Source of the DNA: an alpha proteobacterium L41A
Lineage (GTDB): Bacteria; Pseudomonadota; Alphaproteobacteria; Caulobacterales; Caulobacteraceae
DNA: 64,000 bases
Reading direction: 5' to 3'
Assembly: GCA_000335735.1 (NCBI GenBank)
Contig: AMYY01000002.1
Span: 124,001-188,000, forward strand
Made by a program: the position numbers and the translations under genes. Below the pieces are notes generated by a model. It made no database searches. It worked only from the letters and a program-made list of their open reading frames with translations, and was not told the DNA's origin. This document shows positions 1-64,000 of this stretch, piece after piece (the first letter of the stretch is position 1; each line of letters starts with the position of its first letter).

Positions 1-350
1 TCTTCAGCTTCATCGGCGCCTTCGGCGTCGGCGCCCAGACCGGCAGCGTGACGATTGGCGCGATCTTCGCCGTGGCGACCTTTTTGGTTTTCCTGCGCAC
101 GGTCGGTCGCGAAGAGGCCTGGCTGGCCGAACATTTCGGCGCGCCCTATGCCGCCTACTGCGCCCGCACGCCGCGCTTCCTGCCCAAGCCCGCTCGCTGG
201 CGCGACGCTGACGAACTGACCATCCGTCCCGCCTTCTTCGTCCGCACCCTGCGCGACGGCCTGGTTTTCCTCGCCGCCATCCCCGTGATGGAAGGCATCG
301 AGCACCTGCAGTCATCGGGGTTGATCGGTTTTCCGATCAGCCTGTTCTGA
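1..350 (+). CDS. CzcN-like isoprenylcysteine methyltransferase family protein, 3' part
   Basis: Only the last 116 codons are in the window; the frame is open from base 3 and ends at TGA 348-350. The protein is membrane-embedded and belongs to the isoprenylcysteine carboxyl methyltransferase family, which includes the CzcN/NccN proteins of metal-resistance operons. It aligns without gaps to the C-terminal half of the complete paralogue at 4993-5604, with about 60% identity by eye. Shared blocks include GAFGVGAQTGS, AYCARTPRF and RDGLVFL. The family usually acts as a membrane methyltransferase, but the substrate of CzcN-type proteins is not established. The gene probably ends another metal-resistance operon to the left of the window. 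Confidence 0.8.
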   Translation, partial: FSFIGAFGVGAQTGSVTIGAIFAVATFLVFLRTVGREEAWLAEHFGAPYAAYCARTPRFLPKPARWRDADELTIRPAFFVRTLRDGLVFLAAIPVMEGIEHLQSSGLIGFPISLF

Positions 351-383
351 TCGGCGCTTCGATTGAATCTGATGGATCTAGAA

Positions 384-440
384 TGGTGCGGGCGGCCGGG
401 CTTGAACCGGCAAGGACTTTCGTCCGGCAGATTTTAAGTC
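384..440 (-). tRNA. 3' half of tRNA-Leu(UAA), probable attachment-site remnant
   Basis: On the minus strand one reads an anticodon loop CTTAAAA (anticodon TAA), then a class II variable arm (GGAC-GAAA-GTCC), a perfect T-arm (GCCGG, loop TTCAAGC, CCGGC), the acceptor 3' strand CGCCCGC, discriminator A and an encoded CCA. Identity to a tRNA stops at the anticodon: the sequence that should supply the 5' half (from about 441 upward) does not pair. It cannot be a working tRNA. A 3' fragment starting at the anticodon loop is the usual footprint of a tyrosine-recombinase attachment site, left when an island integrates into a tRNA gene. No integrase gene is seen nearby. Confidence 0.8.
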
Positions 441-523
441 ACACACACCAGCATCAACCACTTGATGTTTATACCTTTCGTAGCACGACGACGACAGCTG
501 TGTAAGGGAATGTGCAAGTCTGA

Positions 524-1336
524 GATCAGGACTCACAGCCAGAAGAGCACGGTAGCGGCGAGCGCGATGGCGGACAGGAAGACGCTCGGGCATCGATCGT
601 AGCGGGTGGCGACACGACGTCAGTCTTTGAGCCGCCCGAACATGATCTCAATTTGGTTGCGGCTTTTGTAGCGGCGCTTGTCGTATCGGACGGGCTCAGT
701 CCTGGATTTCCGACCGGGGATGCAGGGCCTGATGCCCTTGGCCTGCAAGGCGTCCCTGAACCAGTCCACATCATAGCCCCGCTCGCCCAGCAGCCACTGC
801 GCCTTGGGCGGGCTGTCCAGCAGGGCCGCAGCGCCGGTGTAGTCGCTGACCTGGCCCGCCGCCATGAACAGGCCGATCGGGCGTTCGTTAGCAACGATGA
901 TGGCGTGAAGCTTGGTGTTCATGCAGCCTTTGGTGCGTCCGATGAACCGCCCGAGCCGCCCTTTTTACCGCGAGCCTCGAAGCCGTGCGGTGCGCCTTCA
1001 GATAGGTCGCGTCGATCATCACGGTGCGGCGCTCGGTCTGGGTGCCCGACAAGCCCTCCATAATCAGAACGAAGACGCCAGCCTCGCTCCACCACTTCCA
1101 GGGATTGTACAGCGTCTTGTGGGGTCCATAGACCACCGGCGCATCCCGCCAGCGCAACCCGTTGCGATTAACGAAAATCAGCCCGCTCAACACCCGCCAA
1201 TCATCAACCCCGGGCTTTCCGTGGCTCTTGGGGAAGAAGGGCTCCAGCCGAGCCATCTGCTCGTCCGTCAGCCAATACAGGTCACTCATCAGGAGCCTGA
1301 ATCAGATCGCGCGCATCACATCAGTGGGTCCTGAGC
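524..1336 (-). mobile_element. IS5-family insertion sequence, decayed
   Basis: About 813 bp bounded by imperfect 15-bp inverted repeats, 524-538 and 1322-1336, matching at 12 of 15 positions. One IS5-type transposase fills it on the minus strand. The left end of the element lies about 9 bp past the ancestral stop codon of the transposase, as expected. I could not find a matching target duplication: the left flank reads CTGA and the right flank CTAG. The flanks may therefore have been rearranged after insertion. It sits directly beside the tRNA fragment. Confidence 0.85.
533..1289 (-). pseudogene. IS5-family transposase with frameshift and premature stop
   Basis: The N-terminal part (888-1289) opens with MSDLYWLTDEQMARLEPFF and carries the usual VNRNGLRWRDAP block and the first catalytic Asp region (MIDATYLKAHR). 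The second part (620-922, starting MNTKLHA) continues with GERGYDVDWFRDALQ and ends at NQIEIMFGRLKD. The two parts are in different frames. The switch lies near 970, at an A5 run after GTA, and needs a +1 shift rather than the -1 shift used by IS families with programmed frameshifting. In addition, TGA at 620-622 interrupts the second part where homologues have Trp; beyond it the frame continues as RRVATRYDRCP and on to 533. Both lesions suggest a dead transposase. Confidence 0.8.
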
Positions 1337-1400
1337 CTAGCCGCGAAACCCTTGCCATAGATCCGCGCCGGTCGTGGCGGCTCCCCTCCCCCTGCGCCCG

Positions 1401-1817
1401 TCACCGCTCCGCCGCGCTCGCCGAAGCGGCCGGATGCGAGTGGTTGTGAGTGCTGAAGTTCAGTTGATCACGGGCCAGAAAGAGGACGCCGCTCACCAGC
1501 ACGCAAACCCCCGCCATAATCCCGGCCATGACCCGGCCAGCCTGCCCTTTTCTCCCGAGCCGGTAGGTCGCGGCTGTAAGGAACAGCATGATGCCCCCGA
1601 AGGAGAGGAAGACCGGGATACGATAGACCGCTGCGACGGGCACGGCGAGGCAGAAGACGATGAGGGCCGCGACGAGGCTCGCACCCAGGGCGATCAGGCT
1701 GTCCCTGACGGGTCGGAACGGCTCTTCCTTCCGCCGGTTTGAGCGCATACGCGGCTTGTACCGGCCCGGGCGCCAACGCGGTGCCACGCTTCGAATGGGC
1801 GATCGCTTCCCCCCCAT
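1401..1817 (-). CDS. small membrane protein of unknown function
   Basis: 138 residues. A basic N-terminal stretch is followed by three hydrophobic segments (roughly residues 38-58, 65-82 and 92-112) and a short tail ending in a small His-containing motif (NFSTHNHSHP). I do not recognise a family. It starts 3 bp after the stop of the DUF305 gene, so it is the last gene of the long czc operon running from 12312. An internal ATG at 1748 (MRSNRRKEEP) could be the true start. The operon position and His-rich tail suggest a metal-related role, but that is inference. Confidence 0.6.
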   Translation of the reverse strand: MGGKRSPIRSVAPRWRPGRYKPRMRSNRRKEEPFRPVRDSLIALGASLVAALIVFCLAVPVAAVYRIPVFLSFGGIMLFLTAATYRLGRKGQAGRVMAGIMAGVCVLVSGVLFLARDQLNFSTHNHSHPAASASAAER

Positions 1818-1820
1818 CGC

Positions 1821-2258
1821 TCAACCTGCGGAACCGGCCGGCTGTGCCGCCCTGTTGGCGAGCCACACCCGCATGCGGACAATCTCCGCCTCCTGGGTGC
1901 GAACGATCTCCTGCGCCAGTCCCCTCACCTCAGGGTCGCTGCCTTGATCCAGCGCGATCCGGGCCATGGCGACCGCGCCCTCGTGGTGGGCGATCATCCC
2001 GCGCATGAAATCGACATCGGCGTCGCCGCTGTAGTCGATGTTCATGGCGGCGTGCATTCGCTCGTTCGCCTCCTTGAACGAGCGGGTCGAGGGACTGTCC
2101 GCGGGGGCATCCGTGTGGCCCGCGTGCTGATCGATCGGCCGCGCATCCACCGCGACGGCTTCCGAGGTCGGCCGACCCTGGCGGGAGAGCACACCGAAGG
2201 CGAAGGCCGAGACCAGCAGGAAGCCGGCGATGACGCCGACCCATCCAAGACGTTTCAT
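1821..2258 (-). CDS. DUF305 domain periplasmic protein
   Basis: 145 residues from the ATG at 2258, which has a good AAGGAAA ribosome site; a longer reading to 2312 would overlap the upstream ATPase gene. An N-terminal hydrophobic anchor or signal (residues 5-22) is followed by a His-containing linker and the DUF305 core: [35 protein letters not shown]. The paired HH in the MIAHH motif and the conserved Met/His residues are the hallmark of this family. It is common in copper and other metal-resistance loci and is thought to be periplasmic and metal-binding; no reaction is established. Two relatives lie at 32996-33406 and 36350-36853. Confidence 0.85.
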
Positions 2259-2284
2259 GGGATTTCCTTTCGGTTCAGGGCGCT

Positions 2285-4834
2285 TCAGTCGGCGCCGCGG
2301 GGATCGCGCCAAGCCAGCAGACGCAGCGCGTTGAAGACGACCAGCAGGGTCGAGCCCTCGTGCAGGGCGACCGCCGGTCCGATGCCGAGTCCGAAGATCG
2401 TCGCCGGCACGAGGAAGGCGACGACGCCCAGGCTCACGAACAGGTTCTGGCGGATGATGCGGCGGGTCTGGCGGCTGAGCCCGATGGTGAAGGGAAGCTT
2501 GGAGAGGTCGTCCGCCATCAAGGCGACGTCGGCCGTCTCCAGGGCCACGTCCGACCCGGCCGCACCCATGGCGATCCCGACGGTGGCCGTGGCCATGGCC
2601 GGCGCATCGTTGACCCCGTCCCCGACCATGGCGACCCTGGTTTCGCCCCGCAGTTTCTTGATCGCGTCAACCTTGTCCTCGGGCATCAGATCGCCCCAGG
2701 CCTCGGTCAGACCGACCTGTCCGGCGACGGCCTGGGCGGCCTTCTGGTGATCGCCCGAGATCATGATCATCCGGCGGATGCCCAGCGCTCGCAGCGCCGT
2801 CAGCGTTTCGCGGGCCTTCGCCCTCGGAGTATCCAGCAGGCCGATCACGCCGAGGTCCCGCGTCCCGCGCCGGATCACCATCAAGGTTCGTCCTTGATCG
2901 CGCAGCGCCGCGACGGCGATCTCCGCATCGGGCCCCAGCGGCGCGATTGCGTCTTCGCCGAACATCTCGGGCTTGCCGATCCAGATGTCCTGATCATCGA
3001 GACGCGCGGTGACGCCCTTGCCGGTCAGACTGCGCAGATCGGAGGCGGTGCGCACCGGCGCTGCGACGAGGCGCTGGCTGCCATCCCGGACGATCGCCTC
3101 GGCTAGGGGATGGTCGCTGAGCCGTTCGACGGCGACCGCGATCTCCAGGAGCTCGCTTTCAGAGGTCTGTCCGAACGGAACCACGTCAGTGATCCGCGGC
3201 CGACCTTCGGTCAGGGTGCCGGTCTTGTCGAAGGCGATCGCGTCGAGCGCGCCGAGATTCTCGAGCGGCGCGCCGCCCTTGACCAGAACGCCGGCCCGAG
3301 CCGCGCGCGCCACCCCGGACAGAACCGCGCTGGGCGTGGCAATGGCCAGGGCGCACGGGCTCGCGGCCACCAGGACGGCCATCGCCCGATAGAAGCTGTC
3401 GCGGAACGGCTCGTCTACGACGACCCAGGCGAACAACAGGACGAAGGCCAGGCCGAGAACCAGCGGCACGAAGACCCGCTCGAACCGATCGGTGAAGCGC
3501 TGCGTCGGCGACTTCTGGGTCTCGGCCTCGCTGACCATCCGCACCACCTTGGCGAGGGTGGTGTCATTGGAGCGTCGGGTCGCCTCGATCTCGATGGCGC
3601 CGCCGCCGTTGATCGTGCCCGCGAAGACGACCGAGGCCGACGACACCGCCGACGGCCTCGCCCGCGCCGCCTCGGGGCTCTCGACAGGCTGTTTGTCGAC
3701 GGGAATGCTTTCGCCGGTGACGGGGGCCTGGTTGACGCTTGTGGTTCCCTTCACGACGAAGCCGTCGGCCGGCAGCCGCTCGTTGGGCCGGACCACAACG
3801 ACGTCGCCGACCTCCAGCTGCTCGACGGGAATCTCGACGACCTCGTCGCCTCGCCGCACATGGGCGGTGCGTGGAGCGAGCGCCGCCAGCGCCTCGATCG
3901 CCTTCTTGGCGCGGCCCATGGCGTAGTGTTCGAGCGCGTGACCGAGGCTGAACAGGAAGAGAAGCAGCGCGCCTTCCGCCCAGGCGCCGAGTGCCGCCGC
4001 GCCCGCCGCCGCCACGAGCATCAGGGTGTCGATCTCGAACCGCTTGCGCCGCAGGTTGCCGATCGCCTCCCCGACCGTGAACCAGCCCCCGAGGGCGTAG
4101 GCGACGAGGAAAAGGCCGAACGGTAGCCATTCGGGCAAGGCGGGGATGAAGGTCTCGATGATCCAGCCTAGCCCGAGAGTCACGCCGCTCCCGAGGGCGA
4201 AGATCAGCTCCGTATTCGGCCCGAGAAAACCACCGTGGCCGTGGCCGTGACCGTCGCCTTCGGCGTGGCCGTGATCGTGTCCGTCGTCCGGGCTATGACT
4301 GTGATCGTGACCGTGGTCCGGATCACGGGTCGAGGCGGCGATCGGAGGTTTCGCCTCCCCTTCCCCATCCGGGAGTGCGACGCTCCCGGCCTCGCCCTGG
4401 AGGCTCAGCCCGTGCGAGGCGAGCCGGGCGATCAGCGCGTCCCGGTTGGTCTTCTCGAGATCGAATTCGAGGCGGATCGCGCCGGCGGCATCCAGGGCGG
4501 CTTCGATCACTCCGGGTTCGTCGGCGAGCGCGGCCGCGAGCGTGCGGGCGTGTCGCGCATGCCGAACACCGTCCACCCGTCCCGAGAGATGGCCGAAGTG
4601 CTCGCTGACCTCCGCCCCGGCTTGCCGGGCGCGCCGGCGGACCTGGGCGAGCGACAGCTGGTCCGGATCATAGTGGATGCACAGCTCCGCGCCTTCGGCG
4701 CCTTCGACGAGGTGCGCCTCCAAGATGCCGGGTTCGGCTCGGACGAGAGCGATCAGCCGTCCCACACAACCATCCTGGCTGTCGGGGGCGTCGGGAAGCA
4801 GAACAGGGATGTTGAGACGAAGCGTCTTGGACAT
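2285..4834 (-). CDS. P1B-4-type heavy-metal translocating P-type ATPase
   Basis: 849 residues. Visible motifs are TGES (actuator domain), the transmembrane SPC motif in [12 protein letters not shown], the phosphorylation site [19 protein letters not shown] of the nucleotide domain, GDGVNDAPA, and HEGST in the last membrane segment. SPC together with HEGST defines the P1B-4 subgroup, associated with cobalt, zinc and sometimes iron or cadmium, rather than the CPC ATPases for copper or ZntA-type zinc/cadmium. The N-terminus is unusually long: a degenerate HMA-like region without CxxC, then a His-Asp-rich stretch at about residues 170-205. It sits in the czc operon and should load the periplasm for CzcCBA export. 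The start has GGAG a few bases upstream. Confidence 0.9.
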
Positions 4835-4845
4835 GATCGGGCTCC

Positions 4846-4977
4846 TCAGGAGGCGTCACGGGTGAAGGACGAGCGATCGGGCAGGAGAAGACCGGCGCGC
4901 TGGGCCGCTGCCCCTGCGGCGAAGGCGCCCAAGGCGAGGACGGCGCTTAGGAGAGTGACCCATCGTTTCCGGTTCAT
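4846..4977 (-). CDS. 43-residue secreted or membrane peptide
   Basis: An open frame from ATG 4977 to TGA 4846-4848 encodes MNRKRWVTLLSAVLALGAFA followed by AGAAAQ and a short polar tail. The N-terminus is a textbook signal or anchor: basic NRKR, a hydrophobic stretch, and a small-residue cleavage-like AAAQ. It lies between the CzcN-like gene (stop side at 4993) and the ATPase (start 4834), in the same direction, so it is probably co-transcribed. I know no family for it. Alternatively it is the remnant of a longer periplasmic protein or a chance frame. Confidence 0.45.
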   Translation of the reverse strand: MNRKRWVTLLSAVLALGAFAAGAAAQRAGLLLPDRSSFTRDAS

Positions 4978-4992
4978 CGCCGCCCCTTCCGA

Positions 4993-5604
4993 TCAAGGCA
5001 GCGAGATCATGGCGTCGAGCCACCCGAGATTCTGGAGGTGCTCCAGGCCCTCGAACACCGGCAGCGCCAGCAGGAAGACCAAGCCGTCCCGGACCGTCCT
5101 GAGGAAGAAGGCCGGGCGAACGGCCAGTTCGGTCTCGTCGCGCCAGAGCCGCAGGTCCGGCATGAACCGGGGCGTCCGCGCGCAATAGGCCCGATATTCA
5201 TCGCCGAAGGCGGTCTTGAGGAACGTCTCCTCTCGGGCGGCGACGATGCGGAAGACGGCCCAGCACGCCACGGCGAAGGTCACGCCGACGCTGAGGCTTC
5301 CGGTCTGCGCCCCCACGCCGAAGGCGCCGACGAAGCTGAAGACGTAGAGCGGATTGCGGCACAGCGAGTAGGGACCGCTCGACACGATCTCCTGCTTCTT
5401 GCGGCCGCCGATATAGAGGGAACACCAGGCCCGACCGATCACGCACGCCATGATCGCGATCAGACCCAGATGTTCGACGGGGTGTTCGAGCGCCGGCTGG
5501 GCCTTCACCAGCGCGGTCCAAGTCAGAAGGGCGAACAGCGCGGCGGCGATGAAGAGCTTCCGCCACCGCTGCACGGCAGCGATGTCGATCAGGGTCGGGC
5601 TCAT
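4993..5604 (-). CDS. czcN: CzcN-like isoprenylcysteine carboxyl methyltransferase family protein
   Basis: 203 residues, membrane protein. The order of features fits the family: hydrophobic segments at about residues 17-35 and 46-62, the conserved block SGPYSLCRNPLYVFSF (cofactor-binding region), two further membrane segments, and AAREETFLKTAFGDEYRAYC. CzcN and NccN of Cupriavidus czc/ncc operons belong to this family, and the gene lies directly in a czc operon. The assignment of a methyl acceptor is open. The start ATGA overlaps the stop of the CDF gene at 5601-5604, indicating coupled translation. A paralogue is cut by the left edge of the window. Confidence 0.8.
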   Translation of the reverse strand: MSPTLIDIAAVQRWRKLFIAAALFALLTWTALVKAQPALEHPVEHLGLIAIMACVIGRAWCSLYIGGRKKQEIVSSGPYSLCRNPLYVFSFVGAFGVGAQTGSLSVGVTFAVACWAVFRIVAAREETFLKTAFGDEYRAYCARTPRFMPDLRLWRDETELAVRPAFFLRTVRDGLVFLLALPVFEGLEHLQNLGWLDAMISLP

Positions 5605-6206
5605 GGGATTGGATCCTCGGGCTCGCGGCTCGCCGTGCGGGCGTCGCGGAGAATATCGATGCCGCCCTTGGCGGCGATGGCGGCCACCAGCACGCCGACC
5701 AGCAGGTCGGGCCATGACTGGTTCAGCCACATCACGAGACCTCCGGCGACAAGGATGCCGCCGTTGGAGGCGAAGTCGTTCAGGCTGAAGGTCTCGGCGG
5801 CCTTCATGTTGACGTCGCCGCTGTGCTGGCGACGAATGAGCAGAAGACATATCAGGTTGATGACCGCCGCCACGACGGCGAGGACCATCATCGTGGGACC
5901 GACCGGCTCGGTCCCGGTCAGTGACCGACGCAGGGCGTCGAGCAGAACCAGCACCGAGAAGATCAGCAGCATCACGCCGGAAGCCTGGGCGGCACGGGTC
6001 TTCCAAATCAGCGCCCGGCCTACGGCGAGGAAGCTGATCAGATAGACGGCCGCGTCCGACCCGTTGTCTACGGCGTTGGCCAGCAGAGCGCTGGAGTCGG
6101 CGGCGAGGCCGCCGACTCCGAGGCCCACGAACAGCAGAGCGTTAAGGGCCAGCACCACCAGCAGGATGCGGCGCTGGACCTGCTCCGTGTCGTGGGCCCC
6201 GCTCAT
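5601..6206 (-). CDS. short CDF-type cation transporter lacking the cytoplasmic domain
   Basis: 201 residues with about six membrane segments and nothing after them. It resembles the membrane half of cation diffusion facilitator proteins: the TM2 metal motif appears as DNGSD and the TM5 motif as NDFASN. Full CDF proteins (for example 36920-37948 here) carry about 90 more residues forming a cytoplasmic ferredoxin-like domain; that part is absent, and no frameshift explains it. Asp in place of the usual TM2 His is seen in CDF groups with broader or non-zinc specificity. It overlaps czcA upstream and czcN-like downstream by 4 bp each. Confidence 0.8.
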   Translation of the reverse strand: MSGAHDTEQVQRRILLVVLALNALLFVGLGVGGLAADSSALLANAVDNGSDAAVYLISFLAVGRALIWKTRAAQASGVMLLIFSVLVLLDALRRSLTGTEPVGPTMMVLAVVAAVINLICLLLIRRQHSGDVNMKAAETFSLNDFASNGGILVAGGLVMWLNQSWPDLLVGVLVAAIAAKGGIDILRDARTASREPEDPIP

Positions 6207-9200
6207 TCCTCCAGTCCTTCCGCGGCGCGGTGCTTCACAGCCTTGGCCGCGAAGGTGGGGAGGACCAGGAGGGTGAGGGCCGTGGCCGTCAGCAGGCCGC
6301 CGATGACCACGGTCGCCAGAGGCTTCTGCACCTCGGCGCCGGCTCCGTGGGCGATCGCCATCGGAATGAAACCGACGATCGCTACCAGGGCCGTGGTCAG
6401 GACCGCCCGCAGACGGCTGGAGGCCCCTTCAATGGCCGCGACCATGGGTTCCGCCCCGGCCTGGAGCCGTTCGCGAATCGCCTGCATCAGGACCAAGCCG
6501 TTCAACGTCGCCACGCCGGAGACGGCGATGAAGCCGACTGCTGCGGACACCGAGAAGGGCATGCCCCTCAACAGCAAGGCCAGTGCCCCGCCGACTAGGG
6601 CCAAGGGCACGCAAGCGAAGACCAGACCAGCCTCCGCGAAGGAGCCAAGGGCCATGAACAGCAGGATGCCGATCAGGATGAAGACGACCGGAATAACCAG
6701 ACCCAGCCGCTGCTCGGCCCGCTTCAGGTTCTCGAACTGGCCGCCCCAGGTCAGGGAGTAGCCCGCCGGGAGTTGAACCTGTTCCTGCACGCGCGCCTGG
6801 GCGTCCGTGACGAAGCCGCCCAGATCGCGCCCGCGCACATTGGCCTGGACCACCATGCGCCGGCTACCGTCGTTACGGCTGATCTGGTTCTGGCCTTCCG
6901 CGATCTGGATGCGGGCGACCGAGGACAGGGGCACCGTAACGCCGGTCGTCGTCGTGATCGGAAGCGCAGCGAGCGCCGCCGGGTCGTTGCGGGCCTCATC
7001 CGCCAGACGAACCACCACGTCAAAGCGACGGTCGCCTTCGAAAATTTGCCCCGCCTCGGCGCCGCCGATGGCCGCGGAGACGGCGTTGGAGACCTCCGCT
7101 GCGGACAGGCCGTAGTTGGCCGCCGCGAAACGATCGACGCTGACCGTCAGGGTCGGCAGGCCGGAGGCCTGTTCGACCCGCACGTCTGCCGATCCCGGGG
7201 TGCTTCGCAGGACATTCGCCACTTGGTCGGCCGAGGCCTGCAACTGGGTGAAGTCATCGCCATAGACCATGACCGCCAGGTCGGTCCGCACGCCCGAGAT
7301 AAGTTCGTTGAACCGGAGTTCGATCGGCTGGCTGAACTCGAAGCTGTTGCCGAGTTGGGCCGAGGCCAGTTCCTCGAACCGCGCGATCAGCTCCTCCTTC
7401 TCCAACCGCGGATCCGGCCATTCCTTGCGGTCCTTCAGGATGATGACCGCGTCGGAGATGTTCGGCGGCATAGGGTCAACGGCCGCCTCGGCGGTGCCGG
7501 TCCGGGCGAAGATCGTCTTCACTTCCGGCTGGGCCGCGATGGCCCGCTCGATCGCCATCTGCATGGCGAGGGACTGTTCGAGCGAGGCCGACGGAACGCG
7601 CAGCGCCTGCATGGCGATGTCGCCCTCGTCCAGCGTCGGGATGAACTCCCGGCCGAGGGTGGTGAAAGCCACGCCGCCCACCGCAAGCGCGCCCAGCGCC
7701 GCGATCAGGACGATCTTGGGGCGGCTGACGGCCGCCCGGATCGCCGGTTCGGCCCAACGACGGACCCAACGGATGATGAAGGTCTCGTGCTCGTGCGCGT
7801 GACCGTGCTCGTCCACGTCGATCTTCTTCGGCTCGCGGACCAGAAGCGCCGTCATCGCCGGCACGAAGGTGAACGAGAAGATGAAGGCGCCGACGAGCGC
7901 CAGCATGACCGTTGCCCCCATCGGGATGAAGGTCTTGCCCTCGACCCCCTCGAGCATCAGCAGCGGGGTGAAGACGAGCAGGATGATCAGCTGACCGAAG
8001 GCCGCCGGCTTGACCATCTTCCTTGCCGCGGCAATCGCCACGCCGAGCCGCTCGTGGCGCGTGAGCGCTCGGCCGACCTCAATCCGCTTCTGCGACAGCA
8101 TCAAGAGGGTGCTCTCGACGACGATGACTGCGCCGTCGACCAGAAGGCCGAAGTCCAGCGCGCCCAGGCTCATCAGGTTTCCGCTGATCCCGAACCGGTT
8201 CATGCCGATGATGGCGAACAGGAAGCTGACCGGGATCATCAGGGCGGTGATGGTCGCCGCGCGGATGTTTCCGAGCAGCAGGAACAGCACCACGATGACC
8301 AGCAGCGCGCCTTCGGTCAGGTTCTTGGCCACGGTCGCGATGGTCTTGTTGACCAGGGCGCTGCGGTTCAGGACTGGCTCGGCGACGATGCTCGGCGGCA
8401 GGCTGGCGCCCACCTCCTCGAGCCGCTCGGCCGCAGCCTGGGCGACGGTACGGCTGTTGCCGCCCGCCAGCATCAGGGCGGTGCCGATGACCGCTTCGTG
8501 ACCATCGCGGCTCGCGCCGCCGAGACGCGGCGCCTGGCCTACCTCGACGGTGGCGACGTCGGCGACGCGGACGACGAGACCGTTGCGGTTGACGACAGGT
8601 GCCTGGGCGAGATCCGGAATGGTCTGGGCCAGGGCGTCGGTGCGGACGGTCAGGGCTTCACCCGAGCGCTGGACATAGCCTGCGCCCGCCTGGGTGTTGG
8701 CGTTCTCCAGCGCCTGGATCAGGTCGCTGAGACCGAGGCCGTAGCTGGCCAGACGGGCCGCGTCGGGACGGACCGCGAACTCCTTCACATAGCCGCCGTT
8801 GACGTCCACGCCGGCCAGACCGGCCGCCGTGCGCATGCGCGGGGCGATGATCCAGTCCTGAACGGTGCGGAGATAGGTCGCCCGCGCCTGCGGCGTGGTC
8901 AGAAGCTCCCCTTCCGGGGTCAGATAGGAGCCGCCGGCCTGCCAGCCGGGCTCACCCGGTTTGGCGAGGTTCTGGGAGTTGAACGGCTTGTAGTCGACCG
9001 TCCACATCAGCACTTCGCCGAGGCCCGTGGTGATCGGAGCCAGGCCCGGCTCGACGCCTTCGGGCAGGTTCTCCCGGGCCTGGGCCATCCGTTCGGCCAC
9101 CTGCTGGCGGGCGAAGTAGATGTCGGTCTGGTCGGTGAAGATGACCGTGACCTGGCTGAAGCCGTTGCGGCTCAGGGAGCGGGTGCTCTGGAGGCCGGGA

Positions 9201-9427
9201 ATGCCGGCCATGGCGGTTTCGAGTGGATAGGTGACCTGTCGTTCCATCTGCTCCGGCGCGAGCGCCGGGGCGATGGTGTTGATCTGGACTTGCCGGTTGG
9301 TGATGTCCGGCACGGCGTCGATGGGCAGCTTGGTCAGCTGGAACAGACTCCAGGCCGAGACGAGGGCCGTGGCGAGAACCACGAACCATCGGAACTTGAC
9401 CGAGGCCTCGATGATGAATTTGAACAT
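6203..9427 (-). CDS. czcA: CzcA/CusA-family RND heavy-metal efflux pump, first copy
   Basis: 1074 residues, the inner-membrane proton-driven pump of a tripartite export complex. Features: TM1 near residues 12-32, followed by LPIDAVPDITNRQVQINT, typical of heavy-metal RND proteins; a large periplasmic domain; TM helices 2-6 with the proton-relay block [22 protein letters not shown], which carries the Asp and Glu residues of the relay; the second periplasmic loop; and TM 7-12 ending about residue 1055. A cytoplasmic insertion around residue 540 is His-rich (HGHAHEHE). Together with czcB and czcC upstream it forms CzcCBA. The stop overlaps the CDF start. Confidence 0.93.
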   Translation of the reverse strand: MFKFIIEASVKFRWFVVLATALVSAWSLFQLTKLPIDAVPDITNRQVQINTIAPALAPEQMERQVTYPLETAMAGIPGLQSTRSLSRNGFSQVTVIFTDQTDIYFARQQVAERMAQARENLPEGVEPGLAPITTGLGEVLMWTVDYKPFNSQNLAKPGEPGWQAGGSYLTPEGELLTTPQARATYLRTVQDWIIAPRMRTAAGLAGVDVNGGYVKEFAVRPDAARLASYGLGLSDLIQALENANTQAGAGYVQRSGEALTVRTDALAQTIPDLAQAPVVNRNGLVVRVADVATVEVGQAPRLGGASRDGHEAVIGTALMLAGGNSRTVAQAAAERLEEVGASLPPSIVAEPVLNRSALVNKTIATVAKNLTEGALLVIVVLFLLLGNIRAATITALMIPVSFLFAIIGMNRFGISGNLMSLGALDFGLLVDGAVIVVESTLLMLSQKRIEVGRALTRHERLGVAIAAARKMVKPAAFGQLIILLVFTPLLMLEGVEGKTFIPMGATVMLALVGAFIFSFTFVPAMTALLVREPKKIDVDEHGHAHEHETFIIRWVRRWAEPAIRAAVSRPKIVLIAALGALAVGGVAFTTLGREFIPTLDEGDIAMQALRVPSASLEQSLAMQMAIERAIAAQPEVKTIFARTGTAEAAVDPMPPNISDAVIILKDRKEWPDPRLEKEELIARFEELASAQLGNSFEFSQPIELRFNELISGVRTDLAVMVYGDDFTQLQASADQVANVLRSTPGSADVRVEQASGLPTLTVSVDRFAAANYGLSAAEVSNAVSAAIGGAEAGQIFEGDRRFDVVVRLADEARNDPAALAALPITTTTGVTVPLSSVARIQIAEGQNQISRNDGSRRMVVQANVRGRDLGGFVTDAQARVQEQVQLPAGYSLTWGGQFENLKRAEQRLGLVIPVVFILIGILLFMALGSFAEAGLVFACVPLALVGGALALLLRGMPFSVSAAVGFIAVSGVATLNGLVLMQAIRERLQAGAEPMVAAIEGASSRLRAVLTTALVAIVGFIPMAIAHGAGAEVQKPLATVVIGGLLTATALTLLVLPTFAAKAVKHRAAEGLEE

Positions 9428-9439
9428 GCGATCGCCCCC

Positions 9440-10657
9440 TTAGTGACCGTGCTCGGCCTCGCCCTTGGCCAGTTCGGCCTTGAGCAGGAAGGCGTTGGTG
9501 GAGGCGATACGCTCCGAGCCCGTGAGGCCGCGAAGGATCTCGGTGCGCCCGGCGGCCTGACGGCCGGCGAGCACTTGGGTGGCCTGGAAGCCGCCCTCGA
9601 CCTGGACGAAGACGACAGTGTTTCCGTCGACGGTCTGGACCGCCTCGGACGGCACGGTCATGCCGCCTGCGGTCGCTTGACCGGTGACGACCGAGCCGGA
9701 CACGGCAGAGCCCGCCGGCGGCAGGGTCCCGGAGGTTGGCCGCGCGCGGATGACCGTCGCTCCGCTCTCGTTCAGACCCGCGTCCGCGGCGACCCCGGTG
9801 ACGACGGCGTCGAACTCGCCGGACGGCCCGGTCACCCGCATCGCCGCGCCAGGACGGACGTTGGCGGCCAGGGCCGGCGGTGCGTTGAACACCATCTCGA
9901 CGCGGGCCGGATTGGACACCTCGGCGACCACGCCGCCCTGGGCGACGAAGCCGCCCGGTCCGACCTGGACGTTGCCGACCACGCCTGAAATCGGGCTGAC
10001 CACGCTGAGCCGTCCCGAGGCGTTGGGCGAGCCGGCGGCTGCGGAGCGGGCCCGCGCCGCACGCGTTGCGGCTTCCGCACTCAGATACTGGGCGCGGGAC
10101 GCCTCGACCTCCTGTCGGGCGACGATGCCCTGTTCCGACAGATTGCGGTTGCGCTCATAGGCCTGACGCGCGGCTTCCGCCGAGGCGCCGGCGGCGTCGG
10201 CGTCGGCCCGGAATGTGGCCGCCTCCCCGCTAACGAGGCTGACGAGCGGCTGTCCGACTCGAACCGACTGGCCTGGAGCGACGAGCACGCGTTCGACGCG
10301 ACCACCGACCGCCGCGGCGACAGCGGCACGGGAGTCGACCATGGGCTCGACGCGACCGGCGAGGCGGGTCTCCGCGCCGCCGCCCGAACCGACACTCACA
10401 ACCGTGATGCCGGCAGCCTGGACCTGCGCCGCCGACAGTTCGACCCGCCCCTCGGGCGCTTCGGCTTCCTCGGCGTGACCAGCCTCACCTTCCGCGTGGC
10501 CCGCCTCGCCCTCGGCGTGGCCAGCTTCGCCCTCCGCTGCGGCGGGCGTCGCCGGATCGGAGCCCCGGGTCGCCAGCCAGAGGCCGCCGCCGCCGAGAAT
10601 GACCAGGGCGGCGACGCCGCCAATCAACAGGGTCTTGTTGGATGTGCGCTTGCGCAT
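9440..10657 (-). CDS. czcB: CzcB-type membrane fusion protein, first copy
   Basis: 405 residues from the ATG at 10657, preceded by GGAG and overlapping the stop of czcC by one base (TGATG); GTG at 10660 is a weaker choice. An N-terminal membrane anchor (residues 9-30) leads to a periplasmic tail with a perfect heptad repeat GEAGHAE, three copies at about residues 43-63. Barrel and lipoyl-type halves follow (GGRVERVLVAPGQSVRVGQPL and SPISGVVGNVQVGPGGFV) around an alpha-hairpin. It links the RND pump to the outer-membrane channel. The His-bearing repeat may bind metal. Confidence 0.92.
   Translation of the reverse strand: MRKRTSNKTLLIGGVAALVILGGGGLWLATRGSDPATPAAAEGEAGHAEGEAGHAEGEAGHAEEAEAPEGRVELSAAQVQAAGITVVSVGSGGGAETRLAGRVEPMVDSRAAVAAAVGGRVERVLVAPGQSVRVGQPLVSLVSGEAATFRADADAAGASAEAARQAYERNRNLSEQGIVARQEVEASRAQYLSAEAATRAARARSAAAGSPNASGRLSVVSPISGVVGNVQVGPGGFVAQGGVVAEVSNPARVEMVFNAPPALAANVRPGAAMRVTGPSGEFDAVVTGVAADAGLNESGATVIRARPTSGTLPPAGSAVSGSVVTGQATAGGMTVPSEAVQTVDGNTVVFVQVEGGFQATQVLAGRQAAGRTEILRGLTGSERIASTNAFLLKAELAKGEAEHGH
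10466..10531 (-). repeat. 21-bp tandem repeat inside czcB
   Basis: Three tandem copies of a 21-bp unit encode the heptapeptide GEAGHAE in the periplasmic linker of CzcB. The unit is nearly identical at DNA level, which makes it prone to slippage. Copy number may vary between strains. Confidence 0.85.
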
Positions 10658-11910
10658 CACTGGGCTCCTTGGAAGGGGGCGCGACCGTCCAGGCGCGCGA
10701 GGTCGATCTCGGCGCGGACACGCGCAAGGCGAGCGTCGACGGCGGCAGACCGCGCGTTGACGAGGGCGGTTCGGGTGACGCGCAGCTCGATCTGGGAGAT
10801 GCGCCCGGCCTCGAAGCCGATCCGCGATAGGCGGTAGGCTTCCTCGGCGGCCGTCACGCCGCCATCGGCGGCGCGGACACGGCTGACGGACGCGGCGAGC
10901 CGGGCCACGGCGGCGGCGCGGTCGGCCTGGGCCTCCTGCCGTGCAGTGAGCAGCCGGGCGTCCGCAGCGCGGAATTCGGCTTGCGCCGCCTCAATGTTCC
11001 CCCGGTTCCGGTCGAACAGTGGCAGCGGCATGCTGATACCGAAGGTCAGCGCTGTCGCATCCTCCGCCTCGAAGCGGCGAATGCCCACACTCGCGTTGAT
11101 GTCTGGCCGGGCCTCGGCGCGCTGGACATCGATCCGTCGCTCCGCAGCTGTCCGTTGCGCTTCGGCGACACGAACGGTCGGCGCGTCGCTGGCTGCGGAC
11201 GCGACAGTCGTCGGCGCCGCATCTAGCAGGCTCGCTTCGATGCTGGTGACGGGTACCGGGATCATGGCCACCGCCGTGAGGCGGGCGTAGGCCGCGTCAC
11301 GCTCGGCCTGGGCCTCGTCCAGCGCCGCTCGTGCGCTGGCGGCTTCGGCCTCTCCCTGGATCCCCCGCAACAGAGGTTCGCGACCTTCCTCGACGAGGGC
11401 GAGCGCGGCTCGGGCGTCCGCAACGGTGAGGCTCAGCGTCTCCTCAGCCAGGGTCGCGCGACGTTGCGCGACCTCGGCTTCGGCATAGACGAGCGCCAGG
11501 CGTCCCGCTGCATCGACGACCGCGAGGTCGCGCTGAAGACCGACGGCGCCGGCTTCAGCGCGCGCGGCGGCGATCCTCGACGAGCGACGTCCCCAGAGTT
11601 CGAGATCCTGGCTCAGCGCCAGCGTCGCGTCGGCGTTGTCGATCCCCGAGAATGGGCCTGTGCCGAACGCATTCTCGAGATCGAGCCCGAGCACAGGGTT
11701 AGGACGCACGCGGGCCTGACGCACGCGGGCTTCGGCGGCGTCGGAATTGGCGCCCGCTTCCAGCGTGGCGGGGGTCTGGTCCAGCTGCGCGAGCAACTGG
11801 CCATACGTCGGGGCAGGGTCAGCCCAAGCGGGACTGGCCAGGGTCGCCGTGAGGGCGACGAGCGCGCAGCCGACCGCGAGACGCGGTCGCCGGCGAAATG
11901 TGGGAGACAT
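10657..11910 (-). CDS. czcC: CzcC-type outer-membrane efflux protein, first copy
   Basis: 417 residues with an N-terminal signal (residues 1-31, ending SPAWA-DP). The TolC-like repeat architecture is visible: VRQARVRPNPVLGLDLEN near residue 70 and a matching second half with PLPLFDRNRGNIEAAQAEF. It forms the outer-membrane duct for the CzcBA pump. The next gene, czcB, overlaps its stop by one base. It is the second gene of the minus czc operon. Confidence 0.92.
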   Translation of the reverse strand: MSPTFRRRPRLAVGCALVALTATLASPAWADPAPTYGQLLAQLDQTPATLEAGANSDAAEARVRQARVRPNPVLGLDLENAFGTGPFSGIDNADATLALSQDLELWGRRSSRIAAARAEAGAVGLQRDLAVVDAAGRLALVYAEAEVAQRRATLAEETLSLTVADARAALALVEEGREPLLRGIQGEAEAASARAALDEAQAERDAAYARLTAVAMIPVPVTSIEASLLDAAPTTVASAASDAPTVRVAEAQRTAAERRIDVQRAEARPDINASVGIRRFEAEDATALTFGISMPLPLFDRNRGNIEAAQAEFRAADARLLTARQEAQADRAAAVARLAASVSRVRAADGGVTAAEEAYRLSRIGFEAGRISQIELRVTRTALVNARSAAVDARLARVRAEIDLARLDGRAPFQGAQ

Positions 11911-11967
11911 GTTCCATTTCCAGATTTCTGATCACGAAGGCGCGCCCGCTCGGGCGCAGGACTTCGG

Positions 11968-12312
11968 TCAAACTCTGGGCGGTCGCTTCAGGCCGTCGGG
12001 ATTGAACGACGCCACGAAATCGTCCTGCCCGCCGGATTGCAGCGGAGGCTCGCCGAACGACGGAGCGATGGAGTCCACAGCACCGTGACGGGCCGTGGAG
12101 GTGTGGTGGCAGTGTCCGTGGGAGCAGATCCCGTGACCACCGGACTTGCCGCTGTGGTCGCCGTCATTCTGGCCGTGATCGACGGCCGCATGAGCTGCGG
12201 GCGGCTCCGGCAGGCAGGTCGCAGCGTCGACGGCGGGCGCAAAGAAGAACGCAGCGAAGACAAGCGTCATCGCCACCAAAAGCTTCGCCCATGTCGCCAT
12301 CGACCAGGTCAT
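11968..12312 (-). CDS. small His-rich periplasmic protein, CzcI-like position
   Basis: 114 residues: a signal sequence (residues 1-30, ending AVDA-AT), then a short mature part rich in His, Cys and Gly (GGHGICSHGHCHH). Sequence similarity to CzcI is not strong by eye. The position as first gene before czcCBA and the small exported His-rich form match CzcI/CnrY-region proteins of other czc operons, which modulate induction. It faces the similar protein at 12477-12887 across a 164-bp divergent region. ATG 12312 is taken as start; ATG 12300 is possible. Confidence 0.65.
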   Translation of the reverse strand: MTWSMATWAKLLVAMTLVFAAFFFAPAVDAATCLPEPPAAHAAVDHGQNDGDHSGKSGGHGICSHGHCHHTSTARHGAVDSIAPSFGEPPLQSGGQDDFVASFNPDGLKRPPRV

Positions 12313-12476
12313 CTCGCGCTCGATACTTCCAATCCCGACGACTTGGCAATGCGTTACAATATCCGCTGGGCGTCGCCATCAGCCGAATCGAGCGAGGATG
12401 TGGGGCTTGCGGCGTTTCGGGCGTTGTGCCGGGGGGCGGGATCAGCATAGGGTTCGCGCCGGAGGGAGTCTGACCC
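12313..12476. promoter_or_regulatory. divergent promoter region of the two czc operons
   Basis: This 164-bp region separates two operons that start back to back. On the minus strand a possible sigma-70-like promoter is TTGCCA (about 12342-12347) followed after about 18 bp by TATCGA. I see no clear long palindrome here. A two-component or MerR-type control site could be present but cannot be named from the sequence. Confidence 0.4.
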
Positions 12477-12887
12477 GTGCACCGCCTGCTTCGTCTTGTC
12501 TGCGTCGGCCTTGCCGTGACCCTGGTGGTCGCGATGCAGGGCGCTGGCGTCAGCCAGGCGCAGCACCGCGTGTCGCATGCCCTGGAGTTCCCGGGCGTCA
12601 GTTACGCCAACGCTCCCGAAGATCACGCTCATGAAGATCATGGTCATGATCACGATTCCGCGCCGGATACGGCCGATTCCCTGGACGCAGCGGCCGGGGA
12701 GGATTCCGACGCCCCCCTGACACATCATCACCATAGCGGCGGCGACATCCATGTCGCCCTGACGTCACCGCCGCACCCGGCCGACGCCCTGCACGCCCGT
12801 CCCGTCAACGCGGGACCCGGGGCCGGCATCCTGCCGCCAGGCGCGCACGGCGACGGCCCTCTACACCCTCCCAAACAGCACGCCTGA
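12477..12887 (+). CDS. small His-rich periplasmic protein, CzcI-like
   Basis: 136 residues from GTG 12477, preceded by GGAGGGAG. A signal (residues 1-29, ending SQA-QH) is followed by a mature part with DHAHEDHGHDHD and a HHHH stretch, both likely metal-binding. It is the first gene of the plus-strand czc operon, mirroring 11968-12312. CzcI proteins are small periplasmic factors that adjust expression of czc genes; that function here is inference from position and composition. Confidence 0.65.
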   Translation: MHRLLRLVCVGLAVTLVVAMQGAGVSQAQHRVSHALEFPGVSYANAPEDHAHEDHGHDHDSAPDTADSLDAAAGEDSDAPLTHHHHSGGDIHVALTSPPHPADALHARPVNAGPGAGILPPGAHGDGPLHPPKQHA

Positions 12888-12951
12888 TCGACTGAAAAGC
12901 TGATCCTGCGCGGCCTTCCGGCCGTGCGCGTCCTGTTCTGGAGAATCTCCA

Positions 12952-14270
12952 TTGAAATACCCCATGTCCGGCCTTGCCGGACGGCGGGTGCGCGCCGCAG
13001 CCTTGTCTGCGCTCGCGCTCGCCCTTGGAGCGCCCCTGGCGTCTCCCCCGGCGTACGCCCAGGCGTCGCCGCCCCCCGTCTCGTCCGGGGATACCCTGCC
13101 CGTGCTGTCGCTGCGGGAAGCTCTCTTGCGGGCGACAGGTTTCGATCCGGCCCGCGCCGGCGTCGAGGCGCGACTGGCGGCCGCAGAGGCCGGCGTCCGC
13201 CAGGCCGATGTGCGCCCGAATCCGTCTGTCGGCGTCATGGTCGAGAATCTGCCCACCCTGGGCGGAGGTGACTTCCTCGACCGTACCGAAACCACTCTGA
13301 CCATAGAGCAAAGGCTGGAACGGGGCGGCGACCGCGCCGCACGCGCGGCGCTGGCCCGCAGTGAAGGCGGTTTGGTGGCGGCCGAGGCGCGCACCGCGCT
13401 TCTGGACCGCCTGGAGCTGGTTCAGCGGGCCTGGGCCGAAGCTCTGGCCGCCGAAGCGGTGCTCGACATCGCTCGAGAGCGGCTGGAGCTGGCCGAGAGC
13501 TTCTCGACAGAGGTGCAACGGCGTGTCGATGCGGCGCGCGATCCGCTGTTCGCGGGTGCCCGCGCCGAGGCGGACCTAGCCCAGGCCCAGATCGACTTCG
13601 ATCAGGCCGAAATCGCGCTCCGGATCGCGCGGATCAATCTGGCCAAGTTCTGGGACGGGCAACCCGCCTTCGTGCTGGGCGACGACGCCTTCGAGGACAC
13701 GTCCTCGTCGCGAATGGCCCCCGGTGCCGTCTCACAGGCCGATCTGGCCGTGTTCAACGTCCGCCGAGACATCGCCGAGGCCCAGGTCCGCGTCGAGCAG
13801 GCGCGGGCCATCGCAGATCCCACCGTCACCCTGGGGGTGCGGCACATCTGGGACAACGAGGTGGCTCTGGTGTTCGGCGGCTCCATGCCCTTGCAGCGCT
13901 ATGACCAGAACCGGGGTGCCATCGACCGCGCCCGCGCCGAAGGACTGGCCGCCCGCGCCGACCGGAGAGCTTTCGAGATCGAGCGGGAGCGCGAAATCCT
14001 GCGGCTCCAGGTTCAACTGGCCGCCAAGGCCAGCGAGGCGCGCCGGATCGGCGAGGACACCATTCCCCAGGCCGAACGCGCCGTCGTTCTGGTCCGCGAA
14101 GGGTTCGCCCGCGGCGGCTTCACCTACAACGATGTGATGAGCGCCCAGGCGGCCCTGCTGCAAGCACGGGCCAGACAGGTCGCCGTCCTTCAAGCTTTCC
14201 ACAACGATCGCGCCCGCCTCGACAGGCTGACGGGCGCGCATGCCGACCTGATCGGCCTGGAGATCTCACG

Positions 14271-14274
<4 letters not shown>
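12952..14274 (+). CDS. czcC: CzcC-type outer-membrane efflux protein, second copy
   Basis: 440 residues if TTG 12952 is used, which has GGAG 8 bases upstream; ATG 12964 (MSGLAGRRV) is the alternative without such spacing. Signal to about residue 37. The TolC-family pattern is clear: VRQADVRPNPSVGVMVENLP, LTIEQRLERGGDRAARAA and, in the second half, MPLQRYDQNRGAIDRARAE. It pairs with the CzcB/CzcA proteins downstream and overlaps the next start by 4 bp (ATGA). Confidence 0.92.
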
Positions 14275-19916
<5,642 letters not shown>

Positions 19917-19920
<4 letters not shown>

Positions 19921-20648
19921 CACCTTCCCGGCGCCGCGACTCCTGGTCGTGGCTTCGCTCGCCGTGGACCGCCCTGGTCCTGACGCTGGCGTTCCTGCTG
20001 CTGCAAGGCGCGCTGAACCCCGCCCTGGCCCACGGCGTCGCCGAGGGCGACAAGGGCTACATCCAGGAAACTTCTGGTTTCCTGTTCTGGCCGTTCGTCT
20101 ATCTGGGCGCCAAGCACATGGTCACCGGATACGACCACCTGCTGTTCCTGTTCGGGGTGATCTTCTTCCTCTACCGGATGAAGGACATCAGCATCTATGT
20201 GACCCTGTTCGCGATCGGTCATTCGTCCACCCTGCTGCTGGGCGTGCTGACCGACGTCAGCGTCTCGAGCTACATCGTCGATGCGATCATCGGCCTGTCG
20301 GTGGTCTACAAGGCTCTGGACAACATGGGCGCCTTCCAGCGCTGGTTCGGCTTCCAGCCGTCCACCAAGGCGGCGACGCTGATCTTCGGCCTGTTCCACG
20401 GCTTCGGCCTGGCCACCAAGCTGCAAGACTTCCAGATGTCCCCCGACGGGCTGATCGGCAACCTGATCGCTTTCAACATCGGGGTCGAGGCCGGCCAGTT
20501 GCTGGCGCTTGGCGGCATCCTAATCGTCATGGGCTTCTGGCGGCGGTCGAACAGCTTCTGGAACCACGCCTACCTGACCAACGTCGTGCTGATGTGCCTC
20601 GGCTTCATTCTGACGGGCTACCAGCTCGTCGGCTTCTTCGTCATGTGA
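19917..20648 (+). CDS. HupE/UreJ-family membrane protein
   Basis: 243 residues from ATG 19917, preceded by AAAGG. A signal or first helix (residues 16-37, ending ALAHG) is followed by the family blocks KHMVTGYDHLLFLFGVIFFLY and FGLFHGFGLATKLQD, with about six helices. HupE/UreJ proteins are thought to be secondary nickel or cobalt permeases. It is embedded in the second czc operon with overlapping frames. Import of nickel/cobalt or a chaperoning role in efflux are both possible. Confidence 0.85.
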
Positions 20649-20662
20649 TCGGAGCAACCGCC

Positions 20663-21313
20663 ATGTTCAATGCAAACCGCCCCGCCCGTTCGGAGCTTCC
20701 GACCACCGGGAAGCTTCTCAAGTCTACCGGCATCGCTGCAGCGGTCGCCGGTGTCATCCTGGTTACCGTCGTGCTGCCCGCGGAATACGGCGTCGATCCC
20801 ACCCGGGTCGGCTCGCTGCTGGGCCTGACCGACATGGGCCAGATCAAGCGTCAGCTTGCCGAAGAAACCGAGGCCGACGCGGCAGCTGACGCCGCCGCTG
20901 CCGCGCCCCCTGTGGCCGTCGTTCCCGGTGCTCCGGCCACGCCGGTCACCGGCGCCGCCGAGGCGACCGCTACGCCCACGCCACCGGACGCCGCCGGTGC
21001 CCGGTCGGACGTCACCACCATCGAGCTGGCGCCCAATCAGGGCGCCGAGTTGAAGATGGACATGCAGGAAGGCGACACGGTGCGGTTCACCTGGACGAGC
21101 AGTGGTGGCCGGGTGAACTACGACACCCACGCTGATCGCCCCGGCCTTCGCTATCATGGCTATGGAAAGGGATCGTTGCAGACCCAGACCGGCGATCTGA
21201 CGGCCGCCTTCACCGGCAGCCATGGCTGGTTCTGGCGCAACCGCACCGGCGAAACCGTGACGATCACCGTGCGTACGCAAGGCGCCTACTCCGGGATCAA
21301 ACGGGTCGTCTGA
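20663..21313 (+). CDS. membrane-anchored periplasmic protein of czc operon
   Basis: 216 residues. One membrane segment at about residues 23-42, then a low-complexity Ala/Pro/Thr linker (residues 70-115) and a compact C-terminal domain (LAPNQGAELKMDMQEGDTVRF, HGYGKGSLQTQTGDLTAAF, HGWFWRNRTGETVTI). Proteins of this form are usually labelled transmembrane anchor protein and recur after HupE genes in metal-efflux operons. The C-terminal domain resembles a small beta-sandwich. Function is unknown. It is the last gene of the plus czc operon and is followed by a hairpin at 21355. Confidence 0.7.
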   Translation: MFNANRPARSELPTTGKLLKSTGIAAAVAGVILVTVVLPAEYGVDPTRVGSLLGLTDMGQIKRQLAEETEADAAADAAAAAPPVAVVPGAPATPVTGAAEATATPTPPDAAGARSDVTTIELAPNQGAELKMDMQEGDTVRFTWTSSGGRVNYDTHADRPGLRYHGYGKGSLQTQTGDLTAAFTGSHGWFWRNRTGETVTITVRTQGAYSGIKRVV

Positions 21314-21354
21314 CCTCGGTCGGGCGGCGGTGCTGCCGAGCCCGCCGCGATGGT

Positions 21355-21379
21355 GGAGCGCCTTCCCCCGGGGCGCTCC
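21355..21379. terminator. hairpin between convergent genes
   Basis: An 8-bp stem GGAGCGCC/GGCGCTCC with an 8-nt loop lies between the convergent ends of the anchor-protein gene and the MFS gene. There is no T run, so factor-independent termination is uncertain. Confidence 0.4.
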
Positions 21380-21391
21380 GCCATGTCGGCG

Positions 21392-22744
21392 TCAGGGCCT
21401 CGGCCAGCGCCGATGGAGTTCGTCTATCACGACAGGATGGGCGTGGCCGGCCCCGTCGTGGAGCTCGATGTGTTCCTGCAGATGAGGATGGTCTTCCGGA
21501 AGGTCGGGGTGGCGATGCAGCAGGTCGAGGGGATCGCGTGCAGGCCAGATCATCAGCGCCAGGAACGCGCCCGCACCGCAGAGCGTCGCCAGAACGAAGA
21601 AGGCGGCTGACGGGTCCGCCTCGGCCGAGACAAGTCCGGCGACGGGATAGGCGATCAGCCAACAGGCGTGCGACAGGGCGAACTGGGCGGCGAACAGGGC
21701 GGGTCGATCCTCGGCCGTCGAGGAGCGTCGCAGCGCACGCCCCGCCGGAGTGATGGTCAGGGAGTAGCCGAAGCCCATCAACACCCACAGGATCAGCAGC
21801 ACCCAGTACCGGTCCGCCAGAAAGCCCCCGACGACAAGAACGGCTGTCATCACCATGCCGCCGGAGACCATGACACGGCGATCGTCCAGCCGATCAAGCA
21901 ACCGCCCCAGCGCCACGGCCGCCGTCATCGAGCCCAGTCCAAAAGCCGCGAGCGCCCAGGCCGTAGCCTGCTGTGACAGTCCGAACCGGGACTGCACCAG
22001 CACGACGGTATTGACGAACACCATCGCCCCGCCGGCCGCTGTGGCCAGGCTGACGGCGAGCAGCCCCCGCAGACGGGGCGTGAAGGCGAAAAGCCGGAGG
22101 CCTCCGGTCAGCCGACGCAGAAAGGGAAGCGGTCGGGCTGGTGTCCGGGTCGGGAGCCCTGCGCTGACGACGAAACCGGCGGACAGCAGAAAGCCCGCCG
22201 CCGTACCGAGAAAGAGGTCGGAGAAGCCCATCACGGTCAGAAGCAGAGCGGCCGCCACGGGGCTGACGACGCTCTCCATATCCGCCGCGAGACGCGACAG
22301 CGACAGCGCCCGGGTGTATTCGGCCTCATCTTCCAGAAGATCGGGGATCATGGCCTGGAAGGCGGGTGTGAAGGCCGCCGACGCGACATAGAGCATCGTC
22401 ATCAAGGCATAGACCTGCCAGGCCGCGCCGACGAAAGGCAGGGCGACCGCGACCCCTGCCCGGACCAGATCCAGCAGGACAAGCAGGGTCTTTCGCGGCA
22501 GCCGGGCGGCGATGGCGCTGGCGAAGGGCGCCACGCCGATATAGGCGACCATCTTGATCGACAGCACCATGGCGAGAACTTCGCCAGCATTCGCTCCGGC
22601 CAGCCGGTGGGCGAGCAGCCCCAGGGCTATCGTCGCCAGGCCCGTACCGAGAAGGGCGGCGACCTGCGCGATGAAGAGGTGACGATAGCCGCGATGGGCG
22701 AGAGGGGAGAACATGGGAATCCAGCCAGTCTTCCGCTTTGACAT
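21392..22744 (-). CDS. MFS exporter, candidate metal efflux protein
   Basis: 450 residues from ATG 22744, which has GGGGAGAGG just upstream; a longer reading to 22768 would cross the operator. Twelve hydrophobic segments and MFS features such as LPRKTLLVLLDLVRAG after TM2. The C-terminus is His-rich (HRHPDLPEDHPHLQEHIELH, then GAGHAH), as in nickel exporters such as NreB and NrsD. It is divergent from a CsoR/RcnR-family metal sensor with a palindrome in the 29-bp gap. Together these support a nickel, cobalt or copper exporter; the metal is not proven. Confidence 0.8.
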   Translation of the reverse strand: MSKRKTGWIPMFSPLAHRGYRHLFIAQVAALLGTGLATIALGLLAHRLAGANAGEVLAMVLSIKMVAYIGVAPFASAIAARLPRKTLLVLLDLVRAGVAVALPFVGAAWQVYALMTMLYVASAAFTPAFQAMIPDLLEDEAEYTRALSLSRLAADMESVVSPVAAALLLTVMGFSDLFLGTAAGFLLSAGFVVSAGLPTRTPARPLPFLRRLTGGLRLFAFTPRLRGLLAVSLATAAGGAMVFVNTVVLVQSRFGLSQQATAWALAAFGLGSMTAAVALGRLLDRLDDRRVMVSGGMVMTAVLVVGGFLADRYWVLLILWVLMGFGYSLTITPAGRALRRSSTAEDRPALFAAQFALSHACWLIAYPVAGLVSAEADPSAAFFVLATLCGAGAFLALMIWPARDPLDLLHRHPDLPEDHPHLQEHIELHDGAGHAHPVVIDELHRRWPRP

Positions 22745-22746
22745 AT

Positions 22747-22764
22747 CCTCTCCCCGGGGATAGG
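22747..22764. promoter_or_regulatory. palindromic operator candidate for the CsoR/RcnR-family regulator
   Basis: An 18-bp near-perfect palindrome, CCTCTCCCCGGGGATAGG, fills the gap between the MFS gene and the regulator gene. It overlaps the ribosome site of the MFS gene. G/C-tract dyads of this sort are typical of CsoR/RcnR/FrmR operators. Confidence 0.65.
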
Positions 22765-22773
22765 TCAAAGCGC

Positions 22774-23046
22774 ATGAGTTCGCTCCACGCTTCGCATCCT
22801 GCTGTCCTCGCCCGCCTGCGCCGCGCCGAAGGCCATCTGCGCACCGTGATCCGCATGATCGAGGGTGAGCGCGCCTGCGTCGAAGTCGCGCAGCAGCTTC
22901 ATGCGATCGAAAAGGCTATCGCGGCGGCCAAGAAGACCCTGATCCATGACCATGTGGATCATTGCCTGGCGCAGGCAGCGGCGGGCACGGCTGAACAGTC
23001 GCGGGCCGCCACGGCCGAGTTTCGCGACATTACGAAGTATCTGTGA
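22774..23046 (+). CDS. CsoR/RcnR-family metal-sensing repressor
   Basis: 90 residues, all-alpha DUF156-type protein. The metal-site positions can be read: Cys35 in the ERACVE segment, His60 and Cys64 in HDHVDHC. Cys-His-Cys fits copper-sensing CsoR, and also nickel-sensing InrS when an N-terminal His is added; His5 and His8 are available here. With a divergent His-tailed MFS exporter, an InrS-NrsD-like nickel circuit is an attractive reading. ATG 22774 is chosen because the longer frame would begin inside the operator. Confidence 0.85.
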   Translation: MSSLHASHPAVLARLRRAEGHLRTVIRMIEGERACVEVAQQLHAIEKAIAAAKKTLIHDHVDHCLAQAAAGTAEQSRAATAEFRDITKYL

Positions 23047-23056
23047 AGGACCCCGC

Positions 23057-23527
23057 ATGTTTTCATCCTCTCCCAGTCGTCGCAGCATTCTGTCCGGCGG
23101 GCTGGTGCTTTGTGGCGTCATTGCCGGATCGGAAGCGACGGCCCAGACGCGACGATCCATCACGGTCTACAAGACGCCCTGGTGCGGTTGCTGCGGCCTT
23201 TGGGTCGATCATCTGCGTCAGGCCGGCTGGACAGCCCGTGTGATCGACGTCGAGGATCTCGCCCCTGTCCGGGCGCGCCACGGGGTGCCGGACAGGCTCG
23301 CCTCCTGCCATACCGGCGTCGTCGGTCGCTATGCCGTCGAGGGCCATGTGCCCGCCGCCGATATCGACCGGCTGATCCGGGAGGCGCCGGCGGCGCGCGC
23401 CCTTGTCGTTCCGGGAATGCCTGCCGGTTCCCCCGGAATGGAATCCGCCGGGCGTGAACCCTATGTCTCCCTGCTGCTGCTCGCCGATGGCCGGACCCGG
23501 GTGTACGGACGCCATAACGGGGCGTGA
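23057..23527 (+). CDS. DUF411 metal-binding periplasmic protein
   Basis: 156 residues starting 10 bp after the regulator. The N-terminus SRRSILSGG with a hydrophobic stretch looks like a Tat-type signal. The mature protein has the DUF411 signature: YKTPWCGCCGLWVDHL (thioredoxin-like fold with CxCC), a third Cys in LASCHTGVV, and VPGMPAGSPGMES. Family members occur in copper and silver resistance loci and probably bind metal in the periplasm. It is co-transcribed with the sensor. Confidence 0.88.
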   Translation: MFSSSPSRRSILSGGLVLCGVIAGSEATAQTRRSITVYKTPWCGCCGLWVDHLRQAGWTARVIDVEDLAPVRARHGVPDRLASCHTGVVGRYAVEGHVPAADIDRLIREAPAARALVVPGMPAGSPGMESAGREPYVSLLLLADGRTRVYGRHNGA

Positions 23528-23536
23528 CTTTCGGCA

Positions 23537-23571
23537 GGTGTGCGCCGGGCGACCGACGCCCGGCGCACACC
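23537..23571. terminator. strong hairpin between convergent genes
   Basis: A 15-bp perfect stem (23537-23551 with 23557-23571), loop ACCGA, flanked by TTTCGGC and GCCGAAA, which extend it. It lies between the convergent DUF411 and hydrolase-OsmC genes and could terminate both. Confidence 0.65.
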
Positions 23572-23585
23572 CCGGCCGAAACCGT

Positions 23586-24791
23586 TCAAGCGGCGGGGAG
23601 CAGTTCGGTCTCGACCTCCGCGCCCCGGACGAGCATCAGATCGACGGGGCAGCGGTCGGCCATCTCCAGCAATCGAGCACGCTGCGCCTCATCCAGCGGC
23701 CCCTCCAGAGTGATGGCGCGCTTGAAGACATCGGCGGGCGTCTGGTCCCGCCGTTTCGCATGCACGACGCGGACAGTGGCCCGCTCCAGGGGCCACCCCT
23801 TGCGTTCGGCGTACATCCGCATGGTCATCACGCTGCAGGCGCCCAACCCGGCCGACACGAGTTCGAACGGCGACGGACCACTGCCCAGACCGCCCAGGCT
23901 CGCCGGTTCGTCGGCGAGGAAGGTATGAGCCCCGACACGAACCCGGGCCTGATAGGCGCCGCCGCCCGTCTCCTCGACGAGGACGCCGGCCAGGTTGCCC
24001 TCGTCTCCCGTCAGGTCGGGCTCGAGCGCCGGAAGGTAGCGCGACGCCCAGCAGGCGATGACGCCGGCGACATAGTCGGCGTCCGACTGGCGGGTGAGCA
24101 GGTGATCGGCGTCGTCCAGGGAGATGAAGCTCTTGGGATGTCTGGCCGCCACGAAGATGGCGGAAGCGTTGTCGATGCTGACGACCTCGTCCAGCGGCGC
24201 ATGCATCACCAGCAGCGCGCGTTTCAGGCGGCTGACGGCATCCAGAGGCGAGCGGGTCCTGACGTCGTCGACGAAGCTCTGACCGATCCGGTACGGTCGA
24301 CCGCCGAGCGTCACCTCGGCCTCTCCTTCGCTTTCGATCCGCTTCAGATCCTCTTCTGACACATGGGTCAGCACATGGGCCGCGTCGGCGGGCGCTCCTA
24401 TGGTGGCGATGGCCCGCACCTGGGGCAGATGTTCGGCGGCGGCCAGCACCGCCAACCCGCCCAGGCTGTGACCGACCAGAAGATTCGGCGTCATGCCGGC
24501 CGCTTCCATGGCCCCGCTGGCCGCGATCAAATCCTGCACGTCGGCGGCGAAGCTCGCGTCAGCGACTTGGGCGTCCCGATCGCCCGCCCCGGCGAAGTCG
24601 AAGCGCAGGACGCCTACCCCGCTTCGCGCCAGCGCACGCGACAGCCGCACCGCGGCCAGGCCATCCTGACCGCAGCTGAAGCAGTGCGCGACGATGGCCC
24701 AGCCTCGCGGCGTCGCCTGCGGCCGCTCGATCACGCCGACGATCCTGCGCCCGTCCGCAAGCCCGAACTCGAACTCCTTGTCTCCGCTCAT
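23586..24791 (-). CDS. alpha/beta hydrolase-OsmC fusion protein
   Basis: 401 residues from ATG 24791 (GGAG 9 bases upstream); ATGs at 24797, 24806 and 24818 are in frame. Residues about 1-255 form an alpha/beta hydrolase with nucleophile elbow GHSLGG; an early HCFSCGQD block matches the family. Residues about 265-400 form an OsmC domain with the two expected Cys positions, ACSVMTMRMYAERKGW and DRCPVDLML, which in OsmC reduce organic hydroperoxides. This fusion is a known bacterial architecture. It may release and detoxify peroxidised acyl groups, useful under redox-active metal stress. Confidence 0.88.
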   Translation of the reverse strand: MSGDKEFEFGLADGRRIVGVIERPQATPRGWAIVAHCFSCGQDGLAAVRLSRALARSGVGVLRFDFAGAGDRDAQVADASFAADVQDLIAASGAMEAAGMTPNLLVGHSLGGLAVLAAAEHLPQVRAIATIGAPADAAHVLTHVSEEDLKRIESEGEAEVTLGGRPYRIGQSFVDDVRTRSPLDAVSRLKRALLVMHAPLDEVVSIDNASAIFVAARHPKSFISLDDADHLLTRQSDADYVAGVIACWASRYLPALEPDLTGDEGNLAGVLVEETGGGAYQARVRVGAHTFLADEPASLGGLGSGPSPFELVSAGLGACSVMTMRMYAERKGWPLERATVRVVHAKRRDQTPADVFKRAITLEGPLDEAQRARLLEMADRCPVDLMLVRGAEVETELLPAA

Positions 24792-24902
24792 TCGCATGCT
24801 CTCCATTGATAAATCCAATCAGCGCGGGCCGCTTGGGATGATGCGGCCCAGCCTACAGTGTTCCGCCGCGGCAGGGTCAAGCGACACGTCGTCGGCTCCG
24901 CA

Positions 24903-25871
24903 TCAGGTGGCCGCCTCGGTCTCTGCCGGTCCGCCACGAAGGGTCAGCCAGACGCCGCCGGCGCAGATCAGCAGCAACAGCAGACTGAATGCGCCCGGTG
25001 CGGCTTCCCAGCCGAGCCCCCACTCCCCCAGGCGGACCAGGAACGGCACCGCCAGCATCAGCGAGGCTGTGAAGAGCGCCCCCTTCAGCAGGATGAGCCT
25101 GTGCAGGATGAGAAAGACCGGCGCCGTCAGCCCCGCGCCCAGACCTGCGATGGCGGCCCAGTCGGAAGGCGCGACGCCGACGAGCGGAACGAAGAGAACG
25201 ACCGTCACGGCGAGCATGGCGGCGCCGGCCCCGGTAATGGCCGGCAAGGCCGAGAGGGCGGACAGGTCCGCCATGCGCGCGCGGAAGACGTAGCCATACA
25301 GGGCGTAGGACGCCGTTCCACCGAACACGAGCAGGGCGCCGCCGACGAGGTACAGCCCCTCCGCCCCGGCATGACCCTCGCTTGCGGGCTTGTCGGCAAT
25401 CGCATAGGCCAGCGCACCGCCCAGGGCGAGACAGGCGCCCAGCACCTTGTTGCGGGTGACCCGTTCGCCAAAGGCGACGGCGCCGATCACGAAAGTGAGG
25501 CTTGGCAGAAGCGAGATGATCAGACCGGTGCGGGAGGGGCCGATGAACGCCGCGCCGAGCATGGTTCCGGCGTAGTAAAGGAAAAAGCCCAGCAATCCGA
25601 GCAGAGCGACTGTTCCGCCGCGTCGCGCCGCAATCCGCGCTTCGGAACGACTCCGAGCGGAAAGCAGCACGATCGCGGCAAAGACGATGAAGCTGGCCCC
25701 TGTGCGGCCGGCGGCCACCAGCAGCGGCGACACGCCCGAAACGAGGTAGCCGACGAGCAGCCAGCTCGCCGACAGCAGCAGGACGAGGGTGACCGAGAGC
25801 ACCGACGTCGTCAGCGCGGTGCGCGAGGTGGCGGCCGGGCGAGGCCGGTTCCACATCCTGCTTCCCTTCAT
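24903..25871 (-). CDS. EamA/DMT-family transporter
   Basis: 322 residues from ATG 25871, which has GGAGG 5 bases upstream; the frame extends to 25928 but without such a site. Ten hydrophobic helices in two EamA repeats, with the typical GERVTRNKVLGACLALGG at the end of the first. DMT proteins export metabolites such as amino acids; the substrate here is not deducible. The 200 bp upstream to the TPR gene hold no other gene that I can support. Confidence 0.85.
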   Translation of the reverse strand: MKGSRMWNRPRPAATSRTALTTSVLSVTLVLLLSASWLLVGYLVSGVSPLLVAAGRTGASFIVFAAIVLLSARSRSEARIAARRGGTVALLGLLGFFLYYAGTMLGAAFIGPSRTGLIISLLPSLTFVIGAVAFGERVTRNKVLGACLALGGALAYAIADKPASEGHAGAEGLYLVGGALLVFGGTASYALYGYVFRARMADLSALSALPAITGAGAAMLAVTVVLFVPLVGVAPSDWAAIAGLGAGLTAPVFLILHRLILLKGALFTASLMLAVPFLVRLGEWGLGWEAAPGAFSLLLLLICAGGVWLTLRGGPAETEAAT

Positions 25872-26070
25872 CGCTTCCTCCGATCGCCGACGAGCAAGGC
25901 TCCCCAGCCCGCCGGCGGCGTCCGGCAAGCCTGTGAAGGATCAGAGGAAGACGCAGTTGATCCGGACGTCGCACGCACCGCGCCAGGCTCGGACGGCGCC
26001 GGCACGGCCAGGCCGGTCGAGCATCCTATCCCGCTGTTTCTCCTACAGGACGAGGCCCGGTCCGGCCGGG

Positions 26071-27753
26071 TCAGGCGGCCTCGTTCTCAAAGGCGCTCAA
26101 GCGACAGAAACAGGCTGCGGCGATCTTGATGTCGGCCGAAGCCACGGCGATGTCGCGCTGGAGGACGATCTCCCGGGCCTCGTCGTGCCGGCCGAGTTTC
26201 GTCAGACACTCGTAGAGGCCGTGCAGGCTCCAGACGTTGTTCGGTCGGATCCGCCGCCTGCCCAGTTTGCGCTCCAGCCCGAGGTCGATCCTGTGCTGTT
26301 CTGCAGCTTCGGCGTGCCGCCCCTGCTCGGTCAGCAGGGCGCAATAGGCGTGGCGGACGGGCTGCAGCCAGGCCGGAGGGTCGCTGTAGGGCAGCGTGTC
26401 CTCGAGGGCGATCGCCTCGCGCAACAGCGAGAACGCCTCCTCGATATTTCCCTTCCTGTATTCCAGTTCCCCGTCGAGCATCTTGCGCGCGATGGCGAGC
26501 GCCTGGAGCTCCGGCACGGGGATGGAGTTGAAACGGCTGTCTGGCACCGCGGCGACGGCGTCGATGAATTTCTCCCGCTCCGCCTCGGCTTCCGGCACGC
26601 GCCGCAGGGCGGCGAAGGCGATGCCGCGCGCATAGTGGATCATCGCCGTGGTCGAACAATAGAGTTTGCGGTCCGTCGGGAATTCCAGGTCGAGGATTTC
26701 CTGCCAACGGCCGAAGCGAATGAGAACATGCGGAAGCGTGGTGCCGTGCGCCTCGAGCAAATCCGCCATCGGCGGGCTCTGGATGCCGAGCAACTGCGGG
26801 GTAAGGACTTCCTTCAGCCGGTTCGCCATGAACAGCGCCTCACGCGAACGGCCCGCCATCATCGCGCCGTAGGCTCCGACCATCAGGTTGTGGACGCGAT
26901 AGACGTTGTACCAGGCGCCGACTTCGGTCTCGTGACCGAAATAGCGTTCATCCGCCTCGACCGCATCGAGGTTGGAATCGATCACCCGGCGCCAGTCGCC
27001 GCAGGCGTTGTCGATGTGGGTGGACATATGCGCCAGATGGGCGCCGTCCCGCGACAGGCGACGCAGACGGTCGGCGGCCGGAAGCGCGATCTCGGGCCAC
27101 GGCGACATCTCCATCAGGTGGATATAGAGATGGTTGAGAACCGGATGCCGGTCGCCCCCCGGACGCGGCAGGGCGTCCTCGATCACCGCCCGGGCCTCCA
27201 GCGTGCCCGGTCCGATCGGTTCTCCCGTATCGAGATCCCACAGAGCCCGCGGACTGAGACAGATCAAGGCGTCCCCGAACAGCGCCGCCGCGTCGATGTC
27301 GTCCGAAAACTGCTGATAGAAAACCCGCATGGCGTCCGCATAGGTCCGGTTCAGACGATCGAATTCGTCAGGGTCGCGGGTCGTCTGCTCGGGGAAGCGT
27401 GGTCCAAGCGCCGCGATCAGGGCCTTTTCGAAGGCGGTGCCGTTGCGGCCGACCGCTTCGCGTGCGCGTTCAAGCGCGGCACGGCCGATCGTCACGGCCT
27501 TCTGCATGTCCTCGGCGTCGAAAAGCCGCCAAGCCTTGTTGTAGTTCGGCCCCGTACCAAAGGCGACGCCCCAGTGCGCCATGGCGCAGTCGGGATCGTA
27601 GTCGAGCGCCTTTTCAAAGCAGCGGACCGCTTCCTCGGGATTGAAGCAGTACGCCCAGGCCAGCCCGCGATCGAACCAGAGCTGCGCCTGGGGTGAGGTG
27701 GTCGTCACATCGCGACGGAAGTCGCCAAGGTCGTAATAGTCGTCTTTCATCAT
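26071..27753 (-). CDS. tetratricopeptide-repeat protein
   Basis: 560 residues from ATG 27753 (GGAG 5 bases upstream; the second ATG at 27750 is equally likely). TPR helices are seen at about residues 25-60 (WFDRGLAWAYCFNPEEAVRC) and again in the C-terminal third (FSLLREAIALEDTLPYSD, LLTEQGRHAEAAEQH). The centre carries HLYIHLMEMSPWPEIALPAA and HLAHMSTHID, conserved His-rich blocks of this protein family. No signal sequence. The function is unknown. A 25-bp SmtB/ArsR-type operator copy lies 58 bp upstream, which ties it to the zinc-sensor regulon. Confidence 0.8.
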   Translation of the reverse strand: MMKDDYYDLGDFRRDVTTTSPQAQLWFDRGLAWAYCFNPEEAVRCFEKALDYDPDCAMAHWGVAFGTGPNYNKAWRLFDAEDMQKAVTIGRAALERAREAVGRNGTAFEKALIAALGPRFPEQTTRDPDEFDRLNRTYADAMRVFYQQFSDDIDAAALFGDALICLSPRALWDLDTGEPIGPGTLEARAVIEDALPRPGGDRHPVLNHLYIHLMEMSPWPEIALPAADRLRRLSRDGAHLAHMSTHIDNACGDWRRVIDSNLDAVEADERYFGHETEVGAWYNVYRVHNLMVGAYGAMMAGRSREALFMANRLKEVLTPQLLGIQSPPMADLLEAHGTTLPHVLIRFGRWQEILDLEFPTDRKLYCSTTAMIHYARGIAFAALRRVPEAEAEREKFIDAVAAVPDSRFNSIPVPELQALAIARKMLDGELEYRKGNIEEAFSLLREAIALEDTLPYSDPPAWLQPVRHAYCALLTEQGRHAEAAEQHRIDLGLERKLGRRRIRPNNVWSLHGLYECLTKLGRHDEAREIVLQRDIAVASADIKIAAACFCRLSAFENEAA

Positions 27754-27810
27754 CCACGCTCCGCTGGCCAGGCCCGATCCGGAAACCCAACCGCCCAAGG
27801 CAATAAGTCA

Positions 27811-27835
27811 ACACTTGAATACCTATTCATATATC
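27811..27835. promoter_or_regulatory. SmtB/ArsR-type operator copy upstream of the TPR gene
   Basis: The core TGAATA-CC-TATTCA (27816-27829) sits in a 25-bp segment that matches the operator before the CDF gene (37976-38000) at 20 of 25 positions. It precedes the TPR start by 58 bp. Confidence 0.65.
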
Positions 27836-27888
27836 ATGTTTCAAGCCCGGATCGCGGCATTCCGGCCGTATCCATCAACGCAATCCGC

Positions 27889-28368
27889 CTAGAGCGGCAC
27901 GGCGGTGGTGTATTTCACCTGGCTGAGCGCGAAGTGGGAGGCGGCGGTGGCCACGTTCGAATGGTTCAGCAGGTCGCGCATGAGGAAGCGTTCGTAGCCG
28001 GCGACATCTGCGGCCACGATCCGCAGGAGATAATCCCATTCCCCGGACATGGAATGGGCCTCCATGACATCCGGCCGGGTGGCGAGATAGGCCTCGAAGG
28101 CGGTCCGGTCCGCCGGGGCATGCGACCGCATCCTGACCTGGCACATCACGTTCACGCCCCGGCCGACCCGTTCGGCATCGACCAGTCGCACGGCTCCCTT
28201 CAGAATTCCCGCCTCTTCCAGCGCCCGGATCCGGCGCCAGCACGACGCCGGAGACGATCCGGCGAGTTCCGCCAGGGCCACGTGGCTCAGGCCGGCGTCG
28301 TCCTGCAAGGCGCGCAACAGCCGGCGATCAACATCATCCAACACTCTCTCTTTCACAAATTCTCTCAT
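27889..28368 (-). CDS. Lrp/AsnC-family transcriptional regulator
   Basis: 159 residues from ATG 28368, the usual length for the family; longer frames reach 28449. N-terminal winged helix (VLDDVDRRLLRALQDDAGLS, then LAELAGSSPASCWRRIRALE) and a C-terminal RAM ligand domain (HSMSGEWDYLLRIVAADVAGYERFL). Lrp proteins sense amino acids and control their metabolism. It is divergent from hppD across 177 bp, so control of tyrosine catabolism is likely. Confidence 0.88.
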   Translation of the reverse strand: MREFVKERVLDDVDRRLLRALQDDAGLSHVALAELAGSSPASCWRRIRALEEAGILKGAVRLVDAERVGRGVNVMCQVRMRSHAPADRTAFEAYLATRPDVMEAHSMSGEWDYLLRIVAADVAGYERFLMRDLLNHSNVATAASHFALSQVKYTTAVPL

Positions 28369-28545
28369 CCTGAAATTTGATTTCATATCGAGCTGTAATC
28401 CGAGCCGCTTTGAAAGGCGATCCTCGCTTGTCCGGTCTACAATGACCACGATGGCGCACCCTCCCCGCGAGCTCTGGCCTCACCTCCCCCGCTCGCCTGC
28501 GCCATCTGTCACAGGCGCGCCGTCAAGAAGACCGGAGACACCCTC

Positions 28546-29616
28546 ATGAGCATCACCCCCGAAAACCCCATTGGTCTGGACGGCTTCGAGTTCGTGGAAT
28601 TCACCAGTCCCGATCCCGAGGCGATGGCCGCCCTGATCGAACGCCTCGGCTTTGTGGCCACACATCGTCATCCGACGAAAGCGGTGGTTCGCTACAAGCA
28701 GGGCCGCACCAATCTGCTCGTCAACAGCGAAGCGACCGGACAGGCGGCTGCGTTCCGGGCGCTGCACGGACCTTCAGCCAGCGGCATGGCCTTCCGGGTG
28801 GCCGACGCTCGCCAGGCCTATGATCTGGCCCTGTCGCGCGGTGCGCGCGCCGCCGACGCCGCCGCAGGCGCGCTCGGCGCTGACGCCATGGTGCTGGAAG
28901 GCATCGGCGGCTCCTACCTCTATCTCGTCGACCGCCACGGTGCGGCCGGGTCGCTGTACGACGACTGGACCGAGATCGACGGGTGGCGCGAGGCCGAGGC
29001 CGCAAACAGCGTCGGCCTCGACATTCTGGATCACCTCACCCACAACGTCCGTCGGGGCCAGATGCGGACCTGGTCCGGCTTCTACAACCAAATCTTCGGC
29101 TTCGAGGAGCAGAAGTATTTCAACATCAAGGGCCAGGCCACCAGCCTGATCTCCCAGGCGATGATCGCGCCGGACAAGGCGATTCGCATCCCCCTCAACG
29201 AGAGCGAGGACGACCAGTCCCAGATCGAGGAGTTCATCCGCGAGTATAACGGCGAGGGCATCCAGCACCTGGCCATGACCACGGACAACATCTACGAGAC
29301 CGTGGAGGCCCTGCGCGCCCGTGGCGTGCGGCTTCAGGACACCATCGAGACCTACTACGAGCTGGTCGACAAGCGGGTGCCAGGCCATGGCGAGGATCTG
29401 GAGCGGCTCAAGGCGAACCGCATTCTGATCGACGGGAACATCGGCGAGGAAGGCATCCTGCTGCAGATCTTCACCGAGAACCTGTTCGGACCGATCTTCT
29501 TCGAGATCATCCAGCGCAAGGGCAACGAGGGCTTTGGCAACGGCAATTTCCAGGCCCTGTTCGAATCGATCGAACTCGACCAGATTCGGCGCGGCGTCAT
29601 CAAGGTCGAGGGCTGA
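28546..29616 (+). CDS. hppD: 4-hydroxyphenylpyruvate dioxygenase
   Basis: 356 residues, converting 4-hydroxyphenylpyruvate to homogentisate with Fe(II) and O2 in tyrosine breakdown. The three iron ligands can be placed: His163 in ILDHLTH, His241 in IQHLAM and Glu320 in FFEIIQRKG. The open C-terminal block GFGNGNFQALFESIE is also typical. No other tyrosine-pathway gene is adjacent, so it stands alone with its divergent Lrp regulator. The end is marked by a hairpin at 29625. Confidence 0.95.
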   Translation: MSITPENPIGLDGFEFVEFTSPDPEAMAALIERLGFVATHRHPTKAVVRYKQGRTNLLVNSEATGQAAAFRALHGPSASGMAFRVADARQAYDLALSRGARAADAAAGALGADAMVLEGIGGSYLYLVDRHGAAGSLYDDWTEIDGWREAEAANSVGLDILDHLTHNVRRGQMRTWSGFYNQIFGFEEQKYFNIKGQATSLISQAMIAPDKAIRIPLNESEDDQSQIEEFIREYNGEGIQHLAMTTDNIYETVEALRARGVRLQDTIETYYELVDKRVPGHGEDLERLKANRILIDGNIGEEGILLQIFTENLFGPIFFEIIQRKGNEGFGNGNFQALFESIELDQIRRGVIKVEG

Positions 29617-29624
29617 CCCGGCAC

Positions 29625-29649
29625 GGGGCGGATGAACCTCATCCGCCCC
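29625..29649. terminator. hairpin between hppD and cueR
   Basis: A 10-bp perfect stem GGGGCGGATG/CATCCGCCCC with loop AACCT lies between the convergent ends of hppD and the cueR-like gene. No T run follows, so it could act as a barrier or a Rho-assisted end on either strand. Confidence 0.5.
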
Positions 29650-29657
29650 GCCATCGG

Positions 29658-30110
29658 TCAGACGCGCGACTTCAGATGACCGACCCCGCCGGCCGGCCGG
29701 ACGCCGGCCGGCGGCGCTTCCGAGGTTTCTTCCAGATCCGCCAGGATCGGACAGTCGGGGCGATCGTCACCCGCGCAGCAGGCGATCAGCGTTTGCAGGG
29801 TGTCCGACATCTGCCTGAGGCTGGCGATCCGCGTATTCAGCTCCGCGATGTGCGCGCTGGCGATGCGTTTGACGTCGGCGCTCTGACGCGACCGGTCGTT
29901 CCACAGGCTCAGCAGGTCCTGAATCTCAGCGACGGAAAACCCGAGGTCGCGGGCGCGTCGGATGAACCGGAACCGGTGTACGTCCGCGTCCGAGTAGTCG
30001 CGATAGCCGGACTCCTTCCGGTCCGCCGCCGGGATGAGGCCGGTCTGCTCATAGTAGCGGATCATCTTGGCGGACACGCCGGAGGCCCTGGCGGCCTGAC
30101 CGATGTTCAT
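29658..30110 (-). CDS. cueR: CueR-type MerR-family copper-responsive activator
   Basis: 150 residues. The N-terminal winged helix (MNIGQAARASGVSAKMIRYY) and coupling helix are followed by the metal-binding loop with Cys112 and Cys120 (CAGDDRPDC), the exact spacing and numbering of CueR proteins that sense Cu(I), Ag(I) or Au(I). It lies 15 bp downstream of copA on the same strand, so copA and cueR form one operon. Its expected targets are the long inverted-repeat promoters at 32678-32745 and 45592-45662. Confidence 0.92.
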   Translation of the reverse strand: MNIGQAARASGVSAKMIRYYEQTGLIPAADRKESGYRDYSDADVHRFRFIRRARDLGFSVAEIQDLLSLWNDRSRQSADVKRIASAHIAELNTRIASLRQMSDTLQTLIACCAGDDRPDCPILADLEETSEAPPAGVRPAGGVGHLKSRV

Positions 30111-30125
30111 ACGGGTCTCTCCTGT

Positions 30126-32630
30126 TCACCCCAGCCGCGCCGCGACGTCGACATCGACGCCCTGCGGCGGCCTGAAGCCGCGCAGACGCAACGCATTGCC
30201 AAGCACGAAGACGCTGGACATGGCCATGGCCCCCGCCGCGAACACCGGCGACAACAGCACACCCCACACCGGATACAACGCTCCGGCGGCGACGGGAATG
30301 AGGGCCGCATTATAGGCGAAGGCCCAGAACAGGTTCTGCCGGATGTTTCCGATGGTGGCGCGGGACAGGGCGATGGCCGTCGCCACCCCTTTCAGACTGC
30401 CGGACATCAGCACCACGTCCGCCGCCTCGATGGCGATGTCCGTGCCGGTGCCGACCGCCAGGCCCACATCCGATTCCGCCAGCGCCGGGGCGTCATTGAT
30501 GCCGTCGCCGACGAAGGCGACCCGGCCATGCTCGTCCTTGAGACGGCGCACCGCCTCGACCTTGCCGTCGGGCAACACCTCGGCCACCACTTCGTCAATG
30601 CCCAACTGGCGGGCGATGGCGGCCGCGGTGCGGCGGTTGTCGCCGGTGATCATCGCCACCTTCAGGCCCAGTCCGTGCAGGGCGGCGATGGCCGCCGGGG
30701 TGCTGGCCTTGATCGGGTCGGCCACGGCGATGATCGCCGCCAGACGTCCGCCGATGGCGGCGTAGAGCGGGCTCTTGCCCTCATCGCCCATGCGGCCCGC
30801 CGTATCGGCGAAGACGCCCACGTCCAGTCCCAGTTCGCCCATGTAGCGGTCCGAACCGATCTGCACGGCCTCGCCGTCCACCGTCGCGGTCACGCCACGT
30901 CCGGTGACGGACTCAAAGGCGGAAACCAGCGGCAGCGTCAGACCCTCGGCCTCGGCGGCCTCGACGATGGCGCGGGCGATGGGGTGTTCGGACTTGGCCT
31001 CGACCGCCGCCACCAGAGCCAGAACGCGGGCGCGCTCCATGCCGGGTTCGATCTGCAGGTCCGTCAGGGCGGGACGACCTTCCGTCAGGGTGCCGGTCTT
31101 GTCGACGGCCACGACCTTGGCGTCCTTGAGCAGTTGCAGCGCCTCGCCCTTGCGGAACAGCACGCCCAGTTCGGCGCCGCGACCGGTGCCGACCATGATC
31201 GAGGTCGGCGTCGCCAGACCCATGGCGCACGGGCAGGCGATGATCAGCACAGCCACCGCATTGACCAGGGCGAAGGTGAGCGCAGGCGACGGGCCGAACA
31301 CCAGCCAGACCAGGAAGGTCAGGGCCGCAACCGCCATGACCGCCGGCACGAACCACATCGTCACCTTGTCGACCAGCGCCTGGATCGGCAGCTTGGAGCC
31401 CTGGGCCTGTTCGACCATGCGAATGATCTGGGACAGCATGGTGCCGTCGCCGACCGCCGTGGCGCGGAACACAAGGGCGCCCTTCTGATTGACGGTGCCG
31501 CCCACCAGAGCCGCGCCCGAAGCCTTGGCCACAGGGACCGGCTCGCCGGTGATCATGGATTCATCGACATAGCTTTCGCCCTCGACGACCTCGCCATCGA
31601 CCGGAACGCGCTCGCCGGGACGGACCTCGACCAGATCGCCAGCCGCCACCTCGGCGATGGCGATTTCAACCATCACGCCGTCGCGGCGCACGCGCGCGGT
31701 CTTGGCCTGAAGCCCGACCAGACGCTTGATGGCCTCGGAGGTGCGGCCCTTGGCCTGGGCCTCAAGGAAGCGCCCCAGCAGGACCAGGGTGACGATGACG
31801 GCGGCCGCCTCGTAATAGACATTGACCGTTCCCGCCGGCAGCAGCGCCGGGGCGAAGGTCGCCACCAGGGAATAGGCATAGGCCGCCAGGGTCCCCACCG
31901 CCACCAGGGAGTTCATGTCCGGCGCTAGGCGGCGCAGAGCCGGCAGCCCCTTCTCGTAGAAGCGGATCCCCGGCACGGCCAGGACCACGGTGGTCAGCAC
32001 GAACTGCAAGTACCAGTTGGCCTGCATGCCGATGGTCTGCGCGATCAGCGCATGGACGCCGGGAATGAGGTGCGAGCCCATTTCCAGGAGAAAGACCGGC
32101 AGGGTCAGTGCGGCCGCGATGATCAGGTCGCGCTTTAGCGCGGCGCGTTCGATGTCCTTGCGCTCGTCGGCCTCGCCACCCGCCTCGGCCGGTGCGGCGG
32201 CATGCGCCGTGTAGCCGGCGCCGGCCACCGCTGCGATCAGGGCGCCGAGCTCGGCGAAGCCTTCGACGGTGGCGCGTTCGGTCGCCAGGTTCACACTGGC
32301 GCTCACGACACCGGGCGTCGCCCTGAGCGCCTTTTCGACCCGCCCGACGCAGGAGGCGCAGGTCATGCCTTCGATGGCCAACTCGATGCCAGCGGTCCGT
32401 ACGGCGTAACCGGCCGAGGCGACTGCCTGGACCATATCCGCCATCTCGATGGGACCGCCGGCCTGAATGTCGGCCCGCTCGGTGGCCAGGTTGACGCTGA
32501 CCGCGGCCACGCCGGGGACCTTGCTGATGGCGCGTTCAACGCGACCGACGCAGGAAGCGCAGGTCATGCCCTCAATAGGAAGACTCAAGGGAGAGCCGAC
32601 GCTTTTCGTCGGCGCATAGGGAGCATTCAT
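30126..32630 (-). CDS. copA: CopA-type Cu(I)-exporting P1B-1 ATPase
   Basis: 834 residues from ATG 32630. Two N-terminal HMA domains (about residues 16-80 and 84-145), each with GMTCASC. Eight TM helices with the CPC motif in [13 protein letters not shown], phosphorylation site [28 protein letters not shown] and [14 protein letters not shown]. These define a Cu(I)/Ag(I) exporter moving ions from cytoplasm to periplasm. A CueR-type promoter lies upstream. A frame to 32837 exists but would run through the operator. Confidence 0.95.
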
Positions 32631-32677
32631 CGCGCGATCCTCACACGGGTGACCAGAGTTGTCGGTGAAGATGAAGT

Positions 32678-32745
32678 TTCCCATCGTTGGAAGGTCAAGT
32701 CCGAAAAAAATCTCGACCCTGCCCTTGACCTTCCAACGATGGGAA
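32678..32745. promoter_or_regulatory. paired divergent CueR-type operators forming a 22-bp inverted repeat
   Basis: The left arm (32678-32699) and right arm (32724-32745) are perfect inverted copies of each other, 24 bp apart. Each arm, read outward, gives TTGACC as -35 element followed by the dyad CCTTCC-N7-GGAA; in the right arm it continues to GGAAGG. About 19 bp separate each TTGACC from a CATCTT or CATCTC -10-like element, the stretched spacing of MerR-family promoters. One promoter faces copA, the other the copZ-like gene. Confidence 0.85.
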
Positions 32746-32789
32746 GGGGCATCTCTTGGCTCACAAGCGGAAACGAAAGGAGTTTTCCC

Positions 32790-32984
32790 ATGCAGTTCCA
32801 CGTCGAAAACATGACTTGCGGCTCGTGCGTGAAGCACATCACCCAGGCCATCGCCACGGTGGATCCGGACGCCCGGCTCGAGGCCGACACGGTGTCGCGC
32901 ACCATCTCGGTGACCACCGTTGCCGACGCCGACGCCATCCAGAAGGCCCTTGCGGACGACGGTTACACCGCCCGGCCGATCTGA
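32790..32984 (+). CDS. copZ: CopZ-like HMA copper chaperone
   Basis: 64 residues, a single HMA domain with MTCGSC near the N-terminus (Cys10 and Cys13), which binds Cu(I) between two Cys. AAAGGAG precedes the start by 7 bases. It is divergent from copA under the paired CueR-type promoters and is followed 11 bp later by a DUF305 gene. It probably delivers Cu(I) to the HMA domains of CopA. Confidence 0.9.
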
Positions 32985-32995
32985 GCTCGTCCAAC

Positions 32996-33406
32996 ATGCA
33001 AGTGAAGGCGCTCACCCTCATCTTCATCGCCGGCGCCGCCCTGGCCGCCGGCGGTCTCGCCTATGCCCAATCCCAGATCGTCAAAGGAGATCCGGAACCC
33101 GCCATGACCCAGAACAGCCACGCCAATCACCCCGCCTCCGCCCCTTCCGGCAATCCCGCGGTGCGCGCCTATCAGGACGCCAACGACCGGATGCATGCTG
33201 ACATGACCATCGAATTCAGCGGCGACGCCGACGTCGACTTCATGAAGGGTATGATCCCGCACCATCAGGGAGCCATCGACATGGCCCGCGTTGTGCTGGA
33301 ACATGGTCAGGATCCCGAAGTTCGCCGCCTCGCCGAAGCTGTGATCACCGCCCAGGAGGCGGAGATCGCCATGATGAAATCCTGGCTCGACGCCCGGAGC
33401 CGGTAA
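32996..33406 (+). CDS. DUF305 domain periplasmic protein
   Basis: 136 residues from ATG 32996. A signal (residues 1-24, ending LAYAQ) and a His/Asn/Pro linker precede the DUF305 core [20 protein letters not shown] and [19 protein letters not shown]. It is co-transcribed with copZ. The core is close to that at 1821-2258. A periplasmic copper-binding role is suggested by the family and by this operon. Confidence 0.88.
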
Positions 33407-33489
33407 GGCCGCTCGTTCGCCGCCCGCCCCTTCCCCCCGACGTGGCGGCGGAGATGGCGTCATCGGAACGGAACCCTCGAGGGCGCCAT

Positions 33490-33526
33490 GTCAGGCGCAC
33501 CAGTCCCTGGTGCGCCTGACGCCTTT
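33490..33526 (+). terminator. intrinsic terminator-like hairpin
   Basis: A 14-bp perfect stem GTCAGGCGCACCAG with its complement, loop TCC, followed by GCCTTTT. It lies between the convergent DUF305 and arsR genes and most clearly ends the copZ operon. Confidence 0.7.
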
Positions 33527-33536
33527 TCGGGCGACG

Positions 33537-33866
33537 TCAGGCCTCCGCATCCTCATTGATGTGGTGGAGCATGTCGATCAGCACATGGCTGACATGATGA
33601 TCGGCCACCTCATAGAAGACCTGCCGCGAGGCCCGGTCTCCCCGGACCAGACGCGCCCCGCGCAAAAGCCTGAGGTGGTGGCTGACCAGGGTCTGTGACA
33701 GCTCCAGACCGTCGGCGATCTCCTTGACCGGCCTGGGGCCGTCCAGACAGAACATGAGGATGCGCAGGCGGGTCGGATCGCCGAGCAGGCGAAAAGTCTC
33801 CGCCAGAGCCGACAGCTGGCGTGTGTCAAGCGCCGGCACTTTTTCGTCGTCGGCCCTGTCCGACAT
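33537..33866 (-). CDS. ArsR/SmtB-family metal-sensing repressor (CzrA-like)
   Basis: 109 residues from ATG 33866 (GGGGGCG upstream); a frame to 33893 would run into the operator. Winged-helix core LRILMFCLDGPRPVKEIADG and ELSQTLVSHHLRLL. The C-terminal helix has Asp89-x-His91-x10-His102-x2-Glu105, the full alpha-5 site of zinc sensors such as SmtB and CzrA; the alpha-3 Cys pair of CadC/ArsR is absent. It should release DNA when Zn(II) or Co(II) binds. The same operator precedes this gene, a CDF exporter and a TPR gene. Confidence 0.9.
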   Translation of the reverse strand: MSDRADDEKVPALDTRQLSALAETFRLLGDPTRLRILMFCLDGPRPVKEIADGLELSQTLVSHHLRLLRGARLVRGDRASRQVFYEVADHHVSHVLIDMLHHINEDAEA

Positions 33867-33888
33867 AAGTTCGCCCCCTGTTTCACTC

Positions 33889-33913
33889 AACACATGACGA
33901 TGTGTTCATATGT
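33889..33913. promoter_or_regulatory. SmtB/ArsR-type operator of the arsR gene
   Basis: AACACAT-GACG-ATGTGTT (33889-33906) followed by CATATGT. Read on the minus strand the 25-bp segment matches the operator before the CDF gene at 19 of 25 positions. It ends 23 bp before the arsR start, fitting autorepression. Confidence 0.7.
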
Positions 33914-34006
33914 GCAGACAGGGTGAAACACCGCGCCCCTCCGATCAAGAGGCCACACCCTCCTCGCCCTGTCGCTGAGGCGCGACCGACTTGTCGAGGT
34001 AAACCG

Positions 34007-35197
34007 TCAGTGGACCGTCGTCGGCGGCCGCCGGGCCGCCTGCCAAAGCAGGGGCGCGAGGATCAGGGCGACAGGCGGGAACAGGAGCCAGTTGATCGCT
34101 TGCCAGCCGGCGGTGTTGAGTATCGCGCCGGCCATGAAGGAGACGACGGCGGTGGCGCCGAAGACGAAGAAGTCATTTGCGCCTTGGGCCTTGCTCCGCT
34201 CCTCGACCGAATGACAGTCCGTCACCATGGCCGTGGCGCCGATGAAGCTGAAATTCCACCCAAGACCCATGATCATCAGCGACAGCCAGAAGTTTTCCAC
34301 CGCCACGCCCGACAGGGCAACCACCGCCGCAACCGCGATGAGAACCATGCCGACCGCCGCGACGCGTTCCTTTCCGAACCGCGCCATCAGGCGGCCGGTG
34401 AAGAAGCTTGGCGCGAACATGGCGAGCAGATGCCACTGGATGGCCAGAGCCGCGCTGTTCACCGAATGGCCGATGTTAACCATCGCCACCGGAGCGGCGG
34501 TCATGACGAAGGCCATCAGGCCGTAGGAGACCACGCCCGTCGCTACCGCCAGCATGAAACGCGGCGCTCGGAGAATCTGTCCCAGCGAGCGGCCGCCGCT
34601 GGGACCGGCCTGACCGATCGCCGGCGGCGAGCGCAGCAGCAGCAACACCGGGATGACCAGAAGAGCCAGGGCCGCCTGGCTGATGAAGCTGCCGACATAC
34701 GGCGTGCCAGGCACAGTGTCCCGGGTCCAGATGACCAGTTGGGGGCCGACAACAGCGGCGACCAGGCCGCCGACCATTACCCAGGAGATCGCCTGGGCCT
34801 TCAGATCCCCGTCCGCCCCATCGGCGGCTGCGAATCGATAGCTCTGGACGTAGGCGCCGTAGAGGCCGGCCGTGAAGGCTCCGAGACAAAAGATCCAGAA
34901 GGACGCGGTGAAGATTCCGAAGGCTGCGACGAGACCTGAAGCCACGCCAAACAGGGCGCCCAGAAGATAGCCGTTGCGGCGGCCGTGACGTCGCATGACG
35001 AAGGCTGCGGGCGGCGCGCCGAGGGCGAGCCCCACGCCGAACAGACTGACGGGAAAAGTAACCCAGGCAGGATCCGCAGCCAGTTGCTGGCCCACCAGGC
35101 CGCCCAGGGACATCACGATCGGGGGACTGGCGCCGCCCAACGCCTGGGCTGCGGTCAGCACGGCGATGTTGCGGCGAGCGATCGGCTGATCAGTCAT
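34007..35197 (-). CDS. MFS transporter
   Basis: 396 residues with twelve hydrophobic helices. MFS features include AAFVMRRHGRRNGYLLGALFG between TM2 and TM3 and a matching GRLMARFGKERV between the halves. The WNFSFIGATAMVTDCHSVEERSKAQ block is conserved among a group of uncharacterised exporters. It is divergent from csoR with a CsoR-type operator between them, so copper or another metal may control it. Substrate unknown. Confidence 0.8.
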   Translation of the reverse strand: MTDQPIARRNIAVLTAAQALGGASPPIVMSLGGLVGQQLAADPAWVTFPVSLFGVGLALGAPPAAFVMRRHGRRNGYLLGALFGVASGLVAAFGIFTASFWIFCLGAFTAGLYGAYVQSYRFAAADGADGDLKAQAISWVMVGGLVAAVVGPQLVIWTRDTVPGTPYVGSFISQAALALLVIPVLLLLRSPPAIGQAGPSGGRSLGQILRAPRFMLAVATGVVSYGLMAFVMTAAPVAMVNIGHSVNSAALAIQWHLLAMFAPSFFTGRLMARFGKERVAAVGMVLIAVAAVVALSGVAVENFWLSLMIMGLGWNFSFIGATAMVTDCHSVEERSKAQGANDFFVFGATAVVSFMAGAILNTAGWQAINWLLFPPVALILAPLLWQAARRPPTTVH

Positions 35198-35250
35198 CGT
35201 GACCTTCGGGATAAGAGACGCAAGACGGGAACAAATTCGCGCTGTGCACG

Positions 35251-35267
35251 ATACCTAGCCGGGGTAT
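35251..35267. promoter_or_regulatory. CsoR-type operator
   Basis: ATACCTAGCCGGGGTAT is a dyad with 5-bp outer arms (ATACC/GGTAT) and a G/C-rich centre, ending 9 bp before the csoR start. This matches the form of known CsoR boxes. It could control both csoR and the divergent MFS gene. Confidence 0.7.
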
Positions 35268-35276
35268 GGTAGACAC

Positions 35277-35552
35277 ATGCAGGCCAGAGACGTCAAATCG
35301 ATCCGCACCGCGCTGAACCGGATTTCCGGGCAGGTTCGCGGAGTCAGCCAGATGGTCGAGGACGGCCGCTATTGCATCGACATCCTTCATCAGGTTCACG
35401 CCGCCCGCGCGGCCCTGGCTCGGGTCGAGACCCAGATCCTGAAATCTCACGCCGCGTCCTGCGTCGAGGAGGCGATCGCGTCTGGCGACGCCGCTCAGCA
35501 GCGCGAGAAATTCACTGAACTGGCGGAGCTGTTCGCCAAGGCGAAACTCTAG
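35277..35552 (+). CDS. csoR: CsoR-type copper-sensing repressor
   Basis: 91 residues, DUF156 fold. The Cu(I) ligands of CsoR are in place: Cys33 in the GRYCID segment, His58 and Cys62 in KSHAASC. The RISGQVRGVSQMVEDG helix is typical. On Cu(I) binding such proteins leave their operator. It probably controls the glutaredoxin-MauE and DUF305 genes downstream (gap 19 bp) and possibly the MFS gene. Confidence 0.9.
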   Translation: MQARDVKSIRTALNRISGQVRGVSQMVEDGRYCIDILHQVHAARAALARVETQILKSHAASCVEEAIASGDAAQQREKFTELAELFAKAKL

Positions 35553-35571
35553 AAACCGGAGGAAACCCGTC

Positions 35572-36330
35572 GTGACGTCCCCAGCCAAACGCGCTCAAAT
35601 CTACCGAATGGTCATGCCCGGCCACACCTGCCCCTATGGCCTGAAGGCGCTGCACCTGCTGAAGAGCCGGGGCTATACGGTGGAGGACCATCACCTCGCC
35701 TCGCGCGAGCAGACCGACGCCTTCAAGGCCGAACATGGCGTCCAGACAACGCCCCAGACCTTTATCGACGGCAAGCGCATCGGCGGTTTCGATGACCTGC
35801 GCCGCTTCTTCGGCATGCGCGTGCGCGACAAGGATGAAGTCACCTATACGCCGGTCATCGCCCTGTTCGCCATGGCCGCGCTGATGGCCATGGCCGCCGG
35901 CTGGGCGGCCTATGGCGAACTGATCTCGGTGCGGGTCGTGGAATGGTTCATCGCCATCGCCATGTGCCTTCTGGCGCTGCAGAAGCTGAAGGACGTTGAC
36001 GCCTTCGCCACCATGTTCCTGAACTACGACCTTCTGGCCAAGCGGTGGGTGCCGTACGGAACCGTCTACCCCTATGCCGAAGGCCTGGCGGGTCTTCTGA
36101 TGCTGGCCGGCGCCCTGATGTGGGTCTCGGTCCCGGTCGCCCTGTTCATCGGCGGCGTGGGCGCGGCCTCGGTGTTCAAGGCCGTCTATATCGACAAGCG
36201 CGAACTGAAGTGCGCCTGCGTCGGCGGCGACAGCAAGGTGCCGCTGGGCTTCGTCTCGTTGTCAGAGAATCTGATGATGGTCGGCATGGCGATCTGGATG
36301 CTGGTCAAGCCGATGGGCATGGGCCACTAG
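35572..36330 (+). CDS. glutaredoxin-MauE domain fusion membrane protein
   Basis: 252 residues from GTG 35572, with GGAGG 6 bases upstream. Residues about 8-82 are a glutaredoxin with active site HTCPYG (single active-site Cys) and the TPQTFIDGKRIGG glutathione-binding part. Residues about 93-250 form four helices of the MauE/DoxX type (YPYAEGLAGLLMLAG) with a Cys-x-Cys (KCACVGG) before the last helix. MauE proteins help form disulfides in the periplasm. The gene follows csoR, so a copper-linked thiol role is likely. Confidence 0.85.
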   Translation: MTSPAKRAQIYRMVMPGHTCPYGLKALHLLKSRGYTVEDHHLASREQTDAFKAEHGVQTTPQTFIDGKRIGGFDDLRRFFGMRVRDKDEVTYTPVIALFAMAALMAMAAGWAAYGELISVRVVEWFIAIAMCLLALQKLKDVDAFATMFLNYDLLAKRWVPYGTVYPYAEGLAGLLMLAGALMWVSVPVALFIGGVGAASVFKAVYIDKRELKCACVGGDSKVPLGFVSLSENLMMVGMAIWMLVKPMGMGH

Positions 36331-36349
36331 ACCGGAAGGATCGTCAGTC

Positions 36350-36853
36350 ATGTCCCACACCGATCACGGCGGACCTGCTGCGGCGGTCGGCAGGGCGTCC
36401 GGATCGCACGGCCGTCCCTATCTGATGTTCTGGATCAACATGGCTCTCGGCCTGGTGGTCATGTACGTCGTCATGTTCTCCATGATCGACGGCTGGATCG
36501 ACTTCCGGAACAACCTGAATATGGTCTATATGGCGGTCACCATGTGGGCACCGATGGGGATCTTCATGCTGGCCACTATGCCGGGCATGTATCCGAACCG
36601 GCGGCTGAACCTGGCGATGTACATCCTGTTCGTGCTCCTGACCGCAGGCTCCTTCTGGGCCACGCGAACCCAGACGCTCATCGACGACCGCCAGTTCGTG
36701 GAATCAATGATCCCACATCACTCCGGCGCCATCCTGATGTGCCGCGAGGCGGACCTGTCCGATCCGGAACTGGTGACGCTGTGCGGCGAGATCGTTCAGG
36801 CCCAGCGTCGCGAGATCGACCAGATGAGCCGGATCGCGGACCGGCTGCGCTAG
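36350..36853 (+). CDS. membrane-bound DUF305 protein
   Basis: 167 residues. Unlike the other two DUF305 proteins here, it begins with three membrane segments (about residues 24-44, 57-80 and 84-102) and the DUF305 motif MIPHHSGAILMC follows at about residue 120, with an extra Cys pair (MCREA and TLCGEI). It is the third gene after csoR and ends before a hairpin. Probably a copper-binding membrane protein. Confidence 0.85.
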   Translation: MSHTDHGGPAAAVGRASGSHGRPYLMFWINMALGLVVMYVVMFSMIDGWIDFRNNLNMVYMAVTMWAPMGIFMLATMPGMYPNRRLNLAMYILFVLLTAGSFWATRTQTLIDDRQFVESMIPHHSGAILMCREADLSDPELVTLCGEIVQAQRREIDQMSRIADRLR

Positions 36854-36884
36854 CGCCTCCCGGGGAGCGGACCGGCACCCGACC

Positions 36885-36912
36885 GTCCGGCGCCGGAAAG
36901 CCGGCGCCGGAC
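36885..36912. terminator. hairpin between convergent genes
   Basis: A 12-bp perfect stem GTCCGGCGCCGG with its complement and loop AAAG lies between the convergent DUF305 and CDF genes. No T run. Confidence 0.55.
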
Positions 36913-36919
36913 ATCGTGA

Positions 36920-37948
36920 TCAGTGGGCGTGCGCACGCCCCGGCGCATGGTCATGATCGTGGTCGTGGCCAGAATGATCATGCCCCCCTTCGTCGTGCGC
37001 GTGATCGTTCGCCGGTGCGGCGGCCGACAGGCTGCACACCGCGGAACCGTCGTTCCAGTCCACGGCGACGGTCGGATGCTCGATGCTGAACCTCGACTTC
37101 AGCTCGCGCTCGACGGCGCCGACCACCGTCCGTGCCTGACCGTCCGAGACAGGGCGGACGTGGAGTGTGGCCAGGGTCCGCCCCGAGGTGATCTGCCAGA
37201 CGTGGATATGGCTGACCTCGGCCAGTCCCGCGACCGTTTCCTTGAGGTGGGCCGTGACCATGTCCGGCGCGGCGTTGTCCGGCGCGCCCTCGAGCAGGAT
37301 GTGAAGCGACTTGCCCAGCAGCTTCCAGGCGCTGCGCAGGATCAGGAGGGAAACCAGGACCGAAAGGATCGGATCGATCGGGGTCCAGCCCGTCAGATAG
37401 ATGATGATGGCCGCACCGACCGCGCCGACCGAACCCAGAAGGTCGCCCATCACATGCAGGGCGGCGCCCTTGATGTTCACATGTTCGGTGTCGCCGCGGG
37501 TCAGAATCCAGAAGACGAGGATGTTGATCAGCAGTCCGGCCACGGCCACCCAGAACATCGGCCCGGCCAGGACGGCGTGAGGCTGCTGGAACCGCTCCCA
37601 GGCCTCGTAGAGAATCCAGCCGACGATCGCGAACAGGGTCACGGCGTTGATGAAGCCGGCGATGACCTCGAAGCGGAGGTAGCCAAACGTCCGCCGGGAG
37701 TCCGCCATGCGCCGTCCGAACCGGAACGCCAGATAGGCGAGCGCCAGGGCGATGGCGTCGGTGAGCATATGGCCCGCATCCGCCAGCAGGGCGAGCGAGC
37801 CCGACATCAGGCCGCCGACCACCTCGACGACCATGAAGGTGAAGATCAGGCTGAAGGAGAGCAGGACCTTGCGTTCATTGTCCCGCGTCACCGTGGGTGC
37901 GTGGGAATGGTCATGGTCATGGGAGTGGTCGTGATGGGAATGAGACAT
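36920..37948 (-). CDS. czcD: CDF-family zinc/cobalt/cadmium exporter (CzcD/DmeF-like)
   Basis: 342 residues. The N-terminus is His-rich (SHHDHSHDHDHSH), six helices carry the metal site motifs HMLTD in TM2 and HVMGD in TM5, and a full cytoplasmic domain (about residues 215-300) ends in another His/Asp-rich tail. CDF proteins exchange Zn(II), Co(II) or Cd(II) for protons out of the cytoplasm. A perfect 38-bp palindrome containing the SmtB/ArsR-type operator starts 21 bp upstream of its ATG, so zinc-responsive derepression is expected. Confidence 0.92.
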   Translation of the reverse strand: MSHSHHDHSHDHDHSHAPTVTRDNERKVLLSFSLIFTFMVVEVVGGLMSGSLALLADAGHMLTDAIALALAYLAFRFGRRMADSRRTFGYLRFEVIAGFINAVTLFAIVGWILYEAWERFQQPHAVLAGPMFWVAVAGLLINILVFWILTRGDTEHVNIKGAALHVMGDLLGSVGAVGAAIIIYLTGWTPIDPILSVLVSLLILRSAWKLLGKSLHILLEGAPDNAAPDMVTAHLKETVAGLAEVSHIHVWQITSGRTLATLHVRPVSDGQARTVVGAVERELKSRFSIEHPTVAVDWNDGSAVCSLSAAAPANDHAHDEGGHDHSGHDHDHDHAPGRAHAH

Positions 37949-37968
37949 GGAGCGGCGCCCGCTGGAGA

Positions 37969-38006
37969 ACAGATAACATATGAATACGTATTCATATGTT
38001 ATCTGT
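37969..38006. promoter_or_regulatory. perfect 38-bp palindrome containing a 12-2-12 ArsR operator
   Basis: The half-site is ACAGATAACATATGAATAC and the other half is its exact reverse complement, 38 bp in all. The inner part TATGAATA-CG-TATTCATA is the SmtB/CzrA operator form. It lies just upstream of the CDF gene. Confidence 0.88.
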
Positions 38007-38047
38007 CAACCGCTCGGGGGCGCCCTCGCAGGCCGGCTTGCATCTCG

Positions 38048-38896
38048 TCATCCGCCCAGATCGACCGGCGCGAAGCTCTTCACCAGATCATCTACCGCCT
38101 TCACCTGCTCGAGCATGACGGCCAGTCTGTCCAGCGGCAGGGCGCTGGGCCCGTCGCACAGCGCCTGATCCGGGTCCGGGTGGGCTTCCAGAAACAGCCC
38201 GGCCAGGCCCAGGGCGAGGCCTGAACGGGCGAGCTCCAGCACCTGTCCGCGCCGCCCTCCCGATCGGGCGGCGCCGGGATCGCGCGTCTGCAGGGCATGG
38301 GTGGCGTCAAACACGATCGGCGCGCCGTCGCTCACGGTCTTCATCACACCGAAACCGAGCATATCCACGACGAGATTGTCATAGCCGAAGGAACTGCCTC
38401 GCTCGCACAGGATGACATCCGGGGCCCCGAAGTCTTTGAACTTCTCGACCACATGGGCGATCTGGTGCGGGCTCATGAACTGGGGTTTCTTCACGTTGAT
38501 GGCCCGGCCGGTGCTCGCCAGCGCCGCGATCAGATCCGTCTGGCGCGCGAGGAAGGCCGGGAGCTGGAGAATGTCGCAGACCTCGGCGACGGCAGCCGCC
38601 TGCTCCGGCCAATGAACGTCCGTCAGCACCGGGACGTCGAACGCGCGGCGAACCTCCTCGAGGATGCGCAGGCCCGCGTCCAGGCCGGGTCCGCGATAGG
38701 ACCGGTTCGACGACCGGTTGGCCTTGTCGAACGATCCCTTGAAGACAAACGGCATGCCCAGCCGCCCGGTCTCCGTCTTCATCGCCTCAGCGACGGTCAT
38801 CGCCAGGTCCCGGCTCTCCAGCACGTTCACGCCGCCGATCAGCACCATCGGCCGGTTGTTGGAGAAGGAGGCCTGTCCCACCTGAACCGTCTTCAT
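38048..38896 (-). CDS. kdsA: 3-deoxy-8-phosphooctulonate synthase (KDO-8-P synthase)
   Basis: 282 residues from ATG 38896 (GGAG 6 bases upstream); the frame reaches 38908. It condenses arabinose-5-phosphate and phosphoenolpyruvate to KDO-8-phosphate for lipopolysaccharide. Motifs: [18 protein letters not shown] and [11 protein letters not shown]. The residue that separates metal-independent from metal-dependent enzymes is Asn (Asn24, in GGVNVLES), so it is the metal-independent class. A core-pathway gene among resistance genes may be a second copy; that needs the rest of the genome. Confidence 0.92.
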
Positions 38897-39121
38897 TCTC
38901 GTCTCCATGGCATCGCCGTCGTCCCGCAGGATCGGCTGTTGAGATTGGATGCAGTCGCCAACTGCGAAGGGCGCGCCCGCTACCGGACCGTCGACCGCCG
39001 TCCGGGCTCGACGCGGGCTTGCGGCGCCGGGCCTCGAGACGCAAGATCACCCGCCAACATGGCGACGGGAAGGGCCCGCCGGATCCGGCCGGCCCAGACG
39101 CCTGTCAGGAGACGTGCATCC

Positions 39122-39907
39122 GTGCATTCGCGAGACATCGTCACGGCGGTTCTGGATCCGCTGGAGGCCCTCGGCGGGGGACTGAAGCTGGCGCAGTTCA
39201 TCGCCCTGCTCGGCCTGTTCGACATCAACCCGGACGCTGTGCGGGCGACCCTGTCGCGTATGCGGCGCGAGGGGCTCCTGCATACGGAAAAGATCGGACG
39301 CGAGGTCGAGTATACGTTGACCGACGAGATGCGGCGTCGGCTGAAGGCCGAACGGGATCGCAGCCTTACAGCGCCTTCAGCGGCCTGGTCGGGCGACTGG
39401 ACCACGGTACTCTACCAGATTCCCGAAAGCGACCGATCCCGGCGCGAAAAGCTCAAGCGGCGCCTCATCGATCGCGGGTTCGGCCAACTTAACCCGACGA
39501 CCTGGATCAGCCCCCGTGACGAGCGCGACACTCTCCGCTGCGACCTGTGCTGCGATGGCGATCTCTCGGTGGTCATCCTCACCAGCCGGACGGGAAGCCT
39601 CGAGCGTGACCGCGACCTCGTGACGAGGGCCTGGGATCTCGATGAAATCGCCGGGCACTATCGGGGCTTCACGACGGAGTGGAGCCCCGTTCTCACCGGG
39701 CGTCTCGCGTCCCCGAGCGAAGCCTTTCGCCTGCGCACCCTGCTCATGAGCGACTGGTTCCACCTGCCCCGCCATGACCCTCGCCTTCCCCTGCCCCTGC
39801 AGCCGCGGGGCTGGGCGGGTCAGGACGCCTTCGCCCTGTTTCAGCGTCTCGCCGGCGTCCTGGAAAAGCCCGCGCTATCCTATCTGGCTGGCCTTCGCGC
39901 ATCCTAA
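39122..39907 (+). CDS. PaaX-family transcriptional regulator
   Basis: 261 residues from GTG 39122 with GGAG 10 bases upstream. The N-terminal winged helix (LGLFDINPDAVRATLSRMRREGLL) and the PaaX C-terminal part (WTTVLYQIPESDRSRREKLKRRL, then GFGQLNPTTWISP) are clear. PaaX represses phenylacetate catabolism in other bacteria. No paa genes are present; the nearest catabolic candidate is the convergent aromatic-acid-type MFS gene, or the downstream TPP-enzyme group. Confidence 0.82.
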   Translation: MHSRDIVTAVLDPLEALGGGLKLAQFIALLGLFDINPDAVRATLSRMRREGLLHTEKIGREVEYTLTDEMRRRLKAERDRSLTAPSAAWSGDWTTVLYQIPESDRSRREKLKRRLIDRGFGQLNPTTWISPRDERDTLRCDLCCDGDLSVVILTSRTGSLERDRDLVTRAWDLDEIAGHYRGFTTEWSPVLTGRLASPSEAFRLRTLLMSDWFHLPRHDPRLPLPLQPRGWAGQDAFALFQRLAGVLEKPALSYLAGLRAS

Positions 39908-39959
39908 GGACCGGCGCACCGCGGACGCCCGCCGAAGCGGACGTCCGCATGGCATCCCG

Positions 39960-41300
39960 TCAGGCGCGCAACCGGGGCACGCTCATGACCATGATCACCC
40001 CGAGGACGGCCGGAACGACCCAGACCGCGAAGTTGACGAAGTCCGAGAGGCCCGCGCCGATGAGCGCGCCGCCCAGGACGATGGCGACCGCAGCCCCCGT
40101 GCGGCCGACCGCCAGGATCGTGCCCAGGGCCGTGCCGCGCATGGCGTCGGGGTAGGAGGTCGCGATGAACCCGTTCAACAGGATTTGCGCGCCGATCGAA
40201 CCGAAGCCGACGAGGGCCACCAGCGGATACATCACGGCCAGGGCGTGTCCGTCGCCCGACAGGAAGCCAAGCGCCATGACGAACAGCGCCGCGCCGGCCA
40301 TGGCGAAGGCAGCCGAGACCACGCGCCTGGCCCCAAACCGGTCCGCCAGGGGCGAAGCGACCAGCGAACCGATCACGGCGCCGGCGTTCACAGTGAGCAG
40401 GAAGCTCAGCGACGACGTCAGGGAATAGCCCGCCAGGGTCAGCAGTTTGGGCATCCAGGTGTTGAGGCCATAGATCAGTATCTGTCCGGCGATCGCGGCC
40501 AGCAGGAAGACAGCGGTGACGACAGCCCAGCGGCCCGAGAAGATCGCCAGCAGCGGATTGCGCGGTTTGACCCCATTCCTTGTCGGGGACGCCGCGCCCG
40601 GCACCGCCTGCGGCTCCAGTCCGTAGGCCTCCACGATGCGGTCGGCGTCCTCGACCCGGCCGCGGGCGCGCAGATAGGCCGGCGATTCGGGCAGATAGAG
40701 CATCAGCAACGGCACGATGGTGACCAGGGGCAGGCCGCCGATCGACAGCATGCCGCGGAAGCCGAAGGCGTCCACGAAGCCGATGGCCAGCAGCGCCGCC
40801 AGAATCCCGCCGAACGAGTAGCCGGAGAACATCAGGGCGTTGTTGAAATTCTTGCGACCCGCCCGCGAGAACTCGACTGTGGTCGCCACGGCGGTCGGGA
40901 TGACGCCGCCCAGGCCGATGCCCGACAGGAAGCGGAACAGGCCGAACAGTTCGGGGGTCGGCGCGGCGGCTGTCGCGAGCATCAGGATGGAGAAAAAGGC
41001 CACGGCGCCGATCAGCACCCTGCGCCGCCCGACCAGATCCGTGAGATACCCCACCATCAGCGAACCCAGCGCCATGCCGAGCAGCGCCAGGCTATTCATC
41101 GCACCGGTTTCGGCGGTCGTCAGTCCCCATTTCTCGTAGGCGAGGATGGAGTCGACGATCGTCCCGTAGACCACCAGGTCATAACCATCGAACACCAGGG
41201 CCAGGAAGGCCAGGGCGATGACCAGCCCCACGGATTTCTTCTTGATCGGCGGGCCAGACCTCCCTGTCGGGGCGCCGGGACTCAGGGAAGACAGGCTCAT
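39960..41300 (-). CDS. MFS transporter, aromatic acid:H+ symporter type
   Basis: 446 residues, twelve helices. The motif VFDGYDLVVYGTIV in TM1 and the block GVIPTAVATTVEFSRAGRKN between TM4 and TM5 are characteristic of the AAHS group (PcaK, BenK, GenK-like) that imports benzoate-type acids. It is 131 bp downstream of the CDF gene in the same direction, with a perfect short palindrome (41315-41329) before its start. The substrate cannot be fixed; a PaaX-like regulator gene lies convergently next to it. Confidence 0.85.
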   Translation of the reverse strand: MSLSSLSPGAPTGRSGPPIKKKSVGLVIALAFLALVFDGYDLVVYGTIVDSILAYEKWGLTTAETGAMNSLALLGMALGSLMVGYLTDLVGRRRVLIGAVAFFSILMLATAAAPTPELFGLFRFLSGIGLGGVIPTAVATTVEFSRAGRKNFNNALMFSGYSFGGILAALLAIGFVDAFGFRGMLSIGGLPLVTIVPLLMLYLPESPAYLRARGRVEDADRIVEAYGLEPQAVPGAASPTRNGVKPRNPLLAIFSGRWAVVTAVFLLAAIAGQILIYGLNTWMPKLLTLAGYSLTSSLSFLLTVNAGAVIGSLVASPLADRFGARRVVSAAFAMAGAALFVMALGFLSGDGHALAVMYPLVALVGFGSIGAQILLNGFIATSYPDAMRGTALGTILAVGRTGAAVAIVLGGALIGAGLSDFVNFAVWVVPAVLGVIMVMSVPRLRA

Positions 41301-41314
41301 GACGTTCGATCCAT

Positions 41315-41329
41315 TTCTATGACATAGAA
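41315..41329. promoter_or_regulatory. perfect 7-1-7 palindrome upstream of the AAHS transporter
   Basis: TTCTATG-A-CATAGAA ends 15 bp before the transporter start. It is a candidate binding site for a dimeric regulator; the PaaX-like protein at 39122-39907 is one possible ligand-responsive partner. Confidence 0.5.
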
Positions 41330-41431
41330 TGCGCGTATCACGCTTTATTTGTCACAAGATTGGATGCCGCCTGCAGGTTTCAAGGAGGTCGACGAGAAAA
41401 ATCGAAACGGCGATCAGGACCGCACAGGCGG

Positions 41432-42349
41432 TCAGATCGGTCCGGCGCGACGCAGAGCCCCCGGCGCATCGACCTGGACAGTGACGTGGTCGATGGCATG
41501 GCGCGTTTTCAGCCATGCCGCCACCAGGGCCGGCAGGACCAGCGGGTCCGTTCCTGGCGCAGGGGTGACATGGACGGTGGCCACGACGGTTTCGTCGGTC
41601 AGGGTCCAGGCATGGAAATGGCCGGCCTCCTCGATTTCCGGCAGGGTCGCCAGATCCGCCTCGGCCTGCCGCGCGTCGAGCCCGCGCGGCACGGCCTGGA
41701 GCAGGACGCGCAGCGACTCCTTCACCAGCGACCAGGCCGAGCGCACGACCAGCAACGCGACCAGCACCGACAGAAGGGGGTCCAGCAGGGTCCAGCCGGT
41801 CAGCATGATGCCGATCGCCGCCGCGATCGCCCCGACAGATCCAAGCAGGTCGCCGACCACGTGCAGGAAGGCTCCGCGCAGGTTGCTGTCACCCTTGCGA
41901 CCGCGCGACAGGATCCAGGCGCCGATCAGATTTACGGCCAGACCAATGGTCGCCACGATCAGCATGGGTCCGGCCAGAACCTCGACCGGCTGGTTGATCC
42001 GGTTGATCGCCTCCCAGATGATCCAGGCCACAAGGAGCAGCAGGGACGCGCCGTTGGCCAGCGCCGCCAGCACGCGCACTCGGTGATAACCATAGGTCCG
42101 AACGCCGTCGACGGGGCGGCGCGCCACCCGGTAGGCGATCAGGGCCAGCAGAAGGGCGGCGGCGTCCGACACCATGTGACCGGAATCCGCGATCAGGGCG
42201 AGAGAGCCGGACATCCACCCGCCGATGGCCTGGACCGCGGCATAGCCGGCCGTGAAGATCAGCACGAAGCGGATACGCCGCTCGTTATCCCCCGTCACCA
42301 CCTCGCCGTGGTCGTGCCCGTCGCTCTCATCATGCTGCGTCGACGCCAT
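41432..42349 (-). CDS. CDF-family cation exporter, second full-length copy
   Basis: 305 residues from ATG 42349; the open frame to 42409 lacks a ribosome site. A short His-containing N-terminus (HDESDGHDHGE) precedes six helices with the zinc-type motifs HMVSD (TM2) and HVVGD (TM5) and a cytoplasmic domain (HFHAWTLTDETVVATVHV). No His-rich C-terminus, unlike 36920-37948. It lies 99 bp after the aldehyde dehydrogenase gene in the same direction. Confidence 0.9.
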   Translation of the reverse strand: MASTQHDESDGHDHGEVVTGDNERRIRFVLIFTAGYAAVQAIGGWMSGSLALIADSGHMVSDAAALLLALIAYRVARRPVDGVRTYGYHRVRVLAALANGASLLLLVAWIIWEAINRINQPVEVLAGPMLIVATIGLAVNLIGAWILSRGRKGDSNLRGAFLHVVGDLLGSVGAIAAAIGIMLTGWTLLDPLLSVLVALLVVRSAWSLVKESLRVLLQAVPRGLDARQAEADLATLPEIEEAGHFHAWTLTDETVVATVHVTPAPGTDPLVLPALVAAWLKTRHAIDHVTVQVDAPGALRRAGPI

Positions 42350-42448
42350 TCTCGTGTCCGATCTATCTGGATGCGGGCGCGCCCGCATCGACAATCCTTC
42401 CGGCCTCATCCGTCAAGGCCGCCCTCGCCCGCAACGCCCGTCAGGGTC

Positions 42449-43831
42449 TCAGCCCCGGCGGAGCACGACCATCTTCTCCTGCGTCATGTCCCGCAGGGTG
42501 TAGCCGATCCCGCCCGTCCCGTAGCCGGAGGTCCGCCTCCCCGCGAACGGCATCCAGTCGGTCCGGAATGTCGTCGGATCGTTGACCATGACCGCCGAGG
42601 CGTCCAGCCGATCCGCCGCCCGCAGCGCCACATCGATGTCTCCCGCGAAGACACTGGCCTGGAAGGCCGTCGGCAGGGCGTTGGCGCGGGCGATCGCATC
42701 ATCGAGGTTCTGGTAGCGGTAAAGGGCCAGCACAGGTCCGAACACCTCCTCGCGCGAGATCCGGGCCTCGGCGGGCGGGTCGAGCAGCACCGTGGGCTCC
42801 AGGATCGTCGACGACAGACGACCTCCGCCGATGGCCAGACGGGCGCCGCCTGCGACCGCCTCCCCGATCCAGGCCTCTACCCTGTCAGCCTCACGCCCCC
42901 GGATCAGCGGGCCGACCTCAGTGTCCTCCCGGGTCGGATCGCCCGTGCGCAAAGCCGCCACACGAGCGACCAGCCGCTCCGTCACGACATCGAAGACCGC
43001 ATCATGCACATAGAGCCGCTGGGTCGACACGCAGACCTGTCCGGCATGATAGAAGGCGCCTTTCACGACAGGCTCGATCAGGGCGTCCAGATCCGCGCTG
43101 CGATCGACGATGGCCGGCGCCGCGCCACCGTGTTCCAGCGCGGAACGCACGCCGGGCGCCAAGCGTGAATGCAGATACCATCCCACGCGGGCCGAGCCGA
43201 TGAAGCTGAGAAAGGCGATGCGCGGGTCGGTGGCGAGCCTTTCGGCAAGCGCGGTGTCCGCTGTGATCAGGGTCTGGCACCAGGCCTCCGGCAGGCCCGC
43301 CTCCCGGACGAGGGCGACAAGGTCCAGGCAGGACAGGGGCGTCGCCTCGGCCGGTTTCACGATGACCGGACAGCCTGCGGCGATGGCGGGAACGATCTGG
43401 TGAACGATGAGGTTCAGGGGATGGTTGAAGGCCGAGATCGCGGCCACGACCCCGATCGGCTCCCGGGTCGTGAAGGCCCAGCGGCCGTCCGATGCGGGCG
43501 ACAGGCCCATGGGGATCTCGCGACCGGAGAAGGTCCTGAGCTCGTCGGCGGCGTTGCGGACCCCGTCGATGGCGCGGACGGCCTCGATCCGGGCATCGGC
43601 CAGCGGCTTTCCGCCCTCGCGCGCGATCTGCATCGCGAAATGCTCCCGCCGCCCCTCCATCAGCTCGGCCAGTCGCCGAAGGACGGCCACCCGCTCATGC
43701 GGTTTCAGCCACCGGTCCCGGTTCGCGAAGAGATCACGCGCGGTCCGCAACTTTCGCTCCAGCGCCGCCGCGTCGTCGGTCTCGATCCCGGCGATGGGGG
43801 TCTGGTCGTAGGGTTGTACGATTTGCAGCAT
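42449..43831 (-). CDS. NAD(P)-dependent aldehyde dehydrogenase
   Basis: 460 residues from ATG 43831 (GTG 43846 is possible). Family blocks: AISAFNHPLNLIVHQIVPA for cofactor binding, LEHGGAAPAIV with the general-base Glu, and AGQVCVSTQRLYVH with the catalytic Cys, then EEVFGPVLALYRY. It oxidises an aldehyde to an acid; the closest groups act on small metabolic aldehydes. It starts within a few bases of the acetolactate synthase stop, so the two are co-transcribed. Confidence 0.9.
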   Translation of the reverse strand: MLQIVQPYDQTPIAGIETDDAAALERKLRTARDLFANRDRWLKPHERVAVLRRLAELMEGRREHFAMQIAREGGKPLADARIEAVRAIDGVRNAADELRTFSGREIPMGLSPASDGRWAFTTREPIGVVAAISAFNHPLNLIVHQIVPAIAAGCPVIVKPAEATPLSCLDLVALVREAGLPEAWCQTLITADTALAERLATDPRIAFLSFIGSARVGWYLHSRLAPGVRSALEHGGAAPAIVDRSADLDALIEPVVKGAFYHAGQVCVSTQRLYVHDAVFDVVTERLVARVAALRTGDPTREDTEVGPLIRGREADRVEAWIGEAVAGGARLAIGGGRLSSTILEPTVLLDPPAEARISREEVFGPVLALYRYQNLDDAIARANALPTAFQASVFAGDIDVALRAADRLDASAVMVNDPTTFRTDWMPFAGRRTSGYGTGGIGYTLRDMTQEKMVVLRRG

Positions 43832-43848
43832 GACGTTCTCTGGCACGC

Positions 43849-45501
43849 TCAGGACAGGTCGATCGCCGACGCCCGGGTCTTCAACTCGTCGACCAGCACC
43901 CGGGTGTTCTCGGAGTAGTCGATGGCGCAGTCCACCAGGTGAACGCCGCCGCCGGCGAACGCAGCCTCGAGCACAGGGCCAAGATCCGCCGCCGCCGTCA
44001 CGCGGGAGCCCCTGGCGCCGTAGGCCTCGGCGTAGCGCACGAAGTCCGGATTTCCGAAGGTCATGCCGAAATCCGGAAACTGATCAACCGCCTGCTTCCA
44101 GCGGATCATGCCATAGGCCCCGTCGTTGAGGACCAGGACGACGAGATTGAGGCCCAGGCGGACGGCCGTCTCCATCTCCTGGGAGTTCATCATGAACCCG
44201 CCGTCGCCGCACACCGCCATGACCCGCCGGTCGGGATGCAACATCGCCGCCATCATCGCCGATGGCAGACCCGCCCCCATGGTCGCCAGCGCATTGTCGA
44301 GCAGGAGGGTGTTGGCCACATGGGTGCGATAGTTCCGGGCGAACCAGATCTTGTACATGCCGTTGTCCAGACAGACGATCCCGTCTTCCGGCATGACAGC
44401 GCGGACATCGCGCACCAGGCGCTGTGGCGTGACCGGGAAACGATCCTCGTCCGCCCGGTCGGCGATCCTCGACAGGATCGTCTGACGCATCTCCAGCATA
44501 TGCGACTGCCGCCCCAGACGTCTCGACAGCCGACGCGCCAGCCCCGAGGCCGTCGCCCCGATATCGCCGATGACCTCCGCGTCCGGATGGTAGACCTGTT
44601 CCACGGTCGCCGACTGGACGCCGATGTGCAGCACCTTCGGTCCACCGGCGTCACGCATGAGGAAGGGCGGCTTCTCCACCGTGTCGTGTCCGATGGCGAT
44701 GATCAGATCGGCCTGGGCGGCCGCCTCGTGCACGTAGTCGCCCTCCGACAGGGCCGCCGTGCCCATGTAGAGGTTGGACCCGCCATCGACGGCGCCCTTG
44801 CCCATCTGGGTGTTGAAGAACGGGAGCCCGGTTTCACGGATGAAGGCGGACAGGGGCTCGACCAGACGCGGGCGGTTGCCGCCCGCCCCGACCATGACCA
44901 GCGGACGCTGCGCCGCCAGAACCATCTCGGCGGCGCGGTCCAGGGCCGCTTCGGTCGCGACGGGCCGATCCAGGGGATGGACGGGAATCGGCGCGACGTC
45001 GGCCGTTTCGGCGGCCACGTCCTCGGGAAGCTCCAGATGGACCGGGCCGGGTCGCTCTTCCATGGCCACGCGGAAGGCGTCGCGGACCACGGCCGGAATG
45101 CTCGCGGCGCTGAGGATCTGCCGGGTCATCTTGGTCAGGGGACGCATGGAGGCGATCACGTCCACGATCTGGAAGCGCGCCTGTTTCGCCGTCATGATCG
45201 CCTTCTGGCCGGTGATCATGATCATCGGCATGGCGCCCAGGTGGGCGTAGGCGGCGCCGGTCGAGAAATTCAGGGCGCCCGGCCCGAGGGTCGCCAGACA
45301 CACTCCGGGCTTGCCGGTCAACCGACCGTAGGTGGCGGCCATGAAGGCGGCGGCCTGCTCATGCCGTGTCAGCACCAGTTCGATCTTCGAGTTCCGCAGC
45401 GACTCGACCAGGTCGAGATTCTCTTCGCCAGGCACACCGAAGATGCGTTCGACGCCCTCGTTCTCGAGTGCGCGGACCAGAATGTCGGACCCTTTGGGCA
45501 T
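43849..45501 (-). CDS. alsS: acetolactate synthase-type TPP enzyme (catabolic AlsS-like)
   Basis: 550 residues. TPP-dependent three-domain enzyme: N-terminal pyrimidine domain with the catalytic Glu in LTRHEQAAAFMA, middle FAD/nucleotide-like domain, and C-terminal pyrophosphate domain with GDGGFMMNSQEMETAVRLG and LNDGAYGMIRWKQ. The form lacks a partner small-subunit gene, as for catabolic acetolactate synthases that join two pyruvates. A CueR-type promoter in the inverted repeat at 45592-45662 reads toward it, which is unusual for such an enzyme. Confidence 0.88.
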   Translation of the reverse strand: MPKGSDILVRALENEGVERIFGVPGEENLDLVESLRNSKIELVLTRHEQAAAFMAATYGRLTGKPGVCLATLGPGALNFSTGAAYAHLGAMPMIMITGQKAIMTAKQARFQIVDVIASMRPLTKMTRQILSAASIPAVVRDAFRVAMEERPGPVHLELPEDVAAETADVAPIPVHPLDRPVATEAALDRAAEMVLAAQRPLVMVGAGGNRPRLVEPLSAFIRETGLPFFNTQMGKGAVDGGSNLYMGTAALSEGDYVHEAAAQADLIIAIGHDTVEKPPFLMRDAGGPKVLHIGVQSATVEQVYHPDAEVIGDIGATASGLARRLSRRLGRQSHMLEMRQTILSRIADRADEDRFPVTPQRLVRDVRAVMPEDGIVCLDNGMYKIWFARNYRTHVANTLLLDNALATMGAGLPSAMMAAMLHPDRRVMAVCGDGGFMMNSQEMETAVRLGLNLVVLVLNDGAYGMIRWKQAVDQFPDFGMTFGNPDFVRYAEAYGARGSRVTAAADLGPVLEAAFAGGGVHLVDCAIDYSENTRVLVDELKTRASAIDLS

Positions 45502-45591
45502 CGAAGCCTCCCTTCAGTGAGCGGATGGACCGATCCTGGCGCCGCGCCCAGGAACGCCTCGGCGGACCCGTCCTCCGCAGGCAGGATGGCC

Positions 45592-45662
45592 CTTCCAACA
45601 GTGGCAAGGTCAAGTCCGGAATTATCACTCCTGCGGCGGCTTGACCTTGCCACTGTTGGAAG
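45592..45662. promoter_or_regulatory. second paired divergent MerR/CueR-type operator, 23-bp inverted repeat
   Basis: Left arm 45592-45614 and right arm 45640-45662 are perfect inverted copies. Each reads outward as TTGACC-TTGCCACTGTTGGAAG. The minus-strand promoter has CATCCT about 19 bp past TTGACC; the plus-strand -10 is weaker. The layout copies that at 32678-32745 but with a slightly different dyad (CCTTGCC instead of CCTTCCA). It serves the acetolactate synthase operon and the HMA-poxB operon. Confidence 0.8.
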
Positions 45663-45700
45663 CCGGATCGTGGCTTTCCTGCAAACCCAAGGAGATCGCC

Positions 45701-45901
45701 ATGATCCATCTCAGCATTCCGAAAATGGCCTGCGGAGGCTGCGCCAGCGGCGTCACGAAAGCCATCCTGGCCCTGGACCCCGAAGCCCGCGTGGACACCT
45801 CCACCGAGCGGCGCGAGGTCACGGTCGACACCGTTTCTGACGAAGCCCAGGTCCAGGCCGCGCTCGCCGAAGCCGGCTACCCTTCCACACCTGTCGCCTG
45901 A
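45701..45901 (+). CDS. HMA-domain metal-binding protein
   Basis: 66 residues, one HMA fold with MACGGC near the N-terminus (Cys11 and Cys14) and the usual length of a CopZ chaperone. AAGGAG precedes the start by 6 bases. It is driven from the second paired MerR-type promoter and followed 132 bp later by poxB. Cu(I) or Ag(I) binding is expected. It is clearly different in sequence from the copZ-like gene at 32790. Confidence 0.88.
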   Translation: MIHLSIPKMACGGCASGVTKAILALDPEARVDTSTERREVTVDTVSDEAQVQAALAEAGYPSTPVA

Positions 45902-46033
45902 GCCGGATCGGGCAGGATCTCCTCCGCAAGTGAAGAGATCCCGCCTTCCGGGAGGCGGCGTAAGCCCCCCGTCCGATCCGGTCGCGGGATCGTCACAAGG
46001 TTTGGCCAGGATCGCCAGCCAGAGGAGTTCGAA

Positions 46034-47758
46034 ATGACCGGAACCGTCGCCGACCTGATCGCCGAAACCCTCGCCGACGCGGGCGTGACCCGCATATGGG
46101 GCGTGACCGGCGACAGTCTGAACGGACTGAATGACAGCCTCCGCCGCATGGGCCGGATCGACTGGATGTCGGTGCGCCATGAGGAAACCGCCGCCTTCGC
46201 CGCAGGAGCGGAAGCGGCGATCACCGGGGAACTGGCCGTCTGCGCCGGCAGTTGCGGCCCTGGAAACCTGCACCTGATCAACGGCCTGTTCGATTGCAAA
46301 CGCAACCATGTGCCGGTGCTCGCCATCGCCGCCCACATTCCTTCCTCCGAGATCGGCCTGAATTATTTTCAGGAGACCCATCCCCAGGAGCTGTTCCGGG
46401 AGTGCGCGGATTTCGTCGAACTGATTTCGAATCCGGCCCAGCTTCCCGAAATGCTTCACCGCGCCCTGAACGTGGCGATCGGACAGAAGGGCGTCGCCGT
46501 TCTCGTGCTGCCGGGCGATGTGGCGCTGGCCCCCTCGCCGGTATCCGCGACGCCCCGCTATACGGCCCCTCGCCCGCCCCGGATCCTACCCCCCGAGGAC
46601 GAGATGGATCGCCTGGCCGCCCTGCTGGACGAAGGCCAGGCCGTCACCATTCTGGCAGGCAGCGGCTGCGCCGGTCATCATGACGCCCTGGTCGAACTGG
46701 CCGATCGGCTGAAAGCGCCGATCGTCCACGCCTTGCGCGGCAAGGAGCACGTCGAATGGGACAACCCCTTCGACGTGGGCATGACCGGTCTGATCGGCTT
46801 CTCGTCCGGCTATCACGCCCTGATGTCCAGCGACACCGTCCTGATGCTCGGCTCCGATTTCCCGTATCGCGCCTTCTATCCGAAGGAGGCGCGAATCCTT
46901 CAGGTTGATCGCGATCCGGGCGCCCTGGGCCGGCGAGCGCCCCTCACACTGGGTCTCGTCGGCGACGTCGGCGAGACGCTCACGGCGCTCCTGCCCCGGC
47001 TGAAGGCGAGACCTGACCGCGACTTCCTCGACCGGGCCCTGAAGCACTACGCCTCTGCGCGTCAGGCGCTCGACGACCTTGCGACCCCGTCCGCCCGGGG
47101 ACGCCCGATCCATCCCCAGTATCTGACCCGCCGCATCGACGAGATCGCCGCCGGCGACGCCATCTTCACCGCCGATGTCGGCACCCCGACCGTCTGGGCG
47201 GCGCGCTATCTGACCATGAATGGACAGCGACGCCTGCTCGGCTCCTTCAACCATGGCTCCATGGCCAACGCCATGCTTCAGGGTATCGGCGCCCAGGCGG
47301 CGGCGCCCGGACGTCAGGTGGTCTCCCTGTCCGGAGACGGCGGCTTCACCATGATGATGGGGGATTTCATCACCCTGTCCCAGCTGGACCTGCCGGTAAA
47401 GGTGGTCATCTACAACAACAGTTCCCTGGGCTTCGTGGCCATGGAGATGAAGGCCGGCGGCTATCTGGACACCGGCACCGATCTGGAGAACCCGGACTTC
47501 GCCGCCATGGCTCGCGCCATGGGGGTGAAGGGCGTGCGTGTAGAGGCGTCGGACGACGTCGATGCCGCGCTCAGGGAAGCCTTCGCCCACCCCGGCCCGG
47601 CGCTGGTCGATGTGGTGACGGCCAGGCAGGAACTGGTGATGCCGCCGAAAATCCAGCTCGAACAGGCCAAGGGCTTCAGCCTCTACATGCTCAAGGCGAT
47701 CATCAACGGCCGCGGCGACGAGGTGGTCGAACTGGCCCGCACAAACCTTCGTCGCTAG
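46034..47758 (+). CDS. poxB: pyruvate oxidase / ubiquinone-dependent pyruvate dehydrogenase
   Basis: 574 residues. TPP/FAD flavoenzyme that decarboxylates pyruvate to acetate and CO2, passing electrons to ubiquinone at the membrane. Motifs: catalytic Glu in [30 protein letters not shown], and the TPP block [20 protein letters not shown]. The C-terminal [20 protein letters not shown] segment matches the membrane-binding tail of PoxB. It follows the HMA gene, with a 132-bp gap that contains no gene. Confidence 0.92.
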
Positions 47759-47920
47759 GCTCCGCCTGATCATCCTGGCCGGCGGCGGGTCCGCGGGTTG
47801 CCGCCGCCCTGCTCCACGCTAGAGTGAGGCGCGGCGCCGTCCTGAGACCGCGTCTCCAAAAGGGGAATCGATCTTGCTCGGCGACACCTGCACGACGACG
47901 GCCTTCGCCGTTCCCACCGA

Positions 47921-48673
47921 ATGAAACTGCTGCGTCTTTCCACCCAGCTTCACAAATGGATCGCGCTCCTGGTAGGACTGCAGATCCTGTTCTGGGTCGG
48001 CGGCGGTCTGGTCATGACCGCTATTCCGATCGAGACCGTCCGCGGCGAGCACAGGGTCCGGACCGCACCGCCCCAGGCGCTGGACCTGACCCGTGTGCGG
48101 GCGCTTGATGAGATCGTCGCCGAGCGCAGGCTGACACCGACGCGAGCCGAACTGAAGTCGACCCCCCGCGGTCAGGCCTGGGTGCTGACGCTTCCCGCAG
48201 GCGCGCCGGTCATTCTGGAGGCTCGCACGGGCCGACCCTTCGCGCCGCTGGAGGCGGACGAAGCCCGCCGACTGGCGGCGACGCTCTATCGCGGCGAGGC
48301 CAGGGCCGGCGCCGCCAGACGTCTGGACGACGCCAGCGCCGAGACCGGCCGAGAAGGTCCGCTTTGGCGGGTCGAGTTCGAAGACCGCGAAAGAACCCGC
48401 TTCTATGTCTCGCCAGACACCGGAGAGGTTGTCACGCGCCGGTCCGGAATCTGGCGGCTCTACGACTTCTTCTGGCGCCTGCACATCCTGGATTTCAAGA
48501 CGGGCGAGAACTTCAATCACCCGCTGCTCATCGTCGCCAGCGGCCTCTCTCTCGTAGTGGTTCTGTCCGGCGTCGTCCTGCTCTGGATCCGGCTGGAACG
48601 GGATCTGATACAGTGGCGCGCCCGCCGCGGCGCGAAGCCGCGTCGGGCGCGCGGCCGGCTCAGCGAACCGTAA
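47921..48673 (+). CDS. PepSY-domain membrane protein
   Basis: 250 residues. A first helix LHKWIALLVGLQILFWVGGG (about residues 11-30), a periplasmic part with two PepSY-like units (residues 60-170, including FYVSPDTGEVVTRR), a conserved FFWRLHILDF block and a second helix (about residues 201-223), then a basic tail. Similar proteins accompany iron or copper uptake and reduction systems. It overlaps the convergent copC gene by 14 bp. The 162 bp upstream hold no other gene that I see. Confidence 0.8.
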   Translation: MKLLRLSTQLHKWIALLVGLQILFWVGGGLVMTAIPIETVRGEHRVRTAPPQALDLTRVRALDEIVAERRLTPTRAELKSTPRGQAWVLTLPAGAPVILEARTGRPFAPLEADEARRLAATLYRGEARAGAARRLDDASAETGREGPLWRVEFEDRERTRFYVSPDTGEVVTRRSGIWRLYDFFWRLHILDFKTGENFNHPLLIVASGLSLVVVLSGVVLLWIRLERDLIQWRARRGAKPRRARGRLSEP

Positions 48674-49019
48674 AGGCGACGGCGCCGGTCATCCGGTGAC
48701 CGTCCGAGGACGCGATGCGCCAGTTGATGGTGTAGGCGCCCGCCCCCAGCGTGCGCCCGGGCGCGCCCGAGACGGTCTTGCCGTCCTCCGACACGCGCGT
48801 GCGCACCGGGATCACCTCCCCTGCGGCGTTCGTCAGATCGAACCCGGAGAAGGCCGGAGCCACCCGCTCGCTGAAGGTTAGTGAGATCGCGCGCGGCGCG
48901 GCGACTACGGCGTTTGCGGCGGGATCGGATCGCATCAGGCGGGCGTGGGCCTCGGCGGTGACGGCCGAGACTGAAAGGATCGCCACGCTCAGGGCGGCGA
49001 CGGTGAAAGGGGCGCGCAT
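48660..49019 (-). CDS. copC: CopC-type periplasmic copper-binding protein
   Basis: 119 residues from ATG 49019 (GGAG 9 bases upstream). A signal ends at AEA-HARLMRSDPAAN, leaving His at the mature N-terminus, which is the first Cu(II) ligand in CopC; the second cluster SSDGHRMTGAV near the C-terminus supplies Asp and His. Beta-sandwich, about 95 mature residues. It is the last gene of the copABC-like run. Confidence 0.9.
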   Translation of the reverse strand: MRAPFTVAALSVAILSVSAVTAEAHARLMRSDPAANAVVAAPRAISLTFSERVAPAFSGFDLTNAAGEVIPVRTRVSEDGKTVSGAPGRTLGAGAYTINWRIASSDGHRMTGAVAFTVR

Positions 49020-49099
49020 CAAGGCAGTCTCCACTCGGGAAAGGTTTCGAACAGCGGCGATGACGCCGGGGCGTCCGGCGTCATCGCTCGCCCCGGCGG

Positions 49100-49498
49100 T
49101 CAGTGGACCATGAAGCGGACTGTTCCGCTCATGCTGTGTCCATCGGCGCCCTGGGCGGTCCAGGCGAGAGTGTAGTTACCCGGCGCGAGACGCGGCAGGG
49201 CCGTCGACACACGGGTGGTGGCGGCCGCCGCGGCTACGGGGGCCTGGATCGCCGGTCGCCCCTGCGGCGTGATCGTGACGGTCCGCAAGGTCATGGGATG
49301 CGGGAAGGTCGCCGAAAACCGCTCCGGAGACCCGTTCAGCATCGCGCCGTCCGACGGGGCGGTGACCACGCCGGTCTGGGCCTGGGCCCCGGCGGCCGGA
49401 GCGTGGGCGCCATGGCCGGCGTGACCCTGTTGCTGGGCCAGAGCCGGCGAGGCGACGAGTGCGGCCGCAGCAGCGGCGAGCAGGATGGATTTGCGCAT
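49100..49498 (-). CDS. CopC-domain protein with His-rich N-terminus
   Basis: 132 residues from ATG 49498, preceded by AAGGAG. A signal (ending ALA-QQQGHAGHG) is followed by a His/Ala linker and a CopC-like beta-sandwich, ending QGADGHSMSGTVRFMVH. The GH-S-MSG motif aligns with the Cu(II) site of CopC, but the N-terminal His is not at position 1 of the mature domain. It follows copB by 13 bp and is probably a periplasmic copper carrier. Confidence 0.8.
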   Translation of the reverse strand: MRKSILLAAAAAALVASPALAQQQGHAGHGAHAPAAGAQAQTGVVTAPSDGAMLNGSPERFSATFPHPMTLRTVTITPQGRPAIQAPVAAAAATTRVSTALPRLAPGNYTLAWTAQGADGHSMSGTVRFMVH

Positions 49499-49511
49499 GT
49501 CTTTTATCTCC

Positions 49512-50708
49512 TTAGAACCACGCACGCACACCGACGACGACCCGGGTGTGCTCGGGCTCCCCGCCCAGAGCGCGAGTCAGGTCGGCGGTGCCGCCCAGAT
49601 CGCTGCTCCATTCGACCCCGACATAGGGGGCGAATTCCTTTTTGAACTCATAGCGAAGGCGCATCCCGGCCGAGACATGGGTCAGGCCCGACGCCAGCCT
49701 CAGCTCCGGGATATCCGAGGCCGAAGCCTCGATCTCCAGACGCGGCTGCAGGATCAGCTTCTGGGTGATGCGCTGGTCGTACTCAGCCTCGAGCCGCGCG
49801 GTCAGGTCGCCCTCCGTGGAGAGAAAGGCGGCGCCGTCGACCTCGAACCAGTAGGGCGCCAATCCCTGCACGCCGAGCACCAGATGGGTCCTGTCCGCTC
49901 CGTCCTCGCCGAAATCCTGGCGCACGCCGGCCTGAACGTCCCAGAACGGCGCGAAGGCGCGGCTGTACAGCGCCTGCACCTCCCCTTCGACCTGACCATC
50001 GAAGTCGCCGCCGCCCTCTGACTTCCACCAGAACCGGTTGATGTCCCCGCCGGACCAGCCGCCCACGTCCCAGACCCAGGTGTCCGCCCCGTCACCGAAG
50101 CCCGCCTCGAGCCGGTCGATGATAACGGCCGTGGTGCGCATGTCGCCGTTCTCCCGCACGAGGATCTCCCGGGCGCTCGCCATCGCGGCTTCGCCGAAGA
50201 TGGCGTCTGCCGCATGTCGCGGGCCAGACAGCGCTGCGGGCGGCGGCGGCGGGACAGGAGGACGGCCGGCGTCGTTCGCGCTGGTCGGCACGTCCGGCGG
50301 CCCCATGGCGCCCATTCCGCTCATGTCATGACCCGCGTGCGGATCGCCGGGCTGCGACGGCATCGCGCCCATGTCATGGCCGGCATAGGGATCGGCAGGG
50401 TCCTGGCCCGAACCCATGTCATGGCCCGCATGCGGATCCTCCGCCTGCACGGGCGTCGTTCCCATGTCGTGACCCGCGTGCGGATCGACGTCGGGCGATT
50501 GCGACGACGGAGGCATGCCGCGCCCCATGTCATGGCCGGCGTGCGGATCGTCTGCGGACGGCGCGGTGGTCGGACCGGATGTCTGAACGGGTGTCGGGGC
50601 CGATGCCCGGGCCGGCGCCTGCGCGGGACGATGCTGGCCGTGGTCCTGGGCCGTCGCGGTTCCGGCGGCGGCCATCAGCGGCAGAAGGCAGATCGCGAGC
50701 CGGATCAT
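49512..50708 (-). CDS. copB: CopB-type outer-membrane copper resistance protein
   Basis: 398 residues from ATG 50708. A signal (ending TATA-QDHG) leads to a repetitive region of five units of the type DPHAGHDMG (residues about 53-130), rich in His and Met. A beta-barrel domain follows (residues about 165-398) ending in Phe (VVGVRAWF), the usual outer-membrane signature, with DTWVWDVGGWSGGDINRFW. CopB binds periplasmic copper or channels it across the outer membrane. It overlaps copA by 4 bp. Confidence 0.92.
   Translation of the reverse strand: MIRLAICLLPLMAAAGTATAQDHGQHRPAQAPARASAPTPVQTSGPTTAPSADDPHAGHDMGRGMPPSSQSPDVDPHAGHDMGTTPVQAEDPHAGHDMGSGQDPADPYAGHDMGAMPSQPGDPHAGHDMSGMGAMGPPDVPTSANDAGRPPVPPPPPAALSGPRHAADAIFGEAAMASAREILVRENGDMRTTAVIIDRLEAGFGDGADTWVWDVGGWSGGDINRFWWKSEGGGDFDGQVEGEVQALYSRAFAPFWDVQAGVRQDFGEDGADRTHLVLGVQGLAPYWFEVDGAAFLSTEGDLTARLEAEYDQRITQKLILQPRLEIEASASDIPELRLASGLTHVSAGMRLRYEFKKEFAPYVGVEWSSDLGGTADLTRALGGEPEHTRVVVGVRAWF
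50319..50552 (-). repeat. imperfect HAGHDM-encoding repeat in copB
   Basis: Five spaced units encode DPHAGHDMG (one has DPYAGHDMG, the last ends in S). Spacers vary from 6 to 12 residues. The unit contributes two His and one Met each, a likely copper-binding ladder. Confidence 0.85.
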
Positions 50709-52507
50709 GCGGCGTCTCCATCGAGGGGCCGCACGGTGACGACGTTGAACATGCCGGCATGCATGTGCATCAGCATGTGGCAGTGGAAGGCCCAGTCTCC
50801 TGGCGCATCGGCGGTCAGGTCGAAGGTGACCTTGGAACCGGGCGCCACATTGACGGTGTGCTTCAGCGGCTGGTGCCCGTCCGGACCGCCCGTCACCAGT
50901 TCGAAGAAGTGGCCATGCAGGTGAATCGGGTGGGACATCATGGTGTCGTTCACCAGGGTCACCCGGACGCGCTCGTCGCGCTCGAAGCGGATGGGCTCGA
51001 CCAGTTCTGAGAACTTGCGACCGTCGAAGCCCCACATAAACCGCTCCATGTTGCCCGTCAGGTGGATCTCCATCGCACGCGCCGGGGGGCGCTGGTCCTT
51101 GTTCGGCGTCAACGACACCAGGTCGGTGTAGACCAGCACTCGGTGTGGTTCATTCTCGAGCCCCATGGGGCGTTCGCCCAGCCGGTTGGCCGGCGAGGGC
51201 GCGACCATGTCCACCCCGACGCCGACCGCCATGTTGGCCGGCGCGTTGTCCGGGTTGCGCATGTCATGGCTCATGCCGCCGTGATCCATGGGCGCGGCCT
51301 GTGCGCCCGGCGCCATGGCGGAATGGTCCATCCCACTCATGTCCATCCCGCTGTGGTCCATCCCGGCCATCCCGCCATGATCCATTCCGGCCATGCCCCC
51401 CATGCCCATGTCGCGCATGGTCAGGGTCGGGACCTGCCGTAGCGGCGGAACCTCCGCCGTCATGCCCATCCTGGGCGCCAGGGTCGCACGCCCCATGCCA
51501 GAGCGATCCACCGCCTCGGAGACGATGGTGTAGGCGCGATCCTCGGTCGGCTGGACGATGACATCATAGGTTTCAGCCACGGAGATCTGGAACTCGTCGG
51601 TCTCGACCGGCCGCACATTCTCGCCGTCGGCATTGACCACGGTCATGGCCAGCCCTGGAATGCGGACGTTGAAGATGGTCATGGCCGAAGCGTTGATGAC
51701 GCGAAGGCGGACCCGCTCGCCAGGTTGGAACAGGCCGGTCCAGTTCTCCTGCGGGCCATGGCCGTTGACCAGATAGGTATAGGTTGTTCCGGTCACATCG
51801 GAGATGTCTCTGGGGTCCATTCGCATGGAGCCCCACATCCTGCGGTCCGCGAGGCTCACGCCATCCGCTCCCGACAGCAGACCCGAAAGCGTGGTGCGTT
51901 GCTGGTTGAAGTAGCCGGGACTCTTCTTCAGCTTCTCCAGAATCTCGTGCGGGTGCATGAAGCTCCAGTCCGACAGGACCAGCACATGTTCGCGGTCATA
52001 GGCGACCGGGTCGCCGCCGGCGGGATCGATGATCAGAGGCCCGTAGTGACCCATCGCTTCCTGAAGGCCGGAGTGCGAATGGTACCAGTAGGTCCCCGAC
52101 TGGATCACCGGGAATTCGTAGACGAAGGTTTCCCGAGGGCGGATCCCGGGGAAACTGATACCCGGCACGCCGTCCATCTGGAACGGCAGGAGGAGGCCGT
52201 GCCAATGGATGGACGTATCTTCATCCAGGGTGTTGGTCACCATGAGACGAACGTTCTGCCCTTCGCGAAGGCGCACCAGAGGCGCCGGAAGGGTCCCGTT
52301 GACCGTGACGGCATGGCCGGTCCGGCCGCCGACGGTGAACGGCGAGTGTCCGACGCTCAGACGAACTTCGGGCCCCTCCACAGTAGGCAAGGCGGGCGCC
52401 AGTCCGCGCGAGCCCGTCTGGGCCCATGCGGGGAGCAACCCCTGCGCCGCCCACAGACCCGCGGCGCCCGCTGCGCCGCCGAAAAGGGCTCGTCGATGAA
52501 GCCTCAT
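50705..52507 (-). CDS. copA: CopA/PcoA-type multicopper oxidase
   Basis: 600 residues, periplasmic Cu(I) oxidase. The N-terminus RLHRRALFGGAAGAAG is a Tat signal. Copper ligand blocks: HWHG and WYHSH in the first cupredoxin domain, and HPIHLHGHF plus HCHMLMHMHAGM at the C-terminus, giving the type 1, 2 and 3 sites. A Met/His-rich loop at about residues 370-420 (GMGGMAGMDHGG and more) is typical of CopA and PcoA. It starts the copAB-copC run and follows the sigma-factor gene by 139 bp with a candidate ECF promoter. Confidence 0.95.
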   Translation of the reverse strand: MRLHRRALFGGAAGAAGLWAAQGLLPAWAQTGSRGLAPALPTVEGPEVRLSVGHSPFTVGGRTGHAVTVNGTLPAPLVRLREGQNVRLMVTNTLDEDTSIHWHGLLLPFQMDGVPGISFPGIRPRETFVYEFPVIQSGTYWYHSHSGLQEAMGHYGPLIIDPAGGDPVAYDREHVLVLSDWSFMHPHEILEKLKKSPGYFNQQRTTLSGLLSGADGVSLADRRMWGSMRMDPRDISDVTGTTYTYLVNGHGPQENWTGLFQPGERVRLRVINASAMTIFNVRIPGLAMTVVNADGENVRPVETDEFQISVAETYDVIVQPTEDRAYTIVSEAVDRSGMGRATLAPRMGMTAEVPPLRQVPTLTMRDMGMGGMAGMDHGGMAGMDHSGMDMSGMDHSAMAPGAQAAPMDHGGMSHDMRNPDNAPANMAVGVGVDMVAPSPANRLGERPMGLENEPHRVLVYTDLVSLTPNKDQRPPARAMEIHLTGNMERFMWGFDGRKFSELVEPIRFERDERVRVTLVNDTMMSHPIHLHGHFFELVTGGPDGHQPLKHTVNVAPGSKVTFDLTADAPGDWAFHCHMLMHMHAGMFNVVTVRPLDGDAA

Positions 52508-52551
52508 GCTCTACTCCGCCAGGGTGTGCCCGCCGCGCGGGCCTTCTCAGG

Positions 52552-52579
52552 GATTTACGCACGGGACGGCGCTCCCCCT
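52552..52579 (-). promoter_or_regulatory. candidate ECF promoter of copA
   Basis: On the minus strand GGGGGA is followed 13 bp later by CGTAAATC, about 45 bp before the copA start. The 9-bp GCGTAAATC recurs before the CnrY-like gene (53948-53974), also after a G-rich element. CGTAA is a common -10 for ECF sigma factors. Confidence 0.5.
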
Positions 52580-52646
52580 CGCGACAGGGCGCCGCAGCTC
52601 TCACATCCGCTATCGGACCCTGCCGCCCCGACGCGCGCGCCCGCGC

Positions 52647-53207
52647 TCAGGCCTCCCGAAGCGGGGCCAGGGTGTTTGCGAGCGACCGCCGCGCCCTCGC
52701 CACCCGGGTTTCCACCGTCTTGACCGAAACGCCCAAAATCGCCGCGACCTCAGCCTGACTGAGGTCCTCCATCGTCGTCAGCAGAAGCGGCTCCTTCAGC
52801 TTCGTCGGCAGGTCGACGACCGCGCGGTCCAGCGCCCGCAGGAGCGCTTGCGCCGCGACCTGATCGTCCGGCGCCGGGTCCTTTCCCTCGACCCGCATGG
52901 CCTCGAGGCCATCGAGCGGCGTGGCGTTCACCAGCCAACGCCGAACCTGACGGCGTCGGCTCCAGTCCCGGCATTTGTTGATGGCGATGGTCCGCAGCCA
53001 GGCCGCGAAGGGGCGTGAGGGATCGTAGCGCCGAATCGCCAGCCACGCCGCCGCATAGGCGTCCTGGATCAGGTCGTAGGCCTCTTCAGCATCGCCAACA
53101 TAGCGGCGCACGAAGCGGTAAAGGTCGTCCTTTGTCGTCTGCATGAGACGCCCGAATGCTTCCGGATCGCCGGTGGCGGCGCGGGTTTCGAGGCTCTCAG
53201 GGGTCAC
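52647..53207 (-). CDS. ECF-type RNA polymerase sigma factor, CnrH-like position
   Basis: 186 residues. Region 2 (YRFVRRYVGDAEEAYDLIQD, then FAAWLRTIAINKCRDW) and region 4 (LSQAEVAAILGVSVKTVETRVARA) are clear. It lies 6 bp after a CnrX-type sensor and two genes after a CnrY-like protein, the same order as cnrYXH of Cupriavidus. It should be released from the membrane anti-sigma protein when the periplasmic sensor binds metal, and is the likely activator of the copAB operon immediately downstream. Confidence 0.88.
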   Translation of the reverse strand: MTPESLETRAATGDPEAFGRLMQTTKDDLYRFVRRYVGDAEEAYDLIQDAYAAAWLAIRRYDPSRPFAAWLRTIAINKCRDWSRRRQVRRWLVNATPLDGLEAMRVEGKDPAPDDQVAAQALLRALDRAVVDLPTKLKEPLLLTTMEDLSQAEVAAILGVSVKTVETRVARARRSLANTLAPLREA

Positions 53208-53213
53208 CGAGGC

Positions 53214-53654
53214 TCACGCGCCCTCGGCGAGAAGCGCGGCGACCAGCTTCTCGTCGAACCGGTCCGCCTGGGCCGGCGTCATCACCGTCCTCATCTCGAA
53301 GATGTGCGCGATGGTCGCCTGCTGCAGCTCGCCCATGGCGTCATGGAAATGATCGACGGCCGGCTGCACGACGCTCGCATCGCCATCGCTGGCGGAAATG
53401 GCGGCCGCCAGTTCCCGGTTGGCGGCCTGGACGCGCGCCTCGAGCTCGACGCGCCGGGGCGCGAAGCGCGTCTCTATGGCTTCTATGCGGACGCGCTGAT
53501 CGGCGTCGAGCGCCAGATCGCGGTGAACGATCGCATGCAGGGACGGCGGCGCCTCCCGCTTCAGAACCCAGGTCGCGCCGCCCCAGGCCCCCGCGCCGCT
53601 GGCAATCAGCGCCAGGACCACGGTGATGGCGACCGACTTCCAGCCCATCGACAT
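53214..53654 (-). CDS. CnrX-type periplasmic metal sensor
   Basis: 146 residues from ATG 53654 (GGAGGG upstream; TGATG overlap with the previous stop; GTG 53657 possible). A membrane anchor (about residues 8-28) is followed by a four-helix periplasmic domain of the CnrX/CpxP type. Putative metal ligands are His40, His44, Glu61, His117 and Met121. Their spacing (4, 17, 56, 4) is identical to the H-H-E-H-M nickel/cobalt site of CnrX. Its position before copper genes makes the sensed metal an open question. Confidence 0.85.
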   Translation of the reverse strand: MSMGWKSVAITVVLALIASGAGAWGGATWVLKREAPPSLHAIVHRDLALDADQRVRIEAIETRFAPRRVELEARVQAANRELAAAISASDGDASVVQPAVDHFHDAMGELQQATIAHIFEMRTVMTPAQADRFDEKLVAALLAEGA

Positions 53655-53917
53655 CACCGGCCCTCCAGCCGCGCGAGAGGCGATGCCGCCCCCATGCCGA
53701 ACACCGCCATCTCCGAGGGCTCCGCGTGCGCCAGACTGGCGCCGACGCCGCCGTTGACGAGCCCCAGGCCGAGCGCAAGCGCCACGGCGACGCCGCGCAG
53801 CCGTCCGCCGGCCCGGCTGGTCTCAAGACTTCGCACGCGTCGCCAGACCTGTCCTTCCAGGTCCTCCAGCGAGGCCCCGCCGCCGTCCATACGCAACAGT
53901 CGATCCAGATCGTCCAT
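53654..53917 (-). CDS. CnrY-like membrane anti-sigma protein
   Basis: 87 residues. A short cytoplasmic part (MDDLDRLLRMDGGGASLEDL and on to residue 40) with the acidic, amphipathic look of CnrY-type sigma-binding segments, one membrane helix (about residues 42-62) and a small periplasmic tail. It is the first gene of the trio, in the cnrY position, and the next gene starts in its stop codon. CnrY proteins bind and hold the sigma factor. Similarity is by form and context, not strong sequence identity. Confidence 0.7.
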   Translation of the reverse strand: MDDLDRLLRMDGGGASLEDLEGQVWRRVRSLETSRAGGRLRGVAVALALGLGLVNGGVGASLAHAEPSEMAVFGMGAASPLARLEGR

Positions 53918-53947
53918 TTGCCTTGCCTTTCCACGCCCCTCGCCACT

Positions 53948-53974
53948 GATTTACGCGGCGCCGCGCCAATCCCC
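53948..53974 (-). promoter_or_regulatory. candidate ECF promoter of the CnrY-like operon
   Basis: On the minus strand GGGGA is followed 14 bp later by CGTAAATC, about 33 bp before the CnrY-like start. The same GCGTAAATC lies before copA, suggesting autoregulation by the sigma factor of the operon. Confidence 0.5.
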
Positions 53975-54069
53975 TTGAAATCCGCCCGCCTTGCGACCTT
54001 ACGCGCGACATCGCGCCCTGACACCCTCCGCATCACGGATACCGCGACGGGCGGGAGCCCGGCGAGATC

Positions 54070-54997
54070 CTACTCCTTCAGAACCCCGAACCCGGTGGAG
54101 GCTGAATGCCGAGGATCGCCACGACCGCCACAAGCGCCGCGCCGACCACGCTCTCCAGAATGACGCTGCGCTTCAGACGTCCCAGGGACGCCATGCGCGC
54201 GTCGACCGTTTGCAGGGACCGACCCAGCGCCGGCGTCAGGGCGAAACGGTTGGATGCGGCCAGGACCAACATCAGACCGAACAGGACCAGCTTGACGATC
54301 AGCAGTTGTCCATAAGCGGTGTCCGGCGCCAGACGCAGATTGGCCATTCCGACTGTGAAGGTGGTGTTGACGAGACCCGAAGCCGTGAGAAGACCCACAG
54401 CCAGCGTGCCGAGGCCGGAAAACCCTTTCAGCGCCTGATGGAACATGGCTGCATCGGTGGCGCGGGCCGACCTGCGCGACAGCATGAGCCAGAACGCCGC
54501 CAGGGCTCCCAGCCACAGGGCCGCCGCGAGGACGTGAACGATATCCGCGACGAGGTGAAGCCAGCGCCCGGGACCTTCGGTCGCCGCCCCATGCCCCAGC
54601 CAGGCCAGGGTGGCCACGACGACCGCGCCGACCGCCGCCAGCAGACTCCAGCCGCCGCGCGTCGGCCGGACGATGAGAAACAGGGCCGACAGCAGGGCCG
54701 CCCCCCCGCGCGGACCAGAATTGCGAGCCCCAGGCCGGTATCCAGGGCGACATAGGACAAGGCCTCCGCCCTGAGAGCCTCCGTAAGCGAGCCCGCCATC
54801 ATGGCGGTCTGGGCCACCAATGCCGCAAGCGCCGCCATCGCCATGAAGGCGGCGGTTCCGGCCAGCAGCGCGCGCGGCCATAAGGCAACCGACAGCGCGG
54901 ATACCGGCATGCGCAGGGCGTAGAAGACCGGGACGCCGAACAGCAGCGCGGCGGCGGCGTATTGACCGAACCGCAGCAGGATAACGATCGTCTCCAC
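54070..54997 (-). pseudogene. copD: copD-type copper resistance membrane protein, frameshifted
   Basis: Reading from GTG 54997 (GGGGAG upstream) gives VETIVILLRFGQYAAAALLF and on to ALDTGLGLAILVRAGG; the continuation is in another frame, AALLSALFLIVRPTRGGWSL onward to 54070. The switch falls in a run of seven C (54701-54707; G on the coding strand); one more base would restore one frame of about 309 codons. The joined protein has about eight helices and the CopD pattern HLVADIVHVLAAALWLGALAAF with conserved His. It may be a true frameshift, a phase-variable tract or a sequencing error. It belongs with copA, copB and copC. Confidence 0.8.
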
Positions 54998-55303
54998 GGG
55001 CTCCCCTTCCCCAAACCGAAGCTGCGGCCGCATCGCGTCGCACAGCACACCTGTAGAACTACGCGAGGGAGCCGACCTCCCCTCGTCCTGGGCCGCGCCG
55101 GGGGCCCTGGACCGACGCCGGCCCGGCCTCGACAGGACGGTCGCTTCCGGCCATGGTCGTGTTGGCGGGTCCCGGAGCGGAGAGGCGCCGGCCTGGAGCC
55201 AGGGGACGCATGCGTCGGCGGCGACCGGCGCCGAAACCTCCGGCTTCTGCACAGAAGTTCCAGACCCGCCCCCTCCCCCCGGTCCGGCCTGTGCGAGGAC
55301 GCC
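54998..55303. other. intergenic stretch without identified gene
   Basis: 306 bp between copD and the LuxR-type gene. The open frames here are GC-driven shadows with no recognisable motif. No hairpin with a T run and no clear operator was seen. Confidence 0.5.
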
Positions 55304-55546
55304 TCAATCGTCCTCGGGATCGATGATGCCCGCCCGTACGGCGACGGCGACGGCCTCGATCCGGGTGCGGACCTTCAGCTTGGCGCAGGTCTTCTCCAGA
55401 TAGCTGTCGACCGTCCGATGAGAGAGTCCGACGATCTGGCCGATATCGACGGAGCTTTTGCCGCGACTGACCCAGAGCAGGCATTCGGCTTCACGAGCGC
55501 TCAACGGCGTGAAGGGGGCAGGTTCGGACGAGGGTGCGCAGTCCAT
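55304..55546 (-). CDS. small LuxR-type HTH regulator
   Basis: 80 residues from ATG 55546, with GGAG 5 bases upstream. The whole protein is essentially one LuxR-family helix-turn-helix: LSAREAECLLWVSRGKSSVD, then IVGLSHRTVDSYLEKTCAKL. There is no receiver or autoinducer domain. Such stand-alone HTH proteins can act with separate partners. It lies on the opposite strand to the FecI-like gene, 342 bp away, and could control the lasso locus or nothing nearby. Confidence 0.75.
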   Translation of the reverse strand: MDCAPSSEPAPFTPLSAREAECLLWVSRGKSSVDIGQIVGLSHRTVDSYLEKTCAKLKVRTRIEAVAVAVRAGIIDPEDD

Positions 55547-55888
55547 GGGGGCTCCTTGACGTGTTTGATGCACGTTGCGCGGGAACCGGCATTTCAGGCA
55601 ACGACAGTGAATTGCGGGCTGTCCGCAAGAATTTTGCGGAACGGGAGTTCGGACGGCTTCGCACGGGCCCGACTTGCGCGCCCGCCGCCTTTGATTCATG
55701 GTTGGTCTGCTGGCGCCTGCGCTGGTGGGGCTTGGAATCCCCTGTGCGATATCTGATCATCGACGGCCCCGCGCATATCGCGGATGTCGGTTGCCGACGG
55801 CTCCGGAGCCATGCGCTTGCGTGTGTGCGCCCGCCCGCGCGGCCGCGCCGGGATTCCGGACCTCTCGCAGATAGGCCGGAGAGGCATT
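55547..55888. other. divergent intergenic region before the FecI-like gene
   Basis: 342 bp. It must hold the promoters of the LuxR-type and FecI-like genes, and it has locally lower G+C near 55600-55700. I could not mark a convincing -35/-10 pair. The FecI frame stays open into it, but no ribosome site supports an earlier start. Confidence 0.45.
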
Positions 55889-56377
55889 GTGACAGAGGCG
55901 AAACAGCTCGGCGTGGATGGACGGGACGGCTTGAACCGCCTCTACCGGCAATACGCCCCCTGGCTGAGCCGTCGGCTGCGGTCGCGCATCGGGCCGGACG
56001 ACGCCGCCGACGTGGTTCAGGAGACCTACATCCGCGCCGCGCCCTACGCCCTGGCGGACATCCGGCATCCAAAGGCCTTCCTTCTGCGGATCGCCATGAA
56101 CCTTCTGCGGGACGAGCGCCGGCGACAGTCGCGCCAGCCGCAGCAGAACGAGGCTGAAGCGCCTCCGCAAGGCGAGGCCGCCACCCAGTTCGACGAGCTT
56201 CTTCTATCGCAGGTCATCCATTCGATGCCTCCGCTCTACCGGAACGTCTTCGTTCTCAACCGCTTTGGCGGTATGACTTATCCAGAGATCGCCCGGACGC
56301 TCGAGATCAGTGTGCAGACGGTGCAATGGCGAATGGCCAGGGCGATCGAATACTGCGCGTCTCGGCTGGACCTTTAG
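55889..56377 (+). CDS. FecI-type ECF sigma factor of the lasso-peptide locus
   Basis: 162 residues from GTG 55889, with GGAGAGG 6 bases upstream. Region 2 (DAADVVQETYIRAAPYAL and FLLRIAMNLLRDERRR) and region 4 (MPPLYRNVFVLNRFGGMTYP, then VQTVQWRMARAIEYC) are clear, and the length fits the FecI group. It opens a four-gene operon with fecR, a TonB-dependent transducer and the isopeptidase, and probably drives it when the receptor is occupied. Confidence 0.9.
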   Translation: MTEAKQLGVDGRDGLNRLYRQYAPWLSRRLRSRIGPDDAADVVQETYIRAAPYALADIRHPKAFLLRIAMNLLRDERRRQSRQPQQNEAEAPPQGEAATQFDELLLSQVIHSMPPLYRNVFVLNRFGGMTYPEIARTLEISVQTVQWRMARAIEYCASRLDL

Positions 56378-56386
56378 GCAAGACGG

Positions 56387-57364
56387 ATGACGATCGAGGG
56401 TAACGTCGACACGAGACGGAAGGAAGCGGCTGACTGGTTCGCGCGGCTCAACCAGCGCACGGTCACGACTGCGGATGTGAGAGGTTTCAGCGACTGGCGT
56501 CGCGATCCTGAGAACGCGCGCGCATTCAGCCGCGTCGAGGCGATGTGGGAGGCCGCCGGGACCCTGGCGAAAAATCCCGATATGGCCAACCTGACGCGGG
56601 ACGCTGCAGCGGCGGCCAAGCCCGCCCGGAAGCCGAAGCTGGCGACGGGCCGTCTGATCCCGATCGGGGTCGTCGGCGCGCTGACCCTGGCGCTGGGTGC
56701 GGGCGGCGTCCTGTGGATGTCGCAGCAGCCGACGCGCTACGCGATCGCGGTCGGCGAGCAACGCACGATCCAGCTTGAAGACGGATCGCGCATCATCCTG
56801 GACACCGGCTCCGAGGTCGCGGTGCGGTTTACCGGGGGGCGTCGCTCGGTGACGCTCAACAACGGCCAGGCGATGTTTGACGTCGAGGGTGATCCGGCTC
56901 GACCCTTCATCGTGGACGCCGGAGACACCCGGGTGACGGCGATCGGTACCCGGTTCGACGTGCGCCGATCGGGGACAGGCGCCCGCGTCATTCTCGTCGA
57001 GGGTCGGGTCGACGTTAGACGAGATGCCGCGGCGGACGGCCGCTGGGCCTTATCGCCCGGTCAGGAGGTCACGACCTCGGCGCCCCGCCCGACGATCGCC
57101 ACGGCCAACGTACCGGCCTCCACCAGTTGGACCAGCGGGCGGCTGACGTTCGAGAACACGCCCATCGCCGAGGCCGTGGCGGAGGTGAACCGCTACAGCC
57201 GCGAGCCGATAGAGCTCCGCGACAACCGGATTTCCTCGGTGCAGGTCAGCGGAGTTTTCAATGCCGGGGACATCGACGGCTTCGTGGCCGCACTGAGTGA
57301 CCTTTACGCCCTCCAGGCCACCAAGGCCGAGGATGGCCGCATCGTCCTCAGAGGCCCCGCCTGA
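56387..57364 (+). CDS. FecR-type anti-sigma regulator
   Basis: 325 residues. Cytoplasmic N-terminus with the FecR_N form (KEAADWFARLNQRTVTTADVR and FSDWRRDPENARAFSRVEAM), a membrane helix at about residues 92-110, a periplasmic FecR domain (TRYAIAVGEQRTIQLEDGS, then LNNGQAMFDVEGDPARPF) and a C-terminal STN-like part (FENTPIAEAVAEVNRY). It relays the receptor signal to the sigma factor. It begins 9 bp after the sigma gene. Confidence 0.92.
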   Translation: MTIEGNVDTRRKEAADWFARLNQRTVTTADVRGFSDWRRDPENARAFSRVEAMWEAAGTLAKNPDMANLTRDAAAAAKPARKPKLATGRLIPIGVVGALTLALGAGGVLWMSQQPTRYAIAVGEQRTIQLEDGSRIILDTGSEVAVRFTGGRRSVTLNNGQAMFDVEGDPARPFIVDAGDTRVTAIGTRFDVRRSGTGARVILVEGRVDVRRDAAADGRWALSPGQEVTTSAPRPTIATANVPASTSWTSGRLTFENTPIAEAVAEVNRYSREPIELRDNRISSVQVSGVFNAGDIDGFVAALSDLYALQATKAEDGRIVLRGPA

Positions 57365-57450
57365 AAATTTATCCGTACCCGACTTAGAGGAAACCCCGCG
57401 ACCCAACGTCTCCTCCCCGCCCCGCACATCCGCGGGTAGAAAAACGGGGG

Positions 57451-60411
57451 ATGGTCATGGGCCAAGGATTCACGTCAACCGCGCTTGCCGCACTGATGAT
57501 AGGCGTCGCCACGCCGGTCATCGCACAGTCGAGCGATGTCGCGCGCCGCTTCGAGATCGCGGCTGGCCCGCTGGACCGCAGCCTTCCTGAGTTCGCTCGC
57601 CAGAGCGGGCTGCAGATTCTCTATCCCAGCGCGCTCGTGGCGGGGCGGCAGTCGCCCGCCGTCAACGGCGACCTGACGTCAGAGGTGGCGCTCACGCTGC
57701 TCCTTCGCGATTCCGGACTGACCTATCGCCAGAGCCGCCCGACCGTGTTCGTCCTCGTCGATCCCTCGGCCCGCGCCGAAGTGTCCGGGGTCGAGGCGGT
57801 CGAGCTCGACGAGGTCGTCGTCACCGGCACCTATCTGCGCGGCGCCGATAGCCCGTCCCCGGTGACCGTCATCACTCAAGCTGACGTCGCGCGACAAGGC
57901 CGGGCGACCGTCGCGGAGACCTTGGCGGCGATGCCGCAGAACTTCACCGGCGCGGCCTACGAAGGCTCCGCCAATACCGGGGCCGACCGCTCTGGACGCA
58001 ACATCGGATCCGCGACCGGCGTCAATCTCCGTGGCCTCGGGGCCGACGCGACTCTGGTGCTGGTCAACGGGCGACGGGTCGCCGGAACGGGCAGCGCCGG
58101 GGACTTCGCGGACATCTCCAACATCCCGTCCAGCGCCATTTCGCGGGCCGATGTCCTGCTCGACGGCGCCTCAGCCCTCTATGGCGCGGACGCGGTCGGC
58201 GGCGTGGTCAATATCATTCTCAGGTCTCGTTTCGAAGGCGCAGAGACCCGGGTCCGCGTCGGCGGAACGAGCGACGGCGGCTCCGAGGAGTTCCTCTTCT
58301 CCCATGGTGGAGGTCTAAGCTGGGGAAGCGGCAGCATCGTCGCCGCCTACGAGTATCACGATCGCAGCGAGCTCCAGGGGGCAGACCGCGACGCTACCGC
58401 GGACGCCGACCTGCGCCGGTTTGGAGGAACAGATCGCCGGCTCCTCACGGCTTCACCCGGAAACATCGTCCGCCTCGACGCCGCCACCGCGACCTACATT
58501 CCGCTCTTCGCGATCCCTTCCGGCCAGAATGGCATTGGTCTCGCGCCCGGCGAATTCCTAGCCGGGCGGATCAACAGGACGAATCAACTCGAAGGTCAGT
58601 GGTTCCTGCCGGATCAGAAGCGTCAGAGCGTCTTTCTGGCGGCGAGGCAGAACCTCCCGGCCGGGTTCAGTCTGGACGGCGATGTCCGATACACCGAGCG
58701 AGACTTCTTCCTGAAGACCAGCGCGGACGCGGGGACCTTCACCGTCACCGCCGCCAATCCCTACTTCGTGTCGCCGAACGGCTCGACCTCCCATGACATC
58801 GCCTTCTCGTGGGTCAACGATCTGGGACCGGGCGTGTCCGAAGGGAGCTCCGAGAGCGTCGGCGGTGCGATCGGTGTATCGGGCGAACTGCTCGGCTGGA
58901 ATGTCTCCGCCTATGCCAGCGGCGCACAGGAGACCACCGACCGGCGTCTGTCCAATCGTGTGCAGACAACCTTCCTGCAGGAAGCACTGGGCGCACGAGC
59001 GGATCTACCGACCACGACATTCAGGACAGCGACGGACGGCTTCTTCAACCCGTTTGGCGGCCCGGCCGCGAACTCCGCCACGATCCTGGCGCACATCGGC
59101 TCGGGCTACACCGATACCGACTACGTCAGCACGGTGTCGTCCTTCAACGTCAAGACGGATGGGACCGTCTTCGAGCTGCCCGGTGGTCCGTTGCAGGCTG
59201 CGTTTGGCCTGGACTTCCGCGCCGAGCGGTTCGAGTCGGGTGGCGAGAGTTTTCTGTCCGGAACCGCTCCACGCGTGACCGCCCCGATCTCATTCGAACG
59301 AGACGTTTCCTCTGCTTTCGCCGAAGTGCGCGTTCCGATTTTCGGCTCAGCGAACGCCCGCCCCGGCCTGGAACGGCTGGAACTGTCGCTGGCGGGGAGA
59401 GTGGAAGACCACGAGGGTGTGGGGAGGACGCGCAATCCCAAGCTCGGCGTGCTCTACGGCCCGACACCCGATCTGGTGTTGCGAGCCTCCTGGGGGACGT
59501 CTTTTCGCGCGCCATCCCTCAGGGAGTTGCAGAGCGCCTATCAGATCGGCCCGTCGTTCCTGAACCGCGGCGGCGGCAACGTCCTGACCCTCATCCAGTA
59601 CGGCGGAAACCCCGACCTCAGACCGGAAACCGCCGAGTCGATCACAGCGGGCTTCGTCTGGACGCCGGCCGCCTACGACGGTCTCCGCCTCGAAGGGAGC
59701 TGGTTCCGCACGCAGTTTAACGACCGCATCGGCAATCCGGTTCTTCAGAACCTCGTCAACGCGCTGAACGACCCGGCACTGGCCCCCTTCGTTCGCTATG
59801 TCACCCCGACCACGTCTTCGGATGACCGAGCCCTGGTCCAGTCGCTTCTGGACCACCCCGGCAACTTCAATCCGACGGTCTTCCCGGCGACCTCCTACGG
59901 CGTCATCGTGGACAATCGTTTCGTCAATGCGGCGAGCGTCGAAGTCGAGGGACTGGACTTGTCCGCGCGCTACCAGTTCGATCTCGCCGCCGGTCAGGCG
60001 ATGATCGACACGACCATCACCCATCTGTTGACCAATAATCGGCAGATCACCGCGGCCTCCCCCACCGAGCGCCTGCTCGGGGATCCGAACTTCCCGGCCA
60101 GATGGCGGGGGCGTGCCGGAACGCAGTGGATCCGCGGTCCGGTCACTCTGGGACTGGCCGCGAATTATGTCAGCGGCGGCACCGACCCGTTGACCAATCG
60201 CGGGATCGACGACTGGACCACCTTCGACGGTCAGGTGCGATACGATTTCGCGGCGGGTTGGGGGGAAGATCTTTCGCTCAGCCTCAATGTGCTGAACCTC
60301 TCCAATGCGACGCCGCCCTTCTACGACTCCCCCAACGGTCTTGGTTTCGACGGCGCCAATACCAATGCGCTCGGACGCCAGGTCTCCCTCCAGCTCGTCA
60401 AGCGCTGGTGA
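57451..60411 (+). CDS. TonB-dependent receptor with N-terminal signalling (STN) domain
   Basis: 986 residues, outer membrane. Signal to about residue 26. STN domain at residues about 33-108 (FEIAAGPLDRSLPEFARQSG), the part that talks to FecR. A plug domain follows (VVVTGTYLRGADSPSPVTVI, then LRGLGADATLVLVNGRRVAG) and a long beta-barrel ending in RQVSLQLVKRW with a terminal aromatic residue. In lasso loci such receptors are thought to take up the lasso peptide or report it. It is followed 6 bp later by the isopeptidase. Confidence 0.93.
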   Translation: MVMGQGFTSTALAALMIGVATPVIAQSSDVARRFEIAAGPLDRSLPEFARQSGLQILYPSALVAGRQSPAVNGDLTSEVALTLLLRDSGLTYRQSRPTVFVLVDPSARAEVSGVEAVELDEVVVTGTYLRGADSPSPVTVITQADVARQGRATVAETLAAMPQNFTGAAYEGSANTGADRSGRNIGSATGVNLRGLGADATLVLVNGRRVAGTGSAGDFADISNIPSSAISRADVLLDGASALYGADAVGGVVNIILRSRFEGAETRVRVGGTSDGGSEEFLFSHGGGLSWGSGSIVAAYEYHDRSELQGADRDATADADLRRFGGTDRRLLTASPGNIVRLDAATATYIPLFAIPSGQNGIGLAPGEFLAGRINRTNQLEGQWFLPDQKRQSVFLAARQNLPAGFSLDGDVRYTERDFFLKTSADAGTFTVTAANPYFVSPNGSTSHDIAFSWVNDLGPGVSEGSSESVGGAIGVSGELLGWNVSAYASGAQETTDRRLSNRVQTTFLQEALGARADLPTTTFRTATDGFFNPFGGPAANSATILAHIGSGYTDTDYVSTVSSFNVKTDGTVFELPGGPLQAAFGLDFRAERFESGGESFLSGTAPRVTAPISFERDVSSAFAEVRVPIFGSANARPGLERLELSLAGRVEDHEGVGRTRNPKLGVLYGPTPDLVLRASWGTSFRAPSLRELQSAYQIGPSFLNRGGGNVLTLIQYGGNPDLRPETAESITAGFVWTPAAYDGLRLEGSWFRTQFNDRIGNPVLQNLVNALNDPALAPFVRYVTPTTSSDDRALVQSLLDHPGNFNPTVFPATSYGVIVDNRFVNAASVEVEGLDLSARYQFDLAAGQAMIDTTITHLLTNNRQITAASPTERLLGDPNFPARWRGRAGTQWIRGPVTLGLAANYVSGGTDPLTNRGIDDWTTFDGQVRYDFAAGWGEDLSLSLNVLNLSNATPPFYDSPNGLGFDGANTNALGRQVSLQLVKRW

Positions 60412-60417
60412 TCCGAC

Positions 60418-62808
60418 ATGCGCATCACTGTGTTGTGCGCGCTCGGCGCGCTCGTGCTCGCATGCCCATCGCGCGCTGATACGGAGCCCCTCACCCTCGA
60501 CACGCTGCTCGGCCTGGAGACTTTCGGACGGATAGAGATCGATCCCTCGGGCTCTGTCGCCGTCTTCGAGGAGCGGCGCGCGCGTGGAAATCTTCCGCAG
60601 TATGATCTGCAGCCCGAAGGCTTTCTCCGGTACGCAAATCTTTACCGCCTTGACCTCGACGGACCCTCCGGAATCAAGCCGCTGCTGCCGATGGAAGAGG
60701 ACGCGGGCTACACCATGGGGCCCTTCTCGCCCGACGGCTCTCAGCTCGTCGTGTATCGTCTCCAGGGGCACGTGTTCCGGCTCGGCATCGTCGATCTGAG
60801 GACCGGAGTCGTCGCCTGGAGCGACCTCTCTCCCGAGAGCGGCGCCTGGGGGCGCTCCGTGCAGTGGATCTCGGACAACGAGCTGCTGGTGCTCGGTATG
60901 CCTGACGGCGATCTGCCGCCGCGCCTGGCGATCCAGATCGTCACCCAGACCCGCCTCCCCGATCTCTGGGCCCGGGCCGCACGGGGTCAGTCGGCCTTCG
61001 TGTCCGCCGGCCACGGGGCGCCCGAGGAAATCCGCGAGTCCCGCACCCTCTGGCGCGTGAATGCCGATACGGGCGCCGCCACGGTCCTGACCGACGGCGA
61101 CTTCCTTGACTTCGAAGCCTCCCCGGACGGGAGCCATGTCGCCGTGCTCAAGGACGGCCCTCTGGCCGCTCCCCCGGGCCTGGACGCCTCGACCGAGTTT
61201 CGCCGGGCGCGGTCGTTGCGTCTGGTGAACACGCGGACGGGTTCGTGGGTAGACCCGCCCGAGGCCGTGGACATCTCCACCAGCCTTCTCGGCTGGTCAC
61301 CGGATTCCTCGGCGTTACTGGTGAGCGTCGTCGGTGCCGATCCTGCCCGTCTCCTCTCGATCTCGCCGACTGGCCAGGTTCAGGATCGAACTCCGACCGG
61401 CGTGTCGCCGGACAAAGAGCCCGACGTCTTCGGAAGCCCGACGGCACACGCGGCCTGGCTTGGCGGCGAAGTCGTCGTTCGCGGCGCCCGCGACGGGCAA
61501 ATGGCATGGTGGTCCGGACGCGGGACCGAGGTCGTCGCTGTGAACAGCCTGAGCAACACAGCGCGCGTGGTCGCTCGTGGACGACAGTCCGCACTTTTCG
61601 AGGATCGAGGGCGCGTCCTTCGCCTCAGCTCCGACCTGTCGTCCGAGGATCTCGGCCAGACCGGCAGGACCTCACGCTCTCTCGGCATCTTCGGGTACAG
61701 ACGCCAGACCGACCCGATGGGCGAGAGTGCGACGGAGGTGGTGGGAGACGGCGGCCGGTTGTGCCGGGTCTTCGCCGATGTCCAGGCCCAGCCGCCGGCA
61801 TGCGTGGCTGCGAGACCCGGCGCCAGCGTCAGTTGGGAGCGCAGGGTCAGCGTCGGGATCGGAAGCGAAGGTCGTCAGCTCAACCAGCTCGAGGTCCGCA
61901 GTGACGCGGGTTCCGAGGTCGTAAGGCGTCTCAATCCGGAGCTCGACACGGTCTTTGTTCCGGAGGCCCGCCTGATCACAGGTCCAGACGGCGCCCGGGG
62001 CTGGCTGTTCCTGCCCGAGGCCAACTCCGGTCAACCGCCACCGGTGATCGTCATTCCCTACCCCGGAGCGACCTATCCCACCGCGCCGGTAAAGATGCGC
62101 CCGGAGATGGTGCAGATGACGCAGAACGGGGGGCTGCTTGTCGCAGCGGGCTATGCGGTCATCTACCCCGATCTACCGACGAACGCCGAGCCGTCGGTTG
62201 GCATAGCGGACAGGATTCTGGCCGTTGTCGACGCCGCCGCCGCCGACGGTTCGATCGATGCCCGTCGGATCGGACTCTGGGGTCATAGTTTCGGAGGTTG
62301 GTCGGTCATGATGAGCGCCGCCCAATCGCCCCGTTTCAGCGCAGTCGTAGCCCTCAACGGGCCCTACAATCTGCAACTGTCTCTCGCCGACATGGCCCAG
62401 AGCCAGCGCATCCTCGGCGGAAACACCATCGACGCCGTAAGTGGCGCGCGATGGCTCGAAACCGGGCAAGCAGGGATGCTCAGACCGTATTGGACTGATC
62501 CCGAGCGATATCGGCGAGGCAGCCCCTTCGAGCAAGCCGACCGGATCAGGACCCCGATCCTTCTTTTCCACGGCGAGCTGGACTTCCTCGGGTTTCACAC
62601 CGAGCAGATGTACGCCGCACTCGTTCGTCTCCACCGACCGGTCGCGTTGACCTATCTGTTCGGCGAGGACCACAGCGTTCACAACCCGGGTAACGCCCGA
62701 GTCTACTACGATCAGCTGACGGCCTGGTTCGACCAGTATCTCAGGCCCGACGAGAGGCGATCCGGGCCTTCCACCGCCGAAGCCAGGCTTCGGTCAGCGC
62801 CAGGGTGA
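60418..62808 (+). CDS. lasso-peptide isopeptidase (AtxE-like, S9 family)
   Basis: 796 residues. An N-terminal export signal (ending about SRA-D), an approximately 500-residue beta-propeller-like part and a C-terminal alpha/beta hydrolase. The catalytic triad is readable as Ser624 (GHSFGG), Asp722 (HGELDFLG) and His752 (GEDHSVHNPG). The enzyme family cleaves the isopeptide bond of a specific lasso peptide and unthreads it. AtxE2 is about 100 residues shorter, so the propeller part seems enlarged. Assignment rests on the neighbours (FecI, FecR, TonB receptor, lasso cyclase); the S9 fold alone would not prove it. The 3' end overlaps the convergent cyclase gene by 68 bp. Confidence 0.85.
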   Translation: MRITVLCALGALVLACPSRADTEPLTLDTLLGLETFGRIEIDPSGSVAVFEERRARGNLPQYDLQPEGFLRYANLYRLDLDGPSGIKPLLPMEEDAGYTMGPFSPDGSQLVVYRLQGHVFRLGIVDLRTGVVAWSDLSPESGAWGRSVQWISDNELLVLGMPDGDLPPRLAIQIVTQTRLPDLWARAARGQSAFVSAGHGAPEEIRESRTLWRVNADTGAATVLTDGDFLDFEASPDGSHVAVLKDGPLAAPPGLDASTEFRRARSLRLVNTRTGSWVDPPEAVDISTSLLGWSPDSSALLVSVVGADPARLLSISPTGQVQDRTPTGVSPDKEPDVFGSPTAHAAWLGGEVVVRGARDGQMAWWSGRGTEVVAVNSLSNTARVVARGRQSALFEDRGRVLRLSSDLSSEDLGQTGRTSRSLGIFGYRRQTDPMGESATEVVGDGGRLCRVFADVQAQPPACVAARPGASVSWERRVSVGIGSEGRQLNQLEVRSDAGSEVVRRLNPELDTVFVPEARLITGPDGARGWLFLPEANSGQPPPVIVIPYPGATYPTAPVKMRPEMVQMTQNGGLLVAAGYAVIYPDLPTNAEPSVGIADRILAVVDAAAADGSIDARRIGLWGHSFGGWSVMMSAAQSPRFSAVVALNGPYNLQLSLADMAQSQRILGGNTIDAVSGARWLETGQAGMLRPYWTDPERYRRGSPFEQADRIRTPILLFHGELDFLGFHTEQMYAALVRLHRPVALTYLFGEDHSVHNPGNARVYYDQLTAWFDQYLRPDERRSGPSTAEARLRSAPG

Positions 62809-64000
62809 GCAATCGGGAGAAGCCACCCCGCCAGACCAGGGCCTCGCGGGTCATTTCGTCCGCGAGACCCTGAGGCAGGAGCTCCGCTGCGGCCAGTTCC
62901 CCTTCGAGGAGATAGTCTCGAAGGAAATCGAGCTTGCCGGCGACGGCTTCACCGTAGAACGCGCCCAGCTCTCCCTTGGAACGTCGATGGAAGATGGCGG
63001 CAGGGATGGCGTCGGCATAGGCGGCCCGCGCCGCAAAGCGGTCGCGTCCCCCCCACGTCAAATCGACGGAGGACCAGGCGAGCCCCGCTTCCACAACAGG
63101 CTGGCTGAGAAGCGGGTTCACGCAGGGCCCATTTCGACTCCGAACCGCGTGCCCCTGGAAGGCCTGGGAATTCACCAGTCCAAGAATCTGCATCACCTTC
63201 CCTGGAGGAACGCCCTTGAGCGCTTCGAGCCAGGGATGCCGCCGCTCACGCAACGCAAGGGAATGAGCGCGTCGCGTCTGCAACCAGGTTCTGGGCCAGA
63301 GCGACTGACCGGTCCATCGCGCAGCATCATGGAGAACCTGTGCCCGCGCGCGCATGCGCCGTTCCAGCACCTCGTCGAAGGCGATCAGGAACGTCGGCAT
63401 CTGGAAGAACACCACGTCACCGCCCTGGCCGGTCAAAGAGCCCCAGGCGCCCGAACTTTCCACACGCCCCGCGATGTCGTCATTGTAGTCGGTATCGATA
63501 TCGTTGGTTGCTGGCCGAAAGGCGTCTGTTGATCGAGCCAGACGCGCTGGAGACAGGGTCAGGCCGCTGCGCCTCACTTCCGTCAGGTCGTATCCGTGCC
63601 GTTCCACGACGGGCCGCGCGAACGCCCGCTCGTCGCCTTCCGGATCGCCAACGTAGTGATTGACCCATTGGGCGACGCGGGCACGCTGTTGATCCGTGAG
63701 CGCGCCGGCCACGATCGCCGAATCCAGACCTCCGCTGACCTCAGCGATCCACACCCGCTCTCCGGCCAGTGCCTGGACCGTCCGATCGACCACTTCACGG
63801 AGGTCAGGTCGCGCCTTCTCCCTGGCGTTCCGATAGATGTCCGCGGGGCTCCAGATTTGCCGGGACGCGACGCCGTCCCGGCCAGCGACCGTGAGGCCGC
63901 CTGCCGCGACCGGTGTGAGTCCGGACAACGCCAGTTCGTGGCGATAGCCGCCACCTCTTGCGAGCAGCCCCCGCATCGATTGCCAATCGATGGCGAGCTC
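62741..64000 (-). CDS. lasso-peptide cyclase (asparagine synthetase-like C protein), 5' end outside window
   Basis: 419 residues are visible; the frame stays open to the right edge, so the N-terminal glutaminase-like part is missing. The ATP-binding signature SGGLDS in WIAEVSGGLDSAIVAGAL is intact, with further asparagine-synthetase-type blocks such as DTDYNDDIAGRVESSGAWGS and TGQGGDVVFF. Lasso cyclases activate an Asp or Glu side chain with ATP and form the macrolactam. It is on the strand opposite the isopeptidase operon, the known layout of proteobacterial lasso loci. The precursor (A) and leader-peptidase (B) genes are expected upstream, beyond 64000. Confidence 0.88.
   Translation of the reverse strand, partial: ELAIDWQSMRGLLARGGGYRHELALSGLTPVAAGGLTVAGRDGVASRQIWSPADIYRNAREKARPDLREVVDRTVQALAGERVWIAEVSGGLDSAIVAGALTDQQRARVAQWVNHYVGDPEGDERAFARPVVERHGYDLTEVRRSGLTLSPARLARSTDAFRPATNDIDTDYNDDIAGRVESSGAWGSLTGQGGDVVFFQMPTFLIAFDEVLERRMRARAQVLHDAARWTGQSLWPRTWLQTRRAHSLALRERRHPWLEALKGVPPGKVMQILGLVNSQAFQGHAVRSRNGPCVNPLLSQPVVEAGLAWSSVDLTWGGRDRFAARAAYADAIPAAIFHRRSKGELGAFYGEAVAGKLDFLRDYLLEGELAAAELLPQGLADEMTREALVWRGGFSRLLTLALTEAWLRRWKARIASRRA

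Follow-up and report, generated by a model that had tools for sequence, protein, structure and literature searches.

Organization of the locus

The window analysed here is the whole stretch of 64,000 nucleotides, and all coordinates given without a prefix refer to it. Between the starts of two divergent genes, one encoding an acetolactate-synthase-family (ALS-family) enzyme and the other a small HMA-domain protein, lies a perfect inverted repeat whose 23-bp arms (45592-45614 and 45640-45662, separated by 25 nt) are exact reverse complements of each other (CTTGACCTTGCCACTGTTGGAAG). Reading outwards, the rightward promoter is TTGACC-19-GATCGT and the leftward promoter is TTGACC-19-CATCCT, and both 19-nt spacers hold the imperfect dyad CCTTGCCACTGTTGGAAG. 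The -10 hexamers at this pox/als locus are weak, and their positions were assigned by spacing. A preliminary description of this DNA had reported a perfect repeat with outward TTGACC and a long-spacer dyad at this place, and both observations are correct. The features of the locus and of the neighboring copper genes are collected in Table 1.

Table 1. Features of the pox/als locus and of the copA/copZ reference locus. Model scores are given with the family cut-off where available.
Feature	Coordinates	Strand	Details
Leftward CueR-type promoter/operator, predicted	45583-45614	-	-35 TTGACC 45613-45608; 19-bp spacer with dyad; -10 CATCCT 45588-45583; 28.9 bits
Rightward CueR-type promoter/operator, predicted	45640-45671	+	-35 TTGACC 45641-45646; 19-bp spacer with dyad; -10 GATCGT 45666-45671; 28.9 bits
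CueR, predicted regulator	29658-30110	-	TIGR02044, 179.6 bits against a cut-off of 147.4
copA, copper P1B-type ATPase	30126-32630	-	TIGR01511, 594 bits against a cut-off of 397
Reference double CueR-type promoter, copA (-)/copZ (+) intergenic	32666-32757		TTGACC-19-CATCTC and TTGACC-19-CATCTT
copZ-like HMA chaperone	32790-32984	+	NF047957, 37.7 bits, below the cut-off of 85; CXXC
MFS transporter, possibly in leftward run (131-nt gap)	39960-41300	-	Present in G074; unmatched in G001 and G088
CDF cation efflux transporter, next in leftward run	41432-42409	-	TIGR01297, 264.3 bits against 82.35
Aldehyde dehydrogenase (ALDH), 2 nt after ALS-family gene	42449-43846	-	All listed matches are aldehyde/semialdehyde dehydrogenase models; no listed cut-off reached
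ALS-family ThDP enzyme, 550 aa	43849-45501	-	NF006187, 839.4 bits against a cut-off of 509
HMA-domain (CXXC) copper-chaperone-like protein, 66 aa	45701-45901	+	PF00403, 36.3 bits against 24.8; aligned with island orthologues and CopZ
Imperfect hairpin between HMA and poxB, no T-run	45903-45965	+	z -2.1; 7 of 200 shuffles fold equally well
PoxB, ubiquinone-dependent pyruvate dehydrogenase, 574 aa	46034-47758	+	NF006591, 1029.7 bits against a cut-off of 792
PepSY_TM membrane protein 3' of PoxB	47921-48673	+	PF03929, 50.2 bits against 28.8; same order in three other island genomes

A promoter scan found no ordinary sigma-70 promoter with a 16-18 nt spacer at the repeat, as expected for a 19-bp promoter of the MerR type. 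Three features of CueR-controlled promoters are found here: the -35 and -10 hexamers are 19 bp apart in both directions, each spacer holds a CueR-type dyad (28.9 bits, with eight of the ten letters linked to CueR), and a CueR protein that exceeds its family cut-off is encoded in the same gene cluster. We interpret the repeat as two back-to-back promoters of the MerR type that are very likely controlled by CueR.

A second double site, about 13 kb distant in the copA/copZ intergenic region, is built in the same way from different operator letters. The spacing between the inner -35 edges is 27 nt at pox/als and 26 nt at copA/copZ, and the earlier statement that the layout copies that of copA/copZ is accurate. 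Such sites are rare. In the window, TTGACCTTNCCNNNNNTGGAAG with up to three mismatches is matched five times against 0.24 expected (one of the five being a cop dyad read in reverse). Across the 3.1-Mb genome the dyad CCTTNCCANNNTTGGNAGG is confined to two places, the pox/als locus and copA/copZ, and these are also the only ones that match the divergent pair AAGGTCAAG-N18-40-CTTGACCTT, for which the reversed control gave no match. With a looser pattern and one mismatch allowed, six single sites were found in the genome, four of them being those of the pox/als and cop loci (the reversed control gave one). One of the two extra sites, on contig 13, was compared with seven other genomes: its letters are unchanged in five (G002, G074, G088, G113, and G114) and differ once in G001 and G120. 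This sharing, together with a reading of the frame, suggests that the site lies in coding DNA.

The regulator

Alignment of the window CueR with E. coli CueR (1q05) places the metal-binding loop CCAGDDRPDCPI against ACPGDDSADCPI. The metal-loop cysteines C112 and C120 are present, and so is S77. Five genes in the genome match the MerR_1 model, and the window CueR is one of them. Three of the other four proteins score between 57.8 and 111.1 against the CueR cut-off of 147.4 and none passes; the fourth (L155), read by eye, shows no cysteine metal loop. Among the four of five MerR_1 proteins scored by family model, the protein encoded at 29658-30110, in the same cluster as pox/als, is the sole CueR found to pass the cut-off. 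A 4-hydroxyphenylpyruvate dioxygenase gene (28546-29616) adjoins cueR and keeps this place in three other island genomes.

Residues of the recognition helix have been tied to particular operator letters, and in the account given in PMC5045206 the A-K-M triad is tied to CueR-type letters. As read from the alignment, the window CueR carries the A-K-M triad in its DNA helix. By our own mapping of positions, the CueR-linked letters match at nine of ten positions at cop and at eight of ten at pox/als, where the operators deviate at two inner positions. With these two deviations and the poor pox -10 hexamer (GATCGT), the promoters might be induced less strongly or only by more copper. The pox/als sites also score below the best cop sites and may for this reason respond at higher copper.

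The rightward operon

The HMA protein contains the HMA domain and a CXXC motif and scores 32.9 bits with the CopZ model NF047957, below its cut-off of 85. The hairpin between this gene and poxB possibly causes uneven expression within the operon; a scan for terminators between the two genes found none. The identity of PoxB is solid: the protein exceeds its NCBIfam cut-off (Table 1) and aligns with E. coli PoxB (3ey9) over residues 2-572. The alignment takes in the C-terminal membrane-binding segment and extends to residue 570 of 572 of 3ey9. The PepSY_TM gene is possibly co-transcribed with poxB.

Plasmids were also searched. No copper genes were found at three of the 20 listed plasmid matches to PoxB (H44, H48, and H60; the top match, H41, lies outside this sample). 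A megablast of the 23-kb copper region gave 338 plasmid records, none of which covers 80% of the query. Fifteen listed plasmid matches cover 8-12% of the copper region with 74-77% identity, at the copA/cueR end, and six of the 338 records, outside those listed, have matches above 80% identity.

The leftward operon

The best solved relatives of the ALS-family enzyme are named acetolactate synthases, and NF006187 is the only model that it passes among the 25 listed. It falls below the cut-offs of both AlsS models (NF006378, 424.4 against 510; TIGR02418, 394.2 against 551.1). Acetolactate decarboxylase (PF03306) was found in none of the four island genomes, while a control search was positive in three of 14, and acetoin is therefore an unsupported product. 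The proposal that pyruvate is redirected to acetoin-type products does not hold, since the decarboxylase was not found in these genomes and the enzyme, which often has an ALDH neighbor, fails both AlsS models; an acetoin pathway was rejected on these grounds.

The ALS-ALDH pair is, judging from gene neighborhoods, a widespread module. An ALDH gene with the same orientation, no more than 600 nt away, was found at 34 of the 80 best named ALS-family loci (one sequence is counted twice) and at 19 of 44 class-wide loci from 385 genomes. The 80 loci are the best of 589 confirmed relatives; they are dominated by Bradyrhizobium and other Rhizobiales, and L063 and L128 are identical in sequence. Among these 80, metal genes were recognized beside the ALS-family gene only at L063/L128, L066/L067, and L087, and CueR-like sites above 20 bits occur only in the Pannonibacter-type cluster, whose two loci are identical. 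A convincing CueR site before the ALS-family gene is absent from all 44 class-wide loci, several of which are truncated at contig ends; the only high score, 23.4 bits at L252, is 4.8 kb away with opposite-strand genes between. The position weight matrix (PWM) used to scan these 80 and 44 loci had the pox-locus sites in its training set. Since few ALS-ALDH loci have recognized copper genes as neighbors, the pair seems to have been recruited by CueR locally.

The leftward run of G001 and G088 consists of the ALS-family, ALDH, and CDF genes followed 96 nt on by KdsA, without the MFS gene. In the window a KdsA (KDO-8-phosphate synthase) paralogue at 38048-38908 belongs to the copper island, and the genome has two more KdsA-like genes with 45% identity. 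A long open reading frame (38297-39907, plus strand), the second half of which looks PaaX-like, stands beside the MFS transporter, which seems to be of the aromatic-acid type; both were judged by eye. Elsewhere, on a plasmid of Sphingobium yanoikuyae (L145:6464-15058), the ALS-ALDH pair adjoins genes for nitric-oxide reductase, truncated hemoglobin, and an Rrf2 regulator. Rrf2/hemoglobin partners, which would suggest nitric-oxide detoxification, were found at only one of the best 80 of 589 ALS-family loci (L087).

Conservation of the double site

Sixteen PoxB genes were found in 14 of the 131 genomes of the genus (E <= 1e-250). Four of these genes, 92-100% identical, lie in a copper island, and the other 12 (67-77%) lie elsewhere. 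The island is found in four of the 131 genomes (our own, G001, G074, and G088), where PoxB shares its gene order with HMA, ALS-family, ALDH, CDF, CopB, and multicopper oxidase genes. Both sites are present in all four copies of the island.

The PWM used for scoring drew on 19 sites at copA, copZ, cueR, multicopper-oxidase, or HMA genes and left out the pox-locus sites; the training sites score 25.8-37.1 bits on the PWM itself. The two pox/als sites of the window score 28.9 bits each, those of G001 and G088 score 24.6 bits each, and those of G074 score 27.4 and 23.7 bits, so that the G001 and G088 sites and the right G074 site fall below the lowest training site. In G001 and G088 each site has one substitution, which gives TTGACA in the right (pox) -35 hexamer and alters one dyad letter on the left. 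In each of the four island genomes the second-best intergenic score was reached by none of 2000 mononucleotide shuffles, which preserve base composition only. The 12 non-island PoxB genes of the genus and eight class-wide PoxB genes, the latter scored in both orientations, reach at most 5.6 bits in the 600 bp upstream. A search for the same repeat before poxB and alsS in related genomes had been proposed: the double site is kept in the four island genomes, these 20 non-island PoxB genes have no such site in the 600 bp upstream, and the 44 class-wide ALS-family loci offer no convincing case in front of the gene.

G074 is the most diverged copy, and its flanks have changed. Over its two 22-nt sites 37 of 44 letters are retained, compared to 88 of 126 aligned letters outside them (gapped columns excluded). 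The two arms of G074 match each other at just 16 of 22 positions while each keeps the operator pattern, which indicates that the unit under selection is each operator and not the hairpin.

Two sets of genomes were searched for the exact divergent pattern, 121 from the genus and 385 from the class, the gap being slightly wider in the class-wide search; three genomes (G000, G004, and G032) belong to both sets, giving 503 in total. Matches were found in four of the 121 and six of the 385 genomes, at 10 distinct places, and the reversed control matched by chance in two and one genomes, respectively. Nine of the 10 double sites (own cop, G074, G116, G111, G521, G402, G430, G248, and G186) adjoin a copA-like P-type ATPase gene together with an HMA chaperone or cueR-like gene. 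The tenth is the ALS/HMA-PoxB locus. The nine ATPases are 42-100% identical to the window CopA over the available stretches; TIGR01511 is passed by our own CopA and by the G248 ATPase (573.7 against 397), and the other seven were judged by similarity.

Possible parallels were seen in three other places, and they are suggestive only. In G248 (L196:4881-7477) the leftward arm of the copA double site faces cueR, a cytochrome-c-like gene (weak matches, the best at 38.4 bits), and an ALS-family gene (NF006187, 755.6 bits), all co-directional, a layout that may represent a second case in which CueR recruited an ALS-family enzyme. Pannonibacter carbonis has a CueR-like site (L063:2664) about 7.3 kb before the ALS-family gene. 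The co-directional run between them was read as RND adaptor, RND pump, MerR-type, monooxygenase, and KdsA genes leading to the ALS-family and ALDH genes, and the MerR-type and KdsA products were also scanned; KdsA (L063:9064-9918) is directly before the ALS-family gene. In G455 the ALDH and ALS-family genes are followed by a copA-like gene. Taken with the window, the arrangements in G248 and Pannonibacter suggest that ALS-family genes may have been recruited to CueR-type sites more than once.

Two further observations are recorded here. An extra single CueR-like site, TTGACCTTCCTAGCGTTGGAAT, is found in G001 (G001:C6:68542-68563) and G088 (L040:595-616), past the 3' end of a relative of the MFS gene at 34007-35197 and in the same reading direction. 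The island also encodes a glutaredoxin-MauE fusion (35572-36330), with an apparent paralogue, by reading, on another contig (L158), on the opposite strand beside a MerR-type regulator.

Proposed function and alternative explanations

We propose that two divergent CueR-controlled promoters drive both operons, with a probability of roughly 0.85 as judged from sequence. By analogy with the CueR family, apo-CueR would occupy the dyad of each 19-bp spacer and hold the promoters off. Binding of Cu(I), Ag(I), or Au(I) to CueR would then distort the DNA and allow RNA polymerase to use the over-long spacer. The rightward transcript would encode the HMA chaperone, PoxB, and possibly the PepSY membrane protein, and the leftward transcript would encode the ALS-family enzyme, the ALDH, and the CDF transporter.

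PoxB needs ThDP and FAD, has neither lipoate nor an Fe-S cluster, and passes electrons straight to ubiquinone. It could therefore sustain pyruvate oxidation once Cu(I) has put Fe-S enzymes and the lipoyl-dependent pyruvate dehydrogenase complex (putative here) out of action, and in this proposal the ALS/ALDH pair would provide another outlet for pyruvate. Because the identity of PoxB is solid, it is reasonable to link Cu(I) to the predicted formation of acetate. The likeliest purpose of the arrangement is a copper-insulated, lipoate-free detour from pyruvate to acetate around a copper-poisoned pyruvate dehydrogenase complex, to which we give slightly less than an even chance. The wider proposal is held a little more tentatively: a copper sensor would switch central carbon metabolism directly, Cu(I)-CueR turning on a lipoate- and Fe-S-free pyruvate-to-acetate route (PoxB and the ALS-family/ALDH branch) that bypasses the pyruvate dehydrogenase complex under copper attack on its lipoyl groups and so counters cuproptosis-like damage. 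PMC12790557 claims that copper makes lipoylated proteins aggregate in bacteria; its authors state that validation by western blot was not possible.

Two alternatives to CueR control were considered, both very improbable. The repeat folds very stably as RNA (-48.5 kcal/mol, z -10.3), and it might be mainly an RNA hairpin or the trace of a mobile element whose likeness to a CueR operator is incidental. A scan of the repeat found no terminator-like site, however, and the divergence of the G074 arms with retention of each operator pattern argues against this explanation, as does the presence of the same layout with other letters at cop and the placement of nine of the 10 double sites in 503 genomes at copA-like genes. 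A hairpin or terminator and a mobile-element end were both rejected because the operators are conserved and the hairpin is not, and because double sites elsewhere are linked to copA; we regard this as the least probable of all the readings. Nearly as improbable is the use of the sites by a MerR-type regulator other than CueR. The genome does encode two more metal-type MerR proteins, on another contig, but neither passes the CueR cut-off, and their DNA-contacting triads read V-P-T and V-E-T in place of A-K-M, with V and E being linked to other operator letters in the account of PMC5045206. This candidate was rejected for these reasons.

The remaining alternatives accept CueR control and differ in what the enzymes are for. 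Their role could be the management of redox balance and oxygen, with ubiquinol from PoxB feeding oxidases and so lowering oxygen and copper-driven oxidants. PoxB is by family a quinone-reducing flavoenzyme with a PepSY membrane protein encoded next to it, and oxygen scavenging is given in PMC3849628 as a possible role of a lactate oxidase controlled by the copper sensor CopY. This explanation leaves the divergent ALS-family/ALDH operon unaccounted for, and no terminal oxidase gene was seen in the two gene runs; we consider it unlikely, though it is the stronger of the two alternatives of this kind. More doubtful still is the idea that the ALS-family enzyme helps to make branched-chain amino acids once the Fe-S enzyme dihydroxyacid dehydratase has been damaged by Cu(I), or stands in for a different copper-sensitive step, with PoxB as a separate passenger. 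It is established that copper damages Fe-S dehydratases, which counts for this idea, and where no acetolactate decarboxylase was found, as in the island genomes, acetolactate would enter the valine/leucine path or decay. More acetolactate upstream would not repair a blocked dehydratase, however, and the ALDH partner, so frequent at the best named and class-wide loci, is not a gene of the branched-chain pathway.

Accounts of bacterial copper defense usually center on export, sequestration, and oxidation. If CueR controls pyruvate enzymes, as predicted here, metabolic rerouting governed directly by the copper sensor would join this list. It would also become possible to test, in a tractable bacterium, whether copper truly targets the lipoyl-dependent pyruvate dehydrogenase complex in bacteria and whether cells carry an inducible bypass.

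Comparison with known copper-responsive systems

E. coli PoxB is a homologue of the window enzyme over nearly its whole length, including the C-terminal stretch, and to our knowledge it is not a copper-regulon gene. The preliminary description had called the arrangement an unusual metal-controlled metabolic branch. This stands insofar as the literature searched (titles and abstract openings) contained no report of CueR control of PoxB or acetolactate synthase, and it is tempered by partial precedents, the lactate oxidase and spxB cases discussed in PMC3849628 and the glutaminase ybaS, a possible CueR-regulon member according to PMC1526738.

The double site resembles the CueR/HmrR copper regulon of proteobacteria, for which PMC1526738 describes promoters with a 19-bp spacer, a dyad of the ACCTTCCC-N5-TGGAAGGT kind, and linkage of the regulator gene to a copper ATPase gene. 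Members of that regulon named in PMC1526738 are transporters, chaperones, a multicopper oxidase, candidate cytochromes, and candidate glutathione transferases, and the glutaminase ybaS and amino acid transporter ybaT are given as possible members in E. coli. The main text of that paper uses neither "pyruvate" nor "dehydrogenase".

The copper-induced lactate oxidase of Lactococcus lactis, as presented in PMC3849628, is similar to the arrangement proposed here in that a flavoenzyme from lactate/pyruvate metabolism is under the control of a copper sensor. It differs in the sensor family, in its Gram-positive host, and in consuming oxygen, whereas PoxB is a quinone-linked pyruvate enzyme. The pneumococcal spxB gene, directly downstream of the cop operon, likewise places a pyruvate oxidase gene next to a copper operon; a role of the copper sensor is called unknown in PMC3849628, and unlike PoxB the SpxB enzyme makes H2O2 and acetyl phosphate.
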